From Pelagibacterium sediminicola (lineage in GTDB: Bacteria > Pseudomonadota > Alphaproteobacteria > Rhizobiales > Devosiaceae), in the NCBI RefSeq assembly GCF_003390885.1, contig NZ_QMEL01000009.1:1-64000 (forward strand): a stretch of DNA of 64,000 nt, given 5' to 3'. Every line of letters starts with the position of its first letter. Within the stretch, counting starts at the first letter, position 1. Both the position numbers and the translations under genes were made by a program. Below the pieces are notes generated by a model. It worked only from the letters and a program-made list of their open reading frames with translations. It made no database searches and was not told the origin of the DNA. Positions 1 through 64,000 of this stretch are shown one piece after another.

Positions 1-60
1 ATGCTGTTCGGCGACGCCAAGAAAGTGACCGAGGCTATCGTCAAGTCGATGCACCACTGA
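1..60 (+). CDS. pntB: NAD(P) transhydrogenase beta subunit, 3' end (partial)
   Basis: The window opens inside a reading frame that ends MLFGDAKKVTEAIVKSMHH. This matches the conserved C-terminus of PntB, the membrane and NADP(H)-binding subunit of the proton-translocating transhydrogenase, which couples hydride transfer from NADH to NADP+ to proton entry. Only 19 codons are present, so the call rests on this short but characteristic tail (MLFGDAKK). The rest of the gene, and presumably pntA, lie upstream of the window. A strong rho-independent terminator follows 26 bases after the stop, so this is the last gene of its operon. Confidence 0.8.
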   Translation: MLFGDAKKVTEAIVKSMHH

Positions 61-82
61 AACATGCGCCATACGCAATCGC

Positions 83-111
83 AAAAGGGAGCCCCAAGGC
101 TCCCTTTTTTG
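83..111 (+). terminator. Rho-independent terminator of pntB operon
   Basis: A perfect 7-bp stem (GGGAGCC/GGCTCCC) with a CCAA loop is preceded by four A and followed by six T. It lies just after the pntB stop codon. Confidence 0.9.
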
Positions 112-117
112 TTTGGG

Positions 118-232
118 CCGGCGCTGGGCCACCCGGATAAACCGGGGGGCGACAGGGAAGGATTGGGAGAGGATGCGAGGCACTATTGCCTCTTCCGTCA
201 TCACCCGGTTTATCCGGGTGATCCAGCGCGGG
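118..232. repeat. Intergenic palindromic repeat, family A copy 1
   Basis: Two inverted arms carry the core CACCCGGATAAACCGG and its complement CCGGTTTATCCGGGTG, bounded by GCGCTGG and CCAGCGC, so the whole 110-base unit can fold as one long hairpin. The same core recurs near 4.9, 6.5 and 63.5 kb, always between genes. It resembles the intergenic mosaic elements described in Rhizobiales, but identity to a named family was not tested. Confidence 0.75.
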
Positions 233-348
233 GTGGCACCCGATTCGGTAAAATCCTTGCGGTGGCGGCCCAGCCGCTAACAGCGGTGTGCGTACTTGCG
301 GATGGCTGTGGGGGCGACCATGTTGCGGGTTAGCCGAAAGGATGCTTC

Positions 349-990
349 ATGACGAAATCGATCCATATCGATCTTTATACCGATATTGTCTGCCCGTGGT
401 GCCTGATCGGCACGGCGCGGCTCGATCAGGCGCTCAAGGCGCTCGATCCGGAGGTGAAGGTCGACATCACCCATCACCCGTTCCTGCTCGACCCTTCAAC
501 GCCCCGCGAGGGGCGGAACACAAAACAATGGCTGGAAGCCAAATATGGCGGGGACGTTTCGGCCATGCAGGGGCGCGTCGAGCAGACGGCGCGCGAGGCG
601 GGCGTGCCGCTCGACATGTCGGTCCAGCCCATGAGCTATCCCACCATCGAGCCGCATACGTTGATCCGGCTGGCCCCGGCGGGGCATCAGTACGGGCTCG
701 CCAAGGCCTATGCGCGGGCCTATTTCCTTGAGGGCAGGAACATCACCGACCGCGACCTCTTGGCCGATATCGCGGCAGAGCACGGGTATACGCGCGAGGA
801 CGCGCTGGCGTTGCTGGCCGATGAGAACGAGCACAACACGACACAAGCCATGGCGGTCTCCGCCGCTCAGCAGGGGGTGAACGGGGTGCCGTTCTTTATC
901 TTCGACAACCGGTTCGCCATCTCTGGCGGACAACCGCCCGAGGTTTTCGCAAGGGCTTTTCGCGTAGCGCTGGGCGAAGAGGAGATTTGA
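349..990 (+). CDS. DsbA-family oxidoreductase (FrnE-like)
   Basis: A 213-residue protein of the DsbA/2-hydroxychromene-2-carboxylate isomerase superfamily. The N-terminus reads IDLYTDIVCPWCLIGTARL, with a CPWC dithiol in the thioredoxin-fold position (residues 15-18). The segment NGVPFFIFDNRFAISGGQPP near residue 180 holds the cis-proline loop of this fold. There is no signal peptide, so it should be cytoplasmic, unlike true periplasmic DsbA; the FrnE subgroup fits best. The likely activity is thiol-disulphide exchange, with substrate unknown. It starts at ATG and stands alone between an intergenic repeat and a convergently unrelated hydrolase gene. Confidence 0.85.
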   Translation: MTKSIHIDLYTDIVCPWCLIGTARLDQALKALDPEVKVDITHHPFLLDPSTPREGRNTKQWLEAKYGGDVSAMQGRVEQTAREAGVPLDMSVQPMSYPTIEPHTLIRLAPAGHQYGLAKAYARAYFLEGRNITDRDLLADIAAEHGYTREDALALLADENEHNTTQAMAVSAAQQGVNGVPFFIFDNRFAISGGQPPEVFARAFRVALGEEEI

Positions 991-1075
991 GGTTTTGGGG
1001 AGCGGGGCGGGAGGCTATTGGCTCTTGCCGCGTTTGCGCGCATCTTGTTGATTGGCAGCGGACGGGAGAGGCGGA

Positions 1076-1885
1076 TTGATCAAGCGGGTTGGCATCGGCG
1101 TCGTGGTTCTGGCCGCCGCCGTTTATCTCGGGGTGCTGGGCTATCTTTATGTCAATCAGCGGGCGTTCTTCTTTTTTCCGGCGGGCGATGTTTTCGAGAT
1201 TGCCGATGTGGGGATCGATGCCGAACTGGTGACGATTCCGACATCGAACGGGGAAACGGTGACCGGCTGGTATGGCGCACCCGCCCCGGGGATGCCGGTC
1301 ATTTTGTATCTCAAGGGCAATTCGGGGAGTTTTTCGTCCGAATATGAGCGCCTGGCGGGGTTTGAGGCGGATGGATACGGGTTCCTGTCGATCGACTATC
1401 GCGGGTTTCCGCTGTCGCCGGGCGAGATTACGCAGGACAATATCCTGGCAGATGCGCTGGCGGCTCACGACTGGGTGGCCGAAAAGGGCGATCCGGTGCT
1501 GGTCTGGGGGCGCTCGCTGGGCGCATCGCCGGCGGTCTGGGTGGCAAGCCGGCGCGAGGTGCCCGCGTTGCTGCTTGAAACGCCGTTTTATTCGGCGGTG
1601 CACGTCGCCGCGCAGCGCTATCCTTACGTGCCGGTGGGGCTGTTGATGCTCGATCCGTTCCCGTCCAATATTTGGATGGCCGATGTGAGCGCGCCGGTGT
1701 TCGTCGCGCACGGGACGGCCGATACGACGATTTTCGTGGACAATGCCCAATTGCTTTATGCCCAGGCGCCGGAGCCTTACGCGCTCTGGATCGAGGAGGG
1801 GGCGGGGCATTCGGGCATGTGGGCGCGCGGCATCTGGGAGCGGGCCAAGGCGTTTTTCGAGGCGGTCGCGGAAAGGGACAGCTAA
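1076..1885 (+). CDS. Membrane-anchored alpha/beta hydrolase
   Basis: About 269 residues. An N-terminal hydrophobic segment (GIGVVVLAAAVYLGVLGYLY) acts as an uncleaved anchor or signal, followed by an alpha/beta-hydrolase fold of the YfhR/BEM46/ABHD13 type. The nucleophile elbow is GRSLGASPA (GxSxG). The probable acid is in HGTADTTI and the catalytic His in GAGHSGMW near the C-terminus. I chose the TTG at 1076 because GGGAGAGG lies five bases upstream; an in-frame TTG at 1052 would add eight residues and has no ribosome binding site. Substrate is unknown; esterase or acyl-glycerol lipase activity is plausible from the family. Confidence 0.8.
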   Translation: MIKRVGIGVVVLAAAVYLGVLGYLYVNQRAFFFFPAGDVFEIADVGIDAELVTIPTSNGETVTGWYGAPAPGMPVILYLKGNSGSFSSEYERLAGFEADGYGFLSIDYRGFPLSPGEITQDNILADALAAHDWVAEKGDPVLVWGRSLGASPAVWVASRREVPALLLETPFYSAVHVAAQRYPYVPVGLLMLDPFPSNIWMADVSAPVFVAHGTADTTIFVDNAQLLYAQAPEPYALWIEEGAGHSGMWARGIWERAKAFFEAVAERDS

Positions 1886-1980
1886 CCATAGCGACAAATG
1901 TCCCTATCCGGTTAATCAGGGTTTAGGCCCGATCCCTTAGGGTCCCACGGTCTTTTAACGGTATAACCGGGACCTGAACG

Positions 1981-2718
1981 ATGGGGCGCCTGAGGCATCT
2001 TTGCGATCTGCTGCTGGCCAGGGGGCGGACCGTTGTTGCCGCGCAGGAGGGCGTGGCGGCGGTCGAGTTCGCGCTTCTGGCTCCAATTTTGTTGCTCGTC
2101 TATTTCGGGTCGGTCGATCTCAGCCAGGGGATCGAGGCGGACCGCAAGCTCGCCTATGTAACCAATACGCTGGGCGATCTGGCGGCGCAGACGACCGGCG
2201 AGGTGTCTTCCGCCGATATCGCGGGGCTGATGGGCATTGCCGATACGGTGCTGCGCCCGTTCGATCCCTCCCGGGTGTCGCTGCGCATAACGGTCGCCGA
2301 TGTTGCCAGCGACGGCTCCTATTCGCTGCATGCGCCGGTGGAGCGCGGGGGGGCGGCGTCGGCCTGTTCGGGCACGGTGACCATCCCTGATCCGATGCGC
2401 AACCTTGCGCGCGGCCATTCGGTGATCATCACCGAAGGGTGCTACGCCTACAAGCCGGTGGTGGGCTATGTGCTCGACACCGACGTGCCGCTCTACAAGC
2501 GCAATTTCCACCTGCCGCGCGCTGAGAATTTTGCCTATGCTGGCGGGTCTTCGGGATCGGGCGGCGGGGGTGCGGGGACCGGTGGCGGGGAGCCGGAGAG
2601 CCCCGGCGGTAATACCGATGATGGTGGCGGCAACGACGATGACGGCGGGAATGATGACAGCCGTGATGACGACGACGATCGCCGAGGTGGCGGCTGGTGC
2701 TGGTGGCGGTGCCGGTAG
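1981..2718 (+). CDS. TadE/TadG-like pilus assembly protein with Gly/Asp-rich tail
   Basis: 245 residues. Residues 20-45 (EGVAAVEFALLAPILLLVYF) form the TadE-type signature: a charged N-terminus, GxxxVEFA and one hydrophobic helix that resembles a type IVb prepilin signal. The following periplasmic part is typical of TadE-like minor pseudopilins. The last ~55 residues are almost pure Gly, Asp, Asn and Ser and end in an odd WCWWRC cluster. No other tad genes are present, so it is an orphan here. A TTAA-N7-TTAG sequence at 1912 resembles a CtrA half-matched box. Confidence 0.75.
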   Translation: MGRLRHLCDLLLARGRTVVAAQEGVAAVEFALLAPILLLVYFGSVDLSQGIEADRKLAYVTNTLGDLAAQTTGEVSSADIAGLMGIADTVLRPFDPSRVSLRITVADVASDGSYSLHAPVERGGAASACSGTVTIPDPMRNLARGHSVIITEGCYAYKPVVGYVLDTDVPLYKRNFHLPRAENFAYAGGSSGSGGGGAGTGGGEPESPGGNTDDGGGNDDDGGNDDSRDDDDDRRGGGWCWWRCR

Positions 2719-2817
2719 ATCGCATCCTCGCTCTAATTTTCGACCGGCCCTTGTGCTTGCGGGGGGAGACCATATCCGGTAAAGGCGGGTTTTGAACGGC
2801 AAGAGAGGACCTTGCGC

Positions 2818-3312
2818 GTGCCATCGTCTCCCCCAATCGCCATTATCATGGGCAGCCAGTCGGACTGGCCCACCATGCGATTTGCCGCCGAAACGCTCGA
2901 AGCGCTGAGGGTCGACTACGAGGCGCGGATCGTTTCCGCGCACAGGACGCCGTTGCGCATGGTCGAGTTCGCGCAGACGGCGCGCGACGAGGGGTTCAAG
3001 GTCATCATCGCAGGGGCAGGCGGGGCGGCGCATCTGCCGGGCATGGTCGCATCGATGACGACACTGCCGGTGTTCGGCGTGCCGGTCGAGAGCAAGGCGC
3101 TGCGGGGCGAGGACAGCCTGCTGTCCATCGTCCAGATGCCGGGGGGGATTCCCGTCGGCACGCTTGCTATCGGCAAGGCGGGGGCGATCAATGCGGCGCT
3201 GCTGGCCGCGTCCGTGCTGTCGCTCTCGGACGAGATGCTGGCGGAAAGGCTCGCCGCGTGGCGGCAGGCCCAGACCGAGGCGGTGGCGGAGTTCCCGCGC
3301 GACGATGAGTGA
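2818..3312 (+). CDS. purE: N5-carboxyaminoimidazole ribonucleotide mutase
   Basis: PurE class I, about 164 residues, rearranges N5-CAIR to CAIR in de novo purine synthesis. The N-terminal nucleotide-binding motif [10 protein letters not shown], the SAHRTP loop and [11 protein letters not shown] are all present. The GTG at 2818 lies eight bases after an AGAGAGGA ribosome binding site; an in-frame TTG at 2812 is too close to it. The 3' end overlaps purK by eight bases, so the two are translationally coupled and form the usual PurK-PurE pair acting in sequence on AIR. Confidence 0.95.
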
Positions 3313-4396
3313 GATTTCGATACTGCAACCCGGATCGAGCATCGGGATATTGGGTGGCGGACAATTGGGGCGCATGCTTTCGCTCGCCGCCAGCCGGTTG
3401 GGGATGAAGACCCATATCTATTGCCCCGATCCCAAAAGCCCCGCCTTCGAGGTGACGCCGCGCAAGACGATTGCCGCCTATGACGACGCGGAGGCGCTGG
3501 AAGCGTTCGCGGCTGCGGTGGATGTCGTGACCTACGAGTTCGAGAACGTCCCGGTCGAAGCCGCCGAGATCATGGCCCGCCACGCGCCGGTGCGGCCGGG
3601 GCCAAGGGCGCTGGAGGTTTCCCAGGACCGGCTGGCCGAAAAGGGGTTCCTGACCGGGGCGGGGATTGCGGTTGCGCCCTATGGGCCGGTGATGACGCGG
3701 GACGATCTTTTTGCGGCGCTCGATGAGATTGGATATCCGGCGGTGCTCAAGACCACGCGGCTGGGCTATGACGGCAAGGGGCAGCGCACGGTCAGGACGA
3801 GCGAGGACGCCGAAAAGGCGCTGGCCGATCTGGGCGGCGTGCAGCTCGTGCTGGAAACGTTCATCCCCTTTGAAAAGGAAATCTCGGTGATCGTGGCGCG
3901 GGGGGCGGATGGCGCGTCCGTTGCCTACGATCCGGCCGAAAACGTCCACAAGGACCATATCCTCAAGACCTCGACGCTGCCTGCGTCGATTTCTGGTGTG
4001 GCGGGACGCAAGGCGGTGGAGATGGCGAAGACGGTTGCCGGGGCGCTCGATTACGTGGGGGTGATGGGGGTCGAGTTCTTTCTCGTCCGCGATGGGGCGG
4101 AGCCGGAGCTTCTGGTCAACGAGATCGCGCCGCGCGTGCACAATTCGGGGCACTGGACCGAGGCGGTGTGCATAACCGATCAGTTCGAGAACCATATCCG
4201 CGCCATCTGCGGCTGGCCGCTGGGCGATACGACACGGCTGGCCGATGTGGTGATGGAAAATCTCATCGGCGAGGAGATCGCCGATCTTGCCGTTCGCGCG
4301 GGCGGAAGCGTGATGCCGCACCATTACGGCAAGGACGAAATCCGCGCCGGGCGAAAGATGGGGCATCTCAATCGCGTCGTCTTGCCCAAGGCTTGA
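3305..4396 (+). CDS. purK: N5-carboxyaminoimidazole ribonucleotide synthase
   Basis: PurK, 363 residues, is an ATP-grasp enzyme making N5-CAIR from AIR, bicarbonate and ATP. The N-terminal [13 protein letters not shown] dinucleotide-like loop, central ATP-grasp segments ([27 protein letters not shown]) and the metal/ADP site [15 protein letters not shown] are visible. The start is the ATG at 3305 inside ATGAGTGA, which overlaps the purE stop; the frame is open further upstream, but that part is only the antiparallel shadow of purE. Confidence 0.95.
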
Positions 4397-4551
4397 AATG
4401 GCGGTTTTTCGGGGCGGTGCGGTGGACAAACCGGCATGGTTCTGATAAATGCGCCGCCACGGTGACTGGCATGTGTCGGTCGGCGTCGTGGCTCTTTTGA
4501 CTGTGGCGCTTGATTTCAGCCGAATATCTAACCGAAAGGGCGGTGTTCCGC

Positions 4552-4773
4552 GTGCAAGTAGTCGTTCGCGATAATAATGTCGATCAAGCGCTCCGTGCGC
4601 TCAAGAAGAAGCTTCAGCGCGAAGGCGTTTTTCGCGAGATGAAGCTGCGCAATTATTACGAAAAGCCCTCTGAAAAGAAGGCTCGCCAGAAGGCCGAGGC
4701 TATCCGCCGTGCCCGCAAGCTGGCCCGTAAGCGCGCTCAGCGGGAAGCAGGTGTTTCCACCGGCCGTCGCTAA
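4552..4773 (+). CDS. rpsU: 30S ribosomal protein S21
   Basis: bS21, 73 residues, strongly basic, with the conserved start [19 protein letters not shown] and [22 protein letters not shown]21 helps the 30S subunit engage mRNA during initiation. The family normally starts at MQV, which corresponds to the GTG at 4552; AAAGGG lies about 11 bases upstream. A TTG at 4510 would add 14 unconserved residues. A terminator follows at 4819. Confidence 0.93.
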
Positions 4774-4818
4774 GACATCTTCGCCAGATTGGCATTGGAA
4801 CTGAACGGTTCTTTGCAA

Positions 4819-4850
4819 ACGCCGTCCGTCTCGGGCGGCGTTTTCTTTTT
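4819..4850 (+). terminator. Rho-independent terminator of rpsU
   Basis: The stem ACGCCGTCC/GGGCGGCGT (one G-T pair) has a GTCTC loop and is followed by TTTTCTTTTT, about 45 bases after the rpsU stop. Confidence 0.88.
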
Positions 4851-4879
4851 GCGTGCGGGTGTGCCGAGCCTGCAACTCC

Positions 4880-4966
4880 CTTTTCCGTCGTTGCCGGTTT
4901 ATTCGGGCAACCCAGCCTTCCGCAGCACTGGGTCACCCGGATAAACCGGGTGATGACGGGAGGGTG
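4880..4966. repeat. Intergenic palindromic repeat, family A copy 2
   Basis: Two inverted palindromes, GCCGGTTTATTCGGGC and TCACCCGGATAAACCGGGTGA, are joined by CCCAGCCTTCCGCAGCACTGGG, which is itself a hairpin. The core is the same as at 118-232. Confidence 0.75.
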
Positions 4967-5000
4967 AAGTGGGAGAAGTGTCGGGAGCTGACGGCTGGGA

Positions 5001-5810
5001 TCAGTGTTCGTGGCCGTCGTCGAAATCGGCATCGCCTGATTTCCAGTAGCCGGCGGCCTTGATCCTGTCGGGGTTGTGGCCGAGGGTTTCGGCGAAATGG
5101 GCGCGGACGGCCTTGCTCATCGCCGCTTCGCCGGCGGCAAAGACGTAACCGTCGCCCTGGGGAAGCGCGAGGGCTTTTACCGCGTCGAGGACAAGGTTGG
5201 GGTTGCCGAGCGGGGCGCCGTTGCGGGGGACCCAGTGGATGGTCGTTGCCGTGGGACCCTCGATGGTCTGGCGCTCGGCGTCGTCGGCGATCTCGATTAC
5301 CGCGATGGCGGTGGCGGTTTTGGGCAGTTCCTCAAGGCGCCGGCCGATGGCGGGAAGGGCGGTTTCATCGCCCACCAGCAGATACCAGTCGTAATCGCCG
5401 CGCACGACGAACGAGCTGCGCGGGCCGCCGACCCCGATGGTGTCGCCGGGCTTGGCCTGTTCGGCCCAGCTCGAGGCGGGACCATCGCCGTGGAGCACGA
5501 AATCGAGCGTCAGGGTGTTGGTTGCCGGGTCGAAAGCGCGGGGGGTGTAGTCGCGGGATTCGGGGCGCCGACCATCGGGAAAGCGCAGGCCGTTGGCGCT
5601 GGCTTCGGGCACCGGGAAGCTCTTGCCCGGCTCGGCAAAGAACAGTTTGACGTGATCGTCATAGGCGGCGCTGGGAAACCCGGCGAGTTCGGGCGTCTCG
5701 ACGTCGACGCGGACCATTCTGGGGGTGATCCGCTCGGCGCGGGTCACGGTGGCGACGCGGAATTTGACGTCATGACGAATGCGTTCGACAAAGCGGCGGG
5801 ATGTACTCAT
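5001..5810 (-). CDS. Siderophore-interacting protein (NADPH-dependent ferric-siderophore reductase)
   Basis: 269 residues of the ViuB/YqjH family: a flavin-binding barrel (residues ~20-130) with the FAD motif SRDYTPR, and a C-terminal NAD(P)H-binding domain (YLLVGDETALPAIGRRLEELP). It reduces ferric siderophores in the cytoplasm and releases iron. The C-terminal acidic/His tail DADFDDGHEH is unusual. The gene is monocistronic. Just upstream lies a TGA-N9-TCA palindrome, the site bound by RirA in Rhizobiales, so iron-repressed expression is expected. Confidence 0.9.
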   Translation of the reverse strand: MSTSRRFVERIRHDVKFRVATVTRAERITPRMVRVDVETPELAGFPSAAYDDHVKLFFAEPGKSFPVPEASANGLRFPDGRRPESRDYTPRAFDPATNTLTLDFVLHGDGPASSWAEQAKPGDTIGVGGPRSSFVVRGDYDWYLLVGDETALPAIGRRLEELPKTATAIAVIEIADDAERQTIEGPTATTIHWVPRNGAPLGNPNLVLDAVKALALPQGDGYVFAAGEAAMSKAVRAHFAETLGHNPDRIKAAGYWKSGDADFDDGHEH

Positions 5811-5846
5811 TGATACTGGATCCTGGGGGCATGAGAATTGTCCGCA

Positions 5847-5875
5847 GGATTAGTAATTATGACTTGAAATGTCAA
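5847..5875 (-). promoter_or_regulatory. Promoter with RirA-type iron box (TGA-N9-TCA)
   Basis: On the minus strand TTGACA (5875-5870) is followed after 17 bases by TAATCC (5852-5847), a good -35 with a weak -10. Overlapping the -35 is TGACTTGAAATGTCA (5860-5874), a perfect TGA-N9-TCA palindrome. That spacing is the consensus for the iron-responsive repressor RirA in Rhizobiales, and the downstream gene is an iron-release reductase. Confidence 0.65.
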
Positions 5876-5888
5876 ATTAACCGATGTC

Positions 5889-6104
5889 CTACGCGATAAT
5901 GTCGGGCAGCAGGAGGCGTTCGAGCTGGACAATCCTGTCCTTGAGGGCGAGCTTGCGCTTTTTCAGGCGCTGGAGCAGCGTTGCATCGGCAAGGCCGGAG
6001 CGGGCAAGGGTATCGATGGCGGCGTCGAGATCGGCGTGCTCCTGGCGCTTGGTCGCCAGTTCAAGGCCGAGCCTTACTTCCTGTTCCTTTTCCAGTGGCA
6101 GCAT
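5889..6104 (-). CDS. DUF465 (YdcH-family) small coiled-coil protein
   Basis: 71 residues, mostly one charged alpha-helical hairpin with the DUF465 signature LKKRKLALKDRIVQLE near the C-terminus. Function of the family is unknown. It lies between the siderophore reductase gene and a divergent second DUF465 gene, with which it shares the C-terminal motif, suggesting an old tandem or inverted duplication. Confidence 0.8.
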   Translation of the reverse strand: MLPLEKEQEVRLGLELATKRQEHADLDAAIDTLARSGLADATLLQRLKKRKLALKDRIVQLERLLLPDIIA

Positions 6105-6252
6105 TGCCCGATCCCCATCCCCCGCATGTTGACCACGCGTTAACCGTGGCCGGTGGGGTTTTGCACCCCATCATTCTTGCCACAGATTTGCCATTGGACA
6201 AAGGCGGTAAAGTCTGGAAGCATGGTAGCGTCCAATGATGAAAGGCGTGACT

Positions 6253-6429
6253 ATGACTTCACAGACTTACATCACCTCTCTGGAGCGGCGGCACCAGGAT
6301 CTGGAACGCAAGATCGAACAGGAGATGCGCCACCCCTCGCGCGATGCTCTCCTCATCGCCGCACTCAAGCGCAAGAAACTCGAACTCAAGGATCAGATGG
6401 CGCGCGCCAATCGCGAGACGCAGCATTAG
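6253..6429 (+). CDS. DUF465 (YdcH-family) small protein, second copy
   Basis: 58 residues starting MTSQTYITSLERRHQDLERK, with the family motif ALKRKKLELKDQM. The ATG at 6253 is preceded by AAAGG at seven bases; upstream in-frame ATGs at 6235 and 6238 lack such a site. Predicted to be a soluble helical hairpin. Divergent from the paralogue at 5889-6104, sharing a 148-base control region. Confidence 0.8.
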   Translation: MTSQTYITSLERRHQDLERKIEQEMRHPSRDALLIAALKRKKLELKDQMARANRETQH

Positions 6430-6447
6430 GGTATAAATATGCTGCTT

Positions 6448-6528
6448 TCCTCTCATCACCCGGCCTTGTCCGGGTGATCCGGCGATCCCGGGACTGGATT
6501 GCCCGGATAAACCGGGCACCGATGAAGG
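6448..6528. repeat. Intergenic palindromic repeat, family A copy 3
   Basis: TCACCCGGCCTTGTCCGGGTGA and GCCCGGATAAACCGGGC are two palindromes in inverted arrangement around CGATCCCGGG, matching the family A layout. Confidence 0.7.
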
Positions 6529-6611
6529 AAAGAGGGCGTTCTGATCGTACGTCCGGCAAAAAGCCCATCTGGAAGGAATGCAAGGCCACGGCTTGACCGC
6601 TGGGGCCTTTT

Positions 6612-7361
6612 TTATATGCCGAGCACGCCATCATAAATGAGCTTGAGCGACAACAGGAAGATCAGGACATAGGCGATGCGGTAAAAGAGCGCCTGAGAGA
6701 CACGGCGCACGAGCCAGACCCCGATCAGCATGCCGCCGATCGCCACCGGCATGAGGGAAGCCGCGGCCTGCATGTTGGAGACCGAGAGTTGGCCCAACAG
6801 GAAATAGGGAACGATCTTGGCGGCGTTGACGATGGCGAAAAAAACCGCTGTCGTTCCGGCAAAAAGGGCGGGCGAGAGCTTGAGCGGCAGCATGTAGATC
6901 TGCGCCGGGGGGCCGCCGGTATGACTGATGAAGCTGGTAAAGCCCGCGACCGAGCCCCAGAGCCAGCCCCAGGGCCGCGAGGGCGGCACGGCCTCGAGCT
7001 TCTTGCGCAGGGGTAACCAGGCATCGAGCACGAAGATCAAGGTGACGATGCCGATGGCGAGCCGTACGAGAGCTTCGCTGACCACTGCGGAAAGCGACCA
7101 GCCGATGGCCGTTCCCACGAGCGCGCCGGGCAAAAGGATCCAGAAGACGCGCCACTCCACCTCGCGCCGGTAAACGACGAGCGCGATGGCGTCCATGACC
7201 AGCAGGAGCGGGAGCATCATACCCGCCGCGTCGCGGGCCGGCATGACCAGCGTCAGAAGGGGCACGCCGACCATGCCCATCGAGGCGACAAGCCCCGATT
7301 TGGACAGCCCGACGATGAACACGGCGGCGATGGCTACGGCGTAAAATGTGGGGTCGAACAT
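6612..7361 (-). CDS. Sulfite exporter TauE/SafE-family membrane protein
   Basis: 249 residues, about eight predicted transmembrane helices in two repeated halves, with the family signature GFTSFISHTGGPPAQIY in the middle and VGLSKSGLVASMGMVGVPLL at the N-terminus. Family members export sulfite, sulfoacetate or other organic anions; the substrate cannot be read from sequence. Monocistronic, facing away from the DUF465 gene. Confidence 0.88.
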   Translation of the reverse strand: MFDPTFYAVAIAAVFIVGLSKSGLVASMGMVGVPLLTLVMPARDAAGMMLPLLLVMDAIALVVYRREVEWRVFWILLPGALVGTAIGWSLSAVVSEALVRLAIGIVTLIFVLDAWLPLRKKLEAVPPSRPWGWLWGSVAGFTSFISHTGGPPAQIYMLPLKLSPALFAGTTAVFFAIVNAAKIVPYFLLGQLSVSNMQAAASLMPVAIGGMLIGVWLVRRVSQALFYRIAYVLIFLLSLKLIYDGVLGI

Positions 7362-7365
7362 CTAG

Positions 7366-7502
7366 AGCATTTCGGAGTTTGGCTGAATCATCGGCGTGGC
7401 GGAGGCTTTGCTCTGGTCCCCGGTATTTATTACCGGGGCCCAGTGCGATCCGGGCCCAACCCGGCATATCGTTTCATCAAAACCTGAAACGATCCAAGAG
7501 TG
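7366..7502. repeat. Intergenic palindromic repeat, family B copy 1
   Basis: Bounded by AGAGCATTTCGGAG and TCAAAACCTGAAAC, with the inner palindrome CCCCGGTATTTATTACCGGGG and a second one, GATCCGGGCCCAACCCGG. The same outer ends and inner palindromes recur at 15.0-15.25 kb and 63.58-63.78 kb. Confidence 0.7.
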
Positions 7503-7510
7503 CCGACAAA

Positions 7511-7538
7511 AGAAAACCCCGGCGGGTTTCGCCGGGGT
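7511..7538 (-). terminator. Rho-independent terminator of trcR
   Basis: The 9-bp perfect stem ACCCCGGCG/CGCCGGGGT with a five-base loop is followed on the minus strand by a T run (TTTTC). It lies 20 bases after the trcR stop. Confidence 0.92.
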
Positions 7539-7557
7539 CGGAAGCTGGCTGGACGGC

Positions 7558-8283
7558 CTATTCGTCGTCCTCGGGTTCGCTTCCCTTCAAGGACTTGAGC
7601 TTGGCAAAGACCGATTCGGCTTCGAGATCGGCGGCATAATTGGCATCGGTCGCCCCGGTTCCCGCATCGGCGTCCTCTTCGGAAACGTGCTGGGCGCGCG
7701 ACAGGGCTTCCTCAGCGGTGAGCAGGCGTGTCCCTTCGGGCGCGTCCTCCACGATGCCGGCGCTGCGGGCGGCCTTGCGCACTTCCATGTCGAGCTCGAT
7801 CTGGCTGCACAGGCCCAGCGTCACCGGGTCCATCGGGGTGAGGTTGGCGCTGTTCCAGTGGGTGCCTTCGCGCACCGCTTCGATGGTGGATTTGGTGGTG
7901 CCCACCAGCCGCATGATCTGGGCATCCTTCAACTCGGGATGGCTCCGCACCAGCCACTTGATGGCGTTGGGGCGCTCGTGGCGGCGCGAGGTGGGAGTGT
8001 AGCGCGGACCGCGGCGCTTGGGTGCGGCGACCTTGACCTTGGGCTCGGAGAGCCTGAGCTTGTAATTTTCGTCCGCTTCGCCGCGCGAAATCTCGTCGCG
8101 GGTCAACTGGCCGTTCTGGATGGGGCTCACGCCCTTGATGCCGCCGGCGACATCGCCATCGGCGATGCCCTGGACCTCGAGCGGGTGCAGGGTGCAGAAA
8201 TCGGCAATCTGCTTGAAGCTGAGTGCGGTGTTCTCGACGAGCCAGACGGCGGTCGCCTTGGGCATGAGCAGTTGCGTGGCCAT
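7558..8283 (-). CDS. trcR: Cell cycle transcriptional regulator TrcR (DUF1013)
   Basis: 241 residues. The N-terminal part (MPKATAVWLVENTALSFKQ, IADFCTLHPLEVQGIADG) is helix-turn-helix-like, and the central block RRHERPNAIKWLVRSHPEL, LVGTTKSTIEAVREGTHWN is the DUF1013 core. The family is confined to alphaproteobacteria and is annotated as a cell-cycle transcriptional regulator. The last ~60 residues are acidic and poorly conserved. Single gene with its own strong terminator, divergent from a glycosyltransferase. Confidence 0.88.
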   Translation of the reverse strand: MATQLLMPKATAVWLVENTALSFKQIADFCTLHPLEVQGIADGDVAGGIKGVSPIQNGQLTRDEISRGEADENYKLRLSEPKVKVAAPKRRGPRYTPTSRRHERPNAIKWLVRSHPELKDAQIMRLVGTTKSTIEAVREGTHWNSANLTPMDPVTLGLCSQIELDMEVRKAARSAGIVEDAPEGTRLLTAEEALSRAQHVSEEDADAGTGATDANYAADLEAESVFAKLKSLKGSEPEDDE

Positions 8284-8496
8284 GACAATAGTCTCCTGTC
8301 GCTGCGGGCCGGTTTTCCTGCCGGTCCGCCCGCATCACCAGTAGGGAGATGAGGGGAAATTCGTTGCGTAATATAGAGGCCGGCGGGCCGATGCGCAACG
8401 CCATTCCTGCCTCATGCCGTGCATGGGCCGCTTTTTATTGCTAAGGGGGACAAAGCCCTGTAATTGGCCGGGCAAACCAAAATCCGGGACCGCGCA

Positions 8497-9243
8497 ATGA
8501 AACTGGCCTTTGTCATCCCCGCCTACAATGAAGAGGTGCTGATCGGAGCCTGCCTTGAATCGGTGCTGGCCGAGATCGCCCGTTCGGGGCTGGGCGATGA
8601 GGCGGAAGTGATCGTGGTCAACAACGCCTCAAAGGACCGCACGGGCGAAATCGCGCGTGGCTTTGAAGGGGTGAGGGTGGTGGACGAGCCGCAAAAGGGG
8701 CTCGTCCATGCGCGGGCGGCGGGGTTCGATGCGACACAAGCCGAACTGGTCGCCAATATCGATGCCGACACCATCGTGCCCGAGGGCTGGCTCGACACGG
8801 TCATCGACGCCTTTGAACGGGACGACAGGCTCGTGGCGCTGAGCGGGCCCTATATCTATTACGATCTTTCGGCCTGGGACCAGTTCCTGGTGAAGCTCTT
8901 TTATGGCGTCACCTACGCCATCTATATCCTCAACCGGTTCATTCTGCGCGTCGGCTCGGTGATTCAGGGGGGCAATTTCGTCTTCCGGCGCGCTGCCTGG
9001 GCCGAGGCGGGGGGCTATGACAAGTCCATCGTCTTTTACGGCGAGGACACCGATGTTGCGGTGCGGCTCGCCAGGATCGGCAAGGTCAAGTGGACGTTCG
9101 GGCTCAAGATGAAGACCTCGGGGCGGCGGCTGAAGAAAGAGGGCGTGTTCCGGACCGGAATGGATTATGCGCTCAATTTCTTCTGGGTAACGTTCCGGGG
9201 CAAGCCCGCTACAAAGGATTACGAGGACATCCGTTCGGACTGA
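8497..9243 (+). CDS. Family 2 glycosyltransferase
   Basis: 248 residues beginning MKLAFVIPAYNEEVLIGACL, the GT-A nucleotide-sugar binding start. NIDADT is the metal-binding DxD-type motif and GGNFVFRRAAWAEAGGYD is the acceptor-side signature. YGEDTDVAVRL is the family's acidic catalytic region. A weak hydrophobic stretch near residues 135-155 may touch the membrane. The ATG at 8497 has GGGA upstream; a TTG at 8464 is less likely. Acceptor unknown. The DUF1192 gene follows after eight bases. Confidence 0.88.
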   Translation: MKLAFVIPAYNEEVLIGACLESVLAEIARSGLGDEAEVIVVNNASKDRTGEIARGFEGVRVVDEPQKGLVHARAAGFDATQAELVANIDADTIVPEGWLDTVIDAFERDDRLVALSGPYIYYDLSAWDQFLVKLFYGVTYAIYILNRFILRVGSVIQGGNFVFRRAAWAEAGGYDKSIVFYGEDTDVAVRLARIGKVKWTFGLKMKTSGRRLKKEGVFRTGMDYALNFFWVTFRGKPATKDYEDIRSD

Positions 9244-9251
9244 GGTGCGGC

Positions 9252-9434
9252 ATGGACGAGGACGACATCGTAAAAAAGCCGGTCCATGAGGTCGGCATGG
9301 CGCTCGATGCGCTGTCCATCGAGGAACTGACCCAAAGAATCGTGCTTTTGCGCGAGGAGATCGTCCGGCTAGAAAAGGCGATCGAGGTCAAGACGCAGAG
9401 TCGCTCGGCGGCCGATTCCGTGTTCAAATTCTGA
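9252..9434 (+). CDS. DUF1192 small protein
   Basis: 60 residues, start MDEDDIVKKPVHEVGMALD, then LSIEELTQRIVLLREEIVRLE, a short coiled coil typical of DUF1192. Function unknown. In Rhizobiales it commonly lies near the DUF1465 gene and L31, as here. It follows the glycosyltransferase closely and is probably co-transcribed with it. Confidence 0.82.
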   Translation: MDEDDIVKKPVHEVGMALDALSIEELTQRIVLLREEIVRLEKAIEVKTQSRSAADSVFKF

Positions 9435-9513
9435 AAGGTAGCGGGCGCCCGCGCGCTTCTTTTCGACAGGGTTAAAAAAGCCCGGCCCGTCAGGGTTAAG
9501 AAAAAGACTCCTG

Positions 9514-9529
9514 TTAAGCTAAAATTAAC
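9514..9529 (+). promoter_or_regulatory. CtrA box (TTAA-N7-TTAAC)
   Basis: The sequence TTAAGCTAAAATTAAC matches the full CtrA consensus TTAA-N7-TTAAC exactly. It lies 245 bases before rcdA and about 90 bases before an isolated rho-independent terminator, so its direct product may be a short RNA as well as or instead of rcdA mRNA. Confidence 0.7.
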
Positions 9530-9555
9530 CCGGGCGGCTTAGGGTTTGGTTATCC

Positions 9556-9652
9556 AGTTTCTGACTGGGTCTTCAGAGCGGTTCCTTCCCTCTGTTTGAC
9601 GCCTCCCTGTTAACTTTCGAGAGCCGTTCGTCATGATCGGCTCTTTTTTCTT
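9556..9652 (+). ncRNA. Candidate small RNA downstream of the CtrA box
   Basis: There is no reading frame between the DUF1192 stop (9434) and rcdA (9774), yet a CtrA box at 9514-9529 is followed about 90 bases later by a clear terminator (9620-9650). A transcript of about 90-100 bases would start near 9556-9562. It contains the pyrimidine-rich segments CCTTCCC and GCCTCCCTG, which could pair with ribosome binding sites, as in other alphaproteobacterial sRNAs. The start point is an estimate from box position only. Confidence 0.5.
9620..9650 (+). terminator. Rho-independent terminator with no upstream gene
   Basis: The stem AGAGCCG/CGGCTCT with an 11-base loop is followed by TTTTTTC and TTTTT. 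It sits 190 bases after the DUF1192 stop and 125 bases before rcdA. Confidence 0.85.
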
Positions 9653-9773
9653 TTTGGCCTGTGCAAAGCGGGGGGAGGCGGGGATTGTCGGCCCCACGTT
9701 AATGACCTCTTCCCGTTTTCGCCCTATTGTCGGGGCAGTATCTGGTATTGCGTAAGCGGCAAGGGACGGCGGC

Positions 9774-10286
9774 GTGGACGATCACACAGGCAGGAACGAG
9801 GCGGTGGCGCTGACACCCCGGCTTCTGGCGTCGGGCGGGTTCGACCTGCTCTATCGCGAGGGCATGAGTCTCATCGAGGAGGTCGCCGCCTATCTCGACG
9901 GGGAGGGCCGGGCTTCGAGCCAGTCCCTGAGCCGGGAGGCTTCTTTCGTTTATGCGACCGAAAGCATGCGGCTTACAACGCGCCTCATGCAGATCGCGTC
10001 CTGGCTGTTGCTGCAGCGCGCCGTCAACGAGGGGGAATTGAGCCCCGATCAGGCGCGGGCCGAAAAGGCCAAGGTCAAGTTTTCGGCGCTGCCGTCCGAC
10101 CGTGGCGGGCCGGGCTGGGACGAGTTGCCCGAGCAGATGCACGGCTTCATCGAAAAGGGCGACCGGCTGTTTGCGCGGGTGGTCAAGTTCGACCGGATCG
10201 AGCGCGGGGAGGAAAAGCCCGACCCCAACAGCGAAAATGCCGTGGCGGCGCAGATGGACAAGCTGAGGGCGGCCTTCGGGAAGTAG
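9774..10286 (+). CDS. rcdA: Protease adaptor RcdA (DUF1465)
   Basis: 170 residues of the DUF1465 family, whose Caulobacter member RcdA is an adaptor that helps ClpXP degrade the cell-cycle regulator CtrA and other substrates. The helical core SREASFVYATESMRLTTRLM and WLLLQRAVNEGELS is recognisable. The C-terminal ~40 residues are charged and probably flexible, as in RcdA. The GTG at 9774 has AAGGGA seven bases upstream. A CtrA box lies upstream at 9514, which would give a feedback link if it serves this gene. Confidence 0.85.
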   Translation: MDDHTGRNEAVALTPRLLASGGFDLLYREGMSLIEEVAAYLDGEGRASSQSLSREASFVYATESMRLTTRLMQIASWLLLQRAVNEGELSPDQARAEKAKVKFSALPSDRGGPGWDELPEQMHGFIEKGDRLFARVVKFDRIERGEEKPDPNSENAVAAQMDKLRAAFGK

Positions 10287-10293
10287 ATCCATT

Positions 10294-10402
10294 CTCTTTC
10301 GCTTCTCCGGCGAAAGCCGGAGTCCATGCTCCCCGTAGCACCGGCGTTCGTTGAGGGGTGGGTCCCGGCTTTCGCCGGGACAGCGAACAGGGGCCGGGAC
10401 AG
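10294..10402. repeat. Intergenic palindromic repeat, family D copy 1
   Basis: TTCTCCGGCGAAAGCCGGAGTCC and GTCCCGGCTTTCGCCGGGAC are two palindromes in opposite orientation. Their arms recur at 12.73-12.83 kb. Between convergent rcdA and rpmE. Confidence 0.7.
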
Positions 10403-10421
10403 CGAACAGGAGAGAGAAAAG

Positions 10422-10449
10422 AAAAACCCGGCGCTGAGGCCGGGTTTTT
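10422..10449 (-). terminator. Bidirectional terminator between rcdA and rpmE
   Basis: AAAACCCGGC/GCCGGGTTTT with a GCTGAG loop: T-rich tails occur on both strands. Best placed for rpmE (25 bases after its stop) and able to stop rcdA as well. Confidence 0.88.
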
Positions 10450-10474
10450 GATTCTTTGAGGGTCTGTCCGGTTC

Positions 10475-10699
10475 TTACGAACCCAGGATGCCCTTGAACT
10501 TTTCCTTGAAGCGCGAGACGCGGCCGCCGCGGTCGACGAGCTTGCCCTGACCGCCGGTCCAGGCCGGGTGGGTCTTGGGGTCGATATCGAGCTGGAGGGT
10601 GTCGCCTTCGCTGCCATAGGTCGAGCGGGTCTTGTATTCGGTCCCGTCGGTCATCACCACGGTGATGAAGTGATAGTCGGGGTGGATGTCTTTCTTCAT
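10475..10699 (-). CDS. rpmE: 50S ribosomal protein L31
   Basis: bL31, 74 residues, start [20 protein letters not shown], with [14 protein letters not shown]. It has no cysteine, so it is the zinc-free form usual in alphaproteobacteria rather than the CxxC form. Conserved neighbour of the DUF1465 gene and of the ABC exporter that follows on the other strand. Confidence 0.95.
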
Positions 10700-10889
10700 G
10701 GCTTTGGCCCTAAATCAAACGGGCGCATTAGCGCCCGGACGGTACTGTTGTGGAATACGTTGGCGGCCTTTTACCCAAAGCGCGGCCCAAGCGCAAGGGG
10801 CGGCAAAACATCACGCGAGCGCCTTGCTGGTTGCGGGCCGGGGTGGGAAGGCATAACTAGGACAACCTTCAACGATCATATCTGTGCCC

Positions 10890-12710
10890 ATGACCGATTT
10901 ACAGCCGGAAGAAAAGCGGGACACGCCGATGCCGCCGCGCCTCAAGGCCGGGGAAAAGGCGCGCTCGCTCGCCCCCCTGCGGAGGTTATTGCCGTTCCTC
11001 TTGCGCTATCCGGTGCGGCTGACGCTGACGCTCCTGTTTCTGCTGGTGGCCGCGATCACATCGCTGTCGCTGCCCTATCTTGCGGGCGGGTTCATCGATG
11101 AGGGGTTCGCGGCGGAAAACCTTGAGGTCGTTTCCAGCTACGCCTGGGTGGTGATCATCATCGCCGTCGTCATGGCGGTGGCGGCATCGGCCCGGTTCTA
11201 TCTCATTTCACTGATCGGGGAGCGGGTGATCGCCGATCTGCGCCAGCAGGTGTTCGATCACCTCTTGACCCTCGATGCGACGTTCTTTGACGTCAACCGG
11301 GTGGGAGAGTTGACCTCGCGGCTCAATGCGGACGTCGCAACGATCCGGCAGGCGGTCGGGTCCTCGGCCTCGCTCGCGTTGCGCTCGCTCATTCTGATGG
11401 TGGGGGCGGTCGTGATGATGTTCCTCACCAATTTCCAGCTCGCGCTGGGCGTGGTGATCGTCATCCCCATCATCGTGTTCCCGCTCGTTTTCATGGGCAA
11501 GCGGATGCGCAGGGTCTCGCGGATCACCCAGGATTCGCTGGCCGATCTGTCCGCGATGGTGACCGAAACGCTCTCTTCGGTCAAAACGGTCAAGTCCTTC
11601 GTCCAGGAGGATCGCCAGCAGGAGGTGTTCCGGGGATTTGCCGAGGCGAGCTACCGGGCGGAACTCAAGCGCCTCCTGACCCGCTCGGCGCTGATCGGGC
11701 TGGTGCTGTTCGTCTCGATGATTGCGCTGGTGGGGCTGATCTGGCTGGGCACGCAAGCGGTCTTTTCGGGCGCGGTGACGGTGGGCGAGTTGACCCAGTT
11801 CGGCATCTACGCGGTGGTTGCCACCAGCGCGCTCACCAATATGAGCGATCTTTTCGGCACGCTCCAGCAGGTGGCCGGGGCGACCGAGCGGCTGATCGAG
11901 TTGCTCGACACAAAGCCTGGCTTGCCGATCCGGCCCGATCCGGTGCCGATGCCCCTGCCGTCCAAGGGCACGGTGGCGTTCGAGGATGTCGATTTCGCCT
12001 ACATGACGCGGGACGATACGGCGATTCTGTCGGGCTTGAGCTTTTCGGTGGCGTCGGGGGAAACCGTGGCGCTGGTCGGGGCGTCGGGGGCGGGCAAATC
12101 GACCGTTTTTGCGCTGTTGCAGCGGTTTTACGACGTTTCGGGCGGTCGGGTGCTGGTCGATGGGGTCGACGTGCGCGATGCCGAGCCGGGCGATCTGCGG
12201 CGCCGATTCGCCTCTGTCGATCAGGAGCCGGTGATCTTTGCCGGCTCGATCGCCGACAATATCCGGTTTGGCAAGCCGCATGCGAAGATGGACGAAATCA
12301 TCGCGGCGGCGGATGCGGCGCTGGTGAGCGAGTTCGTTTCAGAATTGCCCGCCGGATTCGAGACGCTGGTCGGCGAGCGCGGCGTGATGCTGTCGGGCGG
12401 GCAAAAGCAGCGGGTGGCCATCGCGCGCGCGCTTTTAAAGGACGCGCCGATCCTCCTTCTCGATGAGGCAACCTCCGCGCTCGATGCGCAGAGCGAACAT
12501 CTGGTGCAAAAGGCGCTCGAACATCTGATGGAAGGGCGCACGACGCTGGTCATCGCCCATAGGCTCGCAACCATCCGCAATGCGGACCGCATTATCGTGC
12601 TCGAAAAGGGACGCCTGATCGACGAGGGCACGCACGACCAGCTTGTCTCCAAGGGCGGACGCTACGCGGAACTGGCGAAACTGCAGTTCCGGATAGCGGC
12701 GGCGGAATAA
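10890..12710 (+). CDS. ABC exporter, fused permease and ATPase (MsbA-like)
   Basis: 606 residues: six transmembrane helices (residues ~35-320) followed by an ATPase domain. Walker A is GASGAGKST, the Q-loop region is SVDQEPVIF, the signature is LSGGQKQR, Walker B is ILLLDEATSALD and the switch His is in VIAHRLATI. It is a half-transporter expected to homodimerise and export lipids, peptides or drugs; the substrate is not determinable. The ATG at 10890 is preferred over the GTG two codons earlier. Its location beside rpmE is conserved in the order. Confidence 0.9.
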   Translation: MTDLQPEEKRDTPMPPRLKAGEKARSLAPLRRLLPFLLRYPVRLTLTLLFLLVAAITSLSLPYLAGGFIDEGFAAENLEVVSSYAWVVIIIAVVMAVAASARFYLISLIGERVIADLRQQVFDHLLTLDATFFDVNRVGELTSRLNADVATIRQAVGSSASLALRSLILMVGAVVMMFLTNFQLALGVVIVIPIIVFPLVFMGKRMRRVSRITQDSLADLSAMVTETLSSVKTVKSFVQEDRQQEVFRGFAEASYRAELKRLLTRSALIGLVLFVSMIALVGLIWLGTQAVFSGAVTVGELTQFGIYAVVATSALTNMSDLFGTLQQVAGATERLIELLDTKPGLPIRPDPVPMPLPSKGTVAFEDVDFAYMTRDDTAILSGLSFSVASGETVALVGASGAGKSTVFALLQRFYDVSGGRVLVDGVDVRDAEPGDLRRRFASVDQEPVIFAGSIADNIRFGKPHAKMDEIIAAADAALVSEFVSELPAGFETLVGERGVMLSGGQKQRVAIARALLKDAPILLLDEATSALDAQSEHLVQKALEHLMEGRTTLVIAHRLATIRNADRIIVLEKGRLIDEGTHDQLVSKGGRYAELAKLQFRIAAAE

Positions 12711-12721
12711 TTTCCTGCCAA

Positions 12722-12834
12722 TTTCTCTATCTTTCGCTGTCCCGACGAAAGTCGGGACCCATTGCCAGCCTTGGACCCCGGCCAAAGCTGAAGGATGGAC
12801 TCCGGCGTTCGCCGGAGAAGCGAATGGAGGGGGT
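12722..12834. repeat. Intergenic palindromic repeat, family D copy 2
   Basis: TCGCTGTCCCGACGAAAGTCGGGAC and ACTCCGGCGTTCGCCGGAGAAGCGA flank a short central part. Same arms as at 10294-10402. Lies between convergent genes. Confidence 0.7.
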
Positions 12835-12864
12835 GACGAGCTTCAGCGGGAACGGAAACGCCGC

Positions 12865-13890
12865 TCAGGCTTCCGTCAGCTTGAACTCGATGCGCCTGTT
12901 GCGCCGGTAGGCTTCGTCGGTATCGCCCGGATCGAGGGGGGCGAATTCGCCGAAGCCGGCGGCAAGCAGCCGGTTGGGAGAGACGCCCTGTTCGACCAGA
13001 AGCTTGGCGACCGCGATGGCGCGGGCGGCGGAGAGTTCCCAGTTGGAAGGGAATTGCGGGGTCGAGATCGGGCGGCGGTCGGTATGGCCGTCGATGCGCA
13101 GGACCCAGGGAATGTCGGAGGGGATTTCGGTTTCAAGCTCCAGGATAGCGGCGGCGAGGGACGCGATCTGTTCCTCGCCCTCGGAAGAAATCTGGGCCTG
13201 ACCGGCATCGAACAGCACTTCGGACTGAAAGACGAAGCGGTCCCCCACCACCTGCACGTCCGACCGGCCTTCCAGAATCTGGCGCAGGCGGCCGAAGAAA
13301 TCGGAGCGGTAGCGCGAGAGGTCCTGCACCCGCTGGGCGAGCGCGACGTTGAGGCGCCGCCCGAGGTCGGCAATCTGGGTGCGGCTTTCGGTGTCGCGCA
13401 ACTCGGCGGCGTCCAGTGCGGCTTCGAGCGCGCCGATCTGCTGGCGGAGGGCGGCAAGCTGCTGGTTGAGCAGCGCGACCTGGGCCATCGCTTCGCTCGA
13501 AATTTCACGTTCGGCGACAAGCTCGGAGGTCAGCCCGGCAATCTCGGATTCGGATTCATCAAGGCCCAAACCGATCCCGGCCAGCCGCTGCTCGAGCGCG
13601 TCGCGCTCGGCCTCGGCGCCTGAAAGGGTCGCCGAGAGGGCCGAGATGGTGACCTCGAGGTCTTCGGCGTTGGCACGTTCGAGCTGGAGCAGGTCGGTCA
13701 GTTCGGCGATCTGGGCGTTGAGGCGCTGGAGCGCGCTGTCGCGCCCGAGGATTTCCTGGTTGAGAAAGAACTGGGTGATCATGAACACCGATAAAAGGAA
13801 GATGATGACGAGCAGAAGGCTCGACAGCGCATCCACGTAACCGGGCCAGAAGCTGGGGCGTTCGGCCGACCGGCCGCGAACGAGGGCCAT
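12865..13890 (-). CDS. MotB/OmpA-like peptidoglycan-binding stator protein
   Basis: 341 residues: one N-terminal helix (WPGYVDALSSLLLVIIFLLS) with an Asp at residue 20 in the position of the MotB proton-carrying Asp, a long coiled coil (residues ~50-200), then an OmpA-type peptidoglycan-binding domain (LRIDGHTDRRPIS, SAARAIAVAKLL, RRNRRIEFKL). It follows a MotA/ExbB-like gene by six bases. Together they should make an ion-driven inner-membrane motor anchored to the wall. No flagellar genes are near, so a non-flagellar role is likely. The closely placed pair is widespread in Rhizobiales but its job is not established. Confidence 0.8.
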   Translation of the reverse strand: MALVRGRSAERPSFWPGYVDALSSLLLVIIFLLSVFMITQFFLNQEILGRDSALQRLNAQIAELTDLLQLERANAEDLEVTISALSATLSGAEAERDALEQRLAGIGLGLDESESEIAGLTSELVAEREISSEAMAQVALLNQQLAALRQQIGALEAALDAAELRDTESRTQIADLGRRLNVALAQRVQDLSRYRSDFFGRLRQILEGRSDVQVVGDRFVFQSEVLFDAGQAQISSEGEEQIASLAAAILELETEIPSDIPWVLRIDGHTDRRPISTPQFPSNWELSAARAIAVAKLLVEQGVSPNRLLAAGFGEFAPLDPGDTDEAYRRNRRIEFKLTEA

Positions 13891-13896
13891 TTGCGA

Positions 13897-14901
13897 TTAT
13901 CCCTGTCCGCCCTGCGGGCGGTCATTGTCTTCGAGCAACGTGTCGATCAATCGTGTCAGGCGTTTGTTGACCTCGGCCTGATCGGCAATGTGGGCGCGCA
14001 GGTCCTCCTGTTCGGCGCGGATGTGCTTGACCAGCCCGTCGATGCCCTTGGCCAGCTCGGCCATGGCGCGGATGGCGTTCTGGGAGGAATTCTGGGTCTG
14101 CATGGTGGCGCCCAGCCGGTCGAACATCTGCTGCATCTCGTTGCCCGAGACGCCCAAATTGTTGGCCTGCATGGCCGTGACGGGATGATCGAGTTCGGTA
14201 ATGGTGCTCATCCAGTCTTCCAGATCGGTATAAAAGGCGTTCTGGGCCTGCCCGGTCTGGAGATCGAGAAAGCCCAGGACGAGCGATCCGGAAAGCCCGA
14301 ACAGGGAGGACGAGAACGCAATCGCCATGCCGCTCAGGGGGGCTTCGAGCCCTTCCTTGAGGGTCGAAAAGATATTGGCAGTGTCGCCCGTGCTCACATC
14401 AAGGCTCTGGATGGCGCCGGACACCGCCGAAACGGTCTGGATCAGGCCGTAGAACGTGCCGAGCAGGCCAAGAAAGACGAGCAGGCCGGTGAGATAGCGC
14501 GAGGTGTCCTTGGCTTCATCGAGCCTTATGCCCACCGAATCGAGGATCGAGCGCAGCGAAGCAGGCGTGATGACGGTTTCCCCCAGCCGGTCGCGCAGCA
14601 TGCCCGCCACGGGCGCGAGCAGGACGGGGGGCTTGCTGACCGCATTGGGGTTGCCGCTCTGGAGGGAATTGACCCAGTTGACCTCGGGGAAAAGCCGGAC
14701 CACCTGCCGGAAGGACAGCGCGATGCCCACGAACAGGACGAACAGGATCAGCCCGTTGATGAAGGGCGAGGACCAGAATGCGTCGAGCAATTGAGGCAAA
14801 AGGATGATTGCCACCAGCCCCACAAGGACGAGGAAAATCACCATCTTGATGAGATAAACCAGAGGGCTGGCGATGTTATAGGGGTCGTAGTGCTGGCTCA
14901 T
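13897..14901 (-). CDS. MotA/TolQ/ExbB-family proton-channel protein
   Basis: 334 residues with four predicted helices (about 15-38, 45-65, 137-160, 193-220). The GLLGTFYGLIQTVSAVSGAI block and GLEAPLSGMAIAFSSSLFGL are the two conserved channel helices of the MotA/TolQ/ExbB superfamily. The C-terminal ~120 residues are cytoplasmic and coiled-coil rich. Paired with the MotB/OmpA-like gene six bases downstream. It is distinct from the true TolQ encoded at 35.7 kb. Confidence 0.82.
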   Translation of the reverse strand: MSQHYDPYNIASPLVYLIKMVIFLVLVGLVAIILLPQLLDAFWSSPFINGLILFVLFVGIALSFRQVVRLFPEVNWVNSLQSGNPNAVSKPPVLLAPVAGMLRDRLGETVITPASLRSILDSVGIRLDEAKDTSRYLTGLLVFLGLLGTFYGLIQTVSAVSGAIQSLDVSTGDTANIFSTLKEGLEAPLSGMAIAFSSSLFGLSGSLVLGFLDLQTGQAQNAFYTDLEDWMSTITELDHPVTAMQANNLGVSGNEMQQMFDRLGATMQTQNSSQNAIRAMAELAKGIDGLVKHIRAEQEDLRAHIADQAEVNKRLTRLIDTLLEDNDRPQGGQG

Positions 14902-14989
14902 TAACTGCTCCGCCCGAATTCCGGCGCGACCGGAAACTCCAATTGGGAAGACAGCTTAGTCAGGGCACCGTGACCTGACAATGACTTGG

Positions 14990-15256
14990 TTAACGGATTG
15001 TGGAGTTTATGGGTGGCCTCGGCTTTTGCCGGGGAAGCGGAGGGAACTGCGAGAGAGACAGCCAGCGTTGAAAGGTTTGCGCTTGCATCGCACTGGACCC
15101 CGGGAACACGTCCCGGGGTGACGCGGGAGATGGAGGGGCGAGGATCATGCCAAAAACACCAATGTCATTCCGGGATTTATTCCCGGAAACCAGAGCGATC
15201 CTGCGATGACCGCCGGAGAACACCGTTCCCATCAAAAAAACGGAAATGCTCTGGTT
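14990..15256. repeat. Intergenic palindromic repeats, family B copy 2
   Basis: The 365-base spacer 14902-15266 holds no gene. It contains CCTCGGCTTTTGCCGGGG, CCCCGGGAACACGTCCCGGGG and TCATTCCGGGATTTATTCCCGGAA, and ends with the GGAAATGCTCTGG boundary that mirrors the AGAGCATTTC end of copy 1. The rest carries only the upstream region of the MotA-like gene. Confidence 0.65.
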
Positions 15257-15266
15257 TCGGGTTCCG

Positions 15267-16058
15267 CTACTGGACCGTCTGGATCGCCTTGAGGAGTGCG
15301 GGCTGGAGGTGTTCGTTGGCGGCGACCACTTCGCCTTTGGAGACCGCGTCGTTACCGCCCGCGTAATCAGTGACGAAGCCGCCGGCTTCCCTGACCATCA
15401 GAAGGCCGGGCGCCACGTCCCAGGGGGCGAGGCCGGCTTCCCAGACGCCATCGAAGCGTCCTGCCGCCAGCCAGGCGAGATCGATCGAGATGGAGCCGGA
15501 CCGGCGGATGCCCGAGACGGCGGGGGTGATGTGGGCGAGCTGGCGCAATTGCAGCGCATCGACGTTGCGCCCTTGCGAATTGATGCCGGTCACGAGAAGG
15601 GCATCGGCCATGTGCTTGCGGCTTGCGACGCGCAGGCGGCGGTTGTTGAGCCAGGCGCCGTTGCCCTTTTCGGCGGTGAACAGCTCGTCCATCACGGGGT
15701 TGTAGATGACCGAGCCCACGATCTCGCCGTTGCGTTCGAGCGCGATGGCCACGGCAAAGATGGGGATGGCGTGGAGGAAATTGGTCGTCCCGTCGATGGG
15801 GTCGATGATCCAGCGGTGCATCCCGTCGGTGCCCTTGACCTCGCCGCCCTCTTCCATGAGCAGCGAATAGGTGGGGCGGGCCTTCATCAGTTCGTCCATC
15901 ACCACCTTTTCGGCGCGCCTGTCGGCGACCGAGACGAAATCGGCAGGCCCTTTGCGCGAGACCTGCAGGTTTTCGACCTCGCCGAAATCGCGGATGAGGC
16001 CCCTGCCGGCCTTCAGGGCGGCATTGACCATCACATTCAAGAGCGCCGAACGGGCCAT
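15267..16058 (-). CDS. Inositol monophosphatase-family phosphatase
   Basis: 263 residues. Both metal-site motifs are present: EEGG and DPIDGTTNFLH (residues ~70 and 86), and WDVAPGLLMVREAGG near residue 217. This fits SuhB/IMPase or a close relative such as CysQ or HisN; the sequence alone does not fix the substrate. It starts 15 bases after the efp stop, so it is co-transcribed with efp, an arrangement common in Rhizobiales. Confidence 0.9.
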   Translation of the reverse strand: MARSALLNVMVNAALKAGRGLIRDFGEVENLQVSRKGPADFVSVADRRAEKVVMDELMKARPTYSLLMEEGGEVKGTDGMHRWIIDPIDGTTNFLHAIPIFAVAIALERNGEIVGSVIYNPVMDELFTAEKGNGAWLNNRRLRVASRKHMADALLVTGINSQGRNVDALQLRQLAHITPAVSGIRRSGSISIDLAWLAAGRFDGVWEAGLAPWDVAPGLLMVREAGGFVTDYAGGNDAVSKGEVVAANEHLQPALLKAIQTVQ

Positions 16059-16073
16059 AAAGCTATATCCTCG

Positions 16074-16637
16074 TCAGTCCGCGCGGCGGACGTAGGTGAC
16101 GTCTTCGGTCGAGACGATAATCTTCTGGCCGGTTCCGACAAACGGCGGAACCATGACCTTGACCCCGTTCTCAAGGGTTGCGGGCTTGAAGGAGTTGGCC
16201 GCCGTCTGGCCCTTGACCACCGGCTCGGTCTCTGTGACCTCGAGGGTGACCTGCGCGGGCAACTGGATGCCGAGCGGGGTGTCCTCGTGCATCTCGACGG
16301 TGACCATCATGCCGTCCTGAAGAAAGGCGGCGCGCTCGCCGACGAAATCGGTTTCGAGCTCGATCTGGTCGTAGGTGTCGGTGTTCATGAACACCAGCGC
16401 GTCGCCCTGGGCGTAGAGGAACTGGAAGTCGCGCTGTTCGAGCGAGACGCGCTCGACGGTCTCGGCGGAGCGGAAGCGCTCGTTGAGCTTGGTGTTGCCG
16501 ACGATGGACTTGAGTTCGACCTGGGCGTAGGCGCCGCCCTTGCCGGGCTTGACGTGATCGACCTTCACCGCGACCCAGAGCTTGTCCTGGTGCATCACCA
16601 CATTGCCGGGGCGGATTTCGTTGCCGTTGATTTTCAT
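16074..16637 (-). CDS. efp: Translation elongation factor P
   Basis: 187 residues, three beta-barrel domains. The start [14 protein letters not shown] fixes the ATG at 16637; the frame runs open 39 codons further but that part is unrelated. The tip loop [10 protein letters not shown] carries the Lys normally modified by EpmA/EpmB or left bare. EF-P rescues ribosomes stalled at polyproline. The proline-rich TolA in this window could be one client. Confidence 0.95.
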
Positions 16638-16738
16638 GGGTTCGATTGCTTCTTGCTGGCGCGGGAAAATTCCGGCGCGTCGGTAAATGTCTTCGGGCTG
16701 GCTTTTGCCCCAGAAACGGGCTGCATTCAAGTGCAGCG

Positions 16739-17764
16739 TTAGTCCTCGCCCCAATCGATGGATGTGGGGAAGGGGGCGTCGGGCTCGGGCGTTTGGGCGA
16801 TGGCGCTCGGGGGTTCGGCGGGCCAGAAGCGGGCGCGCTCCTCGCCTGCGGCCTGTTCCTCGGCGGAGGCGGTCTGGAGCATGCGGTCGAGATTGGGGTC
16901 GGTCAGCCCCTGGCGGCGGGCCAGCGCGCGGTACATGACCGCCTGTTCCATATCGGCAGCGACGCCCTCGCCGGTGGCGAGCATCATGGCGTAGCGGGCC
17001 TGGGCCACAGGATTGCCCGACTGGGCGGCGGTGCCGTACCAGCGCGCGGCCTCTTGGGCGTCGCGCTCCACGCCCCTGCCGAGATATACCATGGTGGCGT
17101 ATTCGATCTGGGCGTCGACGAGCCCCTGATTGGCGGCCTTGTGCATCAGTTCGATGCCGCGCGCCGTGTCTGGCGCGATGCCCGCCCCTTCGAGCAGCAT
17201 GACGGCGAAATCGTACTGGGCCTCCGGGTAGCCCGCTTCGGCGGCCTCGCCGATGAGATCGGCGGCAAGGGAAAGGCTGGGTTCGGCGTAAACGCCTTCG
17301 ACATGGAGGAGCCCGAGATTATATTTGGCGGCGATGTGCCCGCCCTCGGCGGCCTTCCTGAACAAAGCCGCGGCGCGCTGGCGGTTGCGCTCGACGCCGA
17401 TGCCGCTCTGGTAGATCAGCGCGAGTTGGAAGCTGGCCTGGATGTCGCCGTTCGAGTCGGCCTGCGCGTACCAGCTTATGGCGCGCGGGATATCCTGGGG
17501 GACTCCCAGCCCGTTGGCGTAGATCTCCCCGATAAGGGTCTGGGCGGTCGCGTCCCCGGCTTCGGCGCGCGGCAGGGCAAGGCGCAGGGCGGTGAGATAA
17601 TAGCCGCGCTGGAAGGCGCCATAGGCGGGGTCTATGCCCGGTGGTGGGGCGAGCAGCATGCGCGAGATATCGAGCGCCTCGTCCATCTGTTCGTGCTGGG
17701 CCATGGCCGGGGTCGCGCCGAGCGTGATGGCGAGCGCGAAAGCTGCCGCAAGGGCTCTTTTCAT
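16739..17764 (-). CDS. Secreted Sel1-repeat (TPR-like) protein
   Basis: 341 residues with a cleavable signal peptide ([23 protein letters not shown]). Six or so Sel1 repeats follow (e.g. [39 protein letters not shown]), giving a periplasmic solenoid probably used for protein contacts. The C-terminal 50 residues are Pro/Ala/Glu-rich. Its ATG overlaps the stop of the ThiE-like gene by four bases (ATGA), so the two are translationally coupled. Confidence 0.85.
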
Positions 17765-18333
17765 GAAGACACCCCCGTCAACCGGCAAAGGCTTTTCGGC
17801 GCGTCCCAGACGGCACCCTCGAAGGCGACGAACTCGGAGCCAATGGTTGTAAGGGCCGGGTCCTCGATGCTGGCGGCAAGATAGACCGAGGGCACCTCGA
17901 AGGTTTCGGCCCACCAGTCGGCCATCTCCGCATCGCTTTGCTCGCGATCGCCAAAAAGGAGATAATCGATCTCGAGTTCCCCGCGCAGCATCGCCTCGTG
18001 GCGGGAGCCGATGTCTCCGGTGCCCACGATATGATCGGGCTTGAGGGTGGCGATGGCCTCGCGCACGGCCTTGATGCCGCCCGTGATATGGACGCCATCC
18101 GCTCCGAGGGGCTTTACGAGGTCGGGCCGGTTGTCGAGCAGCACCGCAACGCCTTTTGATTGTGCGAACGGGGCAATGGATTTGACCAGTGCGACGTAAT
18201 CGGGGTCGGCGCGCTCGCCGTGCGGGAGCAGCAGCACCGCGACGGGGACGGCCGCCAGTATGGCTTCGACCTTTGCGGCAAGGGTCGCCGGGTCGGCATT
18301 GTCCGGTGCGATGAGAAATGTCTGGTATGCCAT
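17761..18333 (-). CDS. Thiamine-phosphate-synthase-like protein, degenerate active site
   Basis: 190 residues with the ThiE (beta/alpha)8 pattern: VAVLLDNRPDLVKPLGADGV corresponds to the INDRxDLA..ADGVHLGQ block and DIGSRHEAM..ELEIDYLLFG to the THSxEEA..GADYIGFGP block. However the canonical NDR reads DNR, the HLGQ is HITGG and the product-loop serine segment differs. Catalysis as ThiE is therefore doubtful. Coupled by ATGA overlap to the Sel1 protein. Start is the ATG at 18333. PGAP-type pipelines call such proteins thiamine phosphate synthase; I regard that as a family label only. Confidence 0.72.
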   Translation of the reverse strand: MAYQTFLIAPDNADPATLAAKVEAILAAVPVAVLLLPHGERADPDYVALVKSIAPFAQSKGVAVLLDNRPDLVKPLGADGVHITGGIKAVREAIATLKPDHIVGTGDIGSRHEAMLRGELEIDYLLFGDREQSDAEMADWWAETFEVPSVYLAASIEDPALTTIGSEFVAFEGAVWDAPKSLCRLTGVSS

Positions 18334-18379
18334 TGGCCCTGCCCGATGATCGTGAGCCCTTCTTGCCAGCAAGTATGAC

Positions 18380-18410
18380 AAAAAAGGGACGCTGTTGGAT
18401 ACAGCGTCCC
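18380..18410 (-). terminator. Rho-independent terminator of fba
   Basis: The 10-bp perfect stem GGGACGCTGT/ACAGCGTCCC with a five-base loop is followed by six T on the minus strand. It lies 30 bases after the aldolase stop. Confidence 0.93.
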
Positions 18411-18440
18411 GGTGGGCAAGGAAAGACGGGTAAAATGAAA

Positions 18441-19463
18441 TCAGGCGGCGCGGTCGATCTCGGGGGCCCATTGACCGAGCGAGGCCAGCGAATTCATCCG
18501 GGCGCGGTGGACGAAGGCGTTGCGGGCTGCGGCGACGTTTTCCGCCTTGCCGCCCCACGCGGCGAGCGCTTCGGCCTGAAGGGCGCGGCCATAAGAAAAG
18601 GTGAGCCGCCACGGCAGATCGGGGATCTGGTGCATGGCGGAAAGATTGGCGCTGGCCTCTTCCGAGGTCTGGCCGCCGGAAAGAAAGGCGATGCCCGGCA
18701 CGCTGGCCGGAACGGTGGCCTTGAGGGTGCGCACGGTGCGGGCCGCGACGTCCTCGACGCTGACGCGGGGGCCGTTGACGCCGGGGATGACCATGTTGGG
18801 CTTTAGGATCATGCCCTCGAGTTCCACGCCCGCCAGGCGAAGCTGCTCGAAGGTTTCGGCCAGCGCTTCGGTAGTGACGCGCTCGCAAATCTCGACGGTG
18901 TGATCGCCCGGCTTGCCATCGGCAAGAACTTCCGGCTCGACGATCGGCACGATGCCTGCTTCCTGGCAGAGTGCCGCGTAACGGGCGAGGGCCTGTGCGT
19001 TGGCAACGATCGCGGCGCGGGAGGGCTTGTTTTCGCCGATGGCGATGACGCCGCGCCATTTGGCAAAGGCGGCGCCGATCTTTGCGTATTCGGCTAGTCG
19101 CTCGCGCAGGCCGTCGAGTCCTTCGGTAACGGTTTCACCCTCATGGAAGGGGAGGGCCTTGGCGCCGGTATCGACCTTGATGCCCGCAAGGCAGTTGTTG
19201 GCGCGGAGCATGTCGACGAACGGGGTGCTATCGGCGGCGGACTGGCGGATGGTCTCGTCGAACAGGATCACCCCGGAAATATACTCGCGCATCGCCTCGT
19301 CGGCCCCGAACAGCATCTCGCGGTAATCGCGGCGGCTGGTTTCGGTGGACTGGACCCCGATGGTATCGAAGCGCTTCTTGATGGTGCCCGTGGATTCGTC
19401 GGCGGCGAGGATGCCCTTGCCGGGCGCTACGAGTTGGCGGGCGATGTCGCTCAGACCGGACAT
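18441..19463 (-). CDS. fba: Class I fructose-bisphosphate aldolase
   Basis: 340 residues, start MSGLSDIARQLVAPGKGILA, with the class I signatures ADESTGTIKKRF, ILFDETIRQ, GIKVDTGAK, and the Schiff-base region GMILKPNMVIPG whose Lys forms the imine. SGGQTSEEAS and FSYGRALQ close the phosphate site. It interconverts fructose-1,6-bisphosphate with DHAP and G3P. The gene completes the tkt-gap-pgk-fba cluster but is separated from pgk by a toxin-antitoxin pair; only 39 bases lie between the toxin stop and this start. Confidence 0.93.
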   Translation of the reverse strand: MSGLSDIARQLVAPGKGILAADESTGTIKKRFDTIGVQSTETSRRDYREMLFGADEAMREYISGVILFDETIRQSAADSTPFVDMLRANNCLAGIKVDTGAKALPFHEGETVTEGLDGLRERLAEYAKIGAAFAKWRGVIAIGENKPSRAAIVANAQALARYAALCQEAGIVPIVEPEVLADGKPGDHTVEICERVTTEALAETFEQLRLAGVELEGMILKPNMVIPGVNGPRVSVEDVAARTVRTLKATVPASVPGIAFLSGGQTSEEASANLSAMHQIPDLPWRLTFSYGRALQAEALAAWGGKAENVAAARNAFVHRARMNSLASLGQWAPEIDRAA

Positions 19464-19502
19464 GAGTTTATGGCTCCGTAGATTGGGGGAAATCTGGAGC
19501 TT

Positions 19503-19862
19503 TCAAAATACCGCAGATGTAGCGGTCTGATCGATTAGACGTTCTGGTATTGAACGAAGGGATGAGGCGGGGCGGGGAACCTGTAGACCGAGTTCGGAAT
19601 GCGAGCCAAGCCTGACGAGTTGAAGTGTTGCGTCGTCGGGTTTGCGATAAATCAGGATCAGGTCCGGCCGCAAGTGGCAATCGCGATGATCGCTCCAGTT
19701 TCCGATCAGGGCGTGGTCGCGATATTTCAGATCCAGTTCCCGGTCATCGATCAATGCTTGGAGCAATGTGTGCAAATCCGAGTCGAGCGTTTTGGCATGC
19801 CGCCCTCGCTTCTCGCGCTTATAGTCTTTCTTGAACGCGGTGGTGCGCTCAATCGTCCGCAT
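19503..19862 (-). CDS. YafQ-family mRNA interferase toxin with C-terminal extension
   Basis: 119 residues. The RelE-fold toxin core spans residues 1-91 and keeps the YafQ catalytic set: His in YRDHALIGNW, His and Asp in DCHLRPDLILIY, and His in RLGSHSELG. It should cleave mRNA at the ribosome A site. YafQ proteins usually end just after that last motif; here 28 more residues (QVPRP...ATSAVF) follow with no recognisable fold. The start overlaps the antitoxin by 14 bases. GC content is visibly lower than the neighbours, pointing to acquisition. Confidence 0.85.
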   Translation of the reverse strand: MRTIERTTAFKKDYKREKRGRHAKTLDSDLHTLLQALIDDRELDLKYRDHALIGNWSDHRDCHLRPDLILIYRKPDDATLQLVRLGSHSELGLQVPRPASSLRSIPERLIDQTATSAVF

Positions 19863-20112
19863 TCAGATCGGCCATGAGCGCGTCAATCGAACCTACGTGC
19901 ACGCCTTTGCCTGCACGCGCCTCCTTCATGGCCGCAATGGTTTCGGCATTGGGGACAACAAGCTCGAAGGGCAGAACCTTTTCGCTTGCTACGCGGACAA
20001 GCATGAGCCGGACGGCATCGGATATGGTCAACCCCATGCTTTCGAGCACGGCGGCCGCTTCCTGTTTGATCTTATTATCGATGCGCGCCTGAACGAGAGC
20101 GTTTGCGGCCAT
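19849..20112 (-). CDS. RelB/DinJ-family antitoxin
   Basis: 87 residues starting MAANALVQARIDNKIKQEAA, the ribbon-helix-helix DNA-binding region, then VLESMGLTISDAVRLMLVRV, typical of DinJ. The C-terminal part wraps and neutralises the YafQ toxin encoded immediately downstream. I chose the ATG at 20112 (GGAG seven bases upstream) over 20124 and 20139. A palindrome overlapping the promoter just upstream is the likely autoregulatory operator. Confidence 0.87.
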   Translation of the reverse strand: MAANALVQARIDNKIKQEAAAVLESMGLTISDAVRLMLVRVASEKVLPFELVVPNAETIAAMKEARAGKGVHVGSIDALMADLNADD

Positions 20113-20121
20113 GATCCACTC

Positions 20122-20175
20122 CATTGTCGTGAATGACAATGTAATGCACAGCGCGGCACTCTACAAGAGTTGTAG
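20122..20175 (-). promoter_or_regulatory. Promoter and operators of the toxin-antitoxin operon
   Basis: On the minus strand TTGTAG (20166-20161) and TACATT (20143-20138) are separated by exactly 17 bases. The -10 overlaps the inverted repeat CATTGTC-N6-GACAATG (20122-20141) and the -35 forms half of CTACAA-GAG-TTGTAG (20161-20175). Both palindromes are well placed for binding of antitoxin dimers. Confidence 0.65.
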
Positions 20176-20179
20176 CGGG

Positions 20180-21379
20180 CTATGCCCTGAGCGCGTCAAC
20201 GCCCGGCAGGGGTTTGCCTTCCATCCATTCGAGGAACGCGCCGCCGGCGGTCGAGACGTAGGTGAAATCGTCCTTGACCCCGGCATGGGCGAGGGCGGCG
20301 ACCGTGTCGCCGCCGCCGGCGACCGAGACGAGGTGGCCCTTTTTGGTGCGTTCGGCGGCGTGGCGGGCGACTTCCACGGTCGCCTTGTCGAAGGGCGGAA
20401 TCTCGAAAGCGCCCAGGGGGCCGTTCCAGACGATGGTGCTGGCTTCGTTGATTGCGGTCTTGATCTTTTCGACCGATTGGGGACCGGCGTCGAGCACCAT
20501 GCCGTCCTTGTCGATGGCGTCGAGCCCGTAGACGCGGGAGGGGGTGTTGGCCTCGAAATGCCAGCCGACCACCCCGTCGATGGGCAGGATAATGGCGCAT
20601 CGGGCGTCCTCGGCCTTGTCCATGATCCTTAGCGCGGTGTCCTTGAGGTCGCGTTCGCACAGCGAATTGCCCACGTCGTAGCCCAGCGCGTAAATGAAGG
20701 TGTTGGCCATGCCTCCGCCGATGACCAGCGCCTCGGCCCGCGTGACGAGGTTTTCCAGCAGATCGATCTTGGTCGAGACCTTGGCGCCGCCGACGATGGC
20801 GATGACCGGTTTTTTGGGCTTGCCCAGCCCGGCTCCGAGCGCGTTGAGTTCGGCCTCCATGGCGCGGCCCGCGCCCGATGGCAGTGCGCGGGCAAGGCCT
20901 TCGGTCGAGGCGTGGGCGCGGTGGGCGGCCGAGAAGGCGTCGTTGATATAGATGTCGCCAAGGCTTGCCATACGGGCGACGAGGGCGGGATCGTTCTTTT
21001 CCTCGCCGGGGTGGAAGCGGGTATTTTCAACGAGGATGACGCTGCCCGGGTCCGCCGAGGCAATGGCGGCCTTGACGCCGGCGAGATCGTTCCAGTCCGT
21101 ATCGGCGAAAATGACCGGCTTGGCGACGATGTCCTTGAGGGCATCGACGACGATCCTGAGGCTCATTTCGGGGACGATCTTGCCCTTGGGGCGGTCGAAA
21201 TGGGCGAGGAGAATGGGCAGGCCGCCCTTGTTGACGATTTCCCGGATGGTGAGGGCGACCCGTTCGATTCGGGTCGTGTCGGTCACCCTGCCGTCCTTGA
21301 CGGGGACGTTGAGGTCGACGCGCAGGAGCACGCGCTTGCCGGTGAGGTCGAAATCGTCAAGGGTCTTGAAGGCGGTCAT
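20180..21379 (-). CDS. pgk: Phosphoglycerate kinase
   Basis: 399 residues, start [20 protein letters not shown], with [27 protein letters not shown], the central linker [15 protein letters not shown] and the C-terminal [12 protein letters not shown] nucleotide loop. It transfers phosphate between 1,3-bisphosphoglycerate and ADP. The start codon is the ATG at 21379; the open frame upstream crosses a terminator. Lies after gap in the same orientation, with a terminator in between. Confidence 0.96.
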
Positions 21380-21455
21380 GATCGGCACCCGGTCAGGTTC
21401 AGTTGCACTCCCCCTCGGAGCGGCCAGAGTGGCGCAAGGCGGAGCGATAGGCAAG

Positions 21456-21486
21456 AAAAAGGCGCTCCGTTGGGGGGAGCGCCTTT
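21456..21486 (-). terminator. Terminator/attenuator between gap and pgk
   Basis: AGGCGCTCC/GGAGCGCCT, a 9-bp perfect stem with an eight-base loop, followed by TTTTTC on the minus strand. It stands 20 bases after the gap stop and 77 bases before pgk, so only read-through or a separate promoter feeds pgk. Confidence 0.88.
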
Positions 21487-21503
21487 TCTCGAACGAATCT
21501 GGC

Positions 21504-22511
21504 TCAGAGCGTTTTTGCCAATGCGATGGCGGTATCGAGCATGCGGTTCGAGAAGCCCCATTCGTTGTCGTACCAGCTCAGCACATTGACGAAATTGCCG
21601 CCCAGCACCTTGGTCTGGTCGAGCGCGACGGTCGAGGAATGGGGGTCGTGGTTGAAGTCGATCGAAACGTTGGGTTGGGTGGTGAAGCTCAGGACGTCCT
21701 TGAGCTTGCCCGCCGTGTAGGTGCGGACGATCTCGTTGATTTCCTCAGGTGTCGTGTCGCGCTTGGCGATGAACTTGAAATCGACCAGCGAGACGTTGGG
21801 GGTCGGCACGCGTACCGAGATGCCGTCGAGCTTGCCCTTGAGTTCCGGCAGCACCAGCCCGATGGCCTTGGCGGCCCCGGTCGAGGTGGGGATCTGGGAG
21901 ACCGCCGCGGCCCGCGCGCGATAAAGATCCTTGTGGAGCGTATCGAGGGTGGGCTGGTCGCCGGTATAGGAATGGACCGTCGTCATGTAGCCCTTTTCGA
22001 TCCCGACCGTCTCGTTGAAGATATAGGCGAGGGGCGCAAGGCAGTTGGTGGTGCACGACGCGTTGGAAATGACGACGTGCTCCTTTGCGATCTTGTCGTG
22101 GTTGATGCCATAGACCACGGTAAGATCGGCGCCATCGGCGGGCGCGGAGACGAGAACCTTCTTGGCGCCGGCCTCGAGGTGAGCGGACGCTTTTTCCTTG
22201 GTCGCGAAGATGCCGGTGCATTCGAGAACGATGTCGACGCCCAGTTCCTTGTGGGGCAATTCGGCCGGGTTGCGTACGGCGGTGACCTTGATCGGGCCCC
22301 GGCCGACATCGATCGTGTCGCCGTCGACCGTCACGGTGCCGGGGAACCTGCCATGCACGCTGTCGAAGCGGATGAGGTGCGCGTTGGTCTCGACCGGACC
22401 CAGATCGTTGATGGCGACGACCTCGATGTCGGTGCGGCCGGATTCGATTACGGCGCGCAGGACGTTACGGCCGATGCGGCCAAAGCCATTGATCGCAACG
22501 CGGACGGTCAT
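21504..22511 (-). CDS. gap: Glyceraldehyde-3-phosphate dehydrogenase, type I
   Basis: 335 residues, start [16 protein letters not shown] with the Rossmann glycine loop, catalytic Cys in [12 protein letters not shown] (about residue 152), His in [11 protein letters not shown] and the C-terminal [12 protein letters not shown]. It oxidises G3P with NAD(P)+ and phosphate. The ATG at 22511 is seven bases after AAGGAG; an ATG two codons upstream is too close. Second gene of the tkt-gap-pgk-fba cluster. Confidence 0.96.
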
Positions 22512-22585
22512 GGACATGCTCCTTGAAAAATGAATGTCGGACGGGGAGGGGCAGGGCGCTTTCGCGTCCCGTCCTTAAGATTTGC

Positions 22586-24559
22586 TTACAACTGTGCCTT
22601 GGCCGCTTCAATAACGGCTTTGGTCGTAATGCCGAAGTGCTGGTAGAGGTCGCTGATCTCGCCCGAGGCACCGAACCCGGTCATGCCGACGAAGCGGCCC
22701 TTGTCGCCGAGAAGCTTGTGCCAGCCCATCTCGATGCCGGCCTCGACCGCAACGCGCGCCCTGGCCGTGCCGAGTACGGACTTTTTGTAGTCTTCGCTCT
22801 GGGCGGCGAACAGTTCCATCGAGGGCACCGAGACGCAGCGCGCGGAAATGCCCGCTTCGGTCAGTTCCTTTGCCGCTGCAAGCGCGATCTGGACTTCCGA
22901 GCCGGTGGCAAAGATCACCGCATCGGCATCGTCCGCGCCCCAGAGGGTATAGGCGCCGAGAAGGGACCTGTTTTCTTCCGAATACTGGTCCCGCAGGGCG
23001 GGCAGGCCCTGGCGCGAAAGCGCGAGGATCGAGGGGGTCTTTTCCATCGTGAGTGCGATTTCCCAGCACTCGGCGGCTTCCATCGCATCGGCGGGACGCA
23101 TGACGAGGAGATTGGGAATGGCGCGCAGGGCAGCAAGGTGTTCGACCGGCTGGTGGGTGGGGCCGTCTTCACCCAGCCCGATGGAATCATGGGTCATGAC
23201 GAAACCGACGCGGATACCCATCAGGGCCGCCAGCCGGATCGAAGGGCGGCAATAATCGGTAAAGCACATGAAGGTGCCGCCATAGGGGTAAAGCCCCCCA
23301 TGGAGCGCAATGCCGTTCATGGCGGCGGCCATGCCGTGCTCGCGGATGCCGTAATGGATATAGCGGCCGGAATAATCGTCTGCCGAAAAGGGGAGGGTCT
23401 GGCTGGTGTTGGTGTTGTTCGAGCCGGTGAGGTCGGCCGATCCGCCGATGGTCTCGGGCACGACGCCGTTGAGCACTTCGAGCGCGTTCTGGGACGAGGC
23501 GCGGGTGGCAAGCTTGGGCTTTTTCTCCGCCAGCTTCTTTTTGTAATCCGCCATGGCGGATTTGAAGTTTTCGGGCAGCGTGCCCGAGGCGCGGCGCTCG
23601 AACTCGGCCTTGTCGCTCGACGCGGCAAGGCGGGCGTCCCAGGCCTTGCGGGCCTCGGCGCCGCGTGAGCCTGCGGCGCGCCAATGGGCGAGGATATCCT
23701 CGGGGATGACGAAGGCGGGGTGCTCCCAGCCCAGTTCCTTGCGGGCAAGGGCGATTTCCTCGTCGCCGAGCGGGGAGCCGTGGACCTTGTTGGTTCCGGC
23801 CTTGTTGGGCGAGCCGAAGCCGATCACGGTCCTGGCCGAGATGAGCGTGGGCTTGTCGGATTTCTGCGCCTTCAAAAGCGCGGCTTCGATCTCGTCAGGG
23901 TTGTGGCCGTCGATCTCCATGGTGTTCCAGCCGGACGCCTTGAAACGTTCGAGCTGGTTTGTGGAGTCGGCGAGCGAGACCTTGCCGTCGATGGTGATGT
24001 TGTTGTTGTCCCAGATGACGATGAGCTTTGAGAGCTTCAGATGCCCGGCCAGCGATATGGCTTCCTGGGAGATGCCTTCCATCAGGCACCCGTCACCGGC
24101 GTAAACATAGGTGAAGTGATCGACCAGATCTGATCCGAACTCGGCTTTGAGCTTGGCTTCGGCGATGGCAAAACCCACCGAGTTTCCGATGCCCTGGCCC
24201 AGCGGGCCGGTGGTGGTCTCGATGCCCGCCGCGTGGCCGTATTCGGGATGGCCGGCGGTCTTGTAGCCGAGCTGGCGGAAATGCTTGATATCGTCAAGCG
24301 ACATGTCCTCGTAGCCGAGCAGCCAGAGCGCGGAATAAAGCAGCATCGAGCCGTGGCCGGCCGAAAGGATGAAGCGGTCGCGATCCGGCCAGTTGGGGGC
24401 GCTCGCGTCGAACTTCATCACCTTGCCGAAAAGAACGGCGGCGATGTCCGCCCCGCCCATGGGCAATCCGGGGTGGCCCGAGTTCGCGGCTTGCACCGCG
24501 TCCATCGAGAGGGCGCGGATCGCGTTGGCCATGGCATCGTGTTTCGCTCTGTCCGTCAT
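22586..24559 (-). CDS. tkt: Transketolase
   Basis: 657 residues, full length. The TPP-binding motif runs from [13 protein letters not shown] to [10 protein letters not shown] (residues ~155-190). The pyrimidine domain holds [20 protein letters not shown]. It moves two-carbon units between pentose and hexose phosphates in the non-oxidative pentose-phosphate/Calvin routes. The ATG at 24559 gives the standard [17 protein letters not shown] start. First gene of the cluster, with a possible promoter at 24637-24664. Confidence 0.96.
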
Positions 24560-24636
24560 GAGATTTTCCCGTTTTCGACGCCTCAAGGATGCGGTGCGAT
24601 GCGGCCTTTACGGCGCGGCGTGCTCGCGCGTGCCGA

Positions 24637-24664
24637 CACATAACAGACAGCGCTTTCGAGTCAA
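24637..24664 (-). promoter_or_regulatory. Possible sigma-70-type promoter of tkt
   Basis: On the minus strand TTGACT (24664-24659) and TATGTG (24642-24637) are 16 bases apart, about 75 bases upstream of the tkt start. The -10 match is modest. Confidence 0.4.
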
Positions 24665-24702
24665 TGATACTGCCGTGCGCCTGCAGGGCAATCGCATATG
24701 CT

Positions 24703-24850
24703 TCGGCTAACGCCGACCCCCCCCTCCCAACCTCCCCCACAAGGGGGGAGGTGCTAGCCTTGTGCGTAGGGAGACAACAAGGAAAAGGAAACACCCTCCC
24801 CTGATGGGGAGGGTTGGGGAGGGGTGAAGCCACAAGCGCAGATTCATATG
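24703..24850. repeat. Intergenic repeat, family C copy 1
   Basis: A ~145-base element with two hairpins, CCTCCCCCACAAGGGGGGAGG and CCCTCCCCTGATGGGGAGGG, joined by GTGCTAGCCTTGTGCGT and ended by GTGAAGCCACAAGCGCA. It recurs with strong identity at 39.43 and 61.41 kb. It fills most of the 386-base spacer between tkt and the DUF4164 gene; the remainder holds the tkt promoter region. Confidence 0.85.
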
Positions 24851-24945
24851 CGACTGCCCTGCGTGCGCCTGCCCTTGCCATTCTCGCCATGTTTGGGGTT
24901 ATTGTGGGCTCCTGTGTGTAGTCGGGATTCGGAAGGGCCGGAGCG

Positions 24946-25215
24946 ATGACATCGGGCAATGGCGAGAGTTACGATACCGCCGCCGAACGGCTCGAAAGGG
25001 CCATGAACCGGCTCGACACCTCGATGCGCGCGCTTTCGGGCCGGATGCGCGCGGTGGCAAGGCTGGAGAGCGAAAACCAGCGTCTTGCCGGTGAACTCGA
25101 AGAGGCCCGCGCCCGCGCCACGCGGATCGACGACACCGCCGACATGGTGTCCCAGCGTCTAGGCGATGTGATCGATACGGTGCGGGACGTCCTGGAAGGA
25201 GAAGCCCGTGGCTGA
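24946..25215 (+). CDS. DUF4164 coiled-coil protein
   Basis: 89 residues, almost entirely heptad-like helix (RLERAMNRLDTSMRALSGRM, ARLESENQRLAGELEEARAR). The family is small, alphaproteobacterial and found immediately before zapA, which suggests a role near cell division; no function is proven. The stop overlaps the zapA start by eight bases. Confidence 0.82.
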   Translation: MTSGNGESYDTAAERLERAMNRLDTSMRALSGRMRAVARLESENQRLAGELEEARARATRIDDTADMVSQRLGDVIDTVRDVLEGEARG

Positions 25216-25588
25216 GGTCAGCGTCGAAATCAATGGCCGCAAATACCGTATGGCGTGCGAGGACGGGCAGGAAACCCGTCTCATTTCTCTGGCGGCGCGC
25301 TTCAACGGCTATATCGACGACTACAAGGAATCGTTTGGCGAAATCGGCGACAACCGGTTGACGGTGATGGCGGGGATCGCGGTGGTGGACGAACTGGTCG
25401 AGGCCGAACGCAAGCTCAATGCGCTCAGGGCCGAACTCGATTCGGTGACGCGTGCGGGCAGTGCTGTGGCCGCCGAAGCCGAGGCCATGGAGAGCCGGTT
25501 CGCCTCCAAGCTGTCCGACGTCGCGCGGCGGATCGAATCCATGGCGACGGCCATCGATGCGACGGGGCAGGACCAGCCCCAGCAATGA
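25208..25588 (+). CDS. zapA: Cell division protein ZapA
   Basis: 126 residues: N-terminal beta-alpha head (VEINGRKYRMACEDGQETRL) and a long C-terminal coiled coil. ZapA bundles FtsZ filaments at the division site. Starts at GTG 25208 inside the end of the DUF4164 gene, with GAAGGAG nearby as ribosome binding site. In many Rhizobiales the 6S RNA gene follows directly; here a cobalamin operon lies in between. Confidence 0.92.
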   Translation: MAEVSVEINGRKYRMACEDGQETRLISLAARFNGYIDDYKESFGEIGDNRLTVMAGIAVVDELVEAERKLNALRAELDSVTRAGSAVAAEAEAMESRFASKLSDVARRIESMATAIDATGQDQPQQ

Positions 25589-25639
25589 GCGGGACATGCC
25601 CCGGGCTTGCCAACCGGCGCCGCCTCGCTTAAGCAGATT

Positions 25640-25864
25640 GTGCTGACGGTTCCGCCAATCAAAGCGCGGATGAAAAGGGAATACGGTGCGGACTACCCAT
25701 AAGGGGCCAAAACCGGGGCTGCCCTCGCAACTGTAAGCGGTGAGTCGTTTTCGCCATATCCACTGGCCCCCGGGGCCGGGAAGGGGCGAAGCGACGCCAG
25801 AGCCGCGAGCCAGGAGACCTGCCGACAGCCAGTGATCCAACGTCCGGACGAGGTGTGCCGGCAG
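25640..25864 (+). ncRNA. Cobalamin (AdoCbl) riboswitch
   Basis: All class-defining blocks are present in order: GAAAAGGGAATACGGTGCGG, CGGGGCTGCCCTCGCAACTG with TAAGCGGTGAG, CCACTGG, and the B12 box AGCCAGGAGACCTGCC. Length and order match the cobalamin aptamer. It controls the four-gene operon starting at 25944; when ligand binds, the downstream GC-rich hairpin region 25838-25865 would shut expression. Confidence 0.95.
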
Positions 25865-25943
25865 GGGGCAGGAATGGTCTGTTTGACATTGCACGGGCAA
25901 TGGACGCCGCATCCGCCTTCGCTTTTGCGAAGGGCGGGTCCTC

Positions 25944-26675
25944 GTGCCTGACGCCATCCTCTTTCTCGTTTCCCAGCCCTATCTCAGCGCGCGAAGGTTC
26001 AGGCAATTGCAGGCCGGGCTTTGTGCCGCCGCGCACATGCCCTGCCGTGTCGTGCGCATGGAAGGGGCCGGGCAGAGCGCCATGGAAGCGCTCGATGACC
26101 TCGTCGGGGAAGGTGCGCGCGACATCCTCGTCCAACCGGTCGGCCTGCCGTTTTCCGATAGTCTCATGGCCTGGCTGCCCGGTGCGCTGGGCTACTGGCA
26201 GCGCGAAAGCGCGGTGGCCGGTCTCTCGGTGCGGCTCGCTTCCGACCAGATCGATGATGGCGACGTGCTGCGCGTCATTGCGGAAAAAGCCATTGCGCGG
26301 GCCGAGAGCGCCCGGCCCGTCGATGTCGAGACCGGGAGTATCGAGGGGAAGGGCTGGGACGATGTGCCGGCCTATCGCGATCATCTTCTGGTTTGTACCG
26401 GACCGCGCTGCACGTACCGGCGCTCGGGGCTGCTGCGCGACGTGCTCAATGCCGAGCTATCGCGCCAGGGGGTGATGCGCTCGACGCTGGTTGCCACAAC
26501 CGGGTGCCTCTTTCCCTGCAATGGCGGGCCTGTCGTTGCGCACTATCCCGCCGGGCGCTGGTATCGGCTCGACACACAAGCCGATGTCGCCGCTTTCGTC
26601 ACGACGGTTCTGGTCGAGCGCCGCCCCCTTTCCCACCTGATCATCCACGAGGTTCAGACCCATGATTACGCGTAA
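25944..26675 (+). CDS. Degenerate CbiX-like domain fused to a [2Fe-2S] thioredoxin-like ferredoxin
   Basis: 243 residues. Residues 1-125 follow the chelatase pattern of CbiX/SirB (ILFLV..., MEALDDLVGEGARDILVQPV, then GLPFSDSLMAWLPG), but the metal-binding His of the usual GHGS loop is replaced (LVSQPYLS), so chelatase activity is doubtful. Residues 145-235 are a thioredoxin-fold ferredoxin with cysteines at 151, 156, 188 and 192 (CTGPRC, GCLFPC). First gene after the B12 riboswitch and overlapping btuF by 14 bases, so a role in corrinoid handling or reduction is inferred. Start is GTG 25944. Confidence 0.72.
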   Translation: MPDAILFLVSQPYLSARRFRQLQAGLCAAAHMPCRVVRMEGAGQSAMEALDDLVGEGARDILVQPVGLPFSDSLMAWLPGALGYWQRESAVAGLSVRLASDQIDDGDVLRVIAEKAIARAESARPVDVETGSIEGKGWDDVPAYRDHLLVCTGPRCTYRRSGLLRDVLNAELSRQGVMRSTLVATTGCLFPCNGGPVVAHYPAGRWYRLDTQADVAAFVTTVLVERRPLSHLIIHEVQTHDYA

Positions 26676-27606
26676 AATCCTTCTTGCCGCGTCGCTCTCG
26701 CTCGTGTCGGGGGCGGCCATGGCGCAGGTTTCGATCGAAAGCTGCGAGACGGTGTTCGACTATGCCGAGCCACCCGCCCGCGCCATCTCGGTCTTCCAGC
26801 AGACCACCGAGATCATGCTGGCGCTGGAGCTCGAGGACCGGCTGATCGCCACCGCCTATCTTGAGGACGCCATCCCCGAAAAATGGCAGGCGGCCTATGA
26901 GTCCATCGGCCAGCATTACGAGGAGGTCCCGGCCCGCGAAGTGGTACTCGCCAGCGATGCGGATTTCCTCTTTTCGGGCTTTACCTCGGCGTTCCGCGAT
27001 AACCAGCTCGGGCCGGAAAGCGAGTGGCACGCCATGGGGGTGGGTACCTATCTGGTCGATTCCGAGTGCCGCAACAAATATCCGGGCGACACCCGCATCC
27101 CGGTCGAAACCATTTTTGTCGATCTCGAACGCATCGGAGCGCTGTTCGGGGTCGAGGATCGTGCCGATGCGCTGATCGCCGAACTCAAGGCCCGGCTCGA
27201 TGCGGCGACCGAACACAGGCCGGGCGAGGGCCTCAGCGCGTTCCTTTTTGACTCGGGGTCCGATACGCCGTTTTCCGCCGGGTGTTGCGGGTCGGCCGGG
27301 CTGCTGCTCGAAAGCGTGGGGCTCGACAATATCGCCGGGGACGTCGAGGGGCGCTGGGCCGATCTTTCATGGGAAGCGGTGGTGACCGCCGATCCGGACG
27401 TCATCGTTCTCAACGATGCGGGGTGGTCGACCGCCGAGGACAAGCGCGCCTATATGGAAAACGATCCGGTGCTCTCCGAACTTGCGGCGGTCAAGGCAGG
27501 GCGGTTCGTCACCGTGCCGTTCTCTGAAACCGTGCTTGGGGTGCGGTTCGTCGATGGCATCGAGCGGCTTTCGGATGGGCTTGCAGCGCTCGATATCGCG
27601 CGCTGA
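26662..27606 (+). CDS. btuF: ABC transporter substrate-binding protein, probable cobalamin (BtuF-like)
   Basis: 314 residues with a signal peptide (MITRKILLAASLSLVSGAAMAQ). The two-lobed class III (FhuD/BtuF) binding fold is seen in PARAISVFQQTTEIMLALEL, a long connecting helix and WEAVVTADPDVIVLNDAGW. Periplasmic. The family also binds haem and siderophores; the cobalamin assignment comes from the riboswitch heading the operon. It is followed after three bases by the permease gene. Confidence 0.82.
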   Translation: MITRKILLAASLSLVSGAAMAQVSIESCETVFDYAEPPARAISVFQQTTEIMLALELEDRLIATAYLEDAIPEKWQAAYESIGQHYEEVPAREVVLASDADFLFSGFTSAFRDNQLGPESEWHAMGVGTYLVDSECRNKYPGDTRIPVETIFVDLERIGALFGVEDRADALIAELKARLDAATEHRPGEGLSAFLFDSGSDTPFSAGCCGSAGLLLESVGLDNIAGDVEGRWADLSWEAVVTADPDVIVLNDAGWSTAEDKRAYMENDPVLSELAAVKAGRFVTVPFSETVLGVRFVDGIERLSDGLAALDIAR

Positions 27607-27609
27607 TCC

Positions 27610-28617
27610 ATGACGATGCGGTATGGCGCCCTGCTTGGCGGGTCCCTCGTTGCGCTCGCCCTTGCCATGCTGGCGGGGGCGTTCTGGGGCACGGCGGAAC
27701 TGCCGTGGGACGAGCGGCTGAAAGCGCTCATCCTCGCCCCCGATGCGCAGCGCAATCTGGTGCTCATCATCTGGGAGTGGCGCCTGCCGCGCGTTTTCAT
27801 GGTGGCGCTGGTGGGCGGCGCGCTGGCGCTTTCCGGCGTCGTCATGCAAGCGCTGCTGCGCAACCCCTTGGCCGATCCCTATCTTTTGGGGCTCTCTTCG
27901 GGCGCTTCGGCCGGTGCGACGGCGGGGATCGTCTGGCTCCCCGCCGCGTTCGTCGCCAGCGTCGGGCTGCCGCTTCTGGCGTTCGCGGGCGCGATGGCGG
28001 CGTTCCTGATCACGCTGGGGCTGTCCTTTTCCCCCGGCCGCGATCTCGACAAGCTGGTGGTGATCCTTGCCGGGGTGGCGGTCTCGCTGTTCTTTACCTC
28101 GATGTCGGCGTTTTTCCTCCATCTGGCCGACCCGCACGTGACGCGCGAGGCGCTGTCCTTCCTCATGGGGTCAGCGGCGCGCGCGCGGTGGGGCGATCTC
28201 AATCCGTTGCTGGTCGCTCTGCCGATTGCCTGCGTCATCGTTTTCTTCCTTTCGCCGATGCTCGATGCGGTGCTTCTGGGCGATGAACGGGCGGTGGCGC
28301 TCGGCACGCCGCTGGGGGCGCTGCGGCTGGGGCTTTTTTCGCTCGCCGCGCTCCTGACCGGGCTTTCGGTCGCCGGGGCGGGGATCGTGGGCTTTGTGGG
28401 GCTGATCGTTCCGCATATGGCGCGGCTATTGGTCGGCGCGCCCCACCGGCGGCTCGTGCCGCTGGCGGTGGTGCTGGGGATGATCGTGATGGTCGTGGTC
28501 GATCTCTTGTGCCGCACGCTGCTTGCTCCCGAGGAATTGCCGCTCAGCGTCCTGCTGGCGCTGTTTGCCGCCCCGCCTTTCGTCTACGTTTTGCGGAGGG
28601 CGCGCCGTGGGCTCTGA
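27610..28617 (+). CDS. btuC: ABC transporter permease, probable cobalamin (FecCD/BtuC family)
   Basis: 335 residues with about ten transmembrane helices. Family markers are WRLPRVFMVALVGGALALSG, LLRNPLADPYLLGLSSGAS and GIVGFVGLIVPHMARLL, the last being the ATPase-coupling region. Homodimeric inner-membrane channel of the vitamin importer. Its end overlaps btuD by 11 bases. Confidence 0.85.
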   Translation: MTMRYGALLGGSLVALALAMLAGAFWGTAELPWDERLKALILAPDAQRNLVLIIWEWRLPRVFMVALVGGALALSGVVMQALLRNPLADPYLLGLSSGASAGATAGIVWLPAAFVASVGLPLLAFAGAMAAFLITLGLSFSPGRDLDKLVVILAGVAVSLFFTSMSAFFLHLADPHVTREALSFLMGSAARARWGDLNPLLVALPIACVIVFFLSPMLDAVLLGDERAVALGTPLGALRLGLFSLAALLTGLSVAGAGIVGFVGLIVPHMARLLVGAPHRRLVPLAVVLGMIVMVVVDLLCRTLLAPEELPLSVLLALFAAPPFVYVLRRARRGL

Positions 28618-29356
28618 AGCATTGGCCGAAATCCGCAATGTGAGCCTCTGGAAAGGCAAAAGCCGCATCCTCGACGATGTGAGCTTTTCCATCGCCCCGG
28701 GCCGGTTCCAGGCGCTTCTCGGTCCAAACGGAGCGGGCAAATCGAGCCTGATGCGCATCCTTTACCGCGCCGAAAAGCCCAGTTCGGGCGCAGTTCATTT
28801 CGAGGGTCGGACGCAAAGGGACTGGCCGCGCCGCGCCTATGCCGCGCGGGTGGGCGCGCTGGTGCAGGAGGCGGTCAATCTTTCGGGCCTGTCGCTCCGG
28901 AACGTCGTGGGGCTGGGGCTGCTGCCGCTCAGCCTTTCAAGAGGGGAGGCGGACGAGCGCTGCATGGACGCGCTCGAAACCGTCGGGCTTGCGGCGCGCG
29001 CCGGGGAGGATGCGGGCTATCTCTCGGGGGGCGAGCAGCAGCGCCTGTTCTTTGCGCAATTGCTGGCGCTCGATCCCGAAATCTACCTGCTCGACGAACC
29101 GCACAATCACCTCGACCTGCACTATCAATATGTGCTGCTCGAAGCGGTGCGGGCACGCGGCAAGACGGTGCTGGCCTCGTTCCACGACCTGACCCTCGCC
29201 ACCCGCTTTTGCGACCGCGCCGTGCTGCTCGACCATGGACGCCTCGCCGCCGAAGGCCCGCTCCACGACGTGCTGACGCCCGAACGCATGGCCGAGGTCT
29301 ACCGCGTCGACGCGCGGTTCGATGACGGCGTGGTGCGGATAACGGGGGCTTTATAA
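28607..29356 (+). CDS. btuD: ABC transporter ATP-binding protein, probable cobalamin
   Basis: 249 residues: Walker A GPNGAGKSS, signature LSGGEQQR, Walker B IYLLDEPHNHLD, switch His in ASFHD. Note that NHLD replaces the commoner SALD after Walker B. The GTG at 28607 follows GCGGAGGG at seven bases and overlaps the end of btuC; the upstream open frame belongs to btuC in another register. Powers uptake together with the two preceding genes. Confidence 0.85.
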   Translation: MGSEALAEIRNVSLWKGKSRILDDVSFSIAPGRFQALLGPNGAGKSSLMRILYRAEKPSSGAVHFEGRTQRDWPRRAYAARVGALVQEAVNLSGLSLRNVVGLGLLPLSLSRGEADERCMDALETVGLAARAGEDAGYLSGGEQQRLFFAQLLALDPEIYLLDEPHNHLDLHYQYVLLEAVRARGKTVLASFHDLTLATRFCDRAVLLDHGRLAAEGPLHDVLTPERMAEVYRVDARFDDGVVRITGAL

Positions 29357-29369
29357 CGCATAAGGCCCT

Positions 29370-29397
29370 TTGACCTGCGGCCAAATGCGCCTATATC
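29370..29397 (+). promoter_or_regulatory. Promoter of the 6S RNA gene
   Basis: TTGACC (29370-29375), a 16-base spacer and TATATC (29392-29397) place the start near 29401-29404, exactly where the closing stem of the 6S RNA begins. Confidence 0.6.
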
Positions 29398-29400
29398 AAC

Positions 29401-29558
29401 AGTGCTGCCCGGTGCGTGTAGGATACTGCATCCCCGGGGCCTTATCGATCCTAAAGGGAGCTGTCCCTGGCCGGACCCGTGGGTTCGGACACACGGCGCC
29501 CACCTACATGTGTAGGTTCCCGGGATCGACACATCCCACGGCCAGGGCGGCACCGATT
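29401..29558 (+). ncRNA. ssrS: 6S RNA
   Basis: A ~155-base non-coding stretch whose ends pair (GTGCTGCCC at 29402 with GGGCGGCAC at 29545). Further inward pairing (CTGGCC at 29468 with GGCCAG at 29540, and CCTACA/TGTAGG) leaves a large central bubble, the 6S shape that mimics an open promoter and binds sigma-70 RNA polymerase. It lies immediately before 5-formyl-THF cyclo-ligase, the standard 6S-ygfA linkage in proteobacteria. Ends are estimated from pairing. Confidence 0.88.
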
Positions 29559-29578
29559 TTTGCGTGATCGAGGTATTC

Positions 29579-30169
29579 GTGAACCAAGCGCAGGCCCAGT
29601 TCGAGGATGAAAAGACAAGGCTGCGCCAGCGTGCCTTCGAGCAGCGCGGCGCTATCGCCAGGGCCGACTGGGCCGACATGGCAAAGGATGCCGCCGCCCA
29701 TTTTCTCGAAGGTGTTCCGATAGCGACCGGGAAGGTCGTGGCGCTTTACTGGCCAATTCGGGACGAGATCGACTGCAAGCCGCTTCTGACCGCGCTGGTC
29801 GATTCGGGCCAGCCGGTCTGCCTGCCGGTGGTGCTGGGCGATGGCGAACCGCTCGAGTTGCGGCTCTGGGAAGAGGGACAGCCGCTTTACCCCTCCGGGT
29901 TCGGGACCCTAGCGCCCGCCGAAACCGCGCCGGTGGTCGAGCCCGATATCGTCGTCATCCCGCTTCTGGGCTTTGACAAGCTCGGCACGCGGCTGGGCTA
30001 TGGCAAGGGCTATTACGACCGCACGCTCGCCAGGCTCTCAAAAAAAACCCTACTTGTCGGTTATGCCTTTTCGGGCCAGGAACTCGACTTCATTCCTCGC
30101 GAGACCCACGACATGCCGCTCGACATTCTGGTCACCGAAACGGGCATCAGGAAGTTCCCCGTCGCATGA
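29579..30169 (+). CDS. fau: 5-formyltetrahydrofolate cyclo-ligase
   Basis: About 196 residues. It converts 5-formyl-THF to 5,10-methenyl-THF using ATP. Basic N-terminal helix KTRLRQRAFEQRGAI, central ALYWPIRDEIDCKPLL, and the C-terminal signature GFDKLGTRLGYGKGYYDRTL are typical. The GTG at 29579 has GAGG five bases upstream; a GTG at 29564 would start inside the 6S RNA tail. Overlaps the next gene by four bases. Confidence 0.92.
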   Translation: MNQAQAQFEDEKTRLRQRAFEQRGAIARADWADMAKDAAAHFLEGVPIATGKVVALYWPIRDEIDCKPLLTALVDSGQPVCLPVVLGDGEPLELRLWEEGQPLYPSGFGTLAPAETAPVVEPDIVVIPLLGFDKLGTRLGYGKGYYDRTLARLSKKTLLVGYAFSGQELDFIPRETHDMPLDILVTETGIRKFPVA

Positions 30170-30984
30170 GGTTGTTGTTTCTGGGCGATGTGATGGGCAA
30201 GGCGGGGCGCGATGCCGTGGCCGAGCGCCTGCCGGGGCTGATCGAGCAGCATGGATTCGACTTCGTGATCGTCAATGGCGAGAATGCCAGCCACGGGCGC
30301 GGGCTGACCGAACAGCATTTCGAGCTGTTGCGCGACGCGGGGGCCGATGTCGTGACACTGGGCGACCATGCCTTTGACCAGCGAGAGATGATGACTGCGA
30401 TCGAGCGGCACGGCACCATCGTGCGCCCGATTAACCTGCCCGGCCGGGCACCGGGGCGGGGGGCGGCGTTCGTTACGGGGCGCAAGGGCCATCAGGTGCT
30501 GGTGGTGCAGGCGCTGGGGCGGGTGTTTATGCCGCCCATGGACGATCCGTTCCGCGCCGTGGAAGCGGCGATCGAGGCATGTCCGCTCGGGGCGCAGGCC
30601 GATGCCATCGTCGTCGATTTCCACGTCGAGGCGACTTCGGAAATCCAGGGGATGGGGCATTTCCTCGACGGGCGGGTGACGCTGGTCGTGGGCACCCACA
30701 CCCATATCCCCACCTCGGACCATCGCATCCTGAAGGGCGGCACCGCGCTGATGAGCGATGCGGGGATGTGCGGGGATTACGACAGCGTGATCGGGATGGA
30801 ACCCGACGAGCCGGTCAACCGGTTTCTGACCGGCATTCCCAACAACAGGTTCACGCCCGCCAATGGCGAGGCGACGCTGTGCGGGGTGGCGGTGGAAACG
30901 GAGCCCATAACCGGGCTGGCCCGGCAGGTACTGCCGGTGCGCATTGGCGGATCGCTCTCCCAGGCGCTGCCGCTTTTTGCGTGA
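30166..30984 (+). CDS. YmdB-like metallophosphoesterase (TIGR00282 family)
   Basis: 272 residues. MRLLFLGDVMGKAGRDAV gives the first metal ligand (GDVMG), IVNGENASHGRG the NGEN motif, LGDHAFDQRE, and VGTHTHIPTSDHRIL the final His-rich metal site. Members hydrolyse 2',3'-cyclic nucleotides and affect biofilm or RNA metabolism in other bacteria. The ATG overlaps the fau stop (ATGA), so the two are coupled. Confidence 0.9.
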   Translation: MRLLFLGDVMGKAGRDAVAERLPGLIEQHGFDFVIVNGENASHGRGLTEQHFELLRDAGADVVTLGDHAFDQREMMTAIERHGTIVRPINLPGRAPGRGAAFVTGRKGHQVLVVQALGRVFMPPMDDPFRAVEAAIEACPLGAQADAIVVDFHVEATSEIQGMGHFLDGRVTLVVGTHTHIPTSDHRILKGGTALMSDAGMCGDYDSVIGMEPDEPVNRFLTGIPNNRFTPANGEATLCGVAVETEPITGLARQVLPVRIGGSLSQALPLFA

Positions 30985-31058
30985 TCTTTATTTTCTTTGC
31001 CGCGCCGATTATACCGGCATCCAATCCACATCACGTCTAGTCAGGGAATTGTCCGCAC

Positions 31059-31805
31059 ATGGCCGGTCATTCACAGTTCAAGAACATCATGCATCGCAAG
31101 GGCCGTCAGGACGCGGTGCGCTCCAAGATCTTTTCAAAGCTGGCGCGCGAGATTACCGTCGCGGCCAAGGCGGGCCTGCCCGATCCGGCGATGAACCCGC
31201 GCCTGCGGCTGGCGATCAACAACGCCAAGGCCCAGTCCATGCCCAAGGACAATATCGACCGCGCCATCAAGAAGGCCGCGGGCGGAGAGGGCGAGAACTA
31301 CGATGAAGTGCGCTATGAGGGCTATGGCCCCGGCGGGGTCGCGGTGATCGTGGAAGCGCTGACCGACAACCGCAACCGTACGGCATCCAATGTGCGCGCG
31401 ATCTTTTCCAAGGCGGGCGGGGCGCTCGGTGAAACCAATTCGGTCTCCTTCATGTTCGACCGGGTGGGCGAGATCGTCTATCCGGCCAGCGTGGGCGATG
31501 CCGACAAGGTGATGGAGGCGGCGATCGAGGCGGGGGCCGAGGATGTCGAAAGCTCCGATGACGGCCACATCATCTATTGTGTCTTCGAGGATATCGGAGA
31601 GGTCAGCACGGCGCTCGAAGCCGCTCTGGGGGAAGCTGAAAGTGTCAAGCCGGTCTTCAAGCCCCAGACTTCCACCGAAGTCGACGCCGAAAAGGGCGCG
31701 AGCCTCATGCGGCTGATCGGCAATCTCGAGGATGACGATGACGTCCAGAACGTCTACGCCAATTTCGAGATGAGCGACGAGGACATGGCCAGGCTCTCGG
31801 TGTAA
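31059..31805 (+). CDS. yebC: YebC/PmpR-family protein
   Basis: 248 residues starting [20 protein letters not shown], with [11 protein letters not shown]-type and [20 protein letters not shown] blocks, three-domain YebC fold. Classically annotated as a transcriptional regulator; recent work assigns YebC-type proteins to relief of ribosome stalling at proline stretches, which would complement EF-P. Conserved position before ruvC in the order. Confidence 0.93.
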
Positions 31806-31840
31806 GCGGCTGGCAGGCCCGGTTTCCAGGAGAGATTTTC

Positions 31841-31862
31841 GAGGGCGCCCGCTGGGCGCCCT
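31841..31862. terminator. Hairpin between convergent yebC and cyclase genes
   Basis: AGGGCGCCC/GGGCGCCCT, a 9-bp stem with a GCT loop, lies between the two stop codons. There is no T run on either side, so efficient intrinsic termination is uncertain. Confidence 0.5.
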
Positions 31863-31866
31863 ATTG

Positions 31867-32661
31867 CTATCCGGCCTTGAGCAGCAGGGAATCGTCAAGG
31901 CCGGGGACGGGCAGGTGCATCAGGGCGACATTGTTGCGGCCCGAGTTCTTGACCTTGTAGAGCTTCTTGTCCGCGCTGCGGAACAACTCGCCATAATCCA
32001 CCGGGCTTTCAAATACCGCGCCGCCGACGCTAACCGAGAGCGAGAAGCGGTTGCCCTCGACCTCGAACTCGATGGTCTGGACCGTGCGGCGGATGGTTTC
32101 GGCGATGGATTCCGCGATGGCCTGCGTGGCGCCGGGGAGGAAGACGCCGAATTCCTCGCCGCCCAGCCGTCCGACGAGATCGCACTGACGCACCGCGCCC
32201 TGGATGCGGGCCGCGATCTGGCGCAGGGCGGCGTCGCCGATGTGGTGGCCATAGCGGTCGTTGACGCTCTTGAAATAGTCGGCATCGACGACAAGCAGGG
32301 CACCCCGGATTTGCCCGTGGGGCGTGCCGTTGAGGAATTCATTGGCCTGGGCGATGAACGCCCCGTGGTTGAGGCAGGCCGTGAGGCTGTCGCGCGCGGC
32401 GGCGGCTTCGAGCCGGCGATAGGCCTCGCGCAGCCTTGCGTTCTGGATGGCAAAGCCGAGCGTCGTCGGGCCGCCGAGCACGATCGGCAAGGCGATGGTG
32501 GCGAAGATGCCGGTCAGATTGAGGCCGGCCGAAAAGGTCGACAGGATGAGGTGCGCGCCCAGTAGCGAAACCGAAACGGCGATCATCGTGATTCCAAGGG
32601 TCTGAAGGGCAATACGCGCCCAATCGCGCCGGTTCAGCCGAGGCTTGCGCTGCATGTTCAT
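31867..32661 (-). CDS. Membrane diguanylate cyclase (GGDEF)
   Basis: 264 residues. Two N-terminal helices (about residues 18-42 and 48-70) anchor a GGDEF domain. The active site is GGEEF (167-171), and RQCD at 158-161 is the RxxD inhibitory site exactly five residues upstream, so product inhibition by c-di-GMP is expected. The substrate-side VVDADYFKSVNDRYGH is intact. There is no sensory domain between membrane and cyclase. Divergent from ruvC. Confidence 0.9.
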   Translation of the reverse strand: MNMQRKPRLNRRDWARIALQTLGITMIAVSVSLLGAHLILSTFSAGLNLTGIFATIALPIVLGGPTTLGFAIQNARLREAYRRLEAAAARDSLTACLNHGAFIAQANEFLNGTPHGQIRGALLVVDADYFKSVNDRYGHHIGDAALRQIAARIQGAVRQCDLVGRLGGEEFGVFLPGATQAIAESIAETIRRTVQTIEFEVEGNRFSLSVSVGGAVFESPVDYGELFRSADKKLYKVKNSGRNNVALMHLPVPGLDDSLLLKAG

Positions 32662-32874
32662 GTTCCAAATCCCGCGTCCGGGGGGACACTAGGGGCAAAT
32701 TCATGAACGAGATGTTGCCCCAAAAAGGAAAATGCCCCCGTTCCACAGCCTCTCATGACCTGTGGTGCTGAAATATTGTTTCCGTGTGCTGTCCGGCATG
32801 TCGAGAGATGTGGATGTTTCGCATTTGTTCACTTTGCGCTTGGTAGGGTGCGCGCACTCGCGTATCAATTGGCT

Positions 32875-33378
32875 ATGGTGGAAAGCGTGCGAATCATCGG
32901 CATCGACCCAGGGTTGCGGCGGACGGGCTGGGGGATCATCGAAAGCGAGGGCAACCGGCTGCGGTTCATCGCCTGCGGGGTGCTGACGCCGCAGGTCGAT
33001 CAGGCGCTGGCGCTGCGGCTCGTTCATCTCCACGAGGGGCTGATGCGGCTGATCGCCGAACACCATCCGCACGAGGCGGCGGTGGAGGAGACCTTCGTCA
33101 ACGCCGGGGCGCGCTCGACGCTGCTGCTCGGGCAGGCGCGCGGCATCGCGGTGATGACGCCCGCTTCGATGGGCCTGCCGGTGGGCGAATATTCGGCCAA
33201 CCTCGTCAAAAAATCCGTGGTGGGTACGGGGCACGCGGAAAAGGCACAGATCGAATTGATGGTCAGGACATTGATGCCGGCGGCCAATTTCAAATCCTCC
33301 GACGCGGCGGATGCGCTGGCCATCGCCGTCTGCCATGCCCATCACCGGCAGCACAGAAAGCTGGCGAAAAGCGCATGA
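32875..33378 (+). CDS. ruvC: Holliday junction resolvase RuvC
   Basis: 167 residues. [17 protein letters not shown] carries the first catalytic Asp and AAVEETFVN the catalytic Glu; the C-terminal [15 protein letters not shown] supplies the last acidic residues. It resolves four-way junctions with RuvAB. The ATG at 32875 lacks a clear ribosome binding site; a GTG at 32887 is an alternative. Overlaps ruvA by four bases. Confidence 0.93.
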
Positions 33379-33992
33379 TCGGGAAGCTCAAGGGAGTGGT
33401 GGAGACCATCGGGGACGATCTCGCCCTGATCGATGTCAACGGGGTCTGCTATGAGGCGTATTGCTCGGGCCGGACCTTGCAGGCGCTGCCGCGCGTCGGG
33501 GAAGCCGCCATTGTCTTTATCGAGATGATCGTGCGCGAGGACATGATCCGGCTTTACGGCTTTGCGAGCGAGGCGGAAAAAAGCTGGTTCAGGCTGCTGA
33601 TGACCGTGCAGGGGGTGGGGGCAAAGGTGGCGCTGGGCATATTGTCGACGCTCTCGCCATCCGAACTCTCCTCAGCGATCGCCTTGCAGGACAAGGCCAT
33701 GGTCGGGCGCGCGCCGGGGGTGGGCCCCAAACTCGCCCAGCGGCTCGTTTCCGAACTCAAGGGCAAGGTGCCTGCGCTGGGCGCGGTGGATGCCGGGGTT
33801 CTTGGGCTACAGACGGCCTTGGGGGAAGGCGTTGCCGGAAGCAACGCTTCCGATGCGGTTTCAGCGCTGGTCAATCTGGGTTACGGGCAGGCGCAAGCAT
33901 CAGGCGCGGTGGCGCGGGTGATCGCCAGGGAAGGCGAGGACACGGCGACGGAAAAGCTGATCCGGCTGGGATTGCGGGAGCTTTCAACATGA
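33375..33992 (+). CDS. ruvA: Holliday junction DNA helicase subunit RuvA
   Basis: 205 residues: OB-fold ([20 protein letters not shown]), tandem helix-hairpin-helix ([16 protein letters not shown] and [16 protein letters not shown]) and the C-terminal RuvB-contacting domain ([18 protein letters not shown]). It binds the junction as a tetramer and recruits RuvB. Coupled at both ends by ATGA overlaps, to ruvC and to the 36-codon ORF. Confidence 0.95.
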
Positions 33993-34095
33993 TCGATAAG
34001 CCTCGGGCCGGCATGGCGTGCACCCTTGGGCTGGTCGCCGTCATATTGGGCGGGCTTGCAATATCAGCGGTATCCGCCTTTGGCGAGAAAGCGAT

Positions 34096-34099
<4 letters not shown>
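33989..34099 (+). CDS. 36-residue single-helix membrane peptide between ruvA and ruvB
   Basis: The ORF starts at an ATG that overlaps the ruvA stop by four bases (ATGA) and stops at a TGA that overlaps the ruvB start by four bases (ATGA). It therefore fills the whole ruvA-ruvB gap and is translationally coupled on both sides. The peptide begins MIDKPRAGM and then holds one hydrophobic helix of about 21 residues ([20 protein letters not shown]), ending FGEKAI, so it is a predicted single-pass membrane protein with basic N-terminus. I recognise no family. The reading frame could be chance, but the double overlap is hard to explain otherwise. Confidence 0.65.
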
Positions 34100-35135
<1,036 letters not shown>

Positions 35136-35139
<4 letters not shown>

Positions 35140-35561
35140 GCGTGTTCGGTGGAGAGATCGGCAAGGACGGCGAGCACCGGTTCCCGGTGCGGGTCTATTT
35201 CGAGGACACGGATTTTTCGGGCAATGTCTATCATGCGGCGTATTTGAAATTCTTCGAGCGGGCGCGGACGGAATATCTGCGGGCGCACGGTATCCACCAT
35301 GCGGAAATGGCGAAGGCCGGGCTGGCGTTCGCGGTGCGCGAGATGACGATTTCCTACGACAAGGCGGCTCATATCGACGATCTGCTCGAGGTCGGGACGC
35401 GGATGGCGGAGGCAACGGCTGCGCGGTTCATCCTCGAGCAGACGATACGGCGCGGCAACGAGATCGTGACCCATGCACGGGTCGTGGCGGTGCTGATGAA
35501 CGACAAGGGCCGCCCGGTGCGATTGCCCCAAGAGCTTCGCGCGCTGTTGAGCGGTTCTTAA
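35136..35561 (+). CDS. ybgC: Tol-Pal-associated acyl-CoA thioesterase
   Basis: 141 residues, hotdog fold. The catalytic segment [19 protein letters not shown] and the downstream [10 protein letters not shown] are characteristic of YbgC. It hydrolyses acyl-CoA and is regularly the first gene of the tol-pal locus, possibly linking phospholipid metabolism to envelope division. Start is TTG 35136 overlapping the ruvB stop, with GAGGATGAG upstream; GTG 35142 is an alternative. Confidence 0.9.
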
Positions 35562-35714
35562 CCTTTCATTGACCATAAATATGGCACGGGCGGGTGGCGT
35601 ACGTCTTGCGCCCGGATCGCGGGCATTTGTCTCCTAATTTTGACAAATTTGACCCGCATCGCATCGGCAGCTGGCAGGCGCGGCATCCCGCGCGCCCCAA
35701 AAGGTTAAGGTTCA

Positions 35715-36428
35715 ATGGAAGCTATGGAAGCAGTGGGGAACGCGGCGGCCCACACGGACTTCTCACCGCTCGGCCTGTTCTTGATGGCCGACATCGTGGT
35801 CAAGCTCGTGATGCTGGGGCTGCTCGCGGCCTCGATCTGGTGCTGGGCCATCATCATCGACAAATCGATGATGTTCACCCGCGTGCGCCGCGACATGAAC
35901 CAGTTCGAGAAGACCTTCTGGTCGGGCCAGTCGCTCGAGGAGCTTTACCAGACGCTGTCCCAGCGCCCGGCATCGGGACTGGCCGCGATCTTTGTTGCGG
36001 CGATGAAGGAATGGAAGCGCAGTCACGAGCAGAACGCGGCCTCCTATATCGGGGTGCAGGCGCGGCTCGACAAAGTGCTCGACGTCGCCATCGCGCGCGA
36101 AAGCGAGGACCTTGAAAAGCGGCTGCCCTTTCTTGCAACGGTCGGGGCGGCGGCGCCATTCATCGGCCTTTTTGGTACGGTATGGGGCATCATGAATGCC
36201 TTTTCGTCCATTGCGTCGGCCCAGAGCGCCAGTCTTGGCGTGGTCGCCGGGCCGATCGCCGAGGCGCTGTTTGCGACCGCCATCGGCCTTGTTGCGGCCA
36301 TCCCCGCCGTTATCGCCTACAACAAGCTTTCGGGCGACGCCAATAAGTTGACCGGGCGGCTGGAAGGGTTCGCCGATGAGTTCGCGGCGATCCTCGGCCG
36401 CCAGCTCGAAGCGCGGAGCCGCAAGTAA
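35715..36428 (+). CDS. tolQ: Tol-Pal system proton-channel protein TolQ
   Basis: 237 residues, three transmembrane helices. LATVGAAAPFIGLFGTVWGIM and AEALFATAIGLVAAIPAVIAY are the two channel helices lined by conserved Thr/Pro. It forms the energised motor with TolR in the inner membrane and drives outer-membrane constriction at division. Its TAA shares one base with the tolR ATG. Confidence 0.95.
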   Translation: MEAMEAVGNAAAHTDFSPLGLFLMADIVVKLVMLGLLAASIWCWAIIIDKSMMFTRVRRDMNQFEKTFWSGQSLEELYQTLSQRPASGLAAIFVAAMKEWKRSHEQNAASYIGVQARLDKVLDVAIARESEDLEKRLPFLATVGAAAPFIGLFGTVWGIMNAFSSIASAQSASLGVVAGPIAEALFATAIGLVAAIPAVIAYNKLSGDANKLTGRLEGFADEFAAILGRQLEARSRK

Positions 36429-36886
36429 TGGCGATGGGCGTGCAAGGGTCCAGCCGGGGCGGCGGACGCCGCAGGCGCGGCTCGCGCGCCCGGTTGATGA
36501 GCGAGATCAACGTTACCCCGTTCGTCGACGTGGTGCTGGTGCTGCTGATCGTCTTCATGGTCGCAGCGCCCATGATGACCGTGGGGGTCGCCATCGATCT
36601 GCCCCAGACCCAGGCGCGCGAGATGGAAACCCCACGCACCCCGATCACCATTTCGGTGACGCCCGATGGTGCGGTGTTCATCGATGACGAGGCTGTCGCG
36701 CTCGAAGGGCTTGTGCAGGCGGTTGCCGACCGCGCGGAAAGTACCGAGGACCGCATCTATGTGCGGGGCGATGCCACGGCCAATTACGGCGCGGTGATGC
36801 AGGTGATGGGCACGCTTTCGGGCGCGGGATATGCGCGGATCGGGTTGATAACGGAACAGGCTCCCGCGCTTCCGGCAGGACAGTAA
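36428..36886 (+). CDS. tolR: Tol-Pal system protein TolR
   Basis: 152 residues. One N-terminal helix with the essential Asp in [16 protein letters not shown], then a periplasmic ExbD/TolR domain. The short Gly/Arg-rich cytoplasmic leader ([16 protein letters not shown]) is unusually basic. Partner of TolQ; followed by tolA after four bases. Confidence 0.95.
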
Positions 36887-36890
36887 CGCC

Positions 36891-37964
36891 ATGAAGTTGG
36901 GAACCACCGTATCGGTGCTCGCCCACACGGCATTGATCGCCCTGGGGTTGATGAACCTCACGGGCAGCCGCGAGCTTGCGCCCAATATGGTGGATTCCAT
37001 TGCCATCGATCTTATCCCAATCGAGGAATTCTCCTCGATCCGGGTGGGAACGCTCGATAGCGACGTGGTCGAAAGCGAGGCGCCATCGGCGGTGGATTCG
37101 GAAGAACCAGCCGAACTGGCCCAGCGGACCGGCAATACCGAAACCGACCAGCCCACGCCCGAAATCACCGATGTGGAAACCCCGGCGCCCACCATCCAGA
37201 CCGCGCCCGAGCCTGAACCCGAGCCGGTCGAGGTGCCAGAGCCCGAGCCTCTGCCCGAACCGACGCCGCCGCCAACCCCCACGCCCCGGCCCGAGCCAGA
37301 ACCCGAACCTGCCCCGGCGCCCGCGCCGGAACCGGAACCCGAGCCCATGCCCGAGCCGGAGCCCGTCGAAACCCCGGCGGTCGTGGAAACCGAGCCTGAG
37401 CCAGAGCCCGAACCGCAGATCGTGCCGCCCAGCCCGCCGCGCGTTACGGCTTCGGTCGAGCAGGCGCGCGCCGAGTTCGCGCGCCGTCAGGAAGAGCAAC
37501 GTCGCGAGGAAGAGCAGCGTCGGCAGCAGGAGCAGGCCCGTCAGCCGCTGCCCTCCGACATCGCGGACCGGGTGGCCGACATCATCAACAACGAAACATC
37601 ACGCGGCGCGACGACCGGTGAGGGCGGCGAGCAGGCGCTCGGCCGTCCCACGGGGCAGGCCTCGCGGCTGACGCAATCGGAGCAGGACGCGCTGGCAGCC
37701 GCCATGCGCCGGTGCTGGAACCCGCCCATGGCGGCGATGAGCACCGACGGGCTGACCGTAAGGCTGCTGGTTTCGCTCGGCCCCAACGGCGCGGTGACCG
37801 GCCAGCCGCAGATTCTTTCTGCGATCACCGACGATCTGGTGCGTTCGACCGCGCTGGCGGCCCAGCGCGCGGTGCAGCAGTGCGGGCCCTACACCATGCT
37901 CCCGGCGGACAAATATGAAGAGTGGCGGCAGGTGGACGTAACGTTCGATCCGCGCGACCTTTAG
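36891..37964 (+). CDS. tolA: Cell envelope protein TolA (TonB-like C-terminus)
   Basis: 357 residues. An N-terminal helix ([17 protein letters not shown]), then a long Pro-Glu repeat region (about residues 95-190, pattern PEPEPEP) spanning the periplasm, a charged coiled stretch rich in [10 protein letters not shown], and a C-terminal TonB/TolA domain ([31 protein letters not shown]). It transmits TolQR motion to Pal/TolB. The polyproline-like part makes it a plausible EF-P-dependent protein. Confidence 0.92.
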
Positions 37965-38096
37965 GGGCTGGGGCCTTATCGATTTTCCGACACGATTGAC
38001 GTGTAGGGGAATGCGCAACGAATTCGGCCTCTCCGGAATTGGGTTTCTGGAGAGGTCTGCCGGACAGGGTCCGGCAAGCGATGGAGATGAAGAAAC

Positions 38097-39407
38097 ATGA
38101 CGCTTTTGACCCGCAGGTCGGCTTTGAGGCTTGGGTTGTCCGGCGCGGCAATGCTGGCCGCGAGCCCGGTGCTCGCGCAATTGCGCATTACCGTGACAGG
38201 CGGCAATTTCACGCCGCTGCCGATCGCCGTTCCCGACTTTTCGTCCAGTGATGCCGCGTTCGGGGCCGAAGTCGCCCAGGTCGTGCGCAACAACCTCACC
38301 AATTCGGGGCTGTTCCGCGTGATCGATCCGGCGGGCTATCCCCAGCGCGTGGGCAGCGCCAGCGCGACCCCCGAATTTGCCTCCTGGCGCGGTACGGGTG
38401 CCGATGCGGTCGTGATGGGCGACGTCAATCGCGGCGCGCAGATCCAGTCGAGCCTGCGGCTCTGGGATACGACGGCGGGCGCGCAGGTGACCGGCAAGGC
38501 CTATGGCACCGACGCCAATTCCTGGCGGCGCATCGCGCATATGGCCTCGGATGCGATCTATACCGGGCTGACCGGGGAGACGGGCTATTTCGACACCCGC
38601 ATCGTCTATGTGGCCGAGAGCGGGCCCAAGGCCAACCGCGTCAAGCGCCTCGCGATCATGGATCAGGACGGGTTCAACAACCAGTACCTGACCGATGGCC
38701 GGCTTTCGGTCATCACCCCCAGGCTTTCGCCCAACGGGCAGAACATCGCCTATATGGCGTTCGACGGGCCGAACAGCTCGGGCATCTTCGTGCTCAACCT
38801 TGCCACCGGCCAGCACCAGTCGATCGGGCGGTTCGGGCAGATGAGCTTTGCCCCGCGCTTTTCGCCCGACGGACGGCGCCTGGCCTTTTCGGTGACGCAA
38901 GGGGCGACGACCAATCTCTATGCTCTCGATCTGGGCGGCGGCCAGCCGGTCGTCCTCACAAACGGCTCGGCGATCGACACCTCCCCGTCCTATTCACCGG
39001 ACGGGCAGCGCATCGTTTTCGAGTCCGACCGTGGCGGGCGCCCGCAAATTTACGTGATGAGCGCCAATGGCGGCGGGGCGGAACGCATCTCCTATGGCGA
39101 TGGCTCCTATTCCACCCCCGTGTGGTCGCCCAAGGGCGATCTGATTGCCTTTACGCGCCAGTCCGGCGGCCAGTTCTCAATCGGCACGATGCGGCCCGAT
39201 GGCGGGGGCGAGCGGATACTGGCCACGTCCTATCATGCCGAAGGTCCGACCTGGGCCCCCAACGGCCGCGTCTTGATGTTCTTCCGCGATCCAGGCGGCA
39301 ATGACGGCCCGGCGCTTTATTCTATCGACATCTGGGGACGCAACGAGCGCCGGGTGGCGACGGAGGGGTTCGCGTCCGATCCGGCGTGGTCGCCTTTGCT
39401 GACGTAG
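38097..39407 (+). CDS. tolB: Tol-Pal system beta-propeller protein TolB
   Basis: 436 residues. A Tat-like or Sec signal (TRRSALRLGLSGAAMLAASPVLA) with paired arginines precedes the N-terminal alpha/beta domain (residues ~30-160) and a six-bladed propeller with repeated SPDGxxIxF motifs (FSPDGRRLAF, YSPDGQRIVF). Periplasmic; cycles between Pal and TolA. Separated from tolA by 132 bases that include a CCTCTCC/GGAGAGG hairpin. Confidence 0.95.
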   Translation: MTLLTRRSALRLGLSGAAMLAASPVLAQLRITVTGGNFTPLPIAVPDFSSSDAAFGAEVAQVVRNNLTNSGLFRVIDPAGYPQRVGSASATPEFASWRGTGADAVVMGDVNRGAQIQSSLRLWDTTAGAQVTGKAYGTDANSWRRIAHMASDAIYTGLTGETGYFDTRIVYVAESGPKANRVKRLAIMDQDGFNNQYLTDGRLSVITPRLSPNGQNIAYMAFDGPNSSGIFVLNLATGQHQSIGRFGQMSFAPRFSPDGRRLAFSVTQGATTNLYALDLGGGQPVVLTNGSAIDTSPSYSPDGQRIVFESDRGGRPQIYVMSANGGGAERISYGDGSYSTPVWSPKGDLIAFTRQSGGQFSIGTMRPDGGGERILATSYHAEGPTWAPNGRVLMFFRDPGGNDGPALYSIDIWGRNERRVATEGFASDPAWSPLLT

Positions 39408-39427
39408 TTACCCGCTTCCGGTCGCAA

Positions 39428-39580
39428 GATAAGGTTCGGCTTCGCCGAATCCCCCCTCCCAACCTCCCCCACAAGGGGGGGTGCTGGCCTTGAGCGTATG
39501 GAGACGGCCAAGCAAAAGAAACACCCTCCCCTTGATGGGGAGGGCCGGGGAGGTGTGAAGCCACACGCGCAATCGCGTAC
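39428..39580. repeat. Intergenic repeat, family C copy 2
   Basis: Same layout as at 24.7 kb: CCTCCCCCACAAGGGGGG, GCTGGCCTTGAGCGT, CACCCTCCCCTTGATGGGG and GTGAAGCCACACGCGCA. It lies in the 390-base gap between tolB and pal. The rest of the gap, 39581-39797, carries the pal control region with a CtrA box and no ORF. Confidence 0.85.
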
Positions 39581-39702
39581 GATAGCTCTGCCGGAAGGGG
39601 AAGAGGGGGTATGCGATATCTCCGTTTGCACAAATGCAACAGTTGTCCATGTCCCGGATCGGGACGCCGGTTCTCTACGCTCTGCGCCGCATTTGCGCCC
39701 GA

Positions 39703-39718
39703 TTAAGCGGGAATTAAC
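39703..39718 (+). promoter_or_regulatory. CtrA box upstream of pal
   Basis: TTAAGCGGGAATTAAC matches TTAA-N7-TTAAC exactly, 80 bases before the pal start and well downstream of tolB and of the family C repeat. The position suits a CtrA-activated promoter giving a 5' leader of about 40 bases. Confidence 0.7.
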
Positions 39719-39797
39719 CAAGCTGGCACACCCGCAATTAAGATAACGGGGTGTAAAAGCGCTAACCACAATTGATCCGATCTGGAGCTATTTCGCT

Positions 39798-40292
39798 ATG
39801 GGTTCGACCATGCCCCTCTATCGCCTTGGCAAAGGCTTTCTCATGGTGGCGCTGCTCGTCATCGTCGCTGCCTGCGCGCGCACGCCATCGACCGGCGTCG
39901 GCAATCTCGGGCCGGGTGAGGGCGGAGGCCCTCCGGGCAGCCAGCAGGAATTCCTGGTGTCGGTCGGCGACCGGGTGTTCTTTGAGACCGATTCATCGAT
40001 CCTGACCGCCGATGCACAGGCCACCCTCGACAAGCAGTCCCAGTGGCTTGCGCAATATCCGCAATACCGTATCGTGATCGAAGGCCATGCCGACGAGCGC
40101 GGCACCCGCGAATACAATATCGCGCTTGGCGCGCGCCGCGGTTCGGCGGTCGTCAACTATCTCGTGTCGCGCGGCATTCCGGCCAACCGGATATCCTCGG
40201 TGTCCTACGGCAAGGAGCGTCCGGTGGCGATCTGTAACGATATTTCGTGCTGGAGCCAGAACCGCCGGGCGGTCACAGTCCTGACAAACTGA
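39798..40292 (+). CDS. pal: Peptidoglycan-associated lipoprotein Pal
   Basis: 164 residues. Lipoprotein signal ends in VAAC; mature protein has a short Gly/Pro linker and an OmpA-type domain with VIEGHADERGTREYNIALGA and SYGKERPVA. It tethers the outer membrane to the wall and is the outer partner of TolAB. A second in-frame ATG at 39810 is an alternative start. It has its own control region. Confidence 0.95.
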   Translation: MGSTMPLYRLGKGFLMVALLVIVAACARTPSTGVGNLGPGEGGGPPGSQQEFLVSVGDRVFFETDSSILTADAQATLDKQSQWLAQYPQYRIVIEGHADERGTREYNIALGARRGSAVVNYLVSRGIPANRISSVSYGKERPVAICNDISCWSQNRRAVTVLTN

Positions 40293-40433
40293 CGGGCCAG
40301 AGAACACCCCGTACTGGAGGCATAGCGCCGGGACCGCGTATCTGGTTCCGGCGCTTCTTTTTTGCCAGAATAATGCTTTAATCGGGTAGAGCAGTACAAA
40401 AGTACGTCCGGCGGGTGAAAAGGAGAGGTTTTC

Positions 40434-41396
40434 GTGACGAATTTGGTTTCGCGTCTGGCGACACGGGGGCGGCAGGTCTTGGCCGTTGCCGGTGTCGCCG
40501 GACTTTTGACGGTCGCGATGACCGTTTCGGGACAGGGGCAGGGGAACGACCTTGCCGCGATGCAGGTGCGGCTCGACCAGCTCGATGAGCAGGTGCGGGT
40601 CTATTCGGGCCAGATCGAGGGCCTGCAGTTCCAGATGACCCAACTGCAAACGCTGATCGAGCGCATGCAGGAGGACAACGAGTTCCGCTTTCAGCAACTG
40701 GAAGGCGGTGCCTCGGGGGAATCTGATGCGGTAACCCCATCCGGCGGCGCGATGCCAGCCGAACGGTTACCGCAGGACCCCCAGCTTCCCGACGATCTTT
40801 CCAATGTGCCGGTCGAAATCGACGGCAGCGTGCTCATGGGCGATGAGGACCTTTATGGCGACACACCGCCGGACGGCGAGGGGTTGTTCGCCAGCGAGGT
40901 GTTCGGTGAGGACGGCGTCGTCCTCGGGCCGCCCGAGGGCGAACTGGGTTCGACCCCGCCCTCCCAGCCGCTCAATCTCGACTTCGACCCCAACGCGGTT
41001 CCGCTCAATGACGGGGACGCCAACGCCCAGTATCAGGCGGGCTACGATGCCATCGTGCGGGGTGAATATGCCTTTGCCGAGGACCAGTTCAGCCAGTTCG
41101 TGGCGCTGTTTCCCGATCATCCGCAAGCCCCCGACGCCACCTATTGGCTTGGCGATGCGATGATCCAGCGCGGCGCCTATGACGAGGCGGCGGCCATGCT
41201 GCTCACCGGGTTCGAGAGCTATCCCACCTCGTCGCGGGCGCCCGATATTCTTCTGAAACTCGGTGTGGCGCTGCACGGGACGGGAGAATTCGATACCGCC
41301 TGCCGGACCTATAGCGAAGTGCTGCGACGCTATCCCGATTCCACCCAGGCGTTCAAGGACAGGGTGGCCGCCGAACAGGCCCGCGCGGGGTGCTGA
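40434..41396 (+). CDS. cpoB: Cell division coordinator CpoB (YbgF)
   Basis: 320 residues. Signal peptide, then a short trimerising coiled coil (LAAMQVRLDQLDEQVRVYSG), an acidic linker, and C-terminal TPRs (NAQYQAGYDAIVRGEYAFAE, APDATYWLGDAMIQRGAY, PDILLKLGVALHGTGEF). Periplasmic; couples Tol-Pal to septal peptidoglycan synthesis in other bacteria. Start GTG at 40434 with AGGAGAGG upstream. Its end overlaps tilS by seven bases. Confidence 0.92.
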   Translation: MTNLVSRLATRGRQVLAVAGVAGLLTVAMTVSGQGQGNDLAAMQVRLDQLDEQVRVYSGQIEGLQFQMTQLQTLIERMQEDNEFRFQQLEGGASGESDAVTPSGGAMPAERLPQDPQLPDDLSNVPVEIDGSVLMGDEDLYGDTPPDGEGLFASEVFGEDGVVLGPPEGELGSTPPSQPLNLDFDPNAVPLNDGDANAQYQAGYDAIVRGEYAFAEDQFSQFVALFPDHPQAPDATYWLGDAMIQRGAYDEAAAMLLTGFESYPTSSRAPDILLKLGVALHGTGEFDTACRTYSEVLRRYPDSTQAFKDRVAAEQARAGC

Positions 41397-42649
41397 GCGG
41401 CAGGAGCGACAGACTGGCCGGGCTCGACCCGGCAGCGCTGCTTGCGCCGGTCGCGGAGCGAAAAAAAATCGGGCTCGCCGTTTCGGGCGGGCCCGATTCA
41501 CTTGCATTGCTGGTTCTGTTTTCCGCGTGGCGCGAAACCGCCGCCGCCCCGGAGGCGGTGGTTTATACACTCGATCACGGGCTGCGGCCGGAATCGGCGG
41601 CGGAAGCCGAGATGGTGCGGCGGATCGCGGTCGAAGAGGGATTTGTAGTACGGGTGCTGCGTTGGAAGGGCGATAAACCCCAAGCCGGTCTTCCCGCCGC
41701 CGCGCGCGCAGCACGCTACCGGCTGATCGGCGAGGCGATGCGGGCTGATGGCGCGGAGGTGCTGGTCACCGCCCATCACCTTGACGATCAGGCCGAGACG
41801 GTGCTGATGCGGCTCGCCCATGGGAGCGGCGCGGGCGGGCTGGGCGCGATGCGCGCCTTCGCCGATGTCGAGGGGGTAAAGGTTTTCCGGCCCCTGCTTG
41901 GAGTGCCCAAGGACAAGCTCGCCGCGATCGTTGCCGCCCATGGGCTCGATGCAGCGATCGATCCGACCAATGCCGATCCCGGTTACGAACGGGCCCGCTG
42001 GCGGGCCATGTGGCCCACGCTCGATGCGGCGGGCCTGACATCGGAACGGCTCGCCCGGTTCGCCCAACGCATGCAGCGGCTTGACGCGCTGGCCGAAGAG
42101 GTTGCTGCCGATCTCTGGCGCGCCGAGGTCAGCGTCGATGATTTCGGTGTGATTCATATCGCCGCCAATGTTTTTGGCGGGGTTCAGGAGGAAGCGGGGC
42201 TGCGCATTCTGTGGCGCGCGCTGCGGCATGCGGGAGCCAGGCAGCAGGGCGATCTTTTGGCTGTGGAAACGCTTTATCGCCAGATCTCAAGGGATGAAGT
42301 TACAGCCCCGGTAACGCTGATGGGGGCGGTTGTCGCGCCCGGTTCGATGTGGGTTCTGGTCTATCGCGAGGCGGGGCGCAAGGGGCTGCCGAGAGTGCAT
42401 GCGCGGGCGGGAGACGTTACGGTTTGGGATGGGCGCTTCTCTGTTGAGTCCCCGGTTGCGTTGACTATCGCGCCTGCTTTGGCCCTGACGCGCGAGCGGT
42501 TCGTCGCCCTCACCGGAGAAGCGCCGGATGTGCCGGTTGCCGCTCTGCGCACGGCACCGCTGGTCAGCACCGAGGATGGCGAGGTGCTGGCGCTGGGCGC
42601 GCGCCTTTTCGATGCGCGGATCAAGGTGAACCATGTTGCGTTAACCTGA
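41390..42649 (+). CDS. tilS: tRNA(Ile)-lysidine synthase
   Basis: 419 residues. The PP-loop SGGPDS (32-37) binds ATP, and VTAHHLDDQAETVLMRLAHG is the family signature. It converts C34 of tRNA-Ile(CAU) to lysidine so that AUA is read as Ile; essential. Starts at a GTG within the end of cpoB. Placement before ftsH is conserved. Confidence 0.93.
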   Translation: MLSGRSDRLAGLDPAALLAPVAERKKIGLAVSGGPDSLALLVLFSAWRETAAAPEAVVYTLDHGLRPESAAEAEMVRRIAVEEGFVVRVLRWKGDKPQAGLPAAARAARYRLIGEAMRADGAEVLVTAHHLDDQAETVLMRLAHGSGAGGLGAMRAFADVEGVKVFRPLLGVPKDKLAAIVAAHGLDAAIDPTNADPGYERARWRAMWPTLDAAGLTSERLARFAQRMQRLDALAEEVAADLWRAEVSVDDFGVIHIAANVFGGVQEEAGLRILWRALRHAGARQQGDLLAVETLYRQISRDEVTAPVTLMGAVVAPGSMWVLVYREAGRKGLPRVHARAGDVTVWDGRFSVESPVALTIAPALALTRERFVALTGEAPDVPVAALRTAPLVSTEDGEVLALGARLFDARIKVNHVALT

Positions 42650-42693
42650 CGGGCGGAAACTGCGGTAAACCCGCACCGCACCCAAGGCTTGCC

Positions 42694-42722
42694 CTTGTAT
42701 CGACGGAATGGCGGGCTTACAT
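42694..42722 (+). promoter_or_regulatory. RpoH-type promoter of ftsH
   Basis: CTTG at 42694 followed after 18 bases by CTTACAT at 42716-42722 fits the alphaproteobacterial heat-shock pattern CTTG-N17/18-CYTATNT with one mismatch. It ends about 60 bases before ftsH, a known heat-shock gene. Confidence 0.5.
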
Positions 42723-42782
42723 TCGTGACCAACCCGCGCGCCTCGTGCATTTCGCGCGCACCTCCGCCTCTGCTGGACAGGA

Positions 42783-44723
<1,941 letters not shown>

Positions 44724-44748
44724 TTGGGACAAGCCGGCAATAAATAAA

Positions 44749-44779
44749 GAAAGACCGCTCTTCTTGAGGGCGGTCTTTT
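44749..44779 (+). terminator. Rho-independent terminator of ftsH
   Basis: AAGACCGCTC/GGGCGGTCTT (one G-T pair) with a seven-base loop and a following T run, 27 bases after the ftsH stop. Confidence 0.92.
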
Positions 44780-44796
44780 TCATTTGTCTGTCACCG

Positions 44797-44829
44797 TGCG
44801 TAAAAACACCGAGCGCTTGCGTAAATACA
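44797..44829 (+). repeat. Direct repeat upstream of the chemoreceptor gene
   Basis: TGCGTAAAAACA (44797) and TGCGTAAATACA (44818) differ at one base and start exactly 21 bases apart, two helical turns. This is the layout of a tandem transcription-factor site. They lie about 80 bases before the MCP start. Confidence 0.55.
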
Positions 44830-44910
44830 GTTTTAATTCCCTGTGTTCAGATTATCGGGCAGGGACGCTTATCGTGACTGCATACGGGATTTCAGACCGA
44901 GGGGCTGGAT

Positions 44911-46671
44911 ATGTTCAGACGAGGCGGCGGCAGGGGTGCGTGTTCGGACGCATTGGCGAAGGTCGATGCCATCGACCGTTCACAGGCGGTGATCGAGTTA
45001 ACAGTCGACGGTCTGATCGTCGATGCCAATGAAAATTTCCTCAACGTGATGGGTTACCGGCTCGATGAGATCGTGGGCCAGCACCATCGGATATTCGTCG
45101 ATCCCGAATATGGGCAGAGTGAGGCCTATAGACGGTTCTGGCAAAGCCTTGCGGCGGGGGATTTCCAGGCGGACGAGTTCCGGCGGTTCGCCAAGGGCGG
45201 GCGGGAAATCTGGATACAGGCAAGCTACAATCCGGTGTTCGACAAGGCGGGCAAGCCGGTGGCGGTCATAAAATTCGCCACCGACATCACCGCCCAGAAA
45301 CTGCGTGCCGCCGATCACGCCGCGCAGATCGCCGCCATCGGGCGGGTGCAGGCGGTGATCTCGTTCTCGCTCGAGGGCGAGGTACTCGACGCCAACGAGA
45401 ATTTCCTTGATACGCTGGGCTATGGATTGGATGAGATCAAGGGACGGCACCACGCGATGTTCTGCGATTCCGACTATGCCGCAAGCAAAGCCTATGAACA
45501 GTTCTGGGGCGAGTTGCGGCGCGGCGAGTTCGTGGCCGGGGAGTTCCGGCGCGTCGGGAAAGGCGGAAAGGAGGTCTGGATACAGGCCAGCTACAACCCG
45601 ATCCTCGATCCCCAGGGCCGGCCGGTAAAGGTCGTCAAATTCGCCACCGATATCACCGAGCGCAAGCGCGCCGAGGCGATCATCGAGCACCTGACGGCAA
45701 GCCTTGAACGCATGGCGGGTGGCGATCTTTCGGGCCGGGTCGAGGAAACCTTCACCGGGCGCTACGAGCAGTTGCGGCAGGCCTATAACCTCACGCTCGA
45801 AAAGCTGGTCGGCATCGTCTCGCGGCTCAAGGACACTTCGCATACGGTCAAGACCGCAACGAGCGAACTGCTCTCGGGGGCCAACGATCTGTCCGAGCGC
45901 ACGACGCGGCAAGCGGCAACGATCGAGGAAACCTCGGCTTCGATGGAGCAGCTTTCGGGGGCGGTGGTCGCGAGTTCCGACGATGCGCGCAATGCGGCGG
46001 AAAACGCGCGGATGCTCTCCGGTTCGGCGCGCGAGGGCGGTGCGGTGATGAGCCAGGCCAACGAGGCCATGCAGCAGATTTCGGCGTCCTCGGCCAAGAT
46101 CTCCAACATCATCGGCATGATCGACGATATCGCGTTCCAGACCAACCTTCTGGCGCTCAACGCCTCGGTGGAAGCGGCGCGGGCCGGGGAAGCGGGCAAG
46201 GGATTCGCGGTGGTCGCCATCGAGGTCCGGCGGCTGGCGCAGTCGGCAGCGGATGCTTCGGCGGAAGTCAAGGCGCTGATCGAGGCGAGCGGGGCGGAGG
46301 TTGCGGGCGGCAGGCGGCTGGTTGAACAGGCCGCCACCCGGCTCGCCGAAATCCTCAAGGGCACCGAGCAGAGTTCGGAGCTGATCGAGGGCATCGCGCG
46401 ATCGAGCGCGGAGCAATCGGCGGCGATCGCCGAGATCAACGTCGCGGTGCGCCAGCTCGACGAGATGACCCAGCACAACGCGGCGCTCGTCGAACAGACC
46501 AACGCAGCGGTCGAGCAGACCGAGGGCCAGGCGCTCGAGCTCGACAGGATCGTCGAGGTCTTCCGGCTCGATGGCGATACCGCACCGGCAGAGCCTGCGC
46601 CGCCTCCGCCCGCAAGGCGCTATCTTGCGCAGGCTAACGCGGCGATCGAGGCCGAGTGGAACGATTTCTGA
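44911..46671 (+). CDS. Cytosolic chemoreceptor with two PAS domains
   Basis: 586 residues with no transmembrane helix. Two tandem PAS domains (about 15-130 and 135-255) are near-duplicates (both hold DANENFL..GY.LDEI.G.HH and WIQASYNP), then a HAMP-like segment ([20 protein letters not shown]) and an MCP signalling domain whose hairpin tip is [20 protein letters not shown]. The C-terminus EWNDF fits the xWxxF CheR-tether pentapeptide. The PAS type, with conserved W and repeated HH, suggests haem or flavin redox sensing, which is inference. Confidence 0.92.
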
Positions 46672-46780
46672 CCCCGCGACCTCCTCCCTGACCGGCAGGC
46701 GGGCACGCCTTTCATCGGGCGTGCCCCTTGTCTTTGCCGCCGCGCTTGAGTACCGAGTGGCGCAAACGGAGATTTCCCGC

Positions 46781-47638
46781 GTGGCCAAGATCGATACCAA
46801 GACCGAAGGGCTGGACCTTTACGTTCATGTCGCCAAGACCTTTGCGGATAGCCCCTGGCTGCATTACGGGCTATGGGAGCCGGGCGAGCGGCCCAACATC
46901 CCGCAATTGCGCATGGCGCAGGAACGCTATGTCGATCTGCTGTTGAGCCTCATTCCCCCCGCGCCCAAGCGGCTGGTCGATATCGGCGGGGGCACGGGCG
47001 AGATGGCAAAGCTGCTGCTCGACAAGGGCTATGTGGTCGACATGGTGACGCCGAGCCACATCCAGGCGGAGATCGCGCGCGACAAGCTGGGTGCGAACGG
47101 GCGGGTATTCGAGACCAAATTCGAGGATTTTTCCGAGGCGGGACCTTACGATGTGTGCCTTTTTTCGGAAAGCTTCCAGTATGTCGATCTCGATGTGAGC
47201 CTCGAAAAGCTCGGCCAGATCCTTGCGCCGGGCGGGCGGATCGTCATTGCCGATTGCTTCCGTGACGAGGCCTATCAGGGCGACCGGCAGCCGGGCGGGG
47301 GGCATCGCTATTCATTGTTCCTCGAACGGATCGCTGCCCACGGCTTCGAGATCGACAAGGACCACGACGTCACCGCCGCCGCCGCGCAGACCATGGCGGT
47401 GGACCAGCAGGTCTATCGCGGATTTGTTGCCCCGCTCGCCGATCAGGTGATTTCGCTGTTGCGGGCAAGGCGGCCCATTCTCGCATGGATCGCCAACGGG
47501 CTCTACAAGCTCTTCGTGCCCAGGACCGAGCGCGAGAATATCATTGCGCGGCTCAAGGCCGATTATCGCAGCCCCGAGGCGTTCGAGAGGGTCAATACCT
47601 ATCGCTTCTTGTCTCTCAAACGCCGCAATGATGACTGA
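46781..47638 (+). CDS. SAM-dependent class I methyltransferase
   Basis: 285 residues. Motif I is VDIGGGTGEMAKLL; the post-motif strands DVCLFSESFQYVDLD and LAPGGRIVIADCF follow the cyclopropane-synthase/UbiE-like pattern (SESFQ in place of SMEA). The N-terminal ~60 residues (GLDLYVHVAKTFADSPWLHY) resemble sterol or tocopherol-type methyltransferases. Substrate unknown. The GTG at 46781 follows CGGAGA; the long upstream extension is the shadow of the MCP gene. Confidence 0.82.
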   Translation: MAKIDTKTEGLDLYVHVAKTFADSPWLHYGLWEPGERPNIPQLRMAQERYVDLLLSLIPPAPKRLVDIGGGTGEMAKLLLDKGYVVDMVTPSHIQAEIARDKLGANGRVFETKFEDFSEAGPYDVCLFSESFQYVDLDVSLEKLGQILAPGGRIVIADCFRDEAYQGDRQPGGGHRYSLFLERIAAHGFEIDKDHDVTAAAAQTMAVDQQVYRGFVAPLADQVISLLRARRPILAWIANGLYKLFVPRTERENIIARLKADYRSPEAFERVNTYRFLSLKRRNDD

Positions 47639-47742
47639 TCGATAATTTTTCCCGTTTACCGCCGGGCATCAAGACCGCTTTTGTCGCTGTGAGGATGAGA
47701 GTATGATCGGGTCTGGCGCTGGCACTTCGAGGGTTTGAGGCA

Positions 47743-49086
47743 ATGGGTCGCAAATATTTCGGCACCGATGGAATTCGCGGGCTGGTCAATGGCGGAAAGC
47801 TCACCCCCGAGCTGGCGCTCAAGGTCGGCATGGCGACAGGGCTTTCCTTCAAGCGCGGCGACTACGCCCATCGCGTGGTGATCGGCAAGGATACGCGGCG
47901 GTCGGGCTATATGATCGAGAACGCGCTGACCGCGGGGTTCACCGCGGTGGGCATGGACGTTCTCCTGCTCGGCCCGATGCCGACCCCGGCGGTGGCGATG
48001 CTCACGCGCTCGATGCGCGCCGATATCGGGGTGATGATCTCGGCCTCGCACAACCCGTTCGCCGACAACGGCATCAAGCTTTTCCGCCCCGATGGCTACA
48101 AGCTCTCCGACAGCTCCGAGCTCGAAATCGAAAAGCTGATGGACCAGGATCTGGGGCCGCGCCTTGCGCGGGGCCAGAAGATCGGGCGCGCACGCCGGGT
48201 CGAGGAAGCGCGCACCCGCTATGTCGAATACGCCAAGCGGACGCTGCATCGCGATGTCGATTTCACCGGCCTGCGGGTGGTGATCGATTGCGCCAACGGC
48301 GCGGCCTACAAGACTGCCCCGGAAGTGTTCTGGGAGCTGGGGGCCGAGGTCATCTCGATCGGGGTTTCGCCCGATGGCTACAATATCAATGAAGGGTGCG
48401 GCTCGACCGAACCGGCGCTGTTGATTGAAAAGGTCAAGGAGGTGCGCGCCGATATCGGCATCGCGCTCGATGGCGATGCGGACCGCGTGCTGATCGTCGA
48501 TGAACTGGGCAATGTGGTCGATGGCGACCAGTTGATGGCGGTGATCGCGCAATCCTGGCATGAGGCGGGCACGCTGCAGGGCGGCGGGCTGGTTGCAACG
48601 GTAATGTCCAATCTGGGCCTGCAGCGCTTCCTTGACAACAAGGGGCTTTCGCTCGAACGCACAAGGGTGGGCGACCGGTACGTGCTCGAAGCGATGCGCG
48701 GCAAGGGCTTCAATGTGGGCGGGGAGCAGTCCGGGCACATCATCCTTTCCGATTTCACGACGACCGGTGACGGGCTGGTCGCCGCCCTGCAGGTACTTGC
48801 TGTGGTCAAGGCCGAGGGCCGAGCGGTCTCGGAGGTGTGCCACAAGTTCGAGCCCGTGCCGCAGCTTTTGCAGAATGTGCGCTTCCAGCGCGGCAAGCCG
48901 CTCGAAGACAAGCACATCAAGCAGCTCATCGCCGCGTCCGAGGCCCGGCTGGGTGAAAACGGGCGGCTCGTGATCCGGGAATCGGGCACCGAGCCGCTGA
49001 TCCGGGTGATGGGCGAGGGGGACGATGCAGGGCTCGTCAACGAGGTGGTTTCCGAGATTGTCACGGCAATTGCCCAGGTTGCGTGA
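47743..49086 (+). CDS. glmM: Phosphoglucosamine mutase
   Basis: 447 residues, start [13 protein letters not shown]. The phosphoserine loop is [14 protein letters not shown] (about 100), the Mg site [13 protein letters not shown], the sugar loop GGEQSGHII and the C-terminal [12 protein letters not shown]. It converts glucosamine-6-P to glucosamine-1-P for UDP-GlcNAc, the precursor of peptidoglycan and LPS. In many alphaproteobacteria glmM follows ftsH; here the MCP and methyltransferase genes are inserted between them. Confidence 0.96.
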
Positions 49087-49111
49087 TGCGTTCCGCCGCT
49101 AAATATTACGG

Positions 49112-49126
49112 TTAAGCAGGTTTTAA
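49112..49126 (+). promoter_or_regulatory. CtrA-type box upstream of the outer-membrane protein gene
   Basis: TTAA-GCAGGTT-TTAA at 49112-49126 keeps the TTAA-N7-TTAA core but has G instead of C next. It lies 62 bases before the omp start. Confidence 0.5.
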
Positions 49127-49188
49127 GGAAGTTGCTCTAGCTTTCTTCAACGACAAGACTATTTCGTGCTGCGTTGGGGAAGTTAACA

Positions 49189-49944
49189 ATGAATAAACTG
49201 GTCGCATCTATTGCACTGGGCGTTGCGGCTATCGTTTCTGTTCCTGCACTTGCAGCAGATCCGGTTTCCTTCGACTACCCGGTCTACAAGGATTACGTGC
49301 CGCCCTATATCCCGCCTGTCGATGTGGGGCTCAAGGGGTCGTTTTATCTTCGGGGCAGCCTGGGGGGTAATTTAGGCTGGGCCCACCGTGTCAATCATCC
49401 TGGTCAAAATCCGTCAGTCTTCGATATCGACCGTATGGGCGTAGGCTACAGCGCCGGTATTGGCGCGGGCTTTGAAACGGGGGATGGACTGCGGTTCGAC
49501 GTCACCCTCGACCACCTCCATAATGATGGCATGTCCACGGTAATTACCGGCGCCGGGCCGGTTGCGCTGGGACGTCACGACCTGCATCTGCGCTCGACCA
49601 TTGCGCTCGCCAACGTCTACTATGATTTCGGTCTTGGTGATATTGGCCTTTCGGCAGCGGGTGGTGCATTTGGATATGTCGGTGCGGGCGCTGGTCTAGC
49701 CTTCAACCGCATGGGCAATGTTGAACCGGGTGCCACTGCGGCGACCAACTGGGGCAGCAATACCAGCTTTGCGGCGGCGGGCATGGTCGGTGTCGGCTAT
49801 GATTTTGGCGCGCTGGTCGCCGATCTGGGCTATCGTGGGCTCTATATCAACCGGATCGAGAACTCGACCGCGCCGAGCCCCTATCACATCGATCACGCGC
49901 TCATCCACGAATTGCGCGCATCGCTGCGCTACCGGTTCAACTGA
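49189..49944 (+). CDS. Outer-membrane beta-barrel protein (Omp25/Omp31-like)
   Basis: 251 residues: signal peptide ending PALAADP, then VKGSFYLRG-type first strand (DVGLKGSFYLRGSLGGNLGW) and alternating amphipathic strands up to the terminal LRASLRYRFN with C-terminal aromatic/Asn. This is the pattern of rhizobial/Brucella Omp25-type eight-stranded barrels. ATG 49189 has GGGGA eight bases upstream. Base composition is less GC-rich than the neighbours. A CtrA-type box lies upstream and a terminator downstream. Confidence 0.85.
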   Translation: MNKLVASIALGVAAIVSVPALAADPVSFDYPVYKDYVPPYIPPVDVGLKGSFYLRGSLGGNLGWAHRVNHPGQNPSVFDIDRMGVGYSAGIGAGFETGDGLRFDVTLDHLHNDGMSTVITGAGPVALGRHDLHLRSTIALANVYYDFGLGDIGLSAAGGAFGYVGAGAGLAFNRMGNVEPGATAATNWGSNTSFAAAGMVGVGYDFGALVADLGYRGLYINRIENSTAPSPYHIDHALIHELRASLRYRFN

Positions 49945-49968
49945 CCGGCTTTCAACGGCATTTCAATC

Positions 49969-49996
49969 GACGGCGCCTCCGGGCGCCGTTTTGTTT
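49969..49996 (+). terminator. Rho-independent terminator of the omp gene
   Basis: ACGGCGCC/GGCGCCGT with a TCCG loop, then TTTGTTTT, about 25 bases after the stop. Confidence 0.88.
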
Positions 49997-50203
49997 TGGC
50001 TGGGTGCTTGCCGCGTAAAAGGGGGCAAAATTCTGCCGATTCGTGATATGGGGCGGCGCGGAAAGCCCCGAGAGGAGAATCTCCACCGAATAATCCGGGT
50101 CAAAGCGTCTCACCTCTTGCGCGACTCGCAAATGTGACCAAACCTTGGCATCAGGCGCAATCCGTAGGGCGAGGGCGCCGGTTTCTCAGGGGAGTTCAGA
50201 GGC

Positions 50204-51499
50204 GTGCTGGAAAGTTATTTCAAGCTCAAGGAGCACGGCACATCCGTGCGCACGGAAGTGGTGGCCGGCATCACCACGTTTCTTACGATGGCCTATATCA
50301 TCTTCGTCAACCCCGACATCCTGTCCACCACGGGCATGGACCGGGACGCGGTGTTCGTGGCCACCTGCCTTGCCGCGGCAATCGGCACCATCATCATGGC
50401 GTTCGCCGCCAACTGGCCGGTCGCCATGGCGCCGGGCATGGGGCTCAACGCCTTTTTCGCCTTCACCGTCGTTGCGGCGATGGGGTACACTTGGCAGCAG
50501 GCGCTTGGCGCGGTCTTCATCTCGGGCGTCATCTTCCTCGTTCTCACCCTGACGGGGGTGCGCAAATGGCTGATCGATGGCATCCCGCAATCGCTCAGAA
50601 GCGCGATTGTCGTGGGTATCGGCATGTTCCTGGCGCTGATCGGGCTCAATAGCGCGGGGATCGTCGTGGGCGATCCCGCGACCATGGTGGCGCTGGGCGA
50701 TCTCACCGCACCGGGCGCGCTGCTGGCGGTGCTGGGCCTGTTCATCATGGCCGGGCTCGATGCGCTCAAGGTTCGCGGCGCGATCCTGATCGGCATTCTG
50801 ACCGTCACCGCCATCGCCATGATCTTCGGGTTGCAGGCGTTCGGCGGGGTCATGTCCATGCCGCCCTCGATCATGCCGACGCTGTTCCAGATGGATATTC
50901 TCGGAGCGCTGAGCTTCGGGTTCTTCCAGGTGATCCTCGTCTTCGTTCTCGTCGAGGTATTCGATGCCACGGGTACGCTCATCGGCGTCGCCAAGCGCGC
51001 CGGGCTGATCGAGCCCGACAAGCCCAACAATCTGGGTCGCGCCCTTCTCGCTGACTCGACCGCCATCATCGGCGGCTCGATGCTCGGCACCTCCAGCACC
51101 ACGGCCTATATCGAAAGCGCTTCAGGCGTGCAGGCGGGCGGACGGACCGGGCTGACCGCGCTGGTCGTCGCCATTCTGTTCCTGCTGGCGCTGTTCTTTG
51201 CGCCGCTGGCGGGCGCCGTTCCGGCCTATGCCACCGCCCCGGCGCTGATCTATGTCGCGTGCCTGATGATGCGCGAGTTCAAGGAAATCGAGTGGGACGA
51301 CATCACCGAAGCGGTACCGGCGGGCCTGACGGCGCTGGCCATGCCCTTCACCTATTCGATCGCCAACGGTCTTGCCATCGGCTTCATCTCCTATGCGGTC
51401 ATCAAGGCGGTGAGCGGTAAGGCCAATGTCGTCCACGCCGCGACCTGGCTGGTGGCGGCACTGTTCGTCATCCGGTTCGCGTTCTTCGATCTGCATTAG
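50204..51499 (+). CDS. NCS2-family purine permease (AzgA-like)
   Basis: 431 residues, about 12-14 helices. Markers of the AzgA/GhxP branch (adenine, guanine, hypoxanthine) are [35 protein letters not shown] and [20 protein letters not shown]. Proton-coupled uptake of purine bases is the family role. Start GTG 50204 with GGGGAG upstream. The 200-base leader has small hairpins (TTGCG/CGCAA, GGGGC/GCCCC), but no recognised riboswitch. Confidence 0.9.
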
Positions 51500-51525
51500 A
51501 CGCGCGAAATATCTTCCCAATTTTC

Positions 51526-51558
51526 AGGCCGGGGGCTCGCGAGGGCTCCCGGCTTTTC
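51526..51558 (+). terminator. Rho-independent terminator of the permease gene
   Basis: GCCGGG...CCCGGC stem (about 11 bp with one mismatch) around GCGA, followed by TTTT, 28 bases after the stop. Confidence 0.8.
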
Positions 51559-51627
51559 CGTGCCCGGCTTCCGGCGCGCAAAAACATCTCCCCCCTTGCG
51601 CTCGCCATCCCCTTCCAATATACGCGT

Positions 51628-51681
51628 CAGCGGGCCATCCCTCCCCAACGAGGGACGACCCATCTGGAAGGATGGAGCGAC
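51628..51681 (+). ncRNA. serC leader (serC RNA motif)
   Basis: CCATCC (51635-51640) pairs with GGATGG (51670-51675), which includes the serC ribosome binding site GGAAGGATGGAG, while an alternative inner hairpin CCCTC/GAGGG with GGG/CCC clamps (51632-51661) competes. The published serC motif of alphaproteobacteria is described as ending in a stem that covers the serC ribosome binding site, which is what is seen here. The ligand or trigger is not known. Confidence 0.72.
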
Positions 51682-52872
51682 ATGACAGATATTCTTGCGG
51701 CCAATGCCGCGCTTCCGGACGTGCGTCCGGCCAATCCCAATTTTTCTTCAGGTCCCTGCACGAAGCGTCCCGGCTGGACGGTCGAGGCATTGGCCGGTGC
51801 GCTGGTCGGGCGGTCCCATCGGGCCAAACCCGCCAAGGCGCGTATCCAGCGGGCCATCGAGTTGACCCGCGAACTGTTAGAGGTTCCGGGCGATTATCTC
51901 ATCGGCATCGTGCCCGCGTCCGATACCGGCGCGGTGGAGATGGCGCTGTGGGGCATGTTGGGTGCCCGGGGCGTCGATATGCTCGCCTGGGAATCGTTCG
52001 GCGCGGGCTGGGTGACCGATGTTCAGAAGCAGTTGAAGCTTGACGACGTCCGCGTGCTCAAGGCCGAATATGGCGAACTGTCGGACCTTTCGGCGGTCGA
52101 TTTTACCCGCGATGTGGTCTTTACCTGGAACGGAACGACCTCGGGCGTGCGCGTGCCGGATGCGGAATGGATCGCGGCCGATCGCGAGGGGCTGACGATC
52201 TGCGACGCCACCTCGTCGGCCTTCGCGCAGGACATGGATTTTTCCAAGCTCGATGTGGTGACCTTCTCCTGGCAGAAAGTGCTGGGGGGGGAGGCCGCGC
52301 ACGGCATCCTCATTCTTTCGCCGCGCGCCGTCGAGCGGCTCGAGAGCTTTACTCCGGCCAACCGCCCGCTGCCGAAAATCTTCCGGCTGACCAAGGGCGG
52401 CAAGCTGATGGCCGATGTGTTCGAGGGCGCCACCATCAACACTGTCTCGATGCTCTGCGTCGAGGACGCAATCGACGCCATGGAGTGGGGGCTGTCGGTG
52501 GGCGGGCTGAAGGGCCTGCAGGGCCGCGCGGACGCCAACGCAAAAGTTATCGCCGATTGGGTGGCAAGGACGGACTGGGTGGATTTCCTGTGTGCCGACC
52601 CGGCGCTGCGCTCGAACACTTCGGTGTGCCTCAAGATCGTCGACCCGCAAGTTGCGGCGCTCGATGCCGATGTTCAGGCCAAGCTTGCCAAGGCCGTCGT
52701 CTCCCGGCTCGACAAGGAGGGCGTCGCCTACGACATCGGCGCCTATCGCGACGCGCCTTCGGGCTTCCGCATCTGGTGCGGCTCGACGGTCGAGGCGGCC
52801 GATCTCGAAAAGCTCGTGCCGTGGCTCGATTGGGCGTTTGCGCAAGAGAAGGCGGCAGCGCTCAGCGCTTGA
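51682..52872 (+). CDS. serC: Phosphoserine aminotransferase
   Basis: 396 residues, class V PLP enzyme of the alphaproteobacterial/archaeal-like SerC branch ([15 protein letters not shown] start, [16 protein letters not shown]). The PLP lysine is in [15 protein letters not shown] (about 198). It turns 3-phosphohydroxypyruvate into phosphoserine. First gene of the serC-serA operon; translation is probably governed by the leader at 51628. Confidence 0.95.
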
Positions 52873-52883
52873 GACAAGCATCG

Positions 52884-53014
52884 CTGGCCCCCTCACCCCC
52901 AGCCCCTCTCCCACGAGGGGAGAGGGGGGCTCAAAAGCCGAAACATTCGCAGAATCTGCCCTTCTCCCCTCGTGGGAGAAGGTGCCCCGAAGGGGCGGAT
53001 GAGGGGGCTCACTC
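52884..53014. repeat. Intergenic repeat, family E, inside serC-serA
   Basis: CCCCTCTCCCACGAGGGGAGAGGGG and its counterpart CTTCTCCCCTCGTGGGAGAAGG flank TCAAAAGCCG...CAGAATCTGCC, and CCCCCTCACC / GATGAGGGGGC close the ends. Sequence differs from family C, though of similar architecture. Confidence 0.8.
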
Positions 53015-53043
53015 AGGTTTTAAAAAATTCGATGGAGGCCAAG

Positions 53044-54633
53044 ATGGCCAAGGTACTGGTTTCGGACAAGCTCTCGCCCACGGCGGTGCAGATCTTCAAG
53101 GATAACGGGGTCGAGGTGGATTATCTGCCCGATCTGGGCAAGGACAAGGACAAGCTGCTCGAGGTGATCGGGCAGTATGACGGGCTCGCCATCCGCTCGG
53201 CGACCAAGGTGACCGAAAAGCTAATCGCGGCGGCGGCCAATCTCAAGGTGATCGGGCGCGCCGGGATCGGGGTCGACAATGTCGATATTCCGGCGGCGAC
53301 CGCCAAGGGCATCATCGTGATGAACACCCCCTTCGGCAATTCGATCACCACCGCCGAACACGCCATATCGCTGATGCTGGCGCTGGCGCGGCAGATTCCG
53401 GAGGCCGACGTTTCGACCCGCGCCTCCAAGTGGGAAAAGAACCGCTTCATGGGTGTCGAGGTGACCAGCAAGGTGCTCGGGCTGATCGGGGCGGGCAATA
53501 TCGGCTCGATCGTTGCCAACCGCGCTCAGGGGCTGCAGATGAAGGTCGTGGCCTACGACCCGTTCCTGACGCCCGAACGCGCCGTCGATCTGGGCGTTGA
53601 GAAGGTGGAACTGGACGAGCTTCTGGCGCGCGCCGATTTCATCACGCTCCACACCCCGCTGATCGATGCGACCCGCAATATCCTCAACGCCGAGGCGTTC
53701 GGGAAGATGAAGGACGGCGTGCGCATCGTCAACTGCGCACGGGGCGGGCTGATCGACGAGGCCGCGCTCAAGGCGGCGCTCGAATCGGGCAAGGTCGCGG
53801 GTGCGGCGCTCGACGTGTTCGAGACCGAACCGGCGGTGGACAATCCGCTGTTTTCCCTGCCCAACGTCATCTGCACTCCCCATCTTGGCGCATCGACCAC
53901 CGAGGCGCAGGAAAATGTTGCGCTGCAGGTGGCCGAGCAGATTTCGGCCTATCTCAACACCGGCGAAGTGACCAATGCGCTCAACTTCCCCTCGATATCG
54001 GCCGAGGAAGCCCCCCGCCTCACCCCGTTCGTCAAGCTCGCCGAACTGCTCGGTTCGTTCGCCGGCCAGCTCACGGAAACGGCGATCAAGGGTGTGCGGA
54101 TCGAGTTCGAGGGCGATGTCGCCGAACTCAACACCCGTCCCATGGTCGCCGCCGCGCTTAACGGGGTGCTGAAGCCCCTGCTGGGTGATGTCAACATGGT
54201 CTCGGCGCCGGTGCTGGCGAGGGATCGCGGCATCGCGGTCGAAACGGTCAACCGCGGCCAGCAGGGGGCGTACGACAACTATATCCGCCTGACGGTTCTT
54301 ACCGAGCGTCAGGAACGCGGGGTTGCGGGCACGGTGTTTGCGGGCGGCATCCCGCGCATCATCCAGGTCAAGGGGATCAATCTCGAGGCCGAACTGACGC
54401 CCTCGATGCTTTACATCACCAACGAGGACAAGCCGGGCTTCATCGGCCGACTGGGTACGCTTCTGGGCACGCTGGGCATCAATATCGCCAACTTCAACCT
54501 CGGGCGACTCGAGCAGGGCAAGGATGCCATCGCGTTGCTTTCGATCGACGATGTGCTGGCCGATGCCCAACTTTCCCAGATCGCGGCGCTCGAAGGCGTC
54601 GTGCAGGCCAAGCGGCTGATATTCGACGTCTGA
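53044..54633 (+). CDS. serA: D-3-phosphoglycerate dehydrogenase
   Basis: 529 residues, the long form: substrate domain, NAD-binding Rossmann domain (LGLIGAGNIGSIVANRA), catalytic His region VICTPHLGASTTEAQENVA, an intervening ASB domain and a C-terminal ACT domain (LYITNEDKPGFIGRLGTLLG), which normally mediates serine inhibition. It makes 3-phosphohydroxypyruvate, the SerC substrate. ATG 53044 has GGAGG six bases upstream. Separated from serC by the repeat at 52884. Confidence 0.96.
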   Translation: MAKVLVSDKLSPTAVQIFKDNGVEVDYLPDLGKDKDKLLEVIGQYDGLAIRSATKVTEKLIAAAANLKVIGRAGIGVDNVDIPAATAKGIIVMNTPFGNSITTAEHAISLMLALARQIPEADVSTRASKWEKNRFMGVEVTSKVLGLIGAGNIGSIVANRAQGLQMKVVAYDPFLTPERAVDLGVEKVELDELLARADFITLHTPLIDATRNILNAEAFGKMKDGVRIVNCARGGLIDEAALKAALESGKVAGAALDVFETEPAVDNPLFSLPNVICTPHLGASTTEAQENVALQVAEQISAYLNTGEVTNALNFPSISAEEAPRLTPFVKLAELLGSFAGQLTETAIKGVRIEFEGDVAELNTRPMVAAALNGVLKPLLGDVNMVSAPVLARDRGIAVETVNRGQQGAYDNYIRLTVLTERQERGVAGTVFAGGIPRIIQVKGINLEAELTPSMLYITNEDKPGFIGRLGTLLGTLGINIANFNLGRLEQGKDAIALLSIDDVLADAQLSQIAALEGVVQAKRLIFDV

Positions 54634-54657
54634 CCGTTGAGTGGAGAAGGGACGAAG

Positions 54658-54686
54658 AAGGCCGGAGCGCCGCTCCGGCCTTTTTC
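54658..54686. terminator. Bidirectional terminator between serA and EamA gene
   Basis: GGCCGGAGC/GCTCCGGCC with a three-base loop and TTTTT on the plus strand; the A-rich left flank gives a weaker T tail on the minus strand. It separates two convergent genes. Confidence 0.88.
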
Positions 54687-55656
54687 ATGACCCTACGATG
54701 AGCGGGCGGGTGCGCCGGGCGGCTTTTTCGGCAAGGACGATGCCGCCGATGATGAAGAGCGCGGCGATGGCGTGGAACATCTCGATGGTTTCGCCCAGCA
54801 GCAGGACGGACAACAGCGCGCCGAACACCGGGATCAGGTTGATGAACAGACTACCGCGGTTGGGGCCGATCAACTCGACGCCCCGCGCATAGGTCGCCTG
54901 CGCGACGATCGAGGGCAATAGCGCGACGTAAAGGACGACGAACCAGCCCCTGGCGCTCATCGCCGCTGCGTCGCGCACAAGCCCTTCCACGCCCCCTGCA
55001 AACAGCATCTGATAGACCAGCGCGGCGATGGCGGCGAAAAAGCTGGTCGTGGCGATAAAGCTCACCCAGCCGATACGCGGCTTGTGGCGCAGCATCAGGG
55101 AGTGGAGCGCATAGAGCACGCAGGCGAGCAGGATCATGCCGTCGCCGATATTGAGATCGAGGCCCAAGAGTCGCGCCGGTGCGCCATGGGTGGCCACGTG
55201 GACGACCCCGTAAATGGTCAGCACGACCCCGATAACGTGTAAAGCCGAGGCCCGCACCCGGAAGATCGCGAAATTGCCCACCATCACCAGAATCGGAATG
55301 GCGGCCTGGATCATGGCGATGTTGACGCCGGTGGTGTAGATCGCCGAACCGTAGAGCAACGCGTTGAACGAGGTGAAGCCGATGGCGCCGTAAAAGGCCA
55401 GCCAGCCGATGCCGCGCCGGATCTCGGCCCATTCCCTGCGTACTGTGCCCCAGGCGAAGGGTGCGATGAGCACGAAAGCCACGATCCAGCGCAGGGAAGA
55501 AAGGCCGAACGGGTCGATCTCGCCGATGGCGAATTTGCCGGCAATGATGTTGCCGCCCCAGAACAGGGCGGAAAGGGTCAGCAGCAGGTAAGGCCGCGAC
55601 ATTATGGTAGCCCCGGGACTGGCCGGGGACGCGGGGGCGGGATCGGGTTTTGTCAT
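54685..55656 (-). CDS. EamA/DMT-family transporter
   Basis: 323 residues, ten helices as two EamA repeats (TLSALFWGGNIIAGKFAIGE, then IGDGMILLACVLYALHSLML). Drug/metabolite exporter family; substrate unknown. An ATG at 55602 (MSRPYLLLTL) with GGGG upstream is an alternative that drops an 18-residue Pro/Ala-rich leader. Divergent from purA. Confidence 0.87.
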   Translation of the reverse strand: MTKPDPAPASPASPGATIMSRPYLLLTLSALFWGGNIIAGKFAIGEIDPFGLSSLRWIVAFVLIAPFAWGTVRREWAEIRRGIGWLAFYGAIGFTSFNALLYGSAIYTTGVNIAMIQAAIPILVMVGNFAIFRVRASALHVIGVVLTIYGVVHVATHGAPARLLGLDLNIGDGMILLACVLYALHSLMLRHKPRIGWVSFIATTSFFAAIAALVYQMLFAGGVEGLVRDAAAMSARGWFVVLYVALLPSIVAQATYARGVELIGPNRGSLFINLIPVFGALLSVLLLGETIEMFHAIAALFIIGGIVLAEKAARRTRPLIVGS

Positions 55657-55759
55657 GGTGGGTCTTGTGCTTTATACACCGGGGACTTATCAGCGTTTCG
55701 TCCCACATAGCATGGATATTTGGGGCGGTCAGAACTAACCGAAGAGACAAGGCGCGCAA

Positions 55760-57049
<1,290 letters not shown>

Positions 57050-57110
57050 GTTTCCTTGAGTCAAACATTTTTGTTAGAACCATCGGCGAAAAGTGAATGT
57101 TGAGTAGATA

Positions 57111-59087
57111 ATGGCCGATTATCGTGAACTCTTGCGCAGGGCGATCGATGCCCTGCCGGAAAATACCGGCGCCAATCGCCGCGCCGTTTATGAAAAGGCG
57201 CGGGGGGCATTGGTGACCCAATTGCGGGCGATCGAGCCGCCCCTTCCGGCGCGCGAAATCACGACACATCGCCTTAATCTGGAAGACTGCATCCGCCAGG
57301 TCGAGCAGGAAGCGACCGACAGGCTGCTTGGCCGCTTGCGGGAGGTCGAGGACGAACCGCCCGCGCCGGTCCCGGCCGAACCCGAAATGATCGAGGCTGA
57401 AGAACCGATCGTTGACGAGGAACCGGTAGCGGAGGAAGAACCGCAATACGAGGAAGCGGAGGCGGTCGAGCCGGAGCCTGTGTTCGACGATACCGTCGAG
57501 GATATCGAGCCGGACGCAGGCGATGACGGCGAGAGCGACCGGTTCGAGGAACCGGTGCTGGTTCCGGCGTCCGAGCCCGCCCAATCGTTCACCGTCGCGA
57601 GTTCGTCTTCGATCGAGGACATCATCGCCGAGGCGGAGGCCGCAACGGTCGAGGAACCTCAGGATGCCGCCGAGGAAGCGGTGGTGCCCGAGCCCGCCTT
57701 CGATGACGCGCCACCCTTATTGGACGATCCCGCGCCCGGGCCGGACGTCGCGCCTGAACCCGAACACCATTTCATCGCTTCGCCGCGCGAGGTTGAACCG
57801 CGCGTCGCAACCCCGCTTGTCGACCTGCACGGACGGCCTTTGGCGCGTGGCAAGGACAGCACAGCCGAACCTGAGGCGGTGATCGCCGCCGCCATGTCGA
57901 GCGTGCGCGAGGTCGAGCTTGAGCCCGCGCCGCGCTTCGATGCCGAGGTTTCGGACGCGCAGGTGGCGATAGATCGCGCGATTGCCGCGCTCGACCGGGA
58001 GGCGCGCGGCGAGACGCCGGATGAGAAGGACGCAACGCCCGCATCCGATGTCCCCTTGCCCGAAGAGGAGGACAGGGCAACTGACGAGGCCGCGGATGGG
58101 ACGCCGCGCGGTGTGGGCGCGCTGACGGTTTTCCTGCTCATCGCCGTGCTTTTGCTCGGCGGGGGCGGTGCCGTGGGCTTCTGGGCCTGGCAGCAGGGGT
58201 CGATCGATCTGAACGCGATCTTTGCCCAGAGCAGCCCGGCCGAGCCTTCCAATGACGTCGCCGAAGTCGATGGCACCCAGCTTGAGGCGGTGCCGGAGCC
58301 TGCGGGCAATACCACGCCGGAAGTGCCCGAAACGCCCGGCGTCAACGGCGAAGCCATGCCGGGCGAAGAACTGCCCTTCGTTGAAACCGAAACGCCGGGG
58401 CAGGCGGGAGGCGAACCCGAAATCGCCTTTGAAGACCGCTTGCCCGCCGAGGCGGAAGAAAGCCTCAATGGCGCCGAGGAAACCATTTCCGAGGAGGCTA
58501 TCGAAGCCGCCGCCGCCGGGCCGCAATCGCTGCTGCTCGAGGAGCAGGCGAGCGGGGCCGTGGGGGCCGTGCCCTATTCGGGGTCGGTCGAATGGGCGCG
58601 CGGGTCGGACGAGTTGGGTCATCCCACGATCACCGCGCATGCGACGATCCCGGCGCGCAATCTCGATCTCGACCTGCTGATAAGGCGCAATGCCGATACC
58701 AACCTGCCCGCCAGCCATCTGATGGAAGTCAATTTCAAGCTCGCCGAGAGCTTCGTTGGCGGCTCGATCGCCAACCTTCCGGGCGTCCTGCTCAAGGACG
58801 AGGAACTGGTGCAGGGCCAGCCCCTGACCGGCGCGTCGGCACGCATCGTGGGCAACTCGTTCCTCTTTGCGCTGTCGAGCGCGTCCGAGCGTGACGTCGA
58901 GGCCAATGTGGCGCTGTTGCGCGACCGGAGCTGGATAGACCTTGCGATGGTCTATGGCACGGGGCGGCGCGCCATTCTCACGCTTGAAAAGAGCGAGGAG
59001 GGCGCGGCGATCTTCGACGAGGTGATGGCGGCCTGGGACGCGCTTGACGCGGAAAGCGCCGCCGAGGCGGAGACCGAGGCCGAATAG
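57111..59087 (+). CDS. Acidic single-pass membrane protein of unknown function
   Basis: 658 residues. Residues 1-85 form a helical conserved-looking head (YRELLRRAIDALPENTGANR, TTHRLNLEDCIRQVEQEA). Residues ~85-335 are disordered and extremely rich in Glu, Pro and Ala. One helix follows (about 342-366, ALTVFLLIAVLLLGGGGAVG), then another acidic stretch, and residues ~475-640 form a compact C-terminal domain (VEWARGSDELGHPTITAHAT, MVYGTGRRAILTLEKSEEG). The N-terminus should be cytoplasmic. Such genes follow purA in Rhizobiales; no function known to me. Confidence 0.75.
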   Translation: MADYRELLRRAIDALPENTGANRRAVYEKARGALVTQLRAIEPPLPAREITTHRLNLEDCIRQVEQEATDRLLGRLREVEDEPPAPVPAEPEMIEAEEPIVDEEPVAEEEPQYEEAEAVEPEPVFDDTVEDIEPDAGDDGESDRFEEPVLVPASEPAQSFTVASSSSIEDIIAEAEAATVEEPQDAAEEAVVPEPAFDDAPPLLDDPAPGPDVAPEPEHHFIASPREVEPRVATPLVDLHGRPLARGKDSTAEPEAVIAAAMSSVREVELEPAPRFDAEVSDAQVAIDRAIAALDREARGETPDEKDATPASDVPLPEEEDRATDEAADGTPRGVGALTVFLLIAVLLLGGGGAVGFWAWQQGSIDLNAIFAQSSPAEPSNDVAEVDGTQLEAVPEPAGNTTPEVPETPGVNGEAMPGEELPFVETETPGQAGGEPEIAFEDRLPAEAEESLNGAEETISEEAIEAAAAGPQSLLLEEQASGAVGAVPYSGSVEWARGSDELGHPTITAHATIPARNLDLDLLIRRNADTNLPASHLMEVNFKLAESFVGGSIANLPGVLLKDEELVQGQPLTGASARIVGNSFLFALSSASERDVEANVALLRDRSWIDLAMVYGTGRRAILTLEKSEEGAAIFDEVMAAWDALDAESAAEAETEAE

Positions 59088-59095
59088 CGCTCAGT

Positions 59096-59728
59096 TCAGG
59101 CGGGCCGCGCCTTTCCATCGGCGATGGCGTAGGTCCGGGCGGCCAGCGCCTGGATGTCCTCGCGCTGGTGGGAAACGAGGATTGCGTGCCATTGCTGGGT
59201 CCGCACGAGGTCGGACAGCATGGCGCGGACCGGGCCAGCGGTTGCCTCGTCCAGCCCGGTGAACGGTTCATCGAGCAGCAGGATGGGGCGGTTGCGCAGC
59301 AAGGTGCGCGCCAGCGCGACGCGCTGTTTTTGTCCGCCTGACAGCGTTCCGGCCCGACGCTTCGCATAACCCTCCAGCCCCATGCGGTCGAGGCCCTCGA
59401 CGACGACGGGATCGGTGGCACGCGCGCGCTTTCCAAGCCCGAGTGCGACATTGGCGCCGGCGGAGAGGTGCTCGAAAAGATTGTCGTGCTGGAAAAGGAT
59501 CGAGACCGGCCGGTCTTCCGGCGCAAGGGGAAGGATCGAACGGCCCGATAGCCGGATATCGCCGCTTGCGGGAATGAGAAAGCCCGCGATGAGATCGAGA
59601 AGGGTCGACTTGCCGGACCCCGAGGGGCCCGTGAGCCCGACGATTTCCCCCGCGCGGACGCTCATATCGAAATGGTAGGTCGTGTCGCCACCCTTGTGGC
59701 GGAAGGTAAGGCTAGCGATTTCGAGCAT
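59096..59728 (-). CDS. thiQ: Thiamine ABC transporter ATP-binding protein
   Basis: 210 residues: Walker A GPSGSGKST, signature LSGGQKQR, Walker B ILLLDEPFTGLD, switch His in VSHQRED. Last gene of thiBPQ and overlapping thiP by 17 bases. Short for an ABC ATPase, as is normal for ThiQ. Confidence 0.92.
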   Translation of the reverse strand: MLEIASLTFRHKGGDTTYHFDMSVRAGEIVGLTGPSGSGKSTLLDLIAGFLIPASGDIRLSGRSILPLAPEDRPVSILFQHDNLFEHLSAGANVALGLGKRARATDPVVVEGLDRMGLEGYAKRRAGTLSGGQKQRVALARTLLRNRPILLLDEPFTGLDEATAGPVRAMLSDLVRTQQWHAILVSHQREDIQALAARTYAIADGKARPA

Positions 59729-61340
59729 GGATCAGGACTTCGAGCATTTTGGGGATGAGAAGAAAGGCGGCAAGGCTCAGCGCCAGCAGCAGTGCGGCAA
59801 TCGCTTCGGCGTCCTGCGTGCGGTAGGCGCCAAAGGCGCGATACATGTACCAGGGCAGGGTGGAAAAATCGGCGGTGCCGAACAGCGAGATGACGCCAAG
59901 GTCGCCAAGCGAAAAGACGAAAGACACCGCGAGCGCGTAACCGGTGGCACGCCCCAGCAGCGGCCATTCGATCCGCAACCATTGGCCGGCGCCCGACAGG
60001 CCGAGCGAGCGGATGAGCTTTTCGTGCTGTTTTGCCAGCGCCTCCAGCGGAGGGCTCAATATGGCGAAGGCAAAGGGCAGGGCGATCAGCGCATTGGCAA
60101 GGACGAGGACAACGGGCGCGGCAAGGCCGGTGGAGATGCCCAGCAGCCTTGCCAGGAGGAAAAAGCCCAGGGCGAGCACCACGGCGGGGACCGCCAGGTA
60201 AGCGAAAACGGGAAGCCCCAAAAGGGTTCTGGCAGCCGCATTTGGGGCTTCGAGCGCGCGCGACATGCCTAGCCCGATGGCCAATGATACGGCAAGTCCG
60301 GCGCTGAGGGTCCCCAGAACGAGGCTGGTGCGGAATGCGGCCCAGAAGGCGGGCTGTTGCAGGACCGGGATTAACGCCGGGCCTGCGCCACGTATCAGGA
60401 CGGCAAGGAGCGGCATGATGAACATGGCGAGCAGGATCGTCAGTATCACGGTCTGAACCACGGCCACGACGCCCCCATCGGGCCAGTGCATGAGGCTGCG
60501 GCGCCCGAAAAGCGTCGAAACAGGGGCAAAGCGCGAGGCGGGAATGATGATGGCCGCGCAGGCGGCAAGCTGGACAAGGGCGAGCCCCACCGCCTTGCCC
60601 AGATCGAAATCGAGCCGCACCGATTCATAGATGGCGACTTCCAGCGTCTGGTTGGCCGGCCCGCCGCCGAGGACGAGAACGATGGGAAAGCTCGTAAAGC
60701 ACAAGAGGAATATGGTCGCGCTAACGCCCGGCGCAGAGCCGGCAAGGGCGGGGAGGTCGATGATCGCAAAACGGCGAAGCGGGGAAAGTCCGAGGCTTCG
60801 GCCCAGCTTGAGCTTTTCGGGGGGGGTGGCTTCGAGCCGGTCGAGAAAGACACGCGCGGCCAGGGCGCCGTTGAGCAGCACATGGGCGGCGAGGATTCCC
60901 TCCAGACCGAAGATGACCGAACCTGATGAGAGTCCCAGAGGATTAAGCAGGACATTGATCCAGCCATTGCGGCCCCAGACGGCGATGAGGCCGGATATGA
61001 TGACCAGCGAGGGCAGTACCAGCGCCGTCGATAAAAGCCCGACCACAAAGCCGCGTCCGGCAAAGCGCAGGCGATCGAGCGACCATGCGGTGAGCGCGCC
61101 GGCAAGAAGGGAAAGCAGCGTCGAAAGCCCGGCCTGAATGACCGACATGCGCACGAGATGGGCAATGTCGGTGGCGGCCGACCCGGTAGAAGCAAAGCGT
61201 TGCCCCGCAACAGCAAGCGCCAGGAGCAGGGCCGCGATCAGAAGCGCAACGCAAAGGGCAATGACCCGCCCGGCCATACGCCGCCCCTGCCGCCAGGGAC
61301 GTGGGGAACCACCGATATCGTCCGTTCTCTTGTTCATCAC
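59712..61340 (-). CDS. thiP: Thiamine ABC transporter permease
   Basis: 542 residues, about 12 helices in two fused permease halves, each with the EAA loop (HVLLNGALAARVFLDRLEAT and AFAILSPPLEALAKQHEKLI). ThiP is normally a fused double permease, as here. Imports thiamine or TPP delivered by ThiB. The start is one of two adjacent ATGs (61340 or 61337). A 255-base gap with repeat copy C3 separates it from thiB. Confidence 0.92.
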   Translation of the reverse strand: MMNKRTDDIGGSPRPWRQGRRMAGRVIALCVALLIAALLLALAVAGQRFASTGSAATDIAHLVRMSVIQAGLSTLLSLLAGALTAWSLDRLRFAGRGFVVGLLSTALVLPSLVIISGLIAVWGRNGWINVLLNPLGLSSGSVIFGLEGILAAHVLLNGALAARVFLDRLEATPPEKLKLGRSLGLSPLRRFAIIDLPALAGSAPGVSATIFLLCFTSFPIVLVLGGGPANQTLEVAIYESVRLDFDLGKAVGLALVQLAACAAIIIPASRFAPVSTLFGRRSLMHWPDGGVVAVVQTVILTILLAMFIMPLLAVLIRGAGPALIPVLQQPAFWAAFRTSLVLGTLSAGLAVSLAIGLGMSRALEAPNAAARTLLGLPVFAYLAVPAVVLALGFFLLARLLGISTGLAAPVVLVLANALIALPFAFAILSPPLEALAKQHEKLIRSLGLSGAGQWLRIEWPLLGRATGYALAVSFVFSLGDLGVISLFGTADFSTLPWYMYRAFGAYRTQDAEAIAALLLALSLAAFLLIPKMLEVLIHARNR

Positions 61341-61404
61341 ATCATGGTCTTTTTTTGAGGGGCGGGGCTTTCGATTTATGCTCTGCCTTGGAGCGCTTCG
61401 CTAA

Positions 61405-61560
61405 CTGTTCGGCTAACGCCGCCCCCCCTCCCAACCTCCTCCACAAGGGGGGAGGTGCTGGCCTTGTGCGTTTGGACGTGCCCAGGAAAAGGAAGCACCC
61501 TCCCCTTGATGGGGAGGGTTGGGGAGGGGTGAAGCCACAAAGGCAAATCCATTTGCGGTA
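61405..61560. repeat. Intergenic repeat, family C copy 3, inside thiB-thiP
   Basis: CCTCCTCCACAAGGGGGGAGG, GCTGGCCTTGTGCGT, CCCTCCCCTTGATGGGGAGGG and GTGAAGCCACAAAGGCA follow the family C order. It sits between thiB and thiP of one operon. Confidence 0.85.
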
Positions 61561-61596
61561 GCCCTTCTTCCTACTCCCCTGTCATTGTCCGGCCTG

Positions 61597-62601
61597 TCAA
61601 CGCAACGCCGAGAACGCCTCGTCGATCCATGCGCGGGTGTTGGCGGTCACCTCGTCGGCGTCGAGCAGCAGGGCGGGGGAGGGGTCGATCATGGCGTTAA
61701 AGCCTTCCTCGATCCCGCCTTCGGGCTCGATGACAGGATACATCCAGTTGGTCGTGGGGATGATGGCCTGCGCCTCGGGGGTGACAAGCCAGTCGAGAAA
61801 TTCCTGCGCCAGTTCGATATTGGGGCTAGACGCAAGAATGCCCGCGACTTCGATCTGGGTGTAGTGGCCTTCTTCGAACTTGGCCGCTGCATAGCGATGA
61901 TCGTCCTCGGCGACGATGTGATAGGCGGGGGAGGTGGTGTAGGAGAGGACCATGTCCGCCTCGCCGGCAAGGAACAGATCGTAGGATTCCGACCAGCCAT
62001 TGGTGATGGTCAGGATGTTGGGCGCAAGGCCTTCCCAGATTTCCGGGGCGCGCTCGCCGTAAACCGCCTTGATCCACAGGACCAGCCCCAGCCCGGTGGT
62101 CGAGGCGCGCGGGTCCTGGATGACGATCTTGAAATCGGACGGCAGGGCGACCAGGTCCTCAAAGCTCGCTGGCGGGTCGCGCAGTTCTTCGGTGTTGTAG
62201 ACAAAGGCGAAATAGCCGTAGTCGAACGGCGCGAAGGCGGGATCGGCCCAGTCGAGCGGGATGTCGAGATCATCGAGCGTCAGCCCGTGCTCGGTGAAAA
62301 GTCCGCTGGCGCGGCCCTCTCCGATGGTTGCCGTGTCGAGCCCGAGCACGATGTCGGCCTGGGTGGCGTCGCCTTCGAGCTGGGCGCGGCGCAGCGCGCC
62401 GATCGAAGAATCGGCGGCAACGAAATCGATGGTGCAGCCGCAATGGGCCTCAAAACCTTCCTTGAGCTGGGGACCGGGCCCCCATTCGGCGGCAAACGCG
62501 TCGTAGGTGTAAACGGTGAGCGTCGGCGTCTGTGCGTGCGTGGGAAGGGCAAGCGCCCCCAGCGCAACCGCAACAAGGCTCATTTTCTCAAAACGGATCA
62601 T
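61597..62601 (-). CDS. thiB: Thiamine ABC transporter substrate-binding protein
   Basis: 334 residues with a signal peptide (SLVAVALGALALPTHAQ). TLTVYTYDAFAAEWGPGPQL begins the TbpA-type binding protein; DIVLGLDTATIGEGRASGLF, FDYGYFAFVYNTEEL and the Trp/Tyr-rich ligand cleft are typical. CGC pair at HCGCTIDF may form a disulphide. Periplasmic thiamine/TMP/TPP receptor. Preceded by a TPP riboswitch. Confidence 0.93.
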   Translation of the reverse strand: MIRFEKMSLVAVALGALALPTHAQTPTLTVYTYDAFAAEWGPGPQLKEGFEAHCGCTIDFVAADSSIGALRRAQLEGDATQADIVLGLDTATIGEGRASGLFTEHGLTLDDLDIPLDWADPAFAPFDYGYFAFVYNTEELRDPPASFEDLVALPSDFKIVIQDPRASTTGLGLVLWIKAVYGERAPEIWEGLAPNILTITNGWSESYDLFLAGEADMVLSYTTSPAYHIVAEDDHRYAAAKFEEGHYTQIEVAGILASSPNIELAQEFLDWLVTPEAQAIIPTTNWMYPVIEPEGGIEEGFNAMIDPSPALLLDADEVTANTRAWIDEAFSALR

Positions 62602-62711
62602 GGGTCATCCCTCTTCAGATGGCCGGAGACATCTCCGGTGGGCCAGCGATGCGGTCAGTTCTGGAACAAGGGGAAACAGCAAATGGCAATGGGCGCGCAA
62701 TGACGCTTGCC

Positions 62712-62796
62712 ATCTCGAACTTCCTCCGCCAGCATGACCTGGTTCAGGTTCAATGGGTTTTTCTCAGCTCCGGTTTTCCGGAACACCCCAGCGAGA
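62712..62796 (-). ncRNA. TPP riboswitch
   Basis: On the minus strand the aptamer reads GGGGTGTTCCGG, CTGAGA, ACCCATTGAACCTGAACC and GGTCATGCTGGCGGAGGAAG, the complete thi box. It lies ~110 bases before thiB. The intervening leader holds CCGGAGA/TCTCCGG (62620-62635) just before the ribosome binding site AGAGGGATG, a probable expression platform acting on translation. Confidence 0.95.
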
Positions 62797-63504
62797 CGAG
62801 GCAACACTATAGCTCCCCACGCACAGGCGCAAGAGGCGCCCGGACCTGCCGATCTTCCGCTTCGGTTCGATGGCCCGCTCCTCATTGTCGGGGGCGGTAC
62901 GGTGGAGCATGCCCTGTTGCGCAAACTTGCGGGCCACGCGGCGGGCCTTGTGGGCGCCGATGCGGGTGCCGACCGGATCGTCGAGACGGGGCTGGTGCCC
63001 GATGCGGTGATCGGGGACATGGATTCGGTGCGCGACCTTTCAGCACTGCCACGGGCGACACGGGTGATAACGGTCACCGATCAGGAAACCACCGATTTCG
63101 AGAAGGCGCTTTTGATGACCGCCGCGCCGCTGACGCTGGCGCTCGGGATGACCGGGGGGCGGTTCGACCACACGCTCGCCGCGCTGCACGCGGTGACCAA
63201 GGCCGCCGCGACGCGCCGGATCATCCTTGTCGACGAACACGATCTGGCGGTCGGGGTTTCTGGATCGATCCGGCTTGGCGTGGGCCGCGGCGCGCGGGTA
63301 TCGATCTATCCGCTGGGGCGGACGGCGTTTGCGGGCTCTGAAGGGCTGTTCTACCCGCTCGATGGGCTTGAAATGGAACAGGGCCAGAAGATCGGAACCT
63401 CCAACAGCGCCGTGGCCGATGAGATCAGGATCGAGGTCGCACCGGGCACGCAAAGCCCATGGCTGCTCATCCTCGATCGCGGGAAGCTGCCGGTTTTTCT
63501 TTAA
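62734..63504 (+). CDS. Thiamine diphosphokinase
   Basis: About 220 conserved residues: LLIVGGGTVEHALLRKLA, GADAGADRIVETGLVPDAVIG, DMDSV, VTDQETTDFEKAL, GMTGGRFDHTLAAL, and the C-terminal GTSNSAVADEIRIEVA. It makes TPP from thiamine and ATP, so it completes salvage with thiBPQ. The start is unclear: from the ATG at 62734 on, no ATG/GTG/TTG occurs in frame until inside the conserved core. That ATG lies antisense within the TPP riboswitch and has no ribosome binding site. An ATA codon at 62812, preceded by GAGG, is a speculative alternative. Confidence 0.8.
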   Translation: MTWFRFNGFFSAPVFRNTPARRGNTIAPHAQAQEAPGPADLPLRFDGPLLIVGGGTVEHALLRKLAGHAAGLVGADAGADRIVETGLVPDAVIGDMDSVRDLSALPRATRVITVTDQETTDFEKALLMTAAPLTLALGMTGGRFDHTLAALHAVTKAAATRRIILVDEHDLAVGVSGSIRLGVGRGARVSIYPLGRTAFAGSEGLFYPLDGLEMEQGQKIGTSNSAVADEIRIEVAPGTQSPWLLILDRGKLPVFL

Positions 63505-63507
63505 ATT

Positions 63508-63548
63508 GGAGGCTGGATCACCCGGATGAACCGGGTGACGACGGAGGG
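63508..63548. repeat. Intergenic palindromic repeat, family A copy 4
   Basis: GGATCACCCGGATGAACCGGGTGACG, a single-arm copy of the family A palindrome, directly after the thiamine diphosphokinase gene. Confidence 0.65.
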
Positions 63549-63577
63549 GAATGGAGACGATTGGGGCGGACTAGCTC

Positions 63578-63778
63578 GTTTCAGATTTTGATGGAAACAC
63601 CCAGCTTCCGCCCTCTTGGAGTTGCATTGCGCTGGATTCCGGCAATAAATGCCGGAATGACAATGGTGTTTTCTGCTGGCGCCCTCCCTCCAATGTCACC
63701 CCGGTATTTATTACCGGGGACCAGAAGAGTGCCTCGGCGGACACGGACCTTCTTGATTCCGTCAAAACCTGAAATGCC
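63578..63778. repeat. Intergenic palindromic repeat, family B copy 3
   Basis: Starts GTTTCAGATTTTGATGGAA and ends TCAAAACCTGAAATGCCC, with inner palindromes CATTCCGGCATTTATTGCCGGAATG (as its complement) and CACCCCGGTATTTATTACCGGGG. Best preserved copy of the family. Confidence 0.75.
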
Positions 63779-64000
63779 CTAATTGCCGCTTGCAATCCGG
63801 CTTGCCAGGATCTTGTCGATGCGGCGGCCGTCCATGTCCACGACTTCGAGTTTCCAGCCCTCGATCGTGATGCTTTCGCCGGTACGTGGCAGATGCTGGA
63901 GTGCTTCGAGCAGGAAGCCGGCGGCGGTTTCGTAGTCGCGTTTGAGGGGGACAGGGATATCCAGGATGTCGGTGAGCCGGGGGGCGGGAAGACTGCCCGC
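63779..64000 (-). CDS. Hemolysin/CorC-family (CNNM-CBS) protein, 3' end (partial)
   Basis: Reading the minus strand from the window edge gives 73 residues ending at TAG 63779. The sequence has LPRTGESITIEGWKLEVVDM and DGRRIDKILASR, the C-terminal transporter-associated (CorC_HlyC) domain that closes HlyC/CorC/YhdP proteins, after DYETAAGFLLEALQ. The CBS and membrane DUF21 domains would lie beyond the window. These proteins are linked to Mg/Co efflux or haemolysis by annotation only. Confidence 0.82.
   Translation of the reverse strand, partial: AGSLPAPRLTDILDIPVPLKRDYETAAGFLLEALQHLPRTGESITIEGWKLEVVDMDGRRIDKILASRIASGN

Follow-up and report, generated by a model that had tools for sequence, protein, structure and literature searches.

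A 36-codon open reading frame at the ruvA–ruvB junction of Pelagibacterium sediminicola as a probable gene remnant in a variable operon slot

Described systems and the layout of the junction

Termination–reinitiation has been described for gene pairs that overlap by −4 nt, and in the available text of the two reports these pairs resemble the locus studied here in their ATGA overlaps, in joining co-directed genes of one complex and in needing only a short upstream stretch (PMC6728339, PMC10666635). They differ from it in that the partners couple themselves, whereas here a short extra open reading frame (ORF) would carry the coupling across a 103-nt insert. In the accessible part of Huber et al. 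2023, a stop–start range of −8 to +10 nt is used for termination–reinitiation, gaps of about 20–38 nt nearly abolish reinitiation in the tested pairs, and 15 nt of the upstream gene suffice for coupling (PMC10666635). A second described system is that of Rhizobium leguminosarum, where, as far as the available text of the report goes, vapB, vapC, ruvA and ruvB carry consecutive locus tags (RL3987–RL3990) and the last three are assigned to one class of genes required for root attachment (PMC11406972). As with many of the junctions described below, an AbrB-type antitoxin and a PIN toxin adjoin ruvAB in that species, but the pair stands beside ruvA and not between ruvA and ruvB (PMC11406972), and the window has no such pair. 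A literature search, mostly confined to papers outside subscription, returned no title or abstract opening on a ruvA–ruvB slot.

The window, by which we mean the whole stretch of 64,000 nt that was analysed, comes from a 3.24 Mb genome and carries the operon on its plus strand. ORF calls place a 167-aa gene at 32875..33378, which we take from established knowledge of RuvC to be ruvC, and this gene overlaps by 4 nt the 205-aa ruvA at 33375..33992. The 347-aa ruvB (34096..35139, +) has its ATG inside an ATGA and a weak Shine–Dalgarno of its own; next in the operon comes a presumably ybgC-like thioesterase gene (35136..35561, +), whose junction served as a control, followed by what look by eye like tol genes. 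The gap between ruvA and ruvB is filled exactly by a 36-codon ORF, hereafter ORF36 (33989..34099, +), which shares 4 nt with the end of ruvA and 4 nt with the beginning of ruvB, with ATGA at both joints; the coordinates and the translation were rechecked and agree with the preliminary description of this DNA. A GGGAG Shine–Dalgarno (33976..33980, +) lies within the last ruvA codons and precedes ORF36, and in species without an insert the same place in the ruvA tail precedes ruvB. The peptide would form one hydrophobic helix at about residues 10–31 (34016..34081, +). Elsewhere in the window, a 6S RNA (Rfam RF00013, 81 bits; 29399–29557, +) stands directly before a gene that we take to be 5-formyltetrahydrofolate cyclo-ligase-like, the usual neighbour of 6S RNA.

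Contents of the ruvA–ruvB slot in the family and the order

We compared the junction across 136 genomes of the family, which we take to be the Devosiaceae (order Hyphomicrobiales) from the species names of records with identical junctions. Nine of the genomes gave no ruvB match at the threshold, leaving 127; a partial match (G128) and the second copy in G097 were left aside, giving 126 stretches. Without one stretch that was cut short (L089) and one that held no ruvB match (L148), 124 junctions were readable. In 38 of them ruvA and ruvB are in direct contact (<12 nt), 18 have 12–149 nt between them, and 68 have 150 nt or more. The large gaps are occupied mainly by PIN/AbrB (VapBC-like) genes and by four-helix proteins. 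When slot ORFs were clustered by phmmer at E < 1e-4, with one PIN/AbrB pair checked in Pfam, PIN-like ORFs were found in 41 of the 124 junctions, AbrB-like ORFs in 36, and both in 35; besides the four-helix proteins, the remaining residents belong to a secreted family or to families that Pfam does not match. The PIN genes at the junction (L008, L009 and L018 among the 41) mostly have an AbrB-like partner, and by eye the pair is of at least two sequence types; where a PIN (VapC-like) gene is last in the slot it ends 4 nt inside ruvB in 37 of 46 cases, named records included.

When the named records are pooled with the family, 79 junctions contain a slot ORF of 60 aa or more, and in 47 of them the last slot ORF ends exactly 4 nt into ruvB. 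The 4-nt overlap, double or single, is thus the ordinary seating of genes in this slot. On a RuvA tree of 122 rows, from which two rows with short RuvA were left out and which is weakly resolved and includes very long branches (e.g. L052), the six slot states require at least 45 changes, where the minimum would be 5 and shuffling gives a mean of 67, and the well-supported branches alone force 3–9 changes per state.

Other joints of the operon were followed in 50 named records; among the 80 named records as a whole, one (L194) lacks ruvB. At the ruvC–ruvA control joint, none of 50 records has a gap above 150 nt; 48 lie within −30 to 12 nt and the other two at −55 and 13. Gaps above 150 nt are found in 30 of 49 records at the ruvA–ruvB joint and in 21 of 33 at the ruvB–ybgC joint. 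The slot is therefore special when set against ruvC–ruvA, but since the ruvB–ybgC joint varies too, it is not unique in the operon. In those 21 of 33 records the ruvB–ybgC joint holds other genes, and in the nine inspected (L151, L155, L158, L160, L166, L167, L169, L170, L171) we take these by eye to be NUDIX-like or metallophosphoesterase-like.

The order was sampled by 60 hand-picked stretches, one or a few per family code, from listed places among 228 genomes. Fifteen had no ruvA in reach; in the other 45, ruvA stands directly before the ruvB match in 16, at 60–300 nt in 8 and at 300 nt or more in 21. A four-helix family with GPLxG and AYxxGxxPAxxTG motifs recurs in the slot across the order, and seven of its ten aligned members start 4 nt before the ruvA end; among slot ORFs with at least three predicted helices, 25 of 39 do so. 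Four-helix slot proteins of about 140–190 aa were seen in several families of the order (L258, L266, L285, L291, L259, L264 and others), many of them with these two motifs and several with a start 4 nt ahead of the ruvA end, and neither Pfam (12 proteins) nor NCBIfam (3 proteins) has a model that reaches its cut-off on them.

A first-round profile built from four members found seven more at E below 0.001, with the best reversed decoy at 0.006. Iteration absorbed 21 members of the slot membrane proteins, but reverse decoys then scored as well, and for that reason only the first round was used. The family profile matched 14 of 149 order genomes, 10 of them outside the alignment; of the six matched genomes with a listed ruvB place, the match adjoins ruvB in three (G273, G177, G181) and does not in three (G205, G232, G064). 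A structure model of an order-wide family member reached a mean pLDDT of 74.1, and its search against the PDB, the only model so searched, gave a best E of 1.3.

A further slot protein of about 111–133 aa (one called longer) carries the motif EQYxI...YPDAGGEE...GFGGFTDHER (L047, L051, L059, L066, L075, L139, L042). The one of these seven tested (L066) had no match in Pfam, NCBIfam or PADLOC, and the protein sometimes follows an all-helical-looking one (L051, L139). The ruvA–ruvB junction is, in sum, a hypervariable slot, and more interesting than the ORF36 peptide.

Relation of ORF36 to the four-helix genes of the genus

Within Pelagibacterium, a genus that includes P. limicola and P. xiamenense, 13 genomes were compared, the window's included. 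The preliminary description had held that close relatives lacking the frame would count against a functional peptide, and this is what the comparison returned: the 36-codon form was found in none of the 12 other genomes, its best match elsewhere had an E of 0.19, and it is so far a single sequence. At the junction, seven of these congeners have spacers of 41–46 nt (41 nt in five), three have AbrB–PIN pairs, one of which was checked in Pfam (MazE_antitoxin, E 4e-11; PIN, E 1e-11), and two have four-helix genes of 143–145 aa. The 143-aa ORF of P. limicola (G006) has the same −4/+4 overlaps as ORF36, and the 145-aa ORF of a second congener (G003) likewise overlaps ruvA and ruvB by 4 nt. The two proteins are 30% identical; four helices are predicted for both, and the 145-aa protein was also structure-modelled (mean pLDDT 64.7). 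Of the 136 genomes of the family, only those two were matched strongly by a profile of the two long genes; 12 others gave matches elsewhere at E 0.004–0.1. No full-length copy was found elsewhere in the window's genome at E ≤ 0.1. In genome G009 (L015) ruvA has only 61% ungapped DNA identity to that of the window, against 76% for its sister G010, perhaps through a frameshift or an assembly error.

When aligned in register from the start codon, ORF36 and the 145-aa protein of G003 share 9 of 30 residues, with a BLOSUM score of 22, and the hydrophobic helix of ORF36 falls on helix 1 of the longer protein. For comparison, an in-register score of 18 is obtained between the two long genes, and no other register of the G003 protein scores above 9 against ORF36. 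The G003 gene was the best of 25 slot N-termini tested, with a shuffle P of 0.0036, or about 0.09 when corrected for the 25 comparisons; the match also comes first when 113 slot ORFs are ranked, and of 771 membrane-like segments taken, with overlaps, from window genes, 0.65% score as high. At the DNA level, identities over the first 31 codons are 16, 17 and 7 by codon position, which reads as the pattern of diverged coding homologues, and total identity without the start codon is 38/90 (shuffle P 0.008). The corresponding counts between the two long genes are 14, 15 and 8 (P 0.058). Codon adaptation and GC3 of ORF36 (0.543/0.657) lie beside those of the two long genes (0.562/0.683 and 0.576/0.653), while codon adaptation is 0.681 for ruvA and 0.756 for ruvB.

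Other comparisons did not recover this relationship. Against the P. limicola gene, ORF36 matches at 1 of 30 residues in register (P 0.70; DNA P 0.84), and the best register is shifted by 2 with a score of 10. Gapped blastn and phmmer searches of the gap against slot sequences gave no significant match to either long gene, so the case for homology rests on the in-register comparison. The order-wide four-helix profile scores the ORF36 peptide at E 0.027, not clearly separated from the peptide's own reverse at 0.14, with the best reverse decoy at 0.0007. ORF36 is thus probably homologous to helix 1 of the G003 gene, and the homology is probable rather than proven because ORF36 is unlike P. limicola's own N-terminus. 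A VapBC origin was also considered and rejected: with 129 slot ORFs as tblastn queries, the best match in the gap had an E of 0.007 and lay on the other strand, the best match on the strand of ORF36 was to a membrane protein at E 0.012, and Pfam gave none. Phage and defence origins were likewise set aside: neither the two long Pelagibacterium genes nor the ORF36 peptide matched PHROGs at E ≤ 0.1, and PADLOC gave nothing at the same threshold for the five proteins tested, which were the ORF36 peptide, one long gene and three further slot proteins.

The four-helix slot proteins resemble ORF36 in two respects: their genes start on the ruvA stop, as seen in both Pelagibacterium genes and in seven of the ten aligned members, and helix 1 follows a short N-terminus. 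They differ from it in that ORF36 has one helix in 36 codons and is unmatched by the order-wide profile; with four helices and about 140 aa on the other side, ORF36 would be a remnant and not a member of that family. We consider it probable, if well short of certain, that ORF36 is the residue of a gene for a four-helix membrane protein in this variable slot, and that it may now bridge translation from ruvA to ruvB. Such a gene would once have occupied the slot, and an in-frame internal deletion of about 107–109 codons would have spared the start on the ruvA stop, helix 1 and a few final codons that overlap ruvB; the gaps of the two long-gene junctions differ from that of the window by 321 and 327 nt. 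In favour of this reading, a tree of ruvA and ruvB DNA groups P. limicola, which carries the 143-aa gene, with the window (support 98/97). Against it, a RuvA-only protein tree does not join the two as a clade, and the nearest relatives of G003 carry 41-nt spacers, so that a four-helix gene in the common ancestor is unsupported.

Translation across the junction and competing readings

The Shine–Dalgarno of ORF36 is good, at −6.6 kcal/mol, and that of the window's ruvB weak, at −3.5 kcal/mol, energies computed here against the anti-Shine–Dalgarno sequence. In direct junctions the ruvA-tail Shine–Dalgarno has a median of −6.9 kcal/mol over 36 cases, and behind inserts of 150 nt or more that of ruvB has a median of −4.1 kcal/mol over 60. 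When an insert begins on the ruvA stop, it would thereby take over the ruvA-tail Shine–Dalgarno and leave ruvB a weaker one. Stop–start distances are −4 on both sides of ORF36, inside the −8 to +10 nt coupling range, and the overlaps and the Shine–Dalgarno together support a fit to coupled translation. Given the effect of gaps in the available part of Huber et al. (PMC10666635), a short ORF overlapping both neighbours would be expected to restore a coupling broken by the 103-nt gap. With a Shine–Dalgarno in the ruvA tail, ORF36 probably continues to be translated. If it still serves any purpose, this would most likely lie in the act of translation and not in the peptide: ribosomes ending ruvA would restart on ORF36, end at the ruvB ATGA and restart on ruvB, a passage that an untranslated gap of 103 nt would prevent.

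The overlaps by themselves carry less weight than was first supposed. With NTGA fixed at both ends, the gap frame is open in 0.345 of 5000 dinucleotide shuffles and in 0.450 of 5000 sequences generated by a Markov model trained on the window, and the double-overlap geometry alone is expected in about 1 in 7–9 such gaps, the 1-in-3 frame condition included. Of the 124 family junctions, 119 have an in-frame NTGA start for ruvB no more than 12 nt from the aligned start, and in 110 it coincides with the aligned start, so that a fitting frame ends on the ruvB overlap by default. The preliminary description took the double overlap as a strong sign of real coupled translation; the fit to coupling stands, and as evidence the geometry is weak. 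The hydrophobicity is another matter. The 19-residue Kyte–Doolittle mean of ORF36 is 2.32, a value equalled by none of the open-frame shuffled or Markov sequences, which bears out the single hydrophobic helix described earlier. The helix is not a chance product, and the stretch either derives from coding sequence or has been selected.

A functional membrane microprotein of one helix, produced together with RuvB and either linking Holliday-junction processing to the membrane or acting on the membrane after DNA damage, is unlikely in our view, though it is the alternative that survives best. In its favour are a hydrophobicity far beyond shuffles, the good Shine–Dalgarno with an ATG and the double overlap, and the recurrence of proteins with at least three helices in the slot across the order, 25 of 39 of which start 4 nt before the ruvA end. 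Against it, the peptide is absent from the 12 other genomes of the genus, its codon usage is in the lowest 8% of window gene segments, and searches with it gave nothing in Pfam at E ≤ 1, nothing in PADLOC or PHROGs at E ≤ 0.1, and in NCBIfam a single match, to a pheromone family, at 14.8 of the 35 bits required and far below cut-off. Small hydrophobic SOS peptides such as TisB share with ORF36 their size, the single hydrophobic helix and a DNA-repair context. The alphaproteobacterial LexA-type box has the motif GTTC-N7-GTTC, and the window has none near ruvC, hence no sign of SOS control. ORF36 is most likely not a conserved partner of ruvB, and the earlier suggestion of a coupled membrane link or regulator of RuvAB is left without support.

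It is distinctly unlikely that ORF36 is a remnant with no present role, either as a peptide or as a bridge. That ruvB persists behind short junctions without an ORF, such as the 41-nt spacers of the five congeners and remnants of 62 and 72 nt in the family, speaks for this reading; an excess of short double-overlap ORFs speaks against it and for a bridge. An exact double-overlap open ORF is present in 7 of 30 ruvA–ruvB junctions of 12–260 nt, where 2.46 were expected (P = 0.005), a modest excess among junctions that are not all independent. Congeners account for two of the seven, with 16 and 17 codons. Since the seven peptides differ in sequence and the window's is the only hydrophobic one, selection for an open frame is favoured over selection for a peptide, with the same caution about independence. 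In favour of the main reading of ORF36 as a remnant, decay of other slot genes was also seen: in Devosia crocina (L113, identical to L160) the junction measures 103 nt and contains a 36-codon −4/+4 ORF that matches the C-termini of PIN toxins (best E 2e-6), a 72-nt junction (L119) matches PIN tails at E 1e-8, and L105/L106 and L122 are weaker cases.

More doubtful again is a wider reading in which the slot is an exchange site throughout the Hyphomicrobiales, filled with toxin–antitoxin pairs and fast-evolving four-helix proteins that are fitted by start–stop overlaps, the membrane proteins being true partners or effectors of RuvAB (for example in a membrane response to stalled recombination) and ORF36 a working one-helix minimal form. 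A chance open frame in an intergenic spacer is highly improbable: such a frame is open in 35–45% of random gaps and, with ruvB nearly always starting NTGA, one frame in three ends on the overlap, but no shuffle gave the hydrophobic core, and the in-register match to a congener's gene shows codon-position bias.

With ORF36 read as a probable remnant, it warns that a double start–stop overlap is not proof of a functional microprotein. Within one family, the two genes of one machine are joined by a 4-nt overlap in some species and separated by whole toxin–antitoxin or membrane genes in others. The slot thus offers many natural pairs with and without an insert, in which one may ask how a coupled operon tolerates cargo and whether remnant ORFs stay open for coupling.
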